DNA of 33,186 nt, taken from positions 1 to 33,186 of the forward strand of contig CANRCI010000003.1 in NCBI GenBank assembly GCA_947629075.1, in the 5' to 3' direction. Below are positions 1-33,186 of this stretch, piece after piece. The position numbers were made by a program, and so were the translations under genes. A model generated the notes under the pieces. It saw only the letters and a program-made list of their open reading frames with translations. It made no database searches and was not told where the DNA came from. This DNA is from an uncultured Bacilli bacterium (GTDB lineage: Bacteria; Bacillota_I; Bacilli_A; RF39; UBA660). Numbering within the stretch: the stretch's first letter is position 1; the number at the start of each line of letters is the position of its first letter.

Positions 1-2596
1 GTTTAACAATAAAGTTCATGTATTTACCTAAATCATTTTCAAAAACTACTTCTTTAACATTTAATTCTTCTTTAATTAAATCAGTTAAATCTTTAATTAG
101 AGGTTCATTTTTACCATCTAAAATAATTTCACTAATTGGTTGTCTTACTTTTATTTTTACTTCTTCTCTCGCATTTCTTCCTAGAGAAATTAAGTCTCTT
201 ACTAAGTCCATACGCATTTCTATTTTTTCATTAAATTTAGTCTCGTCACATTCAGGATAAGTTGCTAAATGGACACTTTCTTCACCCGTTAAATTAGTAT
301 ATATTTCTTCAACTGTAAATGGTGAGATTGGAGCGATTAATTTACAAAGTCCAATTAAAACTTCATAAGTAGTTTGGTAAACGGCTTTTTTATTATTATC
401 TAATTTACTAGCCCAAAATCTTCTTCGATTACGTCTTATGTACCAGTTAGATAAATCTTCATTTAAAAAGTTATTTAAAGCTTTACAAACTTTGTTTAAA
501 TCGTACTCGTCCATCGCTTTAGTAACATATTGAACTAACTTATTATACTTAGATAGTAACCATTTATCTATTTCTTCTAAATCTTGATAATCTACATGGA
601 ATTCTTTTGGATCTAAATTATCCGTATTGGCATATAGTTGAAAGAAAGTATAAGTATTTTTTAAAGTGCTGAAGAATTTAGAATTAACTTCTTTGATACC
701 TTCTTCGTCAAATTTTAAAGGTGTCCATACTGGCGACGCATTTAACATATAAAATCTAGTCGCATCAGCTCCATATTTTTCTAAAATACCAAATGGTTCC
801 ACTGCATTACCTTTACTTTTATGCATTTTTTGACCATATTTATCAAGGATTAAGTCATTAACTAAAACGTTTTTATATGGTGAACATCCCATAACAAATG
901 TAGAAATAACTAACAATGAATAGAACCAACCTCTCGTTTGGTCAATTCCTTCAGATATGAAATCAGCTGGAAATTGATTTTCAAATAATTCTTTATTTTC
1001 AAAAGGATAATGGTATTGAGCAAAAGGCATTGCACCTGAATCAAACCAACAATCTAGTACATCAGGAATACGCGTCATAGTTTTACCACACTTTGGACAT
1101 TTCAAATGAATTTCATCGATATATGGTTTATGTAAATCGAAATCATCTCCGATTTCTTCAATAGCCATTTCTTTTAACTCTTTGATTGATCCGACCATAT
1201 GAGTATGACCACATTCACATTTCCAATAAGGAATTGGACTTCCCCAATATCTACTACGTGAAACGTTCCAATCACGTGCATTAGCTAACCAATTGGCAAA
1301 TCTTTTTTCTCCGACATAAGATGGATACCAATTAACTTTTGAGTTAGCTTCAACTAATTTATCAGTCATTTCACTAACTTTTATATAGTAACTTGGCATT
1401 GAATAATAGATAAGAGGTGTATCACAACGCCAACAATGAGGATATTCGTGATATATCTTTTGGCGTTTAAATAACTTGTCATTCTCTTTCAAGTAAGCAA
1501 CTACTTCTTCATTGACATCGTGAACAAATTTTCCTTTCCATAATCCACCTGTATAACATCCATCTTTTCCAACTGGATTTAAAGATGGTAAGTCATATTT
1601 TTTACCGACTAAGGCATCATCAGCACCAAAGAATGGCGCAATATGAACGATACCAGTACCATCTTCCATTGTTACATAGTCATCACAAGTAACATAAAAA
1701 GCTTTCTTATCTACTTCAAATGATGGAATTAACTGTTCATACTCTTGATACTCTAAATCTTTTCCTTTATAAGTTTCAAGTACTTTTACCCCATCACCTA
1801 AAACTTGATCGATTAGGGAAGTTGCTAAAATAAATTTTATTCCTTTAGATTCGACTAATGAGTATTCAGCTTCAGGATTTACACACAAGGCTACATTGGC
1901 GATTAAAGTCCATGGTGTTGTCGTCCAAACCAAGAAATAAACATCTTCATCTTTTTTCTTGAACGGAACATAAACAGTAATAGCACTATCCGTTTGATAG
2001 TTTTGAGCTACTTCGTGAGTTGCAAGACCAGTTCCACAATGTGGACAATATGGAACAACTCTAGTACCTTCATAGAACATTCCCTTTTCAAACATCTCTT
2101 TTAATATCCACCATTCGGTTTCTATATACTCATTTTTATATGTTAAATACGGATTTTCTATATCGAAAAATTGTCCCATCTTAGTAGTTAGATCAGTAAA
2201 AGCCGATTCGTTTTCGCGAACACTCTTACGACATTCTTCATTAAATTTAGCTACACCTAATTTTTCAATTTCTTTTTTAGAAGAAATACCTAATTTTTTC
2301 TCAACGTGATTTTCAATTGGTAAACCGTGAGTATCCCATCCAATTTTTCTGATAACTTTTTTACCATTCATAACGTGATATTTAGTCATTGCATCTTTTA
2401 GATTTTTGGCAACCATGTGATGTAATCCAGGAAATCCATTAGCAAATGCTGGTCCATCATAAAAGACATAAGTTTCATCATTTTTATGCATTTCAACTTG
2501 AGTATCATGCATCTTATTCATACTTCCCCATGACTTTGAGATTTCTTCTTCTACTTCACTTACTGGTCTTTTATCTAATTCCTTAAACTTTCTCAT
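1..2596 (-). CDS. ileS: isoleucyl-tRNA synthetase (3' end outside window)
   Basis: This gene charges tRNA-Ile with isoleucine in the cytoplasm. It is absent from the ORF track because its 3' end runs off the left edge, but the frame is open from the ATG at 2596 to base 1 (about 865 codons). A strong AAGGAGGATA ribosome site precedes the ATG. The class I HIGH motif appears as GLHH within FANGFPGLHH, and the KMSKS loop as QKMHKSKGN. The context WTTTPWTLIAN of the editing domain and DWNVSRSRYWGSPIPYW are also readable. A CxxC pair (KCPKCGK) lies in the middle. The HIGH variant resembles the IleS type of many anaerobes and Bacteroidetes, sometimes called IleS2, rather than the B. subtilis form; this subtype is my inference. 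Expression should be controlled by the T-box leader upstream. Confidence 0.97.
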   Translation of the reverse strand, partial: MRKFKELDKRPVSEVEEEISKSWGSMNKMHDTQVEMHKNDETYVFYDGPAFANGFPGLHHMVAKNLKDAMTKYHVMNGKKVIRKIGWDTHGLPIENHVEKKLGISSKKEIEKLGVAKFNEECRKSVRENESAFTDLTTKMGQFFDIENPYLTYKNEYIETEWWILKEMFEKGMFYEGTRVVPYCPHCGTGLATHEVAQNYQTDSAITVYVPFKKKDEDVYFLVWTTTPWTLIANVALCVNPEAEYSLVESKGIKFILATSLIDQVLGDGVKVLETYKGKDLEYQEYEQLIPSFEVDKKAFYVTCDDYVTMEDGTGIVHIAPFFGADDALVGKKYDLPSLNPVGKDGCYTGGLWKGKFVHDVNEEVVAYLKENDKLFKRQKIYHEYPHCWRCDTPLIYYSMPSYYIKVSEMTDKLVEANSKVNWYPSYVGEKRFANWLANARDWNVSRSRYWGSPIPYWKCECGHTHMVGSIKELKEMAIEEIGDDFDLHKPYIDEIHLKCPKCGKTMTRIPDVLDCWFDSGAMPFAQYHYPFENKELFENQFPADFISEGIDQTRGWFYSLLVISTFVMGCSPYKNVLVNDLILDKYGQKMHKSKGNAVEPFGILEKYGADATRFYMLNASPVWTPLKFDEEGIKEVNSKFFSTLKNTYTFFQLYANTDNLDPKEFHVDYQDLEEIDKWLLSKYNKLVQYVTKAMDEYDLNKVCKALNNFLNEDLSNWYIRRNRRRFWASKLDNNKKAVYQTTYEVLIGLCKLIAPISPFTVEEIYTNLTGEESVHLATYPECDETKFNEKIEMRMDLVRDLISLGRNAREEVKIKVRQPISEIILDGKNEPLIKDLTDLIKEELNVKEVVFENDLGKYMNFIVK

Positions 2597-2631
2597 AATT
2601 ATCCTCCTTCACAATTTATGACTTATGAAAA

Positions 2632-2859
2632 CAAAAAAATCACATCCATAAGGACGTGATTTACGTGGTACCACCTTAATTTGTAGATTGATCTACCTTA
2701 AAACTATAACGCATTACCGTTTCTATCTTATCCATAGAACACAACTTGAAAGTGATCTGAATAAAACCTTTTCTATCCTCTCGCACCAAGTGAGGACTCT
2801 CTTTTAGAAAATTAGTTTTACTCCGTCTTTCGCACTTGTTTTCATCTAAACTAGTTATA
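2632..2859 (-). promoter_or_regulatory. T-box riboswitch leader of ileS
   Basis: The leader shows the conserved T-box element AAGGTGGTACCACG (2664-2677), directly followed by a terminator hairpin (AAATCACGTCC / GGATGTGATTT, 2637-2662) with a T-run. Upstream is a stem I with AGAGAGTCCTC and a GCGAGAGGA half typical of its apical part. An ATC triplet at 2754-2756 (in AGATCACTTTC) sits where the specifier loop is expected and matches isoleucine. Uncharged tRNA-Ile should stabilise the antiterminator and switch on ileS. Class and position are firm; the specifier assignment is read by eye and not folded. Confidence 0.93.
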
Positions 2860-2888
2860 AATATAACATAAACAGATTAATTTTTCAA
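2860..2888 (-). promoter_or_regulatory. sigma-A promoter of the ileS leader
   Basis: TTGAAA (2883-2888) and TATATT (2860-2865) are separated by exactly 17 bases. A TG one base upstream of the -10 makes it an extended -10. It lies directly upstream of the T-box leader. Confidence 0.75.
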
Positions 2889-2891
2889 TAA

Positions 2892-2919
2892 CAAAATAAA
2901 AAAGCTAGAAAACTAGCTT
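2892..2919 (-). terminator. intrinsic terminator of the Lys-rich membrane protein gene
   Basis: On the minus strand AAGCTAG-TTTT-CTAGCTT is followed by TTTTTATTTT. The hairpin starts in the stop codon of the gene at 2918, just upstream of the ileS promoter. Confidence 0.85.
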
Positions 2920-3283
2920 ATTCACCTAACTGATCAAAATAGAAATAGAAATTGTCTGATATATCTTTTTTAGCTCTTTCAGTACAATCATTCCACAATA
3001 GAACTAAATACATAAAGAAACAGAACAACAACACTATTATCAAGCAAACAAGTGCCGTCTTTCTTTTCTCATGATTCTTAGCTTTTGTTTCAGCAGCTTT
3101 CTTAGCAGCCGCACTTCTCTTAGCGTCAACTGGTTTATCAGCTTTTTTTGTAGTAGAACTTTTCTTTGCAGTTACAGCTTTGGTTGTAGTTGATTTCTTA
3201 CTAGCAGGGGTTTTAGTAGTTGTCTTCTTTGGTTTAGCAGTTCCTTTTTTGCTAGAAGTAGTTTTCTTTTTTGTTTCAGCCAC
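2918..3283 (-). CDS. lysine/threonine/alanine-rich protein with C-terminal membrane anchor
   Basis: Function not recognised. I place the start at the GTG at 3283 (MAETKKKT..., 121 aa) and not at the track's ATG at 3304, because AAAGGAAG lies nine bases before this GTG. Residues 1-75 are almost entirely K, T, A and S with repeated AKK/TKK motifs, like a histone H1 tail. Residues ~76-98 form one hydrophobic segment (TALVCLIIVLLF...). A short, more acidic tail of about 22 residues ends in FDQLGE. By the positive-inside rule the basic tail should be cytoplasmic, where it could touch nucleic acid or acidic surfaces. The composition is too simple to assign homology. It diverges from the CmpB-type gene to its right and ends in its own terminator. 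Confidence 0.75.
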   Translation of the reverse strand: MAETKKKTTSSKKGTAKPKKTTTKTPASKKSTTTKAVTAKKSSTTKKADKPVDAKRSAAAKKAAETKAKNHEKRKTALVCLIIVLLFCFFMYLVLLWNDCTERAKKDISDNFYFYFDQLGE

Positions 3284-3396
3284 AATAGTACACTTCCTTT
3301 CCAACTATCACTTTATTATATAAATATAATATCACATTTCGACATTTTTTTACAATATTATTTTTATAAATGTGTAAATATATAGATGGTGATGAT

Positions 3397-3894
3397 ATGT
3401 ATTATTTAAAAATATATTTTTTCTATTCGATATTAGGACACTTAGTTGAGAGTATTGTCAACCCAAAAGTACCTAGTGGTATTCTCTACGGATATTGGAG
3501 TCCAATATATGGAATTGGAGTAATGTTAATTCTTTTAATCTATCACATGATCAGAAAAAGAACCCTATCTAGACAAAAGAGAATTGTTTATCTCTTCATT
3601 CTAGCGGCAGTCATCATTTCTTCAATCGAAGCTATAGGTGGAGAATTAATTGAACTATTCTGTGGCCGTGTATTTTGGAACTATGAAAATCAACTATTTC
3701 ATTTCGGTAAATATACATCGTTAAGAATGGGAATAATCTGGGGTATTTCTAGTGTCTTGTTAGTATACGTTATCCACCCATTTCTAAAACCGTTAATCAG
3801 AAAAATCCCGGATACTTTAATTGTCGTTTTAGCTTCTCTATTAGTTGTCGATTTTCTAATAACAATTCTCCATTTAAAAGGTTTAATATTATAA
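3397..3894 (+). CDS. CmpB-type integral membrane protein (putative ABC-transporter type IV family)
   Basis: A small polytopic membrane protein with about five hydrophobic segments. The N-terminal stretch (FFYSILGHLVESI) and the following GILYGYWSPIYGIG resemble the PF06541 (ABC_trans_CmpB) family of uncharacterised Bacillota membrane proteins. Later GIIWGISSVLLVY also fits. I choose the ATG at 3397 (165 aa), because GGTGAT lies just upstream at 3388-3393; the track's ATG at 3370 has no ribosome site. It is one of only two plus-strand genes. No ATPase partner is nearby, so a transport role is not supported here beyond family naming. Confidence 0.65.
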   Translation: MYYLKIYFFYSILGHLVESIVNPKVPSGILYGYWSPIYGIGVMLILLIYHMIRKRTLSRQKRIVYLFILAAVIISSIEAIGGELIELFCGRVFWNYENQLFHFGKYTSLRMGIIWGISSVLLVYVIHPFLKPLIRKIPDTLIVVLASLLVVDFLITILHLKGLIL

Positions 3895-3918
3895 AAAGAA
3901 GCATCTTAAAATGCTTCT
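3895..3918 (-). terminator. terminator between convergent genes
   Basis: AGAAGCAT / ATGCTTCT hairpin with a T-run on the minus strand (CTTTTTAT), starting at the stop codon of the alcohol dehydrogenase gene. On the plus strand the T-run is poor, so it mainly serves the minus-strand operon. Confidence 0.8.
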
Positions 3919-5051
3919 TCAAATATCTTTTTAATATCTTCTTTGGTTACATCTCTTGGATTACCAGGAGTACAAGGATCGTTTAACGCTTTTTCACTCA
4001 ACATATCGATATCGTCTCTATTACCACCAATTTCTGAGATGTGTTGTGGAATATCTAATCTAATCGCCAAATCTCTTACTTTTGCTACGACGTTGTCGAT
4101 AACTTCATCATCAGTACCGGAAATATCAGCTCCAAAAAGTTTTCCCATTACCTTAAACTTACCGACACAAGATGGACCATTAAATTTCATGACGTATGGA
4201 AGAAGTAAAGCATTAGCTACTCCGTGAGGTGTATCGTACACTGCCCCTAATTGATGAGCCATAGAGTGAACAATTCCTAAACCGACATTGCTAAATCCCA
4301 TACCAGCAATGTATTGGGCAACTCCCATATTCTCAAGTGCGTCTTCATCTTTGTTACAAGCTTTTTCCAAGTTATCATAAATCATTTTCATCGCTTGGAT
4401 GTGGAACATATCAGTCATACTCCAAGCTGCTTTAGTGATGTATCCTTCAATCGCATGCGTTAATGCATCTAGTCCAGTTGATGCTGCAACACTTCGTGGC
4501 AATGTTGCCATTAAATCAGTATCGATAATGGCTAAAACAGGAATGTCATTAGGATCGACACAAACCATCTTAACAACTTTTTCTTCATCAGTAATAACAT
4601 AGTTAATAGTAACTTCTGCAGCTGTTCCATGAGTAGTTGGAAGAGCTATCAACGGAAGAGCTTTATTTTTAGTATCAGCTACTCCTACTAAACTTACTAC
4701 ATCATTAAATTCCGGATTAGTCTTAATAATACTTATAGCTTTAGCAGTATCAATTACACTACCACCACCAACCGCAATGATGTAATCAGCCTCTATATCT
4801 TCGCAAAGCTTCAACCCTTCTTTAACATTGCTAACTGTTGGATTAGGTTTAACATTTGTAAATAATTCATACTTGATATCATTTTCGTCTAAAACGTCTA
4901 AAACCATTTTAGTAACGCCACAATTCATTAGACTTTCATCACTTACTAATAACGCTTTTTTATAATGTCTTTTATTTATTTCTTCAGGTAATATACTTCT
5001 CGCATTCTTACCAAAGTAAGAAGTTTCATTCAATATAATTCTATTTGCCAT
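3906..5051 (-). CDS. iron-containing alcohol dehydrogenase
   Basis: A 381-residue Fe-dependent alcohol dehydrogenase (PF00465) that interconverts an alcohol and an aldehyde using NAD(P)H in the cytoplasm. The nucleotide-binding GGGSVIDTAKA lies at residues 95-105. The metal ligands expected from FucO-type enzymes are present: D195 and H199 in GLDALTHAIEGY, H262 in IVHSMAHQ, and H276 in YDTPHG, plus H266. Length is normal for the family. The family signature GTGSEVT reads GTAAEVT here. It has a good GAGGAGAAAA ribosome site and follows the ALDH-like gene by 20 bases, so the two are co-transcribed. The substrate cannot be told from sequence; lactaldehyde, butanol or propanediol types are all possible. 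Confidence 0.93.
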   Translation of the reverse strand: MANRIILNETSYFGKNARSILPEEINKRHYKKALLVSDESLMNCGVTKMVLDVLDENDIKYELFTNVKPNPTVSNVKEGLKLCEDIEADYIIAVGGGSVIDTAKAISIIKTNPEFNDVVSLVGVADTKNKALPLIALPTTHGTAAEVTINYVITDEEKVVKMVCVDPNDIPVLAIIDTDLMATLPRSVAASTGLDALTHAIEGYITKAAWSMTDMFHIQAMKMIYDNLEKACNKDEDALENMGVAQYIAGMGFSNVGLGIVHSMAHQLGAVYDTPHGVANALLLPYVMKFNGPSCVGKFKVMGKLFGADISGTDDEVIDNVVAKVRDLAIRLDIPQHISEIGGNRDDIDMLSEKALNDPCTPGNPRDVTKEDIKKIFEEAF

Positions 5052-5071
5052 ATCTTTTCTCCTCTATCTCA

Positions 5072-6508
5072 TTATTTATAAACATCTTTTAAAACAGTCG
5101 TCTTGATTGTCGACATATCTTCAAGTGTCTTTGACACTCCTTCAGTTGAAAATCCAGAATACTTCCATCCACCGAAAGGCATTTCATGAGAACGATACAT
5201 CGGACTTCCATTGATAACGACTGTACCACAATCTAGATATTTGCTAATTTTAAATGCCGTTTTAATATTTTTAGTAAAAACTGAAGCTCCCAAACCGTAA
5301 GGTGAAGAATTGACTATCTCGATGGCATCAATCGTATTTTTAAATGTTATTACTGGAAAGATCGGTCCATTTATCTCCAATGTTGAAAGAATTCTTTTGT
5401 CATCGGTAAAATCAGTTATTACTGTCGGTTCATAAAAATTCTTTCTTCTCTTTCCACCACACATTACGACAGCACCATTATCTACTAATTTCTTGACTTG
5501 TTTTTCTACTTTAATGGCATTTTTTTCGTCTATTAGACATGTCATATCAGTATCGTTTTCAAATGGTGAAGCAATCTTTAGTTTGTCTATTTCTCTAATT
5601 AGACGATTCAAAAATTCAGATTTAATGCTCTCATGAACTAAAATTCTTTTACAAGCCGTAGCTGATTGACCAGAATTGATTATTCTACTCTTTATTATCT
5701 CATCAACTGCTAAATTGATATCCGCATCACTGCAGACAATCGCAGCATTATTACCACCTAATTCGAGATGAACTTTAGTTAAATTGTTACTAGCTTGTTG
5801 CATCACTTTCATACCAGTTACGGTTGAACCCGAAAAAGTGATTAAATTTATATCTGGATGACTAGCCAAAGCTTTACCACTAACCTCTCCAGTTCCGTGG
5901 ATCAGTTGGATAACACTAGTCTCAACTCCAGCACTTCTAAGTAAATAAACTAATTTTGTAATAGTAAGTGGAACTCGGTGTGACGGTTTAACAATAACCG
6001 TATTTCCCATTATTAAAGCAGCTGGAATCTTGTGAGCAAAAGTTAAAATTGGACAATCAGATGGTAAAATAGCAGCGACAATTCCAAGGGGATAACGACT
6101 AGTTATTTCTAACGTATTATTAGATTTAGTACTTATGCCACTAGGTATACTATCTTCATACATATGACGACTTTTTTCCACAAAAGCTGTGGAAATTTCT
6201 ATTAAGGCATCGAACTCCTCACGTGCTTCACGAATTGGTTTACCACTCTCTCTTATATAAAGTCTCACTAACTCTTCTTTTCTCTTAATGACCAAATTTT
6301 TAAATTTAATTAGGATGTCTCCTCGTTCATAAATCGTTTTATTACGCCATCCATCAAGTGCTTGATAGGCATTGCTAACAGCTTCGTTAACATCATCAAA
6401 ATTTGAGTTAGGGATTCTATCGATTAACAAATTTTTATAGGGATTTATTACTTCAATAGTATCTTTACTATACGAATCCTTCCATTCGTTACCAATTAAA
6501 TTCTTCAT
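5072..6508 (-). CDS. aldehyde dehydrogenase superfamily protein lacking the catalytic cysteine
   Basis: A 478-residue ALDH-fold protein (PF00171) of normal length. The NAD-binding region (GNTVIVKPS, residues 168-176; FSGSTVTG, 225-232) and the general-base glutamate E249 in LELGG are present. Two catalytic residues are not. The motif GQxC reads GQSA (A283), with the only nearby Cys three residues later at C286 (GQSATACKR). The oxyanion-hole Asn of the family PFN(F/Y)P motif is Asp151 in PSDCP. I re-read both codons on the minus strand: GCT and GAT. The frame is intact and C286 might take over, but a non-catalytic or altered-chemistry protein is the simpler reading. It is first in an operon with the Fe-alcohol dehydrogenase. 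Ribosome site AAAGGGGCGAT. Confidence 0.9.
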   Translation of the reverse strand: MKNLIGNEWKDSYSKDTIEVINPYKNLLIDRIPNSNFDDVNEAVSNAYQALDGWRNKTIYERGDILIKFKNLVIKRKEELVRLYIRESGKPIREAREEFDALIEISTAFVEKSRHMYEDSIPSGISTKSNNTLEITSRYPLGIVAAILPSDCPILTFAHKIPAALIMGNTVIVKPSHRVPLTITKLVYLLRSAGVETSVIQLIHGTGEVSGKALASHPDINLITFSGSTVTGMKVMQQASNNLTKVHLELGGNNAAIVCSDADINLAVDEIIKSRIINSGQSATACKRILVHESIKSEFLNRLIREIDKLKIASPFENDTDMTCLIDEKNAIKVEKQVKKLVDNGAVVMCGGKRRKNFYEPTVITDFTDDKRILSTLEINGPIFPVITFKNTIDAIEIVNSSPYGLGASVFTKNIKTAFKISKYLDCGTVVINGSPMYRSHEMPFGGWKYSGFSTEGVSKTLEDMSTIKTTVLKDVYK

Positions 6509-6553
6509 TATATCGCCCCTTTATTCTAATAATTATTATAACATTATTAATAA

Positions 6554-6583
6554 GAAAAAAAAAGAATGTATTGATACATTCTT
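6554..6583 (-). terminator. terminator of the DUF4272 operon
   Basis: AAGAATGTA / TACATTCTT hairpin followed by nine T on the minus strand, just past the stop codon at 6590. Confidence 0.88.
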
Positions 6584-6589
6584 ATATTT

Positions 6590-9019
6590 TTATGTACTCA
6601 AATCTACGTTATCCCACTCTTCATCTAGTATTAACCAATTGAGAGCGCGATGACGTTCTAAGACGATTTCAGAATTGATTATATCACTGATATCTTTAGA
6701 ATTAATTCTAGAATCGATACAATACCAATCATAACGATAAGTTAAATCAGCCAGATCTAGTATTTCATTTATATCACGAGGAGTACATTTAGTAATGAAT
6801 TCACTATAATTCTTGTTGGAAGATATTATTGATGTAAGAGCTTGAGAATCGACTACATCATGAGGATAAGGAATTCTATCAACTAAATTCAAACTCCATA
6901 AAAGGATCAATAATCCTTCGAATTGCCATGATATCTGTACAGCTAAAGATTTATCCATCGTATCGAATAACCTTTTTTCATTAGGAGTTAGATATGCTGT
7001 AACACGGTATGTTGCTAGTAACTTATTAAAGAACTTTTTAGAATCTTTAAGTTGTTTTTTCTTTTTTAAACGAATGACATCACAAGCAAAATTACAACTC
7101 AAACACAACGCAATGGCACGCTTAGCTACTTCATCAACCGTTCGCTTATGACAACTGTAACTACTTTCAATTAGTGGTAATTCCTCTAGATAAGATATTC
7201 CTTGTGATTTAAGTATCTCAATACTGTTTAGTTTTCTCTTTAAGGCTTCTTTAAACGATTCATCACTTTCAATTAAACTTACAGTAGCAAGAGCGTAATC
7301 AGCATAAGCAAGATTCATATTACTCAAAACGGAAGATACAGCAATTAAGTATCCTTCAATGTAAGAGACTTTATATATTCGCTCATTATCTAAGACATAA
7401 GTCCTAATAGTACGATCGTTTAACGTCTTTTCATTATAACTCTTTATACCCGTCTGGGAAGAGATAACATTTTTACTCATCCAATCATTTACTTTAATTT
7501 CGTATTCATTATTATTAACACATCTAAAGATAAATACACGATAATTGATATCATCTTTTTCTAAAACATCGAAAACATTGAATTCTCGATCGATTTTAGA
7601 ATCGTTTTCTTTTGGAAAATTAAATTTAAAAATTGGACAGTTCTCAATTATGTGATAGAAAACTTTTACATCACTACTACTAATTTTATTGTAATCTTGT
7701 TCGTGAGTATCGATTATTTCATCTTTTTTATCTTTCTTAGATTTGGTCTTTTTTTTCTTTTTGGCTTCTTTTTCCTCTTCATCAAAAGTTGTAATTTCTG
7801 GATTGACATCTATTTTTACTGGTTTAGGTTTTGACATATCTAAAACATCAGCAATATCCATTTGCATCTTCAGAAGAGAGTCTTCCTCTAACTCTGGTTT
7901 TGGTGTATCATCAACAATATTTATAATTGGTTCCTCTACTTCTTCAATAACCGATATTTTTTCCTCAACTGGTTTGAATTCAGAAGATCCATCTATATTT
8001 TTAAAATCTAATTTATAAGGGAAAATGTCATAATCAGATAGATCGTTTTCAATCTTACCATCGATTAAGTCAAATATTTCCACAAAGATCATCTGTAGAG
8101 TATGTTCATCGAGATTATCTTTACTCAAATCGATTAAAAGGTAATTGTCATCAACCCTAGTAAGAATCAAATCTTTTTTATTAAATGGTAGATTACCATG
8201 GTCCATGATCGATAGATTAGCCAAATTAGAACTGATACAATTCTTAACACGATTTGCTAAATTATACGATTTTTCAATAATTCTTAAATCGCTATTGAGA
8301 ATCTCAAAATATATTTCATCATTAATAATTGATAGATGAGCATCTTTATATTCATATTTAAAATAGAATTTTGGAACTTTAATATTTCGATAACTACTTT
8401 CCTGTTCAATCATTTTTTGAGCAGTATTTTTAACAATTTCTGGTTTAGCTTTAGTATCTATCACTGTCTTTTTCTCTGGTATTTCTTCAGTTGGAATATC
8501 GATTTTAGTTTTCTGTGGTGGATTGACTGGCTTAAATACTTGTAGCGAATTTAAAATTTCATTCATAATTATTACATTTTTATCTTTTCGCAACTGTTTT
8601 GCATTAAATACTCTATCTGCCGTATCTAAGTTAATGGTGAAGTTAATAATCATACCATTTATTAAAACGAAGGACTGTAATAATTTCTTAAAATCTTTTT
8701 CTAATACTACTTGTTTTACATCTAATTCTTTAATTAAATAATCTTCATCAAAGATGACTTTAACATCATCTGGTAATCGCTTGATATTAGCGTGATAATT
8801 TGAATCAAAATTCTTATCACTGGCAAAACCAACAAACATAATACTTAAGGTTGTAAGGTTGTCGATGTTGAACAAATATAATGTATTACTGTTGATATTT
8901 AATTTTTTATATTCACTTCTTTTTACTTGAATCCATTTTGGTGATGCTTTGAACTTAAATCCAATATTTTTAGATCTAATATCAACGTATACTTCTTTTT
9001 CTTCTTTCTTTCTATTCAT
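6590..9019 (-). CDS. large multidomain protein with C-terminal DUF4272
   Basis: About 809 residues, function unknown. I prefer the ATG at 9019 (MNRKKEEK), preceded by GGGTGATAGCT, over the track's GTG at 9028. Residues ~10-165 look like a beta-rich domain (FKASPKWIQV...). A similar-looking domain follows at ~450-590 (IFKFNFP..., FNVFDVLE...). They are joined by acidic and Lys-rich low-complexity linkers (KKKKKTKSKKDKK). The last ~185 residues match DUF4272 as I know it: RTVDEVAKRA, SWQFEGLLILLWSL, RDINEILDLADLTYRYDW, and the terminal ERHRALNWL...EWDNVDLST. There is no signal peptide or membrane segment, so it is cytoplasmic. The start overlaps the upstream gene's stop by 8 bases (ATGAATAG), implying translational coupling. 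Confidence 0.85.
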   Translation of the reverse strand: MNRKKEEKEVYVDIRSKNIGFKFKASPKWIQVKRSEYKKLNINSNTLYLFNIDNLTTLSIMFVGFASDKNFDSNYHANIKRLPDDVKVIFDEDYLIKELDVKQVVLEKDFKKLLQSFVLINGMIINFTINLDTADRVFNAKQLRKDKNVIIMNEILNSLQVFKPVNPPQKTKIDIPTEEIPEKKTVIDTKAKPEIVKNTAQKMIEQESSYRNIKVPKFYFKYEYKDAHLSIINDEIYFEILNSDLRIIEKSYNLANRVKNCISSNLANLSIMDHGNLPFNKKDLILTRVDDNYLLIDLSKDNLDEHTLQMIFVEIFDLIDGKIENDLSDYDIFPYKLDFKNIDGSSEFKPVEEKISVIEEVEEPIINIVDDTPKPELEEDSLLKMQMDIADVLDMSKPKPVKIDVNPEITTFDEEEKEAKKKKKTKSKKDKKDEIIDTHEQDYNKISSSDVKVFYHIIENCPIFKFNFPKENDSKIDREFNVFDVLEKDDINYRVFIFRCVNNNEYEIKVNDWMSKNVISSQTGIKSYNEKTLNDRTIRTYVLDNERIYKVSYIEGYLIAVSSVLSNMNLAYADYALATVSLIESDESFKEALKRKLNSIEILKSQGISYLEELPLIESSYSCHKRTVDEVAKRAIALCLSCNFACDVIRLKKKKQLKDSKKFFNKLLATYRVTAYLTPNEKRLFDTMDKSLAVQISWQFEGLLILLWSLNLVDRIPYPHDVVDSQALTSIISSNKNYSEFITKCTPRDINEILDLADLTYRYDWYCIDSRINSKDISDIINSEIVLERHRALNWLILDEEWDNVDLST

Positions 9020-11435
9020 AGCTATCACCCATCCTTATATCTTCTAATTCAAAATATTCTGAATATATTGGGTATTTCAATTCACCAACGCGGTACTTTT
9101 CACGGAGATTAGTTTCGTATTCGCGGAAGTTAGCATACTCTTTGATACCCCTTCTACAAATTTTAGAGATAAGAAGTGCTAAATCTTCTTCACTAACACC
9201 GATTAAGATAGCCTTTTCAATCTTGTATTTAGCATTTTCTCCAACATATGGATTATGTTTATAAACCAAAGATAGATATTGTAAACACAATTCCAAATTC
9301 TTGGTTCCTTCTTTATCCAAATCTTTAAACAGATTGTATTCGTTAAGAATTTTCTTTAAATAATCGTAAAAAGCACTTTCTTGTAATTTTTCATTTAAAT
9401 CTTCTAGATAGTTTTTTAAGAAAGCATCTTTGGCAAAATAGTTATGAGATCCAAAAATATATCTTGGATAATCTAACCAATTGGAATCAACTAACCCTCT
9501 AACAAAGTTAATTTTTTCTAAAAAGTCTTTCTTATCTTCATATGAAGGAAGAGTATCTTTCTGTTTATAGGCATCTTGTAGGACATAATCAGTTACGAAT
9601 TCTTCGTATTTTTCTTTATCATTTTTAATTATTTTATATAATTTATCAAGTGTATCATAATCTTGTTTCTTCATGACTAAATTCAAGAACAACATAATTG
9701 TCTTTTGTAATTCATATTTTTCTAAGTTACCTAGTTGTGGATAATATTTTGTTTTAGATACCAAAGATAAAATGTTATGGTAATCCAATTCACGTAACTC
9801 ACGCTCGAAGGTTGCCTGATTCATTCTGATCGTCCATGTTTCCATCGCGTCATTTTTATGTAATTTAAAAGTATACTCATCATTTAAACCGATAACTATA
9901 TGACTTTCCTTACGTAACTTAGTACCGTTTTCCATATATATATTCGGAGCAGATTTAACAATTAAATCGACACGGTTATGAGTTAAATCGTGAACTAAAA
10001 ACTTAATTTTATCTATTTTTATCTCTTTACCAGGAATTAGACTATAATCATTCAATTCGATTTCAGGGACTTGAATAATGCCAAATGAATCATTTAATTC
10101 ATAATATGGCAAGTGTTCAACAACTAATTTCTGATGATCATTTAAATTTACAACAAAGTTTTCAAAAGTATTGGTAATAGAACTCAATATATCACTTGGA
10201 TAGTAAACAGCTTCTTTCTCGTCAGTTTTTTCTGTGGCTACTTCAATGTCCTCTTCTTCAAAGGTTTTAACTTTTTGGACAACAGGTTGTAATTTTGGTT
10301 TAAAGATGATAATCTTACCATCTTCTTCAGGAACAACTTCTTCTTCATTTAACTTTTCAATTTCCTGTTCAATTAAATTCATTAACTCATCTAATTGCTT
10401 GCGATCGAGATTGTTATCTTTTACTTGGACATTAGGTAGTTTTTGACTATTATTAGATAAATCTAAGAATTCAATCTCTCTGTCAGATTGTTCAATTTTC
10501 TCTAACTTGGCATTTATTTCATCAGTCAACTTTTCTAATTCTTCATTATCTAGAACTTTGTCAACATTTGGATTCTCTGACTCGTAATGAGTCTCTTCAT
10601 CTTTTACTTCTTCTTTTTCTATTTCATCAGATGATTCTTTAACAATGCCCGCACTCAATCTTTCAATTTGACGATCGATATTATCCAAAACTTTATCGAC
10701 ATCAACTTTTTCCTCTTCGACTGGAACCTCAAGCTTTTCTTCTTTAACCGGAATTTCTTCAAATAAGTTTTCTTCATTCGTAGATTGGGTATCTTCTTCT
10801 ACTTTTTCTGAAGTAACTTCTATAGTCTTATCCTCCTCTGGAACATAACCAAACACCTCATCTAGAGAGACAAAACTATTTCCATCATGATCCATAAATT
10901 TATTTTCAAACGGACTAAAAGTAATGTAATCTTCACCTTTAAAAAGAGGAATTAACCCTTTCTTTTTAAATTTTTTACCTTCGATTATTTCTCGATGTGA
11001 TAAAAAATTAACTTGTTTATCAGTAATAAAACATCCATTTGAAGTATAAGATAAAAGCTTCTTCAAATCTTCTTTGACAACGATTCCATAAAAATTCTCT
11101 ACTTGTTCAACATAATAGTTATTAATAGCAATATCTGTTAAGGCATCGTGAACTTCACTATAAGTTAGATTTAAAAGCTCATCTTTAATACGCTTAATCA
11201 ATTCGATATCATCAGTCTTTATATCTTCTTCGACTAGAATAGCAAAAGAAGTACTAGTATCATCAAATTCACTACTTACAAACCAAGATTTTATTTTTTC
11301 TAACTTTTCACTAGGGATTACAAAGTCTGTTGTGCAATTATCCGTCTCAAAAACTAATACACGTCTTTCTTTTGTTACATAAATCTTTTCATTTTCTAAT
11401 TGAATCAACAATAAAAAGTTCTTACTACCGTCCAT
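9012..11435 (-). CDS. large acidic protein of unknown function, partner of the DUF4272 protein
   Basis: 807 residues, not recognised. Residues 1-210 form a folded mixed region (KNFLLLIQLENEKIYV..., TFSPFENKFMDHDG). Residues ~211-400 are Glu/Lys-rich and likely disordered or coiled coil, with a repeated VDKVLDN motif. A beta-rich domain of about 110 residues follows (FGIIQVPEIELNDYSLIPGKE... to MENGTKLRKESHIVIG), then a helical C-terminus (~560-807). There is no signal peptide or membrane segment. It is the first gene of a two-gene operon with a GGGAGGACAT ribosome site. Similar size, similar architecture (folded head, charged linker, folded tail) and coupled translation suggest the two products form a complex; this is inference. 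Confidence 0.8.
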   Translation of the reverse strand: MDGSKNFLLLIQLENEKIYVTKERRVLVFETDNCTTDFVIPSEKLEKIKSWFVSSEFDDTSTSFAILVEEDIKTDDIELIKRIKDELLNLTYSEVHDALTDIAINNYYVEQVENFYGIVVKEDLKKLLSYTSNGCFITDKQVNFLSHREIIEGKKFKKKGLIPLFKGEDYITFSPFENKFMDHDGNSFVSLDEVFGYVPEEDKTIEVTSEKVEEDTQSTNEENLFEEIPVKEEKLEVPVEEEKVDVDKVLDNIDRQIERLSAGIVKESSDEIEKEEVKDEETHYESENPNVDKVLDNEELEKLTDEINAKLEKIEQSDREIEFLDLSNNSQKLPNVQVKDNNLDRKQLDELMNLIEQEIEKLNEEEVVPEEDGKIIIFKPKLQPVVQKVKTFEEEDIEVATEKTDEKEAVYYPSDILSSITNTFENFVVNLNDHQKLVVEHLPYYELNDSFGIIQVPEIELNDYSLIPGKEIKIDKIKFLVHDLTHNRVDLIVKSAPNIYMENGTKLRKESHIVIGLNDEYTFKLHKNDAMETWTIRMNQATFERELRELDYHNILSLVSKTKYYPQLGNLEKYELQKTIMLFLNLVMKKQDYDTLDKLYKIIKNDKEKYEEFVTDYVLQDAYKQKDTLPSYEDKKDFLEKINFVRGLVDSNWLDYPRYIFGSHNYFAKDAFLKNYLEDLNEKLQESAFYDYLKKILNEYNLFKDLDKEGTKNLELCLQYLSLVYKHNPYVGENAKYKIEKAILIGVSEEDLALLISKICRRGIKEYANFREYETNLREKYRVGELKYPIYSEYFELEDIRMGDSYE

Positions 11436-11471
11436 TTTATGTCCTCCCTTTTTATTCTCCCCTATTTTCAG

Positions 11472-11500
11472 ATATAATAATTATACAATAACATTAGCAA
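11472..11500 (-). promoter_or_regulatory. candidate promoter of the DUF4272 operon
   Basis: TTGCTA (11495-11500) lies 17 bases from TTATAT (11472-11477). A perfect TATAAT at 11480-11485 is an alternative -10 but has no good -35. The exact start is therefore uncertain. Confidence 0.45.
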
Positions 11501-11549
11501 ATTTTCTATAGATTATTAAAACAAATTCAAAAAAATTAAAATTATCGAT

Positions 11550-11585
11550 TATTAAAAGAGAACTAAATAAATATTAGTTCTCTTT
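11550..11585 (-). terminator. terminator of the redox operon
   Basis: AAGAGAACTAA / TTAGTTCTCTT hairpin with a T-run (CTTTTAAT) on the minus strand, starting at the stop codon of the flavin reductase-rubredoxin gene. Confidence 0.85.
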
Positions 11586-12200
11586 CTTAGTAAACATCTC
11601 TTTCCCAACACCACATATTGGACACTTGAAGTCATCGGGAAGTTCTCCTTCATAGACATAACCACAAACGCTGCAGACATATGAAGTTGATGATTTCTTT
11701 TCTTCAATGTAGGTTGGAGCACTCTTTGGAGCTGTTCCCTTAATGACATCGTGATAGTATTTATAAGTCATCGGTTCATTATCAGTTAATTTGGCACAGG
11801 CTTTAACACGAGCTTTAAAAATATCATGCGTCTCACAATCGATAACTTCTAATAATTCACAGATAAAATATCCACAAGTATCCTCTTTTAAGACTGGTAC
11901 ATTTTCGATTTCTTCATAACTAGTATCGTTAAATTTATCAAAATCTCTTGAAGAGTGGAAACCGAAGCGACCAATAAGTTCGGAATTAGTCTTTTCTGAT
12001 AAAACATTAACGGCAAAACGTTTGCTTTTCTTAATCATTTCATCAGTATAATTTTCTTTATTGACACTTATTGTAATAATCGGATTTTCACTAGTTATCT
12101 GGGTAAAAGTATTAATGGTACAACCACTCTTAACCCCTTCAAAACTAGTAGTAACAATATACATGCCATAAGATACATCTCTAAACAAATTCTTATCCAT
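11574..12200 (-). CDS. flavin reductase-rubredoxin fusion (high-molecular-weight rubredoxin type)
   Basis: 208 residues in two domains. Residues ~1-155 are an FMN-binding split-barrel flavin reductase domain ([35 protein letters not shown]). Residues ~173-203 are a complete rubredoxin: C176, C179, C193 and C196 in VCSVCGY and [12 protein letters not shown]. This architecture matches the high-molecular-weight rubredoxin (Hrb) known from Moorella, where it passes electrons from NAD(P)H to a flavodiiron protein that reduces O2 or NO. No flavodiiron gene lies in the window, so the acceptor is unknown. It is the last gene of a three-gene run, 8 bases after the thioredoxin-like gene. An electron-transfer or detoxification role in an anaerobe is likely. 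Confidence 0.92.
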
Positions 12201-12208
12201 AAAATCTC

Positions 12209-12853
12209 CTATTCATTACACTCTGTGCACATATTCAAAGCTACAAAAACTTCGTCCATGTATTTAGTCAAAGTAGCCTTTAAATCAGTAACTTCATCTT
12301 TCGTCCAGTATTCTTCTGGGCTCTCTTTACCTTTGGTATCTTTTGATGTTTCATAATCGTTACCAATTATTTTTCCATCAACTACAAAGGCAGCATTAGG
12401 AACGTAAATTCTCGGATTTCCTTCTGGATCATATTGTAACTTATCTTTTAATAGTTCAACAATTTTTTTATAAGTATCCGTATTCTTTTCACGATCTTCT
12501 CTAATGTTGTAATAATATATTTTATCAACACCTAGCTCTCTTGCTACTTCGTCGAGATATGGTGCATACGCTTGACACCATTCACATTCTGGAAAACCTA
12601 AGAATACAACCCCAGTACCATTTTCCAAAATTTTAATAATTTCGTCACTTTTCTTATAGACGTACACATTGTTATCAGCCACTTTAGTATACTCTTTTTT
12701 GAACTTTTTAGCTTCTTCACTAATTTCTTCTTTATTATTACCAGTATCTCTTTCTTTCGATTGGTTAGATAAGTAATAAATACCACCAACCACTGATAAT
12801 CCTACTAGCAAAATTCCAATTATAATTATGATTATTCCCGTCTTCTTTTTCAT
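12209..12853 (-). CDS. membrane-anchored thioredoxin-like protein
   Basis: I place the start at the ATG at 12853 ([10 protein letters not shown], 214 aa), because TAGGAGA lies seven bases upstream; the longer track start has no ribosome site. Residues ~4-28 form one hydrophobic anchor ([21 protein letters not shown]). The rest is a thioredoxin fold facing outward, with the redox motif CEWC in [14 protein letters not shown], then [13 protein letters not shown] in place of the cis-Pro strand. The C-terminus carries a second CxxC (MCTECNE), unusual for thioredoxins and possibly a resolving pair. It resembles bacteriocin-accessory or TlpA-like thioredoxin proteins of Gram-positives. It lies between the MBL gene and the flavin reductase-rubredoxin gene in one operon. 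Confidence 0.8.
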
Positions 12854-12893
12854 TTTAATTCTCCTAACTTCTAAATCATTATAGCACAATTTA

Positions 12894-13760
12894 TTATAAC
12901 TTTGCCCATAACATTTTATTATCTTTAAAAATATAACCTATCTCACCATTGGCATTCAGATATGAAAGAAATGCTTTGATCGTATCACCAATTAAGTAAT
13001 ACTGATTTAAATTCATAACCGATTCATAGTGATCAAATAAATATTTAATAATTTCTTCTAGCGTTTTAGGTTCAATACAATATTCACAAATCAAGTTACT
13101 TATCTCATTTATCTTACTGCGGTTAATGGCAATCTTTTCACTGATATCGGATGTTGCTTCACCGTGGGACGGAATGAAAAGTTTACCCTTTAAAGTAGCT
13201 AGAAAATCGAGAGTATTTAAATATTCTTGAACATCATAAATGTAAAACATATGGTATTTATATATAGTATCTATATCTGCTAAAGCATCACCAATAAAAT
13301 AGATGTCATCATCAGTTTTAATACCAATCATATCAAAGCAATGTCCCTTTAAGTCGATTTTTTCTAAACCATTAGGTAATTGTAAGTCTTGACAATTAGA
13401 TGGTTTAGCCATTAAAAATTTATTTCGCAATTCCTTAAGTGGACTTGCTCCATATAATAGACTCGCTTCTAAAAGTGGATGATTAATAATATCTTTTTCA
13501 ATTCCTTCTGAGTAAATCTTACAATTGGTTCGCTTCTCAATTACTTCATTACCACCACAATGATCAGCATGTGAATGAGTATTGATAATTCCTAAAACAT
13601 TCCAATTTTGTTCATCAATAATTTTTAATATTTTCTTACCAGCATCCTTATCATTACCGGAATCGATTAAATAAACATTTTTATCATCAACTAGGTAGAT
13701 ACCAATATTAGTCCTATTTTTTATATAATAAGTTTTATCAGTTAATTTTATAAGTTCCAT
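12894..13760 (-). CDS. metallo-beta-lactamase fold hydrolase
   Basis: 288 residues of the MBL superfamily. The zinc motif HxHxDH is at 62-67 (THSHADHCGG). A GHCFD motif, the Asp of FIGDALAD and the final His of FIPSHGEA complete the two-metal site. The family includes glyoxalase II-like thioesterases and redox proteins; nothing in the sequence fixes the substrate. The C-terminal ~80 residues (LEEIIKYLFDHYESV...) look like the helical winged-helix tail seen in some RNase Z-unrelated MBL hydrolases. It is first in the operon with the thioredoxin-like and flavin reductase-rubredoxin genes, 40 bases upstream of the former. Ribosome site AAGAGGTATTT. Confidence 0.88.
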   Translation of the reverse strand: MELIKLTDKTYYIKNRTNIGIYLVDDKNVYLIDSGNDKDAGKKILKIIDEQNWNVLGIINTHSHADHCGGNEVIEKRTNCKIYSEGIEKDIINHPLLEASLLYGASPLKELRNKFLMAKPSNCQDLQLPNGLEKIDLKGHCFDMIGIKTDDDIYFIGDALADIDTIYKYHMFYIYDVQEYLNTLDFLATLKGKLFIPSHGEATSDISEKIAINRSKINEISNLICEYCIEPKTLEEIIKYLFDHYESVMNLNQYYLIGDTIKAFLSYLNANGEIGYIFKDNKMLWAKL

Positions 13761-13810
13761 AAATACCTCTTTATATTTATATATTACACTTTTAATCTTT
13801 TAAAGGCAAT

Positions 13811-13836
13811 TAAAAAGCTATCAGATGATAGCTTTT
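13811..13836 (-). terminator. terminator of the lemA-DUF2207 operon
   Basis: AAAAGCTATC / GATAGCTTTT perfect 10-bp stem with a 4-base loop followed by TTTTTAATT on the minus strand, seven bases past the DUF2207 stop codon. Confidence 0.9.
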
Positions 13837-13842
13837 ATCTTT

Positions 13843-16002
13843 TTACCAGGAGCTTCCTCCTCCACCACCGGAACCGCCACCGGAGAATCCACCGCCGGAA
13901 AATCCGCCACTAGATCCGCTGAATGATGTAAAGTCATGAGAAGAATTATCACTTGAAGGAGCAACTGCCATAACTGTCTGAACACTACTCATTGTATCGT
14001 TCATAAATCTGTCAAATCGATAATAACTAAACGGATCGTTAGAATAGTACCAATCTGGTGGCTCAATGGCAATACCTTCAAATTTCTTAACCCATTTATT
14101 AGATATTCCTAAAGCATACGTATATGGCAATATATCGTAAAAATATGTTGGATTTTCTGCCACTAATGCTTCTAGGCGATCTTTCTCAGCCGTCTCTAAA
14201 AAGTTGGCAAAACCGCGTACTCTACCAAGTATCCTACTTCCATATTCAGTTCGCTGTGGCATAATACCTGCAAAAATTCCTATAATTAGCATTGAAATAA
14301 TACCAACTACACTGACAATAAAGTACTGACCACCAATGTATTGATAAGCTAAATCAGATCCAAAGCTTCCCCACCTAATAACTAAGATTCCTAAAAGAAG
14401 GTAATACCAAAATTTACTAAACTTGGTTGACAAATTATTACTTGCACTAATTATAAACATAAAAATTAGTAACAGAGTTGTCATATACAACATGCTTGGG
14501 AAACTATCCGGTAAATAAAATATGGCTTGTCGTGCTAAGGTTATAAAGAATATCACAACCATGAATATGAAAGCTAATGTTCTTTTAGAACTAGACTTTT
14601 TATTGTATATTTTATACTTCATATCAGTTTTTTCATTAGATTCAATAATATTAATCGTCTGATAAAAATTATATTTTAATTCATCCAAAACGATTGATTC
14701 ACCAACTTCTCTACTGACAAACAAATTGTCAAAAAAAGTCTTTTCGTTTTTGTTATCACCATCGTATTCTTTAAGTTTGGTAAAACGTATCTGTAAACTT
14801 TCGTTATTTTTTATTTTCTTCAATTCTTTTTTATTAAATTCATAACCAACTGGTTTATCTAACATTTCCCAGAATTTTTTTATATCTTTTAAATTTCTTG
14901 TTTGATAAGCTGCATCAAAAATGCTTTCTTCCTTGATTTTTTGGTCTAACTTATTCAACTCTTCTTTTACTACCTTTGAATATTCGGCAGTCATGACCGG
15001 ATGATCTTCATCGATACCAGAATCATCTATTTTAATATATCCTTTATCAGCTAAATATATAAGTAATGATAAAACTGCTGACGTGTTAGCACTGTTGTGA
15101 TAGATATAGCCAACATCCAAACTGTTAAGTCCCTCTGGTGGATAAAATTCAACTGTTTCTACTATATCGGAATCACGTCCATGTTTATGCCATAGATAAA
15201 CGGTAAAACCAGCTAGTGCAATCGAAATGATTATTGAAAGATAATCGAAAATTCCTAAATGAAATCCAGCTCCGACAAAGTAACCATCTTCTAATTCTAC
15301 TCTAGCTGTTAGAGCGTAACCTGGCAATAAAATTCCATTATATTTACCAGTTACGACTAAATCATTCACTTCATAAACGACATTCTGGGTATTGATCGTA
15401 CCATAACTACCATAAGAAAATCCTAGCTTTGATTCATCGAAGTCTTTGGGAAACGCAATCTCAAAAGTAACATTACCTATTGGAACATCCCACTCATCTC
15501 CGATGATATTATAATAAAATTCGTCGATATCACTCAAAGGATCATTACCAATATTATAAGTATAACTTATTTCATAATTCTTTAGACCAGTTATTGTCTT
15601 ATTGGCATTTCCAATCTGTAAAGTTAGATAGTCATCTGCAAAAGATTTTGTACTTTTTTCATTTACTCGAACGTTGGTAATTCTTGCACGATTGGAATTT
15701 TCCACTGTGGATAACCTCTCGACATTATTTGAAAGTGGTATTGTTCTAATAATACCGTGTTTAGGTTCAAAAAAGTAAGCACTAATCTTTTCAGTAATGT
15801 CATAAGTATTATTTTCGTTTATTTTAATTTTTACGTCATATGCATCGATTACATATTCATATGAAAAATCATTATAAACTTCACTAGGCTTACTAGAACT
15901 AATCGATTTATCATCAACTGCCCAAACCCTATTTGGTAAAATAATTATTACTAATAATAACGCAAAAAGAAAAGAACAAGATTTTTTTAAAATTCTTTTC
16001 AT
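13843..16002 (-). CDS. DUF2207-family secreted/membrane protein
   Basis: 719 residues. A signal peptide (residues 1-28, ending RVWA) is followed by the extracellular DUF2207 beta domain (YEYVIDAYDVKIKINENNTYDITE...; HGIIRTIP). A membrane segment lies at ~250-272 (YLSIIISIALAGFTVYLW). Then comes a cytoplasmic helical region that includes a winged-helix-like stretch (SAVLSLLIYLADKGYIKID). Two to four more membrane segments lie at ~470-580. The C-terminus is the Gly/Ser-rich tail typical of this family (GGFSGGGFSGGG...SSW). Length and architecture are normal for DUF2207. It follows lemA by 13 bases; lemA-DUF2207 pairing is common in Bacillota. Function is unknown in the family; a cell-envelope role is usually suspected. 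Confidence 0.93.
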   Translation of the reverse strand: MKRILKKSCSFLFALLLVIIILPNRVWAVDDKSISSSKPSEVYNDFSYEYVIDAYDVKIKINENNTYDITEKISAYFFEPKHGIIRTIPLSNNVERLSTVENSNRARITNVRVNEKSTKSFADDYLTLQIGNANKTITGLKNYEISYTYNIGNDPLSDIDEFYYNIIGDEWDVPIGNVTFEIAFPKDFDESKLGFSYGSYGTINTQNVVYEVNDLVVTGKYNGILLPGYALTARVELEDGYFVGAGFHLGIFDYLSIIISIALAGFTVYLWHKHGRDSDIVETVEFYPPEGLNSLDVGYIYHNSANTSAVLSLLIYLADKGYIKIDDSGIDEDHPVMTAEYSKVVKEELNKLDQKIKEESIFDAAYQTRNLKDIKKFWEMLDKPVGYEFNKKELKKIKNNESLQIRFTKLKEYDGDNKNEKTFFDNLFVSREVGESIVLDELKYNFYQTINIIESNEKTDMKYKIYNKKSSSKRTLAFIFMVVIFFITLARQAIFYLPDSFPSMLYMTTLLLIFMFIISASNNLSTKFSKFWYYLLLGILVIRWGSFGSDLAYQYIGGQYFIVSVVGIISMLIIGIFAGIMPQRTEYGSRILGRVRGFANFLETAEKDRLEALVAENPTYFYDILPYTYALGISNKWVKKFEGIAIEPPDWYYSNDPFSYYRFDRFMNDTMSSVQTVMAVAPSSDNSSHDFTSFSGSSGGFSGGGFSGGGSGGGGGSSW

Positions 16003-16015
16003 CTTTTCCTCCTAA

Positions 16016-16579
16016 TTAAAACTTAACTTCAACATTATTACGCTCATTAGCTTGAGCTTCAAACATTGGATAATTTTTAAATCCAAACATACCTGCAACG
16101 ATATTACTAGGAAACATTTGAACTTTATCATTCATATTTCTTACTGTTCCATTGTAATATTTTCTAGCGTTAGCAATATCTTCTTCAATTTTAGATAACT
16201 CATCACTTAAATCCATGAAGTTTTGATTAGCTTTTAAATCTGGATAATTTTCAGCAAGAGCCATCAATTTAGTAATACCTTGACTTAATTTGTTATTCAT
16301 ATCAATCTTATCATTGATACTAGCACCATCATAAGCACTATTTCGCAATTCAACAACTTCTTTTAGGGTACTTTTTTCATGTTTAGCATAACCTTTTACA
16401 GTTTCAACTAAATTAGGAATCAAATCCCATCTCTTTTTTAGATATACATCCATTGTTGAAAAACCTTCCTCAACACGGTTTCTCATTCTCACTAAACTGT
16501 TATACGTTCCTAAAACATAAAAAACTAAAATTGCTAATATTACGACAACAATTGCAATAACTATATAAATAGTATTCAT
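16016..16579 (-). CDS. lemA: LemA family protein
   Basis: 187 residues with an N-terminal membrane segment (residues ~3-25) followed by the long helical LemA domain. The signature YNSLVRMRNRVEEGFSTMD...KRWDLIPNLVETVKGYAKHE is intact, and the C-terminal FGFKNYPMFEA region is present. LemA proteins are anchored with a short outside N-terminus and a cytoplasmic coiled helical body; their role is unclear. GAGGAGGATATT precedes the ATG. First gene of the operon with the DUF2207 gene. Confidence 0.96.
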   Translation of the reverse strand: MNTIYIVIAIVVVILAILVFYVLGTYNSLVRMRNRVEEGFSTMDVYLKKRWDLIPNLVETVKGYAKHEKSTLKEVVELRNSAYDGASINDKIDMNNKLSQGITKLMALAENYPDLKANQNFMDLSDELSKIEEDIANARKYYNGTVRNMNDKVQMFPSNIVAGMFGFKNYPMFEAQANERNNVEVKF

Positions 16580-16609
16580 AATATCCTCCTCTACTAATAT
16601 TCTGAAAAA

Positions 16610-16638
16610 ATTATACCATAAATAAGATTTGTTTTAAA
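16610..16638 (-). promoter_or_regulatory. promoter of lemA operon
   Basis: TTTAAA (16633-16638), 17 bases, TATAAT (16610-16615), with TG in the extended -10 position (TGGTATAAT). It lies 31 bases upstream of the lemA ATG. Confidence 0.7.
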
Positions 16639-16873
16639 TATATTGTTGAGTATTTTTTACTTTTTTAAGTGCCATATTTTATCTCTTAAATTCGTTTTGT
16701 TCGAAGGTTTTAAAACCCATTATTATCATTATGATAATAGTTATAAAAAAATGACACTCAATCGCTAGAATAAGTGCCTAAACAAAATTATTTGGGGTAG
16801 ACATTCAACTTGCAAAAACTGAACATTCCCTTTTTTTATTTTATGTAAGTTTCCTTGACAAATACTTTCATAA
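16639..16873. other. intergenic region upstream of lemA, no gene seen
   Basis: Part of a 336-base gap (16580-16915). No open frame with a ribosome site is visible. It holds two palindromes, GGTTTTAAAACC (16706-16717) and TATTATCAT-T-ATGATAATA (16721-16739). Neither is followed by a T-run, so they are not terminators. The stretch 16745-16850 is slightly richer in G/C than its surroundings and has no feature I recognise. Confidence 0.6.
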
Positions 16874-16902
16874 CATAAAAGCGACTTTTAAAAAGTCGCT
16901 TC
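16874..16902 (-). terminator. terminator of the NPQTG surface protein gene
   Basis: AAGCGACTT / AAGTCGCTT hairpin with TTTTATG after it on the minus strand, 14 bases beyond the stop codon. Confidence 0.85.
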
Positions 16903-16915
16903 ACTTATTATCTAT

Positions 16916-18106
16916 TTACTTAATTAATAATAGTTTTTTGGTTGTTAAACCTACTAAACTGATTAAACTCATTATTGCCATAGCAATGTAAGCAACAATG
17001 CCATCTCCAGTTTGTGGATTTTCAACATTTTCATCATCTGAAGCTTGTGAATTATCAACAGTTGTATCATCTGAAGTATCTTGGTTATTTAGTTCAGCTT
17101 CCATTTTTTCAGCTTCAGCTTTAGTCATAACAGCGTTGTTTGGACCAACTACTAGATTACCTAGATATGCTTCAGCAGGTTTAGTACCTGTAAAGACTGC
17201 TCCTGCTTTGATTTGAATCTCATCACTAGGATTTTCTTCATTCTCGTAAGCTAGAACTGGGTTTTCATTAGTAGCATTAATTTTAGCACCAGAACTGATT
17301 ACAGCTTTTCCTGTTCCTTTAGTATAACCAGGAGTTTTGTTATCGACGATAACTGCTACACCACCTGGAAATTGTACATCGGCATCACCGATTTGAACGG
17401 GATCAGTTCCTGTTGTTGTAATAGTACCACCAGCTAAATTAACTTCTCCAGCACGAGAAACTATACCAACATAACCAGTAAGATTACCATTAGTGATATT
17501 CAATGTACCAGATTGTGGCATATAAACAACTGCTCCACCAGTAGATTCAATTGTACCACCAGAAATGTTGATAGTTGAATTACCAGAATGTGCACCATTA
17601 CCACTAATAGCGTTTTGAGTAGCTGTGATAGTACCACCTTCAAAATTTAATTTTCCATTGTCACCCCAAAGAGCAACACCAGTATCAGCAATGAAGGTAC
17701 CACCCTTAACTGTAAGAGTACCATTTCCATCTATTGCTAGAGCTTGAGTTATTGAACTTCCCTTACCTGAATAAACAACTTTACCTGTACCTACGCTATC
17801 CTTGATTACTAAAGATCCACCATTGCTAACGGTGATAACAGTATTCCCTTCCTCGTTAGTACGAGTAATTGAACCACCATTTAAATCTAGTGTGATGTTC
17901 TTATTATTTACATCAATCATAGCAGTAGTAGTAATTTTGGCATCTTTTGCTAGCGTAATAGTCTCACAACTATTGATTGCTGCAGTTAGCTCTGTATCAT
18001 TTGCAATGCCAGTACACTTTGGTTCATCAGCATATACATTTGGCATAAAAGCCATACTAACAACAAAAGCAGATACTATACCAAGTAGTAAATTTTTCTT
18101 TTTCAT
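16916..18106 (-). CDS. secreted beta-helix-like surface protein with NPQTG sorting signal
   Basis: I choose the ATG at 18106 (MKKKNLLLGIV, 396 aa), with AAAGGAA ten bases upstream, over the track's 18127. Residues 1-26 are a signal peptide ending VYA. The body (~30-320) repeats short strands of the form GG(T/S)I(T/E)xTxxA, with GTLTVKGGTF, GKLNFEGGTI, STINISGGTI and GTLNITNGN about every 18-25 residues. This is the pattern of a right-handed parallel beta-helix. An acidic Thr/Asn/Asp linker leads to NPQTG at 363-367, a hydrophobic span and the end KKLLLIK. Together these form a sortase-type cell-wall anchor, with NPQTG in place of LPxTG. Surface adhesion or glycan contact is plausible but unproven. 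No sortase gene lies in the window. Confidence 0.88.
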   Translation of the reverse strand: MKKKNLLLGIVSAFVVSMAFMPNVYADEPKCTGIANDTELTAAINSCETITLAKDAKITTTAMIDVNNKNITLDLNGGSITRTNEEGNTVITVSNGGSLVIKDSVGTGKVVYSGKGSSITQALAIDGNGTLTVKGGTFIADTGVALWGDNGKLNFEGGTITATQNAISGNGAHSGNSTINISGGTIESTGGAVVYMPQSGTLNITNGNLTGYVGIVSRAGEVNLAGGTITTTGTDPVQIGDADVQFPGGVAVIVDNKTPGYTKGTGKAVISSGAKINATNENPVLAYENEENPSDEIQIKAGAVFTGTKPAEAYLGNLVVGPNNAVMTKAEAEKMEAELNNQDTSDDTTVDNSQASDDENVENPQTGDGIVAYIAMAIMSLISLVGLTTKKLLLIK

Positions 18107-18349
18107 ATTGTATTTGTTCCTTTCCATTTTATAAATTTGTATTATTAAGATTTTTTCCTCAATGATATTATATATATCAAGTGTTTTAAGGCTTTTTTTA
18201 TTTTACGCCATTTACTTACTGAAATACCAAATCGCAAAATCATCTCAATAATTGCCATCTATAATAATGTTTTTAATAGAAAAAGTCAATACCACTTGCC
18301 TAAAATCAAAAAATCAACCTTATATATCATATTTTTTAGTATATATTCT

Positions 18350-18386
18350 AATATAAAAACAGGTATTATTTTTGATACCTGTTTTC
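18350..18386 (-). terminator. terminator of the coiled-coil surface protein gene
   Basis: AAAACAGGTAT / ATACCTGTTTT 11-bp stem with an 8-base loop on the minus strand; the stem's own T4 is followed by TATATT. It lies about 20 bases past the stop codon at 18407. Confidence 0.82.
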
Positions 18387-18406
18387 TTTTATAAACTATT
18401 TAATTA

Positions 18407-19474
18407 TTAAATTTTTTCATATGTTGCTATATACTTACCTGAAAGAACGCCTGAACCTAACTCATTTGAAACAGCTTTTCTTGAAGATATTAATTCCCAA
18501 CCTACAAATCTATAACCATATTTAGGGGCTGGAGCAGTTACTGTATAGCTAGTAATATCAGCACGTCTACCTATTAATAAAGTAGAAACTTGAGCACCTG
18601 TTCTAGAATTAGTAAATCCTTCACATTTGTTTAAATCACATTCTACTTCAACAAACCAAATGTGTCCACTATCACCACAGTAACTTTCTGTACAATGGAT
18701 TGGCAAACTTTTCTTTGTACTATAGAAATGGAATTCAACTTTTTTCTTTTCAGCTTCTTTTTTTATTTCTTCTTCTTGTTCTTTAGTCTTTTTGTTTATT
18801 TTATCTAAAAGTTCTGGATAATCATTAAGATCATACTTAGGTCCTTGTTCTTCTGATTCTTCTTTTGGCTTTGTAGTTGTATTATTTTTAGTACTAGCTT
18901 GTGATTTATTACTAGTTACATTTGAACTAGATTTAGTAGATTCAGATTCTTTGGTCGATTTAGTAGAAACTGTTTGATTTTGTTTATTTTCATTTTCTTT
19001 TACTTCAGCAGCTTTTTCTTCAATATTTTGTTTATTTTGTTCTTTTTCTTCTACTATTTTACTGGCTGTCTCTACTTTCTTTTCAGCTGATTTTTTTGCT
19101 TCTTCAGCTTTCTCGATTTTTGTTGTTGTAGCATCTATTTTTGCTTGTGCTATTTTTCTTTCTTCAGGTGTTTTGGCTTTCTTTAGTTCAAGGATAGCTT
19201 CTTCTTTCTCTTTAGATGCTTTACTAATCGTTTCTTCTGCTTTTGTTACTTCTTGTTCAGCCTTTTCTTTATCTTCTTTAGCTTCTTTTAATTCTTCTTC
19301 AGCTTGTTCCATTTCTTGATTTATATTTTTTGAATAAGAACTCTTTTGAGTAACTTTAGCAGTATTAATTAGTTGATTATCATACTTAATGTAATTTTTG
19401 GCTAAAACACCTGCACCAGTTACCGCACCAATTGATAGAAAACCTATCATCGTCTTAATTAAAATTTTATTCAT
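18407..19474 (-). CDS. exported coiled-coil protein with C-terminal InlB-like repeat
   Basis: 355 residues, function not known. An N-terminal hydrophobic segment (~5-26, IGFLSIGAVTGAGVLA) acts as signal or anchor. Residues ~50-167 are a Lys/Glu/Ala heptad-rich coiled coil. A Ser/Thr/Lys/Asn linker (~168-210) follows, then a short second helix. The C-terminal ~100 residues contain four Cys (HCTES-YCGDSGH, ECDLNKCEGF) and end in YGYRFVGW...GKYIATYEKI. That ending resembles one Listeria-Bacteroides/InlB B-type repeat. There is no sorting motif, so anchoring would depend on the N-terminal segment. AAGGAGGG ribosome site. It is the upstream neighbour of another surface protein but has its own terminator. 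Confidence 0.75.
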   Translation of the reverse strand: MNKILIKTMIGFLSIGAVTGAGVLAKNYIKYDNQLINTAKVTQKSSYSKNINQEMEQAEEELKEAKEDKEKAEQEVTKAEETISKASKEKEEAILELKKAKTPEERKIAQAKIDATTTKIEKAEEAKKSAEKKVETASKIVEEKEQNKQNIEEKAAEVKENENKQNQTVSTKSTKESESTKSSSNVTSNKSQASTKNNTTTKPKEESEEQGPKYDLNDYPELLDKINKKTKEQEEEIKKEAEKKKVEFHFYSTKKSLPIHCTESYCGDSGHIWFVEVECDLNKCEGFTNSRTGAQVSTLLIGRRADITSYTVTAPAPKYGYRFVGWELISSRKAVSNELGSGVLSGKYIATYEKI

Positions 19475-19543
19475 AATTAACCCTCCTTAATTATTATATG
19501 TTGCAGCAATAATGCTTTTCCCCGTTGTTGCCCACATTATACA

Positions 19544-19549
19544 CCTTTT
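19544..19549 (-). promoter_or_regulatory. -10 of the coiled-coil surface protein gene (candidate)
   Basis: TATAAT in GGTGTATAATGTGG on the minus strand, about 75 bases before the ATG. The -35 at 17 bases is weak (TTTACT), so confidence is modest. Position is approximate to a few bases. Confidence 0.4.
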
Positions 19550-19674
19550 TTGATAAAAAGTAAAGAGGCTTTTGAATTATAATTACTTAAAGACTTAAAT
19601 GCAACTTTAAAATGATAAAACACACCGATTAACTTCAGTTTTTTAAGGTGATTTTAGAAAGAAAGATAAACAAC

Positions 19675-19732
19675 AAAAAAGTCCATAACTCAATGTTATG
19701 AACCTATATTTTTAAATCGCACGGTGCGACTT
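19675..19732 (-). terminator. tandem hairpins ending the tRNA-Leu transcript
   Basis: On the minus strand, a small TCGCA/TGCGA hairpin (19717-19729) comes first. It is followed by GTTCATAAC / GTTATGGAC (19681-19703) and then TTTTTTGTT. The second is the convincing intrinsic terminator. Confidence 0.75.
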
Positions 19733-19742
19733 TCAAACTATA

Positions 19743-19828
19743 TGGTGCAGGAGATGGGACTTGAACCCACACGGTATTGCTACCAAAGGTGTTTGAGACC
19801 TTCGCGTCTACCATTCCGCCACTCCTGC
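19743..19828 (-). tRNA. tRNA-Leu (anticodon CAA)
   Basis: The minus strand starts GCAGGAGTGGCGGAATGG and ends CTCCTGC-A-CCA, so the CCA end is encoded. The 7-bp acceptor stem GCAGGAG/CTCCTGC is perfect. The anticodon stem AAGGT/ACCTT encloses loop CTCAAAC, giving anticodon CAA (reads UUG). A long variable arm (TGGTAGCAATACCG) marks it as class II, and the T-arm has GTTCAAG. The D-loop GGTAGACGC is typical of tRNA-Leu. Confidence 0.97.
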
Positions 19829-19838
19829 GTCGTAAAAG

Positions 19839-19868
19839 ATTATATCACAAAACGATAATATTTTACAA
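19839..19868 (-). promoter_or_regulatory. promoter of tRNA-Leu
   Basis: TTGTAA (19863-19868), 18 bases, TATAAT (19839-19844), with an extended TG (TGATATAAT). It lies 10 bases upstream of the tRNA 5' end. Confidence 0.7.
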
Positions 19869-19874
19869 CATAAT

Positions 19875-20483
19875 TTAAATTATATCTAATTCTTCTGTTT
19901 CTTTGATGTCATCATGTATCTCTAAATTCTCTGTATATTTAGAATGATAAAGGTCAGTATCATCTTCATTTTCAACGATTTTTTCAAACTTTGGTAGATC
20001 ATCCTTACTAGCAAGTCCAAAGTAATCTAAAAATTCACTAGTCGTTTTATAGAGAATTGGTCTTCCTGGTAAATCACTTCGTCCACTCTCTTTTACTAAA
20101 CCCTTGGCAACTAGTTTTTTAATCATCTCACGAGATGACACTCCTCTTATCTCATCGACCATAAGTCTCGTCACTGGTTCGTTGTAAGCGATAATGGCAA
20201 GTGTCTCTAAAGCAGCTTGACTCAAGGTATTAGACTCTGGCGTTTCAATTAATTTCTGATAAAAATCTTTATGTTCTTTTTTAGTAGTAAGTTTAAATCT
20301 ATCACCTAAAAAATTAATTCTTATTCCATAGCTATCACTTTCATAACGTTCTTTCAGTGCTATTACTAATTGTTTAGCTTGATCGTTATCTATTTCTAAG
20401 ATCTCTTCTATTTGGTTGATAGTTAATCCTTCATCACCAACGACAAATAAAAGACCTTCTAATACTCCTTCTAAATTCATCAT
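19875..20483 (-). CDS. scpB: segregation and condensation protein B
   Basis: 202 residues, normal for ScpB. It forms the SMC-ScpA-ScpB condensin that compacts and segregates the chromosome. Two winged-helix domains are visible: the N-terminal LEGLLFVVGDEGLTINQIEEIL, and the conserved SQAALETLAIIAYNEPVTR...IRGVSS (residues ~90-125) with the GRSDLPGRPILYKTT wing that follows. The C-terminal tail is acidic. The start overlaps the scpA stop (ATGATGA), so the pair is translationally coupled. Either of two adjacent ATGs could be used after GAGGCGAT. Confidence 0.97.
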   Translation of the reverse strand: MMNLEGVLEGLLFVVGDEGLTINQIEEILEIDNDQAKQLVIALKERYESDSYGIRINFLGDRFKLTTKKEHKDFYQKLIETPESNTLSQAALETLAIIAYNEPVTRLMVDEIRGVSSREMIKKLVAKGLVKESGRSDLPGRPILYKTTSEFLDYFGLASKDDLPKFEKIVENEDDTDLYHSKYTENLEIHDDIKETEELDII

Positions 20484-21193
20484 ATCGCCTCACAAACTAT
20501 ATCTTCAAAATTATTATCTTGATGAATGCTTATTTCTCTAGTTTTAGCCATTTCTAAAATAGCCAAAAAAGTTACAACTAAATATTCTCTTGTCATAACA
20601 TCAAAAAGTTCAAAGAATCTAACACGTTTCTTACTACTTATCAATTTCTTTATCGATTTTCTTCTCTCTTCGACAGTTATCTCACGCTTAGTTATTTTAG
20701 TATTTAATGGCCTATTCTGTTCTTGTCTCTTTAAGAATTTTTTAAAAGCATCAACTAAGTCATCTAATGAGACATCGGATGTATTGACAAATTTAATGTC
20801 CGGTTCTAACTCTTTTAGATTTTCTGGAGATTTAGTATAAATTAACATTCTCTCTTTTTCAAGTGATTTGAAATCTTCAGTCAAGTCTTTATAATGTTGA
20901 TATTCGATTAATCGGTTTACCAATTGTTCTCGAGGATCTTCTTCTGATTCCTCTTCTTCTTCATGTCTTGGAAGTAACATTTTAGATTTTAATTCGATCA
21001 ATTCACTGGCCATTACTAAGTATGAACTAGCTATATCTAAATTCATTTCTTTCATAGCGTTTATATAATCTAAGTATTGATTGGTTATCACTTCTATCTT
21101 TAAATCAAAGATATCCATTTTCGATTCTTTAATTAGATGAAGTAATAAATCTAATGGGCCCTCAAACTGGTCGATTTTTAATGTGTATTCCAT
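20480..21193 (-). CDS. scpA: segregation and condensation protein A
   Basis: 237 residues. This is the kleisin subunit of the SMC complex, bridging the SMC head domains. The N-terminal signature FEGPLDLLLHLIKESKMDIFDL binds the SMC neck, and LVMASELIELKSKMLLP is typical. The C-terminal winged helix (~160-237) contains VVTFLAILEMAKTREISI and ends EDIVCEAI. The gene uses TGA as its stop, which shows TGA is not read as Trp here. First of the scpA-scpB operon. Confidence 0.97.
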   Translation of the reverse strand: MEYTLKIDQFEGPLDLLLHLIKESKMDIFDLKIEVITNQYLDYINAMKEMNLDIASSYLVMASELIELKSKMLLPRHEEEEESEEDPREQLVNRLIEYQHYKDLTEDFKSLEKERMLIYTKSPENLKELEPDIKFVNTSDVSLDDLVDAFKKFLKRQEQNRPLNTKITKREITVEERRKSIKKLISSKKRVRFFELFDVMTREYLVVTFLAILEMAKTREISIHQDNNFEDIVCEAI

Positions 21194-21205
21194 ATCATCA
21201 CTTCC

Positions 21206-21236
21206 ATTATAATAATACCATAACTTTATTTGACAA
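21206..21236 (-). promoter_or_regulatory. candidate promoter of scpAB
   Basis: TTGTCA (21231-21236) upstream of overlapping -10 candidates: TATTAT at 16-base spacing or TATAAT (21206-21211) at 19-base spacing. A short leader follows to the scpA ATG at 21193. Confidence 0.5.
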
Positions 21237-21282
21237 GCAAAATATTAATCGGAATTTAAGTTTTGTTAGGAAAAAATAGCTA

Positions 21283-21309
21283 AACAAAAAAAGAAGCCAG
21301 ATAGCTTCT
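21283..21309 (-). terminator. terminator of the sigF-spoVA operon
   Basis: AGAAGC / GCTTCT stem with a 6-base loop and seven T on the minus strand, beginning at the spoVAE stop codon. Confidence 0.85.
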
Positions 21310-21658
21310 AATTTTTTGGTCTAAATATAAGTGTAAAGATAAATGTAAAGAGAATAGCTGCCGTTATTCCACTTGCTGTTAGGTCGAACATTCCCATCAT
21401 GAGACCGATAAAACCGAACTCGTTAGCTTTAGCTAACGCCCCATGAATTAGGGAATGACCAAAACTTGTAATCGGTACTAAAGCTCCACCACCTACATAA
21501 GCGATAATGGTATCATACCAACTAAAGCAATCGAGAAAAGCTCCTAAAACGACAAACATACTAGTAATATGACCAGGAGTTAATTTGGTATTATCTAAAA
21601 TTATTTGACCCAACAGACATAGTGCACCGCTGAATAAAAATGAATATAGATATATCAC
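21308..21658 (-). CDS. spoVAE: stage V sporulation protein AE
   Basis: 116 residues, the usual SpoVAE length, hydrophobic throughout with about four membrane segments. SpoVAE is part of the SpoVA channel in the inner forespore membrane that moves Ca-dipicolinate into the spore and out at germination. The motif SLIHGALAKANEFGFIGLMMGMF and the early GQIILDNTKLTPGHITSMFVVLG are characteristic. It starts with GTG, overlapping the spoVAD stop by one base (TAGTG), with GGAGGTGG upstream. It is last of the spoVAC-AD-AE set. Confidence 0.95.
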   Translation of the reverse strand: MIYLYSFLFSGALCLLGQIILDNTKLTPGHITSMFVVLGAFLDCFSWYDTIIAYVGGGALVPITSFGHSLIHGALAKANEFGFIGLMMGMFDLTASGITAAILFTFIFTLIFRPKN

Positions 21659-22650
21659 TATACCACCTCCAAACTAATCGCATGGGCAATTGAGTTTATC
21701 GGTTCGTGTTGGTAGACAAAAGTTGGGGAAAATAGTGCTCCGGTTGCTACAATCAATACTCTTTTTAACTGATGTCTTTCCATCAGAGGAAATATGTGTG
21801 AATAATTTACTAAAGCAGTACAAGCTGGACCACTTCCACCAGCCATTACTTCTTCTTGCATTTCTAAATCGTAAAGCATTGTACCAGTATCATCATAATT
21901 ATTACTGATATCTATTTTGTATTCACTGTGCAAGTAATCGATAAGTATTTCTTTACCATATCTTCCTAAATCACCAGTTAAAATCAAATCGTAATAAGAA
22001 GCATCTCTCTTTTTATCTTTTAAGTGTTGATAAATTGTATCTCCTGCTGCTACTGCCATAACAGCTCCCATATTAAAGGGATCAGTTTGATTCATATCCA
22101 TAACTTTACCAATTGTTGACGATTCAACTTTAATTTTACTTTTAGTCGAAGTTAGATAACAACTCGCCCCACCCGTTGCGGTAAAAGTAGCTGTCTTAGG
22201 TTTAGGAGCTCCATATTCAGTAGGATTTCTAAACTGTTTTTCACTAGACATGTTGTGAGAAGAAACTGACACGATACTATTTTTTATCTTACCACTATCT
22301 ATTAGAGATGATGCTAAAATCAATCCCTCAACACTAGTTGCACAAGCTGCATATATTCCTAGAAAAGGAAATTCATACTTTAATGCTGCATAACTAGATG
22401 AAGTAATCTGATTTAGAAGATCACCTGCTATAAACATATCAATGTTTTTCTTATCTTTATTGATTTTGTTTAATAAGATATCAATACTATCCTGCATAAG
22501 TTTAACTTCCGCTTTTTCCCAAGTCTTTTCACCATTATATAAATCTGTATAATAACGATCAAACTTACTACCTAGTGGTCCATCTTTTTCATATGGTCCT
22601 ACGACAGTTGAATAATTATTTATATACACATTATTATAATTAAAAGTCAT
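21658..22650 (-). CDS. spoVAD: stage V sporulation protein AD
   Basis: 330 residues, a thiolase-fold protein and the soluble, dipicolinate-binding member of the SpoVA complex. Recognisable stretches are GDLLNQITSSSYAA, FLGIYAACATSVEGLILAS, HNMSSEKQFRNPTEYG, LILTGDLGRYGKEIL and GGSGPACTALVNYSH. Length is close to the usual ~338. The ATG overlaps the spoVAC stop (TAATG) with GGAGGGG upstream. Its strong conservation argues that this locus is functional and not decaying. Confidence 0.97.
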   Translation of the reverse strand: MTFNYNNVYINNYSTVVGPYEKDGPLGSKFDRYYTDLYNGEKTWEKAEVKLMQDSIDILLNKINKDKKNIDMFIAGDLLNQITSSSYAALKYEFPFLGIYAACATSVEGLILASSLIDSGKIKNSIVSVSSHNMSSEKQFRNPTEYGAPKPKTATFTATGGASCYLTSTKSKIKVESSTIGKVMDMNQTDPFNMGAVMAVAAGDTIYQHLKDKKRDASYYDLILTGDLGRYGKEILIDYLHSEYKIDISNNYDDTGTMLYDLEMQEEVMAGGSGPACTALVNYSHIFPLMERHQLKRVLIVATGALFSPTFVYQHEPINSIAHAISLEVV

Positions 22651-23093
22651 TATACCCCTCCTAATAACAAGTATCTAATCATCCCGAAGAACCATGCCGA
22701 AACTACACCATAGAGGATAACTGATCCAGCTAATTTAAATATATTACTTCCAATACCATATATTGGTCCTTCTTTTCTATATTCCATACCACTACTCATC
22801 ATCGAATGAGCGAATCCCGTAATAGGAATAATGAATCCACATTTACCGAATGATACCCATTTATCAAAGAAACCTAAAGCTGTAAACAGGCACGATACAA
22901 ATATTAGAGTTACACTCATAAAGACAGTTGCGTCTTTAGTTGATATATCGAATATATAAGTGTAAAACTCAATTAGGAGTTGTCCTAAAACGCCAATCAT
23001 TCCACCGATCACAAATGCTATAAAAGCATTTTTTAATCTGGGTTCTGTAGGTTTATGGCGATCAACAATTTTTTGATATTCTCTTTTTTCCAT
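22650..23093 (-). CDS. spoVAC: stage V sporulation protein AC
   Basis: 147 residues with four membrane segments, the mechanosensitive-like pore member of the SpoVA channel. The N-terminal cytoplasmic stretch (YQKIVDRHKPTEPRLKNAFIAFVIGG) and the conserved KCGFIIPITGFAHSMMSSGMEYRKEGPIYGIGSNIFKLAGSVILYG are diagnostic. GGTGATAAT precedes the ATG. It lies 44 bases downstream of the sigF-like gene, with a possible forespore-type promoter in the gap. spoVAA and spoVAB are absent, as in Clostridium-type spoVA operons. Confidence 0.97.
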   Translation of the reverse strand: MEKREYQKIVDRHKPTEPRLKNAFIAFVIGGMIGVLGQLLIEFYTYIFDISTKDATVFMSVTLIFVSCLFTALGFFDKWVSFGKCGFIIPITGFAHSMMSSGMEYRKEGPIYGIGSNIFKLAGSVILYGVVSAWFFGMIRYLLLGGV

Positions 23094-23104
23094 ATTATCA
23101 CCAC

Positions 23105-23136
23105 TAATATTGTGATAACTTTTCTATTTTTTATAC
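23105..23136 (-). promoter_or_regulatory. candidate SigF/SigG-type promoter before spoVAC
   Basis: GTATA (23132-23136), 17 bases, then CACAATATTA (23105-23114). Compared with the forespore consensus GYATA-N15-17-GGNRANANTW, the -35 and the last seven bases (AATATTA against RANANTW) fit, but the leading GG is missing. Read by eye. Confidence 0.4.
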
Positions 23137-23137
23137 A

Positions 23138-23797
23138 CTACGATAATAATTTATTTTTTATTTTGTTTTTTATTTTAGTTTCCCGTCTCGATACTTGAAC
23201 TTGATTGATATTTAATTTTTTACTGACTTCACTCTGACTTAAATCATCGTAATAGCGATATTTGATCAAATCTTGTTCTTCTTGTGGTAATGAATCAATT
23301 GCATCTTTTAACATTATTACTTCTTCGTCAAATCCTTTTTCTTCATATTTAATCGAGTCGTATAAATTCATCGTCTTATTTTCATCATCACTCAATTCGT
23401 AATCGAGACTTTTAACATAATCACTAGCTTTAATGGCATCATCAACTTCTTCAATACTTTTACCTAGAGCAAGAGCAATTTCCTCATTAGTTGGTTCACT
23501 CAAAAATTCCTGTTGCAGTTTCTCTTTCATCCTGCGAATATCTCTTCCCAGTTTCAAAGTATCTTTCCCAATCTTTAAAAGTCGGTTTTCCCGAACGTAT
23601 TTTAAGGCTTCACCCATTATGTACAATCTAGCAAAAGTAGAAAACTTGGTATTATATTCTTCTTTATAATTTTCTTTAGCTTTTAAAAGAGCCATGAGCC
23701 CTACTTGTACTAAATCTTCATAATCATTATTGTATGCATATTTATAGACAATACTTGATACATATTTTCGATAACTCTCTATTTCTTCGTTAGTCAT
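23138..23797 (-). CDS. sigF: sporulation sigma factor, SigF type
   Basis: 219 residues of the sigma-70 group 3 (SigB/F/G) family. Region 2 is clear (YEDLVQVGLMALLKAKENY...FSTFARLYIMGEALKYVREN), then region 3 (EFLSEPTNEEIALALGKSIEEV). Region 4 reads LPQEEQDLIKYRYYDDLSQSEVSKKLNINQVQVSR. The QSEV...QVQVSR form is closer to B. subtilis SigF than SigG as I remember them, and the position before spoVA is that of sigF. It is shorter than the usual ~250 because the N-terminus is short. It is preceded by a half-length SpoIIAA-like gene with no spoIIAB in between. TAGGAGGG ribosome site. Confidence 0.88.
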   Translation of the reverse strand: MTNEEIESYRKYVSSIVYKYAYNNDYEDLVQVGLMALLKAKENYKEEYNTKFSTFARLYIMGEALKYVRENRLLKIGKDTLKLGRDIRRMKEKLQQEFLSEPTNEEIALALGKSIEEVDDAIKASDYVKSLDYELSDDENKTMNLYDSIKYEEKGFDEEVIMLKDAIDSLPQEEQDLIKYRYYDDLSQSEVSKKLNINQVQVSRRETKIKNKIKNKLLS

Positions 23798-23805
23798 TTT
23801 CCCTC

Positions 23806-24000
23806 CTATATCAAATAGCTAAAATAATTACTATCTAATCCACTACAACAATTTCTATCGATAAATATTACATTGATACCACCAATTCTTACTACTTCTG
23901 TTAACGACTTTCTAATCTCTAAAAGATTATTCTTATTTACTCTTCCCTCTATCCTTAAAAACATTACCCCTTTCTTATACTCATATTCTAAATTTATCAT
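23806..24000 (-). CDS. truncated SpoIIAA-like STAS domain protein
   Basis: A 64-residue ORF (67 in the track from a GTG at 24009; I prefer the ATG at 24000). Its sequence INLEYEYKKGVMFLRIEGRV...VIFIDRN...GLDSNYFSYLI aligns with the N-terminal half of SpoIIAA, through the phosphorylation-site region, then stops. In SpoIIAA the motif is FMDSSGLGVI; here the Asp-Ser pair is kept in GLDSNYF but the second Ser and the Gly are not. The last helices of the STAS fold are missing. The stop codon overlaps the sigF ribosome site. It may be a remnant left when a deletion removed the C-terminal half of spoIIAA and all of spoIIAB, or a shortened functional leader gene. Confidence 0.65.
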   Translation of the reverse strand: MINLEYEYKKGVMFLRIEGRVNKNNLLEIRKSLTEVVRIGGINVIFIDRNCCSGLDSNYFSYLI

Positions 24001-24047
24001 TACAACCACGTCCCTAATATAAAATGTTAAAAAACTCTTTTATAGTT

Positions 24048-24083
24048 TTTCGACAAAAGAAATTAATTTTTTCTTTCGACAAA
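24048..24083 (-). promoter_or_regulatory. pair of Spo0A boxes upstream of the sigF locus
   Basis: TTTGTCGAAA occurs twice on the minus strand (24074-24083 and 24048-24057), start to start 26 bases apart. Each contains the Spo0A box core TGTCGAA. They lie about 50-80 bases before the SpoIIAA-like gene, where Spo0A~P activates spoIIA in B. subtilis. A -10-like TATATT lies downstream (about 24018-24023); I see no clear SigH consensus. Confidence 0.75.
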
Positions 24084-24124
24084 GTGTCTACCTATATTAT
24101 TACAATCGATAATTAAATTTACTC

Positions 24125-24155
24125 AAAAAAAAGAAATAAATTATTTTTTATTTCT
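24125..24155 (-). terminator. terminator of the polytopic membrane protein gene
   Basis: AGAAATAAA / TTTATTTCT hairpin with eight T on the minus strand, overlapping the last codons and stop at 24141. Confidence 0.82.
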
Positions 24156-26408
24156 CTTTTTATTATTTCGTTTTTTACCGTTAGTTTTTTTCTTACCCGT
24201 CTTCTTTTTCTCAATTGTAAGTTCGCGGTAACTAGCAAAGATAATTAAGAATAGTCCTATTACTAATAAGAAAATAGATATTGGGGTTTTTTCTAACCAA
24301 TTATATATATTATATAGAATGTTAACTATTACTAAAGCAATACCTAGTAGGAATAGTTTGTCGTATTTTTTGTTTACAAAACCGAAGAAAGCTACTCCAA
24401 TCGATAGAACAATGGCATAAATAGATAAGTAAAGACTTTGATCAAACATGACAATTAATACGGAAATTAGTGAGCCTGCTACAGCAATATATTGACGATA
24501 GTCTTTGTTCTTGACAAATTTATTAATGACAAATGTTAGATATAAAACTAAAACGGAAAGGAAAAAAGTATTCCATATTTCTGAGTTATAAGCATCGATT
24601 AATGAATAGATAGGTATGGCGATTGCAACTAAAGTTATGTTTTTCTTAGTCTTATCGTCATCGTGATAAAAGACTGATATCATATATAACAATAGAGCAA
24701 TGACATTAGCAACGATATAATTATCATTAGTACTCTCAATGAAGTGTTGATCGATAGCATAACTTCCTAAATAAATCGTAAACAGTAAAATAGCAAAAGC
24801 CACATTAGTAAGTTTAGGATCATCTTTTTTATATATTCCTACTACGTAATAATAACCGATAATAGTTAATATAACTAATAGAATTGCATAAATATTTCCA
24901 AAAGTCGCTACTTTTATGACTGATATCAAAGCTAGAACCAAACTTATATATTTATACATATTGATAAGTTTTTTATTTTTAAATACGCCATAAAGAATAA
25001 CGCTGATTAAGAATAAGATACCGATTAACAATTCATAAAGATCAAATGCAAAATAATTATTGAAGAATAGTAAGAATCCTAAAACGAACATAAATACTTT
25101 AACAGGATGGATATAAGCTTCAAAAGCATACTCATCTAAAGATTCAAAACTCATACATGCCAGACACATAAACATCGATACTACTGAGATAATAATTGGT
25201 AACCAAGTAGGATTGTGTAGTGATAATATAAAAGCAAATAAAGTTAGTATGTCAGCTGTTATAAGTGATGACGTTATCAGTAATTTTCGCTTGTACAATA
25301 GTGCTACTAGATATACGAAAACAGCATAAACCGTTATTCCTAAAGCCCAAAGTTCAATCGAAAAGTTTAACGTTAAAAACAATGGTATGACAAACAAGAA
25401 AGACGCTAGTGGTGCAAAATAATTTAAATCACTATCTTCATTCTTTTTAACCCAACTGTATATCTCATAAACGAATAAAATGGTAAGTATTAATACAGAT
25501 AAATAGTTGTCAAAAAAGAATTGAAAAGTAACAAAACATAACATTGAAATAAGAGTTATTATCTTAGAGAAAGCATAGAGAATTTTACTTCTAAACTTCT
25601 CACTGTAATAAGTAAATTTACCAAGTAAAATAAACAATGGTGCAATGGTAAACAACGTATCTTCAACACTCAAAGCTAAAAAGCGATCCATTTGGAAAAT
25701 AGCAAGTAGTAATAATGTGTACAATATGTATAAAATGTTATCTTTTTCAAAATTGCAATAAGATATGAATGTTAAAAAAGCTGCTAAAAGATAGAAAGAA
25801 ACGTAATAAAAACTGCGACCAGCTCCTAAAAGAGAAAACCAATTGCCAAATATTCCGGCATATCCAGCTGATAGAAAAGCAAACAAGATAAAGATCATTC
25901 CTAATGTCCAAGATACATAAGCACTAGATTTAATTCCTACTCTATTTTTACTAAATCGATATATCGCAAACAGAATAATACTACCTAAAATAAAAATAAA
26001 TATTCGCGATAAATAGTTAACTCTAGCCCAAGACGATGTAGCAAATAAAAACCCAGCTACACTTATTAAAACAATTCCTAATTTTAAGAACATGTCCAAC
26101 TTCTTTATTTCAGGATCTACTTGTTCTTTTTTTACTTTCTTTTTCTTTTTTTCAATATCCGATACAGCCCAAACAGTTAAAATTGATCCCACAATATTAA
26201 AGAGCAACAATACAATAGCAACGCCATACAAAACATTTTCTTTTTTTATCAAAGTCGCATAATTTTCAGAACTAAAATATAATAAAAAGATTGAAACTCC
26301 CGATAAAACAATAGATGGAATAGATACTAAACCAAACAACCCGACTGAAATGAACAAAGCTAAGATGTTACTAATCAAAACAACATCTAGCTTGGACTTT
26401 ACGCTCAC
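24141..26408 (-). CDS. large polytopic membrane protein with Lys-rich C-terminus
   Basis: About 755 residues, not recognised. I place the start at the GTG at 26408 (MSVKSKLDV), since AGAGGTGAG lies six bases upstream; the track's first GTG is inside that ribosome site. It is nearly all hydrophobic, with some 20 or more membrane segments arranged in pairs. One Lys-rich cytoplasmic loop (~90-105, DIEKKKKKVKKEQ) breaks the pattern. The C-terminus is a very basic tail of ~20 residues (KKTGKKKTNGKKRNNKK), certainly cytoplasmic. It resembles, in layout only, the DUF2157/DUF2339-like uncharacterised many-TM proteins. It lies between the sporulation locus and dacF as a single-gene unit. Confidence 0.75.
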   Translation of the reverse strand: MSVKSKLDVVLISNILALFISVGLFGLVSIPSIVLSGVSIFLLYFSSENYATLIKKENVLYGVAIVLLLFNIVGSILTVWAVSDIEKKKKKVKKEQVDPEIKKLDMFLKLGIVLISVAGFLFATSSWARVNYLSRIFIFILGSIILFAIYRFSKNRVGIKSSAYVSWTLGMIFILFAFLSAGYAGIFGNWFSLLGAGRSFYYVSFYLLAAFLTFISYCNFEKDNILYILYTLLLLAIFQMDRFLALSVEDTLFTIAPLFILLGKFTYYSEKFRSKILYAFSKIITLISMLCFVTFQFFFDNYLSVLILTILFVYEIYSWVKKNEDSDLNYFAPLASFLFVIPLFLTLNFSIELWALGITVYAVFVYLVALLYKRKLLITSSLITADILTLFAFILSLHNPTWLPIIISVVSMFMCLACMSFESLDEYAFEAYIHPVKVFMFVLGFLLFFNNYFAFDLYELLIGILFLISVILYGVFKNKKLINMYKYISLVLALISVIKVATFGNIYAILLVILTIIGYYYVVGIYKKDDPKLTNVAFAILLFTIYLGSYAIDQHFIESTNDNYIVANVIALLLYMISVFYHDDDKTKKNITLVAIAIPIYSLIDAYNSEIWNTFFLSVLVLYLTFVINKFVKNKDYRQYIAVAGSLISVLIVMFDQSLYLSIYAIVLSIGVAFFGFVNKKYDKLFLLGIALVIVNILYNIYNWLEKTPISIFLLVIGLFLIIFASYRELTIEKKKTGKKKTNGKKRNNKKRNKK

Positions 26409-26447
26409 TATACTCACCTCTATTATAATTTTAACATAAATGAGACA

Positions 26448-26489
26448 AATAAAAAAGATACTAAATTAAAATGGATATAAAGTATCTTT
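26448..26489 (-). terminator. terminator of the DacF-type gene
   Basis: AAAGATACT / AGTATCTTT stem with an 18-base loop and TTTTATTT on the minus strand. The stop codon lies within the loop. Confidence 0.7.
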
Positions 26490-27608
26490 TAACACTCTTA
26501 AAAACAGATTAAAAATATTTATTTTATTTACATCTTCTCTGGTGACAATGTTTATTTCATCCACTACTTCGTCATTTAATTTAATATACATTTTACCGAC
26601 AACATCACCTTTTTTTAATGGCAATTTGACTTCATTAATTTTTTTGTCCAAATCGTATTTTAAACTTTGTTCACTTATTTTTTTTAAAATGGTCGCATCT
26701 TTTTCAAGATAGAGATTGGTCTTTCTGGTATCACCTTTTTCGAATTGAATGGTATCGATTACTTCATCTTTCGATTTTAATAGATCAATTTGGTAATTAT
26801 TAAAACCATAATCTAAAAGAGCCATTGTCTCATTGTTTCGTACCTTTCCTTCTTTTTCTCCTAAAACAATGGCGATCAACCTAGTATCATTTCTTTTAGC
26901 AGTTACAGCCATACAATAACCAGCAGCGTCGGTAAATCCTGTCTTTAAGCCATCAGCTCCAGCATAAAATCTTATCAACTTATTGGTATTGACTAGCCAA
27001 AATTTGTTATTGGAATCTACTCTTAAGTAATCTTCATAAATAGAAGTATATTTTAGAACCGTTTCATGTTTTAACAATTCTCTAGCAATTACTGCCATAT
27101 CATAAGCAGTCGAATAATGTCCTTCTTCATCAAGACCAGTTGCATTTTTAAATACCGTATCTTTAAGTCCCAAATCCTTTACTTTTTTATTCATCATTTC
27201 GACGAACTTCTCTTCAGTTCCAGCAATTCTTTCAGCCATTGCTACTGTTGCATCATTGGCACTAGCCATAACAATACCTTTAAAAAGTTCTTCAACCGTC
27301 ATAACTTCACCAGTCTCTAAGTATATTTGACTACCACCCATACCAGATGCATTTTTAGACGCCGTTACTTTATCGCTCCAAGACAATTCACCAGCTTCGA
27401 TATATTCCAGAATTATTATTTGACCAACCATCTTAGTCATCGAAGCCACTGCCAATTTTTCATTGCGATTTTTTTCGTAAATTATTTTACCAGTTGACGC
27501 CTCCATAAGAAGAGAACTTTTAGCATTAGGAGTTGGATCTTCACTAGCGTAAACCCTTGGAATTAAAAGAAATAACGCCATCATTGCAATCAAAAACTTC
27601 TTTTTCAT
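26466..27608 (-). CDS. dacF: D-alanyl-D-alanine carboxypeptidase, S11 family (DacF type)
   Basis: 380 residues starting at the ATG at 27608 (MKKKFLIAMM), chosen for the GAGAGGTGA site upstream; the track's start at 27638 would run through it. A signal peptide ends near VYASE. The penicillin-binding motifs are all present: SMTK (56-59), SAN (116-118) and KTG (222-224). The C-terminal ~100 residues form the PBP5-like beta domain and end in a hydrophobic or amphipathic membrane anchor (INIFNLFLRVLKDTLYPF). It trims the terminal D-Ala from peptidoglycan stem peptides. In spore formers a DacF enzyme acts in spore cortex synthesis; the vegetative DacA role cannot be excluded. It diverges from a VanY-type gene. 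Confidence 0.9.
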   Translation of the reverse strand: MKKKFLIAMMALFLLIPRVYASEDPTPNAKSSLLMEASTGKIIYEKNRNEKLAVASMTKMVGQIIILEYIEAGELSWSDKVTASKNASGMGGSQIYLETGEVMTVEELFKGIVMASANDATVAMAERIAGTEEKFVEMMNKKVKDLGLKDTVFKNATGLDEEGHYSTAYDMAVIARELLKHETVLKYTSIYEDYLRVDSNNKFWLVNTNKLIRFYAGADGLKTGFTDAAGYCMAVTAKRNDTRLIAIVLGEKEGKVRNNETMALLDYGFNNYQIDLLKSKDEVIDTIQFEKGDTRKTNLYLEKDATILKKISEQSLKYDLDKKINEVKLPLKKGDVVGKMYIKLNDEVVDEINIVTREDVNKINIFNLFLRVLKDTLYPF

Positions 27609-27644
27609 CAATTCACCTCTCATTAATAAATATGTCAAAATATG

Positions 27645-27673
27645 TTTATATATTATCTTTTTTTGAGTATAAT
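27645..27673 (+). promoter_or_regulatory. candidate promoter of the VanY-type gene
   Basis: TTTATA (27645-27650), 17 bases, TATAAT (27668-27673), giving a very short leader before the GAGGTAG ribosome site and the ATG at 27692. Confidence 0.45.
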
Positions 27674-27691
27674 TATCTTGAGGTAGAGATA

Positions 27692-28549
27692 ATGAAAAAA
27701 TTTATATTGAGCATATTTTGTATCCTAGTTATTGTATTCGGAGGATTGCTTTCTTACAAGATGTTTTTTACTGATAATGAAGAAAAGAGTACCAATAACC
27801 CAGACAATAATAGTAAAATTGAAAAAAGTAGTGATGAATGGGAAAAAATAGATATATATAAAGAAGAAAATAGAGATAGGTACATAAATTATAAAGATAA
27901 AAATAAAGAACTATCGAATGAACGAGTTGTGCTTCTCGTAAACATTGGGATTGATCAAGATTTTTATACGAACGTCAAACCTGCTTTGAGAAAAGATACT
28001 AATTTAGTCCTTACTAATAAGTTTTATTCTTTAGAAAAAGATTACGTACCGAAGAACTTGGAAACTATCGATTCAAAATATCAAGTTGGTGGAAAAATGC
28101 TTACCCACGATGCGAGAGTTGCCTTTGAAAAGATGGCTCAAGCAGCCCGCGATGATGGATACAACATAAGAGCAGTTTCGACATATCGCAGTTACAACTA
28201 TCAGAATAATTTGTACAACAACTATGTCAATCGTGATGGTAAAGAACAAGCTGATACCTATTCTGCCCGTCCGGGATATTCCGAACATCAAACAGGACTA
28301 GCTGCCGACATCGATAACAATAACACTAGTTACACTTCATTTGGACTTACTAAAGAGTTTACCTGGATGAAAGAAAATGCTTATAAGTACGGATTTATTT
28401 TGCGATATACATCTGAAAATGAATACATCACTGGTTATAAGAACGAACCATGGCATTATCGCTATGTCGGTGTCGATGTTGCAACTAAAATGATGAAAGA
28501 AAACATCTCGAGTTATGAAGAGTATTATTTCAAGTATTTGGACAAATAA
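27692..28549 (+). CDS. D-alanyl-D-alanine carboxypeptidase, VanY/M15B family
   Basis: 285 residues from the ATG at 27692, preceded by GAGGTAG. The track's start at 27557 would overlap the dacF signal peptide and is rejected. Residues ~4-24 form a signal or anchor segment. A Lys/Asn-rich linker leads to the zinc peptidase domain (~125-265). Its metal and catalytic residues are visible: H199 and D206 in SEHQTGLAAD, and E252 and H255 in NEPWHYRYVG, with STYRSYNYQ before them. It removes terminal D-Ala from peptidoglycan peptides outside the cell. There are no vanRS/vanHAX genes nearby, so it is a housekeeping wall enzyme and not a resistance gene. It shares the intergenic region with dacF. Confidence 0.92.
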   Translation: MKKFILSIFCILVIVFGGLLSYKMFFTDNEEKSTNNPDNNSKIEKSSDEWEKIDIYKEENRDRYINYKDKNKELSNERVVLLVNIGIDQDFYTNVKPALRKDTNLVLTNKFYSLEKDYVPKNLETIDSKYQVGGKMLTHDARVAFEKMAQAARDDGYNIRAVSTYRSYNYQNNLYNNYVNRDGKEQADTYSARPGYSEHQTGLAADIDNNNTSYTSFGLTKEFTWMKENAYKYGFILRYTSENEYITGYKNEPWHYRYVGVDVATKMMKENISSYEEYYFKYLDK

Positions 28550-28583
28550 AAAGAATTTAGCCAAAAACTAAATTCTTTTTTTA
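28548..28583. terminator. bidirectional terminator between vanY-type gene and pdp
   Basis: AAGAATTTAG / CTAAATTCTT perfect 10-bp stem with a 7-base loop. There are seven T after it on the plus strand and CTTTTTATTTG on the minus strand, so it serves both converging genes. Confidence 0.9.
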
Positions 28584-29807
28584 TTCAATAGTAAATGCTT
28601 CTAGTGGATCGTCATATTCTTCTTTAGCTCCGATATACAAAGTACAGATGACGTCTCCCTCTTTTACTTCATCACCAACTAATTTATTTAGATAAACTCC
28701 AACGGTAGGATCGATTTCATCTTCTAGTTTAGTTCGCCCTGCTCCTAATTGGTTAGCAATTGTACCGATTTTTAAAGCATCGATGGCAGTTATTACTCCA
28801 CCTTTAGGACTCTTTATTTCTATTGTCTTGTCACTTACTTTTAACTGTTCTATATCGCCATCTTGTTCTTTTACAAATTCCAAGAATTTCTGATATGCCT
28901 TACCACTGGACATTGCTTCTCCCGCTTCTTTAATAGCTTCTTCTTCAGAAATGTTTTTAGCCATCATTAAGATATCTACGATAATTTTAGAACATAACTT
29001 AGTTAGATTATTTCCTTCTTTTCCTTGTAGAACATTGATTGCTTCTAAAACTTCAAGACTATTTCCAACACTATTTCCGAGTGGTGTATCCATATCACTA
29101 ATCTCAGCTCTTACTTCTTTTTTATAACGATAACCGATTCTTTCAACGATATCCTTAAATCGCAATGCTTCATCGTGACTTTTAATAAATGCACCCTTTC
29201 CCAATTTAATGTCGATAAATATCTTATCAGCTCCACTAGCTATTTTTTTACTCATGACACTGGACGCTATTAAAGGGATTGAATCAACTGTTCCCGTTAC
29301 ATCTCTTAAGGCATAAACTTTTTTATCAAGTGGTGTTAACTCATCACTACTCTCACAGATACTAAATCCAACACGATTAGTTTTATCGATAAATTCATCT
29401 AGTGTTAGATTAGTTTTAAATCCAGGAATACTTTCCAATTTATCAATTGTACCACCAGTTACTCCTAGACCACGGCCACTCATTTTAGCAACTTTTAAAC
29501 CACAACTAGCAAGAACAGGAGCTACCACTAAAGTCGTCTTATCCCCAATACCACCAGTTGAATGTTTTTCAACCTTAATGCCATCAATCTTACTCAAATC
29601 CAATTTAGTCCCACTGTCAATAAAAGTATCAGTCAAATGGAATATTTCCATATCTGTCATATCTTTTAAACATATAGCCATAAGTAAACTACTCATTTGA
29701 TAATCTGGTATTTCACCATTTAAGTAACCATTAAAAAAGTATTTAATTTCGCTGCTCGTTAATTCTTGACCAGCTTTCTTTTTATTAATTATACTAACTG
29801 CATCCAT
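28581..29807 (-). CDS. pdp: pyrimidine-nucleoside phosphorylase
   Basis: 408 residues. It splits uridine, thymidine or deoxyuridine with phosphate to the base and (deoxy)ribose 1-phosphate in nucleoside salvage. The phosphate-binding signature KHSTGGIGDKTTL is at 81-93, followed by KMSGRGLGVTGGTIDKLES. The substrate region YALRDVTGTVDSIPLIASSVMSKKIA is intact. It is slightly shorter than the usual ~433 because the C-terminal domain ends early (PLEAFTIE). Thymidine phosphorylase DeoA is very similar, so substrate range is not settled. It follows the GlmU-like gene by 11 bases. AGGTGATT ribosome site. Confidence 0.93.
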   Translation of the reverse strand: MDAVSIINKKKAGQELTSSEIKYFFNGYLNGEIPDYQMSSLLMAICLKDMTDMEIFHLTDTFIDSGTKLDLSKIDGIKVEKHSTGGIGDKTTLVVAPVLASCGLKVAKMSGRGLGVTGGTIDKLESIPGFKTNLTLDEFIDKTNRVGFSICESSDELTPLDKKVYALRDVTGTVDSIPLIASSVMSKKIASGADKIFIDIKLGKGAFIKSHDEALRFKDIVERIGYRYKKEVRAEISDMDTPLGNSVGNSLEVLEAINVLQGKEGNNLTKLCSKIIVDILMMAKNISEEEAIKEAGEAMSSGKAYQKFLEFVKEQDGDIEQLKVSDKTIEIKSPKGGVITAIDALKIGTIANQLGAGRTKLEDEIDPTVGVYLNKLVGDEVKEGDVICTLYIGAKEEYDDPLEAFTIE

Positions 29808-29818
29808 AAAACAATCAC

Positions 29819-30391
29819 CTATTTTCTATAATCTATTTTTTCTACTTGTCTTGCTCTTGCCAAAGCGAGACTGTTTTCTTTGACATCATCTGTTATTGTC
29901 GAACCAGCTCCCACCAAAGAATTTTTCTTCAATGTAACTGGTGCAATGATACTCGAATTACTACCGACAAAGACTTTACTTTCAATTGTCGTATCGTATT
30001 TTTGACTATCCAGTGGATTATAGTTGGCCATTACTACTCCTGCTCCAATATTCACCATATCATCCATCTTGGTATTACCAATATATGAAAGATGTTTAAT
30101 TTTATTTTGATCATTGATAATGCTATCTTTAATTTCAACAAAATTACCAATTATATTTTTATCACCGATAACTGTATTACTATGAATATGAGCAAATGGT
30201 CCAATTGTATTATCATTTCCAATTTTACTATCGACTATAACAGTATTGGATTCAATAACATTGTTTTCACCAATAACAGTTTTACCTCTAATAGTCACAT
30301 TGGGATATATTATTGTACCTTTACCGATTACGACATCATTTCCTATGTAAGTAGTATTTTCATCAATAATCTCAACATCATCAAAAACCAT
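29819..30391 (-). CDS. stand-alone GlmU C-terminal (left-handed beta-helix) acetyltransferase-like protein
   Basis: About 190 residues from the ATG at 30391 (MVFDDVEIID), with AGGTGAAGG upstream; the track's GTG at 30400 lies in that site. The whole protein matches the C-terminal half of bifunctional GlmU: DENTTYIGNDVVIG, GPFAHIHSNT, GNFVEIKDS, HLSYIG, VNIGAGVVMANYN, VFVGSNSSIIAPV and LARARQ. The catalytic His of the GlmU acetyltransferase site is present (H103 in the track numbering, KHLSYIG). The conserved NYDG reads NYNP with a small insertion. The uridylyltransferase half is absent and no upstream remnant exists. It may make GlcNAc-1-P with a separate uridylyltransferase, or act on another amino sugar. 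Confidence 0.82.
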   Translation of the reverse strand: MVFDDVEIIDENTTYIGNDVVIGKGTIIYPNVTIRGKTVIGENNVIESNTVIVDSKIGNDNTIGPFAHIHSNTVIGDKNIIGNFVEIKDSIINDQNKIKHLSYIGNTKMDDMVNIGAGVVMANYNPLDSQKYDTTIESKVFVGSNSSIIAPVTLKKNSLVGAGSTITDDVKENSLALARARQVEKIDYRK

Positions 30392-30435
30392 AACCTTCAC
30401 CTATTATTAATTATAACAAATTTTTTCATAATAAA

Positions 30436-30463
30436 ACACAAAAAGAATTCATAATGAATCCTT
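30436..30463 (-). terminator. terminator after the repeat-protein operon
   Basis: AAGGATTCAT / ATGAATTCTT stem (one G-U) with TTTTTGTG after it on the minus strand, immediately past the stop codon at 30466. Confidence 0.8.
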
Positions 30464-30465
30464 TA

Positions 30466-30747
30466 CTACATTTCTGGTAGATATATCTCTTCTAAAAGCG
30501 ATAAATTAGAACTGATCATATCGATTAAATTTTCGCCATATCTTTCTTTTAAACCATTATATCGCTCGACAAAATTAGGATATTCAACAGAAAACAGTAC
30601 TAGACAATTCTCTATAAGTTCTTCGATAAAAGAACAGTTTTCATCCAATAAGAAAGCAATTATTTTTTTTATATTTTCAACATCTAGGCTAGATATAAAA
30701 CTTTCTTCGTATTTACTTAATAGTTCTTCGACTATCTGCTCGGCCAT
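30466..30747 (-). CDS. small helical protein overlapping the 30-residue-repeat gene
   Basis: 93 residues from the ATG at 30747 (MAEQIVEELL), which has AAGGAAATG upstream at a workable distance; the track's ATG at 30756 is one base from it. Function unknown. It is all-helical and acidic (SSLDVENIKKIIAFLLDENC, FIEELIENCLVLF), with no membrane segment or signal. Its start overlaps the end of the repeat-protein gene by 35 bases in another frame, so translation is probably coupled and the products may act together. Confidence 0.65.
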   Translation of the reverse strand: MAEQIVEELLSKYEESFISSLDVENIKKIIAFLLDENCSFIEELIENCLVLFSVEYPNFVERYNGLKERYGENLIDMISSNLSLLEEIYLPEM

Positions 30748-31834
30748 TTTTATCATTTCCTTTTTTATATTTTACCAATTTTTTTAAATCAATACCGTAT
30801 TGTGCTTTCAATCCCTCATTTGAAGTATTGATTATCGGATTTATTTTCCTATCTTTAAAGAAAGGAATTTGATTATCATCCATATATTCAAATAAAGCTC
30901 TTCTCTCATTTGCGTTGAACTGGATAGCAGTTGGGGTTACAAAGTTATCTATACCATACTCTTTGTAGAGTTCAAAAATATTAACTATCGTTTCTAGTTT
31001 TACTCTAAAAATGATTGAGGTAAACAGATGACTGTAACCATCTGCCCAGTATGATAGATTTATTTTCTTACGAATACTTTCAGGTTTGTCTTTCCAAATA
31101 CCTGGTTTAAGAAGGTGCTGGTATTGTTTGTTTTTCCACTCGGGCATCGATAAAATGTTAAATACTTTTTCTTTACTATTACCCCAGATACTACCAGTAA
31201 GTAGATTTTTAAACACCGGATCGTCCCAAACTGATTGTGCTTTTAATATTTCATCCTTTTCCCAACTTTTCTTCATATGCAGTATTTCTACTACATCGCG
31301 GTAGTTACTTTTCCAAATATTTTTTGTCAATAACGGTCTAAATTTAGGATCTTGCCATTCTGGTAGGGATAAAATTTTTTTTACTTCTTCATAACTACAA
31401 CGCCAGATATTAGAACTCAATACCTCTTCAAAATCAGAATCTTCCCATTCTTTCATATGAAGGATTCCATTGACGTCTTCATAATTACTATTCCAAATAT
31501 TGGGTGTCAAAAGCTTTTTAAAACGAAACTCATCCCACTCCTTCATATCCACAATTTTAGAAATATTTTCATAATTGCTATTCCAGATAGTCGGAGTTAA
31601 TAAATTTTTAAACTTTGCATCTTTTAACTTTGCAATCGATAAAACATTTTTTATCTCTTCGTAACTACTGTTCCATATATTACTACTAAGTAAAGCGTTA
31701 AAAGGTTCCTCTTGCAATTCGGACATTGCCATTATTTTAGTTATTTCATCGATACTTCTTTCAAAAAAACGATCATTGATTAAATCGGTTCGGCCATTCA
31801 AAGCTCTAATTTTTTCATCTCTCAACTGATCCAT
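30713..31834 (-). CDS. tandem 30-residue helical repeat protein
   Basis: 373 residues, family not named by me. From residue 45 it is built of exact 30-residue units with consensus FxxLL(T/S)xxIWxSxYEx(V/I)xxILxMxEWxDxx. Units start at 45, 75, 105, 135, 165 (43 residues, with a 13-residue insert) and 208, with a weaker unit at 238 and degenerate helical units to ~300. Each unit predicts two short helices with Trp at positions 10 and 26. The pattern suggests a solenoid. The N-terminal 44 residues are a half-unit cap and the C-terminus is basic (KKLVKYKKGNDKNGRADSRR). There is no signal or membrane segment. Unit length is near that of mTERF and TALE-like nucleic-acid-binding repeats, but that link is speculation. 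Confidence 0.8.
   Translation of the reverse strand: MDQLRDEKIRALNGRTDLINDRFFERSIDEITKIMAMSELQEEPFNALLSSNIWNSSYEEIKNVLSIAKLKDAKFKNLLTPTIWNSNYENISKIVDMKEWDEFRFKKLLTPNIWNSNYEDVNGILHMKEWEDSDFEEVLSSNIWRCSYEEVKKILSLPEWQDPKFRPLLTKNIWKSNYRDVVEILHMKKSWEKDEILKAQSVWDDPVFKNLLTGSIWGNSKEKVFNILSMPEWKNKQYQHLLKPGIWKDKPESIRKKINLSYWADGYSHLFTSIIFRVKLETIVNIFELYKEYGIDNFVTPTAIQFNANERRALFEYMDDNQIPFFKDRKINPIINTSNEGLKAQYGIDLKKLVKYKKGNDKNGRADSRRTIK
31124..31702 (-). repeat. coding tandem repeat, 90-bp units
   Basis: Six units inside the repeat-protein gene. Four consecutive 90-bp units cover 31343-31702, then one unit enlarged by 39 bp, then another 90-bp unit. Units are diverged at DNA level but keep protein consensus, so they are old and under selection. 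Confidence 0.8.
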
Positions 31835-31889
31835 ACTATCACCTACACTAAAATTTTACTTTGTTTAATTAGTGATGTCAATTGTAAAA

Positions 31890-31917
31890 AAAATAAAAAG
31901 AGATAAACATTATCTCA
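31890..31917 (-). terminator. terminator of the XRE regulator gene
   Basis: GAGATAA / TTATCTC stem with a 3-base loop and TTTTTATTTTTTTT on the minus strand, starting in the last codon. Coordinates may be off by one. Confidence 0.85.
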
Positions 31918-32266
31918 ATTTTTTCTCTAATAATTCTATTCCTCTTTTAGGGTTAACCATTATCATTTCGTATAAGTGATGATGGTTTCTTATTTCTTTA
32001 ATAAATTCTATTTCGGAATTGGACATTTTGATAGTATAACTATCATGATTATCACTGATAACATATTTATCATTACCTAGGAAATAATCGATGTTGACGT
32101 TGAAGATATTTGATAAATCTAACAAGGTTTCAAGCGACGGAATTCTTGTCCCCTTTTCATAGCAACAAACACTGACCTTCGTTACATTTAACAAATTACC
32201 TAGTTGTTGCTGCGTCATATTTTGATTTTTTCTCAATTCTTTTATACGTTTACCAAGTAAAATCAT
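31910..32266 (-). CDS. XRE-family transcriptional regulator
   Basis: 118 residues. An N-terminal Cro/CI helix-turn-helix (residues ~4-62) reads RIKELRKNQNMTQQQLGNLLNVTKVSVCCYEKGTRIPSLETLLDLSNIF. A short C-terminal helical region (~85-118) is the likely dimerisation part (SEIEFIKEIRNHHHLYEMIM). It probably binds an inverted repeat over its own promoter (see 32307-32327). It lies between ssb and the repeat-protein gene as a separate unit with its own terminator. The ligand or targets are unknown. GGAAGTG ribosome site. Confidence 0.88.
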   Translation of the reverse strand: MILLGKRIKELRKNQNMTQQQLGNLLNVTKVSVCCYEKGTRIPSLETLLDLSNIFNVNIDYFLGNDKYVISDNHDSYTIKMSNSEIEFIKEIRNHHHLYEMIMVNPKRGIELLEKKLR

Positions 32267-32297
32267 ATAAACACTTCCTAGTAATTTTGATAAACCA

Positions 32298-32327
32298 ATT
32301 ATAAATAAACGAAATTTGCTTTTGTTT
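32298..32327 (-). promoter_or_regulatory. XRE promoter -10 with overlapping candidate operator
   Basis: TATAAT (32298-32303), with an inverted repeat AAACAAAA-gcaaa-TTTCGTTT at 32307-32327 covering the spacer and -35 zone. Arms of 8 bases match in all but one position. It fits an autorepression site for the adjacent XRE regulator. Confidence 0.45.
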
Positions 32328-32351
32328 GAAGTTAACTAAAAAGAAACAATT

Positions 32352-32678
32352 CTAGTTATTTTTGCTACTTAAAAACGTAACTTTTTCAGCGATTACTTCT
32401 AAAACGCTTTTCTTTTTATCATCTTCTTCAACTACTCTACTCTGTAAACGTCCACGAATGCCAACGATATCTCCTTTATTGCAATACTCCCTAGTATTTT
32501 TAGCAACCGCATCCCAGAGAATACATTCAATAAAATCAGTATCGTATTCACCATTCATATTTTTAAAGCTCCTTGGTACCGCCAGTGTAAGATAAGATAG
32601 TGTTTTGTTATTAGTATCATTGTTATAGAGCTCTGGTTTTTTAACCACTCTTCCTACTAAAACAATTTGATTCAACAT
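32352..32678 (-). CDS. ssb: short single-stranded DNA-binding protein
   Basis: 108 residues: one OB-fold domain and nothing more. It starts MLNQIVLVGRVVKKPEL; LTLAVPRSFKN, DFIECILWDAVAKNTREYCNKGDIVGIRGRLQ and VIAEKVTFL are typical of SSB. The usual flexible Gly/Gln linker and acidic protein-docking tip (DDDIPF-like) are missing; the protein ends FLSSKNN. It resembles the short SSB type (such as B. subtilis SsbB, used in transformation) more than the essential replication SSB, which normally lies between rpsF and rpsR; those genes are not here. AAAGGAGGAATA ribosome site. Confidence 0.93.
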   Translation of the reverse strand: MLNQIVLVGRVVKKPELYNNDTNNKTLSYLTLAVPRSFKNMNGEYDTDFIECILWDAVAKNTREYCNKGDIVGIRGRLQSRVVEEDDKKKSVLEVIAEKVTFLSSKNN

Positions 32679-32701
32679 ATTATTCCTCCTTTCAGAGAGG
32701 T

Positions 32702-32730
32702 ACTATAACACATTAAAAAAAGCACCTCAA
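32702..32730 (-). promoter_or_regulatory. promoter of ssb, -35 inside a terminator loop
   Basis: TTGAGG (32725-32730), 17 bases, TATAGT (32702-32707) with an extended TG (TGTTATAGT). The -35 is formed by the loop and right arm of the terminator hairpin at 32719-32740. Confidence 0.6.
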
Positions 32731-32743
32731 ATGGTGCTTTTTC
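32714..32743. terminator. intrinsic terminator downstream of sufB
   Basis: AAAGCACC / GGTGCTTT stem with a 6-base loop and seven T on the minus strand, about 100 bases after the sufB stop. There is also a short T-run on the plus strand. Confidence 0.85.
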
Positions 32744-32840
32744 CAAATTAAATAACTTAATTTTTATAAAATATTTTTTTCTATATAAGAAATTTTGAAA
32801 GTTAATAATTATTGTGTATAAAATATTTAAAACTTAAGTT

Positions 32841-33186
32841 TTATAAATTATTTTTTAATAGTTGATTTAATTCAACAGCATACTCCATTGGCAATTCTTC
32901 ACGAAATTTCTCAATGAATCCTAGAATGATTAATTCAATAGCTTTTTCCCTAGGGAGACCACGGCTCATCAGATAAAACAATTTTTCTTCACTTACCTTT
33001 GAGACGGTTGCTTCATGTTCTAGTGAACTAGTAGTGTTTCTCACAATATTAGTAGGATAAGTATCGCTTTTTGACAACTCATCCAATATCAGAGTATCAC
33101 ATTTAACCATAGCTTCACTACCAACAGCTTTTTCTTTAATATCTACTTTACCGCGGTAATTGCTCTGGCCACCGTCACGGGCAATA
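32841..33186 (-). CDS. sufB: SufB, Fe-S cluster assembly scaffold (5' part outside window)
   Basis: Only the C-terminal ~115 residues are in the window. The track lists an 89-residue ORF from an internal ATG at 33110, but the same frame stays open to 33186. The sequence [32 protein letters not shown]...DTYPTN...[28 protein letters not shown]...[22 protein letters not shown] is the SufB C-terminal signature. SufB with SufC and SufD assembles Fe-S clusters in the cytoplasm. It is the last gene of a suf operon that lies off the right edge. SufD shares this C-terminus but the YRG and EHEA...KV context favours SufB. Confidence 0.93.

Follow-up and report, generated by a model that had tools for sequence, protein, structure and literature searches.

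Aldehyde dehydrogenase (ALDH) chemistry requires the thiol of a catalytic cysteine to form the thiohemiacetal. What, then, can an ALDH-fold protein do in a lineage that has dispensed with this residue? The question is raised by a gene located on the minus strand, at positions 5072 to 6508, of a 33,186-nucleotide contig segment from an uncultured Bacilli bacterium, hereafter called the window. The initial annotation of this locus noted a full-length frame in which both the catalytic Cys and the oxyanion Asn are replaced. It proposed either a pseudoenzyme that binds or channels an aldehyde for an Fe-alcohol dehydrogenase of the same operon, or an enzyme using a neighboring cysteine.

The open reading frame starts with ATG, is uninterrupted and encodes a protein of 478 residues. 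The Pfam Aldedh model (PF00171) matches residues 9-470 with 469 bits, for a cut-off of 23, which places the protein in the ALDH superfamily; among solved structures, ordinary hydrolytic ALDHs are the closest, at about 30-35% identity. On re-reading of the frame, its length and all the residue numbers first given are correct. The motif around the missing Cys is I276-I-N-S-G-Q-S-A283-T-A-C286-K-R, with A283 (codon GCT, 5660-5662, minus strand as for all codons below) at the position of the nucleophile of GQxC and C286 (TGT, 5651-5653) three residues further on. The PFNFP-type motif reads P149-S-D151-C-P: D151 (GAT, 6056-6058) stands at the position of the oxyanion Asn and both Phe are also replaced, F150 by Ser and F152 by Cys. 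Hence, nucleophile and oxyanion Asn are both absent; the general-base Glu of LELGG is present as E249 (5762-5764) in H247-L-E249-L-G-G. Finally, in the EIFGP-type motif, E378-I-N380-G-P, N380 (5369-5371) occupies the place held by Phe in orthologues that have the catalytic Cys, hereafter live orthologues. Several NCBIfam ALDH models match the window protein, all far under their cut-offs. The best one, for the live and the Cys-less proteins alike, is the lactaldehyde dehydrogenase of methanogens (NF040648), which gives 417.8 bits for the window protein with a curated cut-off of 650. Rounded scores are 418 bits for the window, 423 for the sister genus and 434 and 443 for live orthologues. Since the live orthologues also remain below 650, the ancestral substrate is not assignable from this model.

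Orthologues were searched in 386 genomes of the GTDB family of the window, with additional searches at the genus level. The Cys-less proteins come from 11 genomes in three genera: the genus of the window (g1), represented in the sample by the window genome (G000) alone; its sister genus (g78), with six Cys-less genomes (G372, G212, G305, G410, G409, G413); and the next genus (g81), with four (G214, G374, G415, G414). Residue 283 is not Cys in any of the 11. It is Ala in one genome (the window), Ser in nine, including every g78 member, and Asn in one, g81 having either Ser or Asn. Conversely, Cys283 is present in all 76 other aligned ALDHs of the same bacterial family, as well as in 74/74 other matches in the named genome collection. 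There, the six matches without Cys are metagenome-assembled genomes (MAGs) labeled "uncultured Bacilli" or "uncultured Bacillota", from rabbit, goat and other sources, and they match the g78 contigs. The orthologues closest to the window protein, 56-58% identical, all carry Ser283, so that no close orthologue with Cys283 is found. The other two positions singled out initially as possible characters of a subfamily behave differently. Asp151 occurs in the window alone, Asn being found in all other clade members in which this residue is sequenced; Cys286 is likewise restricted to the window genome, with Thr in g78, Asn in g81 and Ser in live orthologues. Thus, the loss of Cys283 alone is a character of the lineage, Asp at 151 and Cys at 286 being confined to the window genome. 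The retention of the general base holds for the window and g78 and fails in g81, where E249 is replaced by Ser or Asp. As for the EIFGP motif, its Phe is missing from all clade members, with Asn in the window and Leu or Met in the remaining Cys-less proteins. Within the clade, degradation of the active site is most advanced in g81 (loci L073-L077), in which both Cys283 and Glu249 are gone (SLGG / DLSG).

How much of the rest of the enzyme has been kept can be measured on 158 positions whose conservation among live orthologues is 97% or more, classed by knowledge of the ALDH motifs. The window protein keeps 107 of them. Changes affect 13 of the 27 catalytic and substrate-tunnel positions in the window, 14 in g78 and 23 in g81. 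The corresponding numbers are 0, 1 and 2 for the 11 nucleotide-site positions, and 38, 39 and 58 for the remaining 120. The NAD-binding motifs, noted from the outset as retained, are therefore kept, no nucleotide-site position being lost in the window protein. Comparison of catalytic with all other positions by Fisher's test gives p = 0.07 for the window, 0.045 for g78 and 0.0002 for g81, values that are descriptive and ignore both relatedness and the choice of positions. As far as residue identities indicate, the dinucleotide portion of the active site has been spared more than the portion responsible for the chemistry. An AlphaFold2 model of the window protein, built with a 66-sequence alignment, has a pLDDT of 93 and a pTM of 0.91, with no segment below 50, and superimposes on solved ALDHs with TM-scores of 0.94-0.95; the predicted fold is intact. 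This model was used in place of one derived from the nine Cys-less sequences alone, in which the C-terminus is poor (pLDDT 77).

Could the protein still be an enzyme, either by catalyzing an NAD(P)-linked reaction that needs no Cys or by using Ser283, or C286 in the window, as nucleophile? E249 and the nucleotide-site residues retained in g1 and g78 would fit such a role, as would the invariance of Ser283 in g78, where this fixed residue may confer a weak Ser-based activity; moreover, a review on pseudoenzymes points out that some of them may have migrated catalytic residues (PMC10211241). However, positions 282-286 offer no nucleophilic residue common to the clade, residue 283 being Ala in the window and Asn in one g81 member, and a substitute nucleophile elsewhere in this segment was rejected for want of a conserved candidate. 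The suggestion that C286 takes over is not borne out, this position being Thr and Asn in the related genera. In addition, E249 is lost in g81, the EIFGP Phe is lost throughout, and the substrate-tunnel positions vary between genera of the clade. We consider a persisting catalytic role unlikely. Because the Cys is absent without a conserved replacement, aldehyde oxidation is not to be expected.

A second possibility is that function has been lost in the clade and that the protein is disappearing. In a maximum-likelihood (ML) tree of 83 ALDHs, the nine full-length Cys-less proteins form a single clade with 100/100 support, in which the window is sister to g78 with g81 outside both. The branches are long (0.94 for the window, 1.59 for L075), dN/dS is higher across this clade than among live orthologues, and no match to the Cys-less gene was detected in G080, G411, G412 and G083, where it is either dispensable or missed by assembly. 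These features are those expected from decay. Against this, no internal stop occurs in any Cys-less match, each copy having an open frame. Nei-Gojobori dN/dS values are 0.05 for L073-L074 (dS 0.62), 0.22 for L069-L070 (dS 0.78) and 0.13 for L067-L068 (dS 1.42), this range of 0.05-0.22 being that of the least saturated pairs, with the remaining pairs more saturated. A C-terminal block, EMAYGGWKYSGFGTEGVSSTLEQLSL, is almost invariant among g78 species, and about two thirds of the live-invariant positions persist in the window, as described above. By these measures, the gene is under purifying selection and is not a pseudogene, and the protein should therefore still be in use; ongoing decay appears quite improbable.

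Species markers bear on the origin of the gene. The SecY tree has the same order as the ALDH tree, uniting the window with g78 (support 99), then g81 (90). This agreement indicates that the gene was inherited vertically, and a horizontal origin of the window copy was rejected on the same ground. The rpoB tree unites g78 and g81 (99), rpoB being missing from the window assembly, and the isoleucyl-tRNA synthetase (IleS) tree does not resolve the placement of the window. The IleS tree also conflicts with the rpoB and SecY trees for G080, and two IleS types coexist in the family (L293-L321), one of about 1030 residues and another only about 31% identical to it. Outside this family but within the class, the ALDH relatives at L013 and L017 contain three to four in-frame TGA codons, consistent with TGA being read as Trp in the families concerned.

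The gene immediately downstream of the ALDH-like gene gave rise to the idea of aldehyde channeling. About 20 nucleotides away in the window lies a gene for a FucO-type Fe-alcohol dehydrogenase (lactaldehyde reductase; 3906-5051, minus strand), which matches the NCBIfam equivalog PRK10624 with 563.8 bits for a cut-off of 537 and has intact ligand residues (D195/H199/H262/H276). G409 and G410 likewise have FucO close to their Cys-less gene. This arrangement would suit a protein that binds an aldehyde or channels it to its neighbor. Yet at E<=1e-100, no FucO was detected anywhere in G372, G212, G305, G214 or G374; among the six Cys-less genomes of the family sample, to which G409 and G410 do not belong, only that of the window has one, and 34 of the 72 genomes with a live ALDH do. 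FucO being missing from most Cys-less genomes and the substrate-tunnel residues not being conserved, channeling as a conserved role is very doubtful. As to an artifact of sequencing or assembly, or a mutation private to this genome, which the single MAG representing the window genus and the private D151 and C286 might bring to mind, it can be set aside for the loss of Cys283, because this loss is common to independent MAGs, from 11 genomes in three genera, in separate assemblies and with different codons (GCT, TCN, AGT and AAT).

The reading that we favor, with a probability of roughly 0.6, is that the Cys-less protein is a vertically inherited pseudoenzyme that retains the fold and the dinucleotide-site residues and has a non-catalytic role. 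The catalytic-residue loss shared by the whole lineage and the purifying selection are what is expected of such a protein, and the pseudoenzyme proposal made from the window sequence is strengthened on this point. An ordinary NAD(P)-dependent ALDH would have lost thiohemiacetal formation in a lineage of three related genera and would have been kept for another task. Judging from the retained residues, it may still oligomerize and bind a dinucleotide, and could act as a scaffold or as a nucleotide-responsive regulator. An active paralogue that the dead copy might regulate was looked for, and none was found in the same genomes except AdhE-type bifunctional enzymes. The Cys-less protein is the sole classical ALDH of these genomes, the other PF00171 matches being, from their length and profile range, mainly of the AdhE type.

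Which partners might such a protein have? Upstream of the gene in g1 and g78 lies a gene for an 812-residue protein with a C-terminal DUF4272 domain (6590-9028, minus strand), itself overlapped by a gene for an 807-residue protein without Pfam match (9012-11435, minus strand). Both long proteins are present in g1 and in the ALDH-bearing g78 loci, and the long DUF4272 fusion is seen in these two genera alone; no paper on DUF4272 was found in the literature searched. Because they are conserved neighbors in g1 and g78, these two operon proteins of about 800 residues each are the first partner candidates, and would be likelier partners than FucO. The g81 loci are devoid of this pair, their upstream genes encoding a glycosyltransferase-TPR protein and a superoxide dismutase, and G080, from g78, has both long proteins and one further gene upstream, but no match to the ALDH; the partnership is therefore not obligatory. 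In g78, the upstream operon (window 6590-11435; L066:1-7902; L262) includes a third protein with Listeria-Bacteroides repeats. Further along the window, positions 11574-12200 encode a fusion protein in which a flavin-reductase-like domain is followed by a rubredoxin-like domain at the C-terminus. On the other side, a gene for a PF06541-like membrane protein (3370-3894, plus strand; the g78 homologue was scanned) is found downstream of the Cys-less gene, on the opposite strand, in all loci of the three genera that reach that far. Beyond it, in most of these loci, comes the IleS gene used as synteny anchor (2-2596, minus strand, cut by the contig end in the window).

The live ALDH gene has another neighborhood. 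Neighborhood clustering showed that it is nearly always directly preceded by a FIST-domain gene (69 loci), and a FIST gene is present in 72/72 genomes with a live ALDH vs. 0/6 Cys-less genomes of the family sample, a contrast that rests on one clade and counts as one evolutionary observation, not six. The FIST-domain protein was thus probably the partner of the active ancestor. It consists of FIST_N and FIST_C (for example L078:1216-2382), often with FucO in front, and occurs without this ALDH in 35 further genomes; no paper combining "FIST domain" with aldehyde dehydrogenase was found in the literature searched. A very divergent ALDH from G123 (L147:7137-8519, branch 1.91) has kept the Cys (GQVC) and replaced the general-base Glu by Asn (NLSS), and it has MPFNLPS; with its FIST gene still present, it may represent an independent instance of catalytic loss.

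The codons of residue 283 bear on the history of the loss. Ser is encoded by TCN in g78, the GCT of the window being one step from TCT, vs. AGT in g81; a single change leads from the TGT found in live orthologues to either the TCN or the AGT type, and not from one of these to the other. This hints that the Cys disappeared on two occasions, once in window/g78 and once in g81. Changes at F380, W273 (to mostly Lys), D376 and S436 are common to the clade and, if the two Cys losses were separate, would have preceded them together with the absence of the FIST gene. A more specific scenario, which we regard as rather speculative, is that the protein acts on its own as a regulator or scaffold responsive to NAD(P)(H) and serves a DUF4272 system not yet described, the strict association of ALDH with FIST having been lost beforehand; the Cys would have disappeared, maybe twice, from a protein already freed from catalysis.

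In comparison with known systems, the nearest relatives are the live orthologues (GQVCCASKR, PFNFP), which have the same fold, share about 41-48% full-length identity and form the sister group of the Cys-less clade. They have Cys283, N151, E249 and F380, with a FIST gene in every genome, whereas the Cys-less clade has neither the Cys nor the FIST gene. With about 70 of them sequenced in related genera, they provide a ready comparison for an ALDH fold without chemistry. Automated annotation would label the Cys-less proteins lactaldehyde or succinate-semialdehyde dehydrogenases, crediting these uncultured gut bacteria with an activity that they probably lack. Human ALDH16A1 is a longer protein with two ALDH domains; in contrast, the window protein is bacterial, with 478 residues and a single domain per chain. 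ALDH16A1 is an ALDH pseudoenzyme without catalytic residues, thought to act via protein interactions (PMC10650815). Bacterial ALDH pseudoenzymes are little described, and the single precedent found is that of the GRM1 microcompartment loci, where the catalytic Cys of a second AldDH is replaced by Ser or Pro and a scaffold or regulator role has been proposed (Axen et al., 2014; PMC4207490). There, the dead AldDH is a paralogue that accompanies an active AldDH within a microcompartment locus, whereas that of the window replaces the only classical ALDH; no BMC shell-protein domain was found among the neighbors scanned with Pfam, and the genome has no second classical ALDH that would correspond to the active copy of GRM1. 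ALDH pseudoenzymes are thus already known, and the present case stands apart in that a lineage has converted, in place, the sole classical ALDH that it has.

Follow-up and report, generated by a model that had tools for sequence, protein, structure and literature searches.

Apparent lineage-wide loss of the SpoIIAB–SpoIIE partner switch in a family of Bacilli that keeps SigF, and a half SpoIIAA-like gene beside sigF

The sigF locus of an uncultured Bacilli bacterium, contained in a stretch of 33,186 nucleotides (contig CANRCI010000003.1 of assembly GCA_947629075.1; hereafter the window), carries only half of a SpoIIAA-like STAS gene and no gene for SpoIIAB, and genome comparisons indicate a lineage-wide loss of the SpoIIAB–SpoIIE partner switch rather than a gap in one genome. 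SpoIIAB and SpoIIE, which hold SigF off and release it in all spore formers studied, are textbook essentials of endospore formation, and how SigF comes to be activated solely in the small cell ranks among the central questions of bacterial development. With more than 100 genera that possess Spo0A, SigF, and SpoVA while lacking both SpoIIAB and SpoIIE, the family amounts to a deletion experiment made by nature, and the window genome within this family additionally keeps SigE, SigG, and SigK. Members of the family either make spores in another way or have stopped making them.

All genes of the locus lie on the minus strand. The sigF (spoIIAC) orthologue (23138–23797) is intact with 219 amino acids and is followed downstream by spoVAC (22650–23093, 147 aa; TIGR02838, E = 2.8e-47), spoVAD (21658–22650, 330 aa; TIGR02845, E = 4.2e-123), and spoVAE (21308–21658, 116 aa; TIGR02839, E = 1.4e-40). 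Upstream lies a gene for a dacF-like D-Ala-D-Ala carboxypeptidase (26466–27638), whose family was assigned by eye from the ORF sequence; dacF is also found upstream of spoIIAA in B. subtilis. Between dacF and the STAS gene, a multi-pass membrane protein of 758 aa without a Pfam family is encoded (24141–26417), which has relatives of about 30% identity at the same place in the loci L046 and L180. SigF regions 2, 3, and 4 all scored over the Pfam cut-off, and the protein is full length for its family. Its best NCBIfam models were SigBFG and spore_sigF, and its nearest solved chain is the SigF of the SpoIIAB–SigF complex 1L0O. The sequence is divergent and stays below the NCBIfam SigF equivalog cut-off (146 versus 321.45 bits), and we regard it as the SigF orthologue because of the spoIIA/spoVAC-AD-AE synteny and because the genome has a separate SigG gene. 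Two perfect Spo0A boxes (TTGTCGAA) are present on the minus strand, a proximal one at 24049–24056 and a distal one at 24075–24082, about 49–82 bases upstream of the STAS start. A first-pass annotation, made from the letters of the window alone, had described sigF and spoVAC-AD-AE as apparently intact and the boxes as strong, in agreement with these matches. Among 111 related loci, 100 carry TGTCGAA ahead of the operon; the total of 120 boxes compares with an expectation of about 2.5 in shuffled sequence, and an equal-length stretch of sigF itself contains no box. A simple tblastn search recognized SpoVAC downstream of sigF in 70 of 110 loci, a minimum figure because the sequences are divergent and the flanks short. 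In the order of dacF, STAS gene, sigF, and spoVAC-AD-AE, in the upstream Spo0A boxes, and in the domains of SigF, the locus thus resembles the spoIIAA-spoIIAB-sigF operon that B. subtilis shares with other spore formers. It differs from that operon by the half length of the STAS gene and by the lack of SpoIIAB, in cis and in the genome, and of SpoIIE; in most of the family, moreover, the serine that is phosphorylated in SpoIIAA is absent from the STAS protein.

The half STAS gene (23806–24000, minus strand) encodes 64 aa, with the ATG at 24000 and the TAG stop at 23808–23806. The conserved N-terminal part (EYKKGVMFLRIEG) is present through beta-3 and the remainder is absent. Only 8 bases separate the ORF from sigF, and its stop overlaps the Shine-Dalgarno sequence of sigF (ATAGGAGGGAAAATG). 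General profiles recognized the ORF weakly, with Pfam STAS matching residues 5–57 at E = 0.0028, under the curated cut-off, and TIGR02886 (SpoIIAA) matching over profile positions 1–56 at E = 0.035. Profiles from the family matched strongly, at E = 9.6e-16 for a same-locus profile built from relatives and at E = 1.2e-19 for a second profile that included the window's own sequence. In a family sample, Pfam STAS matched 17 of 17 and TIGR02886 16 of 17 proteins at E ≤ 0.01. The STAS domain of SpoIIAA is thus present in the window half, but other hallmarks are missing: the domain of about 110 aa is reduced to 64 aa, compared with mostly 101–123 aa in the full-length STAS proteins of the family, and the D-S-[ST]-G motif with the phosphorylatable serine reads D-S-N-Y, with the serine present and the glycine absent. 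The coordinates and matches bear out the initial reading of an N-terminal SpoIIAA-like half that stops inside the sigF ribosome site, 8 bases from sigF.

SpoIIAB was absent in cis, as had been noted from the locus itself, and a search of the window genome (1.18 Mb, 92.6% complete) with TIGR01925 returned histidine kinases only; neither the SpoIIAB that would hold SigF inactive and act on SpoIIAA nor the cognate phosphatase SpoIIE was found there. The same model exceeded its cut-off in none of the 145 genera of the family, and at 1e-14 it found SpoIIAB in 0 of 193 genomes of the order (0 of 181 when only good-quality genomes are counted). As a positive control, 72 of 395 members of the class scored over the cut-off, none of them from the window's family. 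Candidates for a SpoIIAB elsewhere were rejected: among the matches listed for TIGR01925 and the broader PF13581, almost all frames had histidine-kinase length or more, and the three short family matches that were read out (in G028, G116, and G014) proved to be frame-broken histidine kinases. We had to consider that SpoIIAB lies elsewhere in the genome or that SigF control has been rewired or lost, and only the second of these suggestions from the first-pass annotation finds support, as searches of the family and order recovered neither SpoIIAB nor SpoIIE. The window genome yielded no intact spoIIAA-spoIIAB pair at another site, and among relatives from the family or order a normal locus of spoIIAA, spoIIAB, and sigF was not encountered. 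Comparison of the locus among relatives showed that the absence of the kinase is general, whereas a half SpoIIAA gene beside sigF was observed in the window genome only.

A STAS gene beside a SigB/F/G-type sigma factor is also reminiscent of RsbV/RsbW/SigB-type partner switches, but the window operon has no RsbW-type kinase. In the family, the sole strong matches to the RsbW-type HATPase_c_2 domain (PF13581) came from one fused protein of 625–632 aa in 2 of 145 genomes (L183 in G121:C12, and G098:C2), which combines a SpoIIE-type phosphatase part with an RsbW-type HATPase part. In G121, the fused gene is followed by a separate, different STAS gene of 99 aa with an S-S-A-G motif. These fused proteins are apparently self-contained partner switches that are unlinked to sigF.

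SpoIIE was missing to the same extent. The best match in the family reached 37 bits, which is the level of PP2C-like proteins, and no genome reached 38 bits; most SpoIIE-like matches were PP2C-like frames of about 250 aa with 16–23 bits and were rejected as SpoIIE. In the class, 74 of 346 genomes contained SpoIIE at 1e-14, again none from the window's family. As 63 of the 65 SpoIIAB-bearing class genomes in the range common to both searches also had SpoIIE, and as both are absent from the family, the two proteins appear to have been lost from the lineage together, or one soon after the other. Other components of the program are present: Spo0A is over its cut-off in the window genome (282 bits) and in 118 of the 145 family genera, and the window genome also encodes SigH, SigE, with SpoIIGA adjoining sigE, SigK, and a SigG that is cut by a contig end.

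For spore-forming bacilli and clostridia, a compilation of sporulation genes records spoIIAA, spoIIAB, sigF, and spoIIE without exception (Galperin et al., 2012, PMC3533761, Table 3). A 2024 survey found spoIIAB and spoIIE reduced or absent in RF39 and predicted sporulation with a different regulation (PMC10868615). As our family most likely belongs to RF39, which it fits in that its order contains one family very rich in genera and with small genomes, the shortage of these two genes was already known. A term search of the main text of that survey gave no mention of spoIIAA or sigF, and the sigF locus and its STAS remnant, with the missing serine and the recurrent losses, are apparently not described in that text. 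A machine-learning tool found spoIIAB in all its predicted spore formers and scored RF39 genomes at 0% (PMC12536801); the family calls for caution here, since missing spoIIAB need not predict non-sporulation.

The account that we consider likely is that the ancestor of the family (order most likely RF39) lost SpoIIAB, the kinase that acts as anti-sigma factor, as well as the phosphatase SpoIIE, that the STAS remnant partly decayed, and that SigF is now set mainly by Spo0A~P-dependent transcription. What was left would be an operon of dacF, a variable gene, STAS, sigF, and spoVAC-AD-AE, in which the STAS protein, the former SpoIIAA, would lack its kinase and phosphatase partners and, in most of the family, its phosphorylated serine. 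For the window lineage we infer from the sequence an in-frame internal deletion that took the C-terminal half of STAS and spared the stop overlapping the sigF ribosome site. Translation into sigF would probably still be coupled via this overlap, and the short STAS may be kept at most for this coupling. Provided that the organism sporulates at all, the timing and strength with which Spo0A~P switches on the operon would, without an anti-sigma lock, most likely set SigF activity, and SigF output is thus probably determined by Spo0A transcription. We recognized nothing in the family that would keep SigF inactive in the mother cell. In B. subtilis without SpoIIAB, SigF is active too early and sporulation is blocked, and control by transcription alone would therefore be unusual. 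The family may have an undetected, unrelated anti-sigma factor, and the sequences would be compatible with another principle of cell identity, with such an anti-sigma factor, or with a decaying program. We only tentatively suggest that a large lineage with spore genes runs SigF, the first forespore sigma factor, entirely without the SpoIIAB–SpoIIE lock, its post-translational control being either absent or exerted directly on SigF by a STAS protein that is not phosphorylated. If a lock-free SigF were true, compartment-specific expression would be set up unlike in every studied spore former.

That an unrelated anti-sigma factor has replaced SpoIIAB in an otherwise conventional sporulation would agree with the retention of the rest of the sigma cascade, which presumably needs SigF activity in the forespore only. 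We regard such a replacement as unlikely, since Fin (PF10955), a conceivable substitute anti-sigma F factor, was detected at noise level only and a conserved extra gene was not found in the sigF operon, although these absences speak weakly against it.

Equally unlikely, in our estimate, is that the whole window locus is on its way out and sporulation is being lost, with sigF and spoVA yet to decay. The window STAS is already truncated, and a related locus with the same flanking genes (L180, G057:C8:26400-30600) has lost sigF and spoVAC-AD-AE, retains a 79-aa STAS remnant, and shows only weak Spo0A matches, so that it apparently represents a later stage of loss. The window genome, however, still encodes SigF, SpoVAC-AD-AE, Spo0A, SigE, SigK, and SpoIIGA in uninterrupted frames that match their families well, and the branch length of the window SigF (0.76) is near the median (0.62).

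The fate of SpoIIAA in the rest of the family was followed in 111 sigF loci. In 98 of them sigF is immediately preceded by a STAS gene, and in one more the STAS gene lies 1.5 kb upstream (99/111), which means that it is kept in about 89% of the loci and deleted in about one genus in nine. In one locus (L189, G001:C28), a metK-like gene has been inserted between the STAS gene and sigF, and adjacency of these two is therefore not obligatory. In an alignment to B. subtilis SpoIIAA, only 8 of 98 family STAS proteins, including that of the window, have S or T at the position of the phosphorylated Ser58, whereas S stands there in all 19 SpoIIAA proteins from SpoIIAB-bearing class members; Asp57 is found in 81 and Gly60 in 74 of the 98. 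At the N-terminus, the motif E-[FY]-R-K-G-I-L-F-V-R-L is strongly conserved, with G invariant and E, G, F, and R near-invariant, which argues that STAS is under selection for something in most genera. As it is still kept there, STAS probably retains part of its function or has acquired another, and this conservation in about nine-tenths of the loci is a point against our preferred account, because STAS can hardly be mere family-wide debris. Conversely, 12 loci have sigF without STAS, which needs 11 changes on the SigF tree, and 11 of these 12 retain a Spo0A box just upstream of sigF. Complete loss of STAS thus appears to have happened about 11 times with sigF and its Spo0A boxes left in place, and the boxes testify for sigF and not for STAS. 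The first-pass annotation took the retained Asp-Ser and the strong Spo0A boxes as evidence against simple decay of the locus, a view that does not hold up for STAS in this comparison: the boxes persist where STAS is gone, and the window Asp-Ser carries little weight, as the following SpoIIAA glycine is absent and the serine is missing from 90 of the 98 family proteins.

The conservation of STAS beside sigF, with a motif of its own that differs from SpoIIAB-bearing relatives, could also mean that STAS was repurposed as a phosphorylation-independent regulator that binds SigF or another partner directly, the window half being a working minimal form; independent STAS-like genes of about 80 aa elsewhere in some family genomes would agree with this, as short forms can evidently persist. 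The approximately 11 independent complete losses with sigF kept, including two loci near the window on the SigF tree (L012 and L033), make such a repurposing quite improbable, and no STAS protein of this group is known to bind a sigma factor directly. Descriptions of a serine-less retained STAS, of its repeated loss, or of the half gene were not found in open papers; the family-wide pattern of a STAS gene beside sigF that has mostly lost its serine, its roughly 11 losses, and the half gene thus appear not to have been described.

Decay of STAS is the simplest reading of the window half gene, as an in-frame deletion would have kept the original overlap of stop and ribosome site. The same overlap is found identically in locus L046, which encodes a SigF of 51% identity and a 101-aa STAS. 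The last bases of the window STAS resemble the L046 STAS gene to the same degree at its internal D-S site and at its C-terminal end (a score of 14 in each alignment, with P about 0.03); this statistically weak similarity, from one relative with 33% STAS identity, is the expected residue of a deletion between short repeats. We therefore consider the half gene compatible with the in-frame loss of an internal segment bounded by two short stretches of similar sequence. A frameshift error was rejected as the cause, as the DNA from the stop to sigF contains no C-terminal coding sequence. The SigF tree places the window in a group with G008 and G054, which have no STAS, and with G126 and G060, which have a full STAS, with mixed support for its exact sister (100/46); two of its nearest relatives thus lack the gene. 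A collapsed deletion in the metagenome assembly or a binning artefact, conceivable for a genome in 100 contigs that is 92.6% complete and the only one of its genus in the comparison, is very improbable given the preserved reading frame and native stop/ribosome-site overlap and the lack of any C-terminal coding remnant such as a frameshift error would produce, and it would leave the family-wide absence of the kinase untouched.

A second short STAS-like gene of about 75–85 aa, ending after about profile position 75, was observed repeatedly in the family, in loci L169–L178 and L182 (for example L175:2021-2272) and was not found in the window genome. It matched the family STAS profile at about 1e-10 to 1e-16, and the one example tried had no Pfam STAS match. 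This gene adjoins murT-gatD and lies upstream of yqfC-yqfD in several loci.
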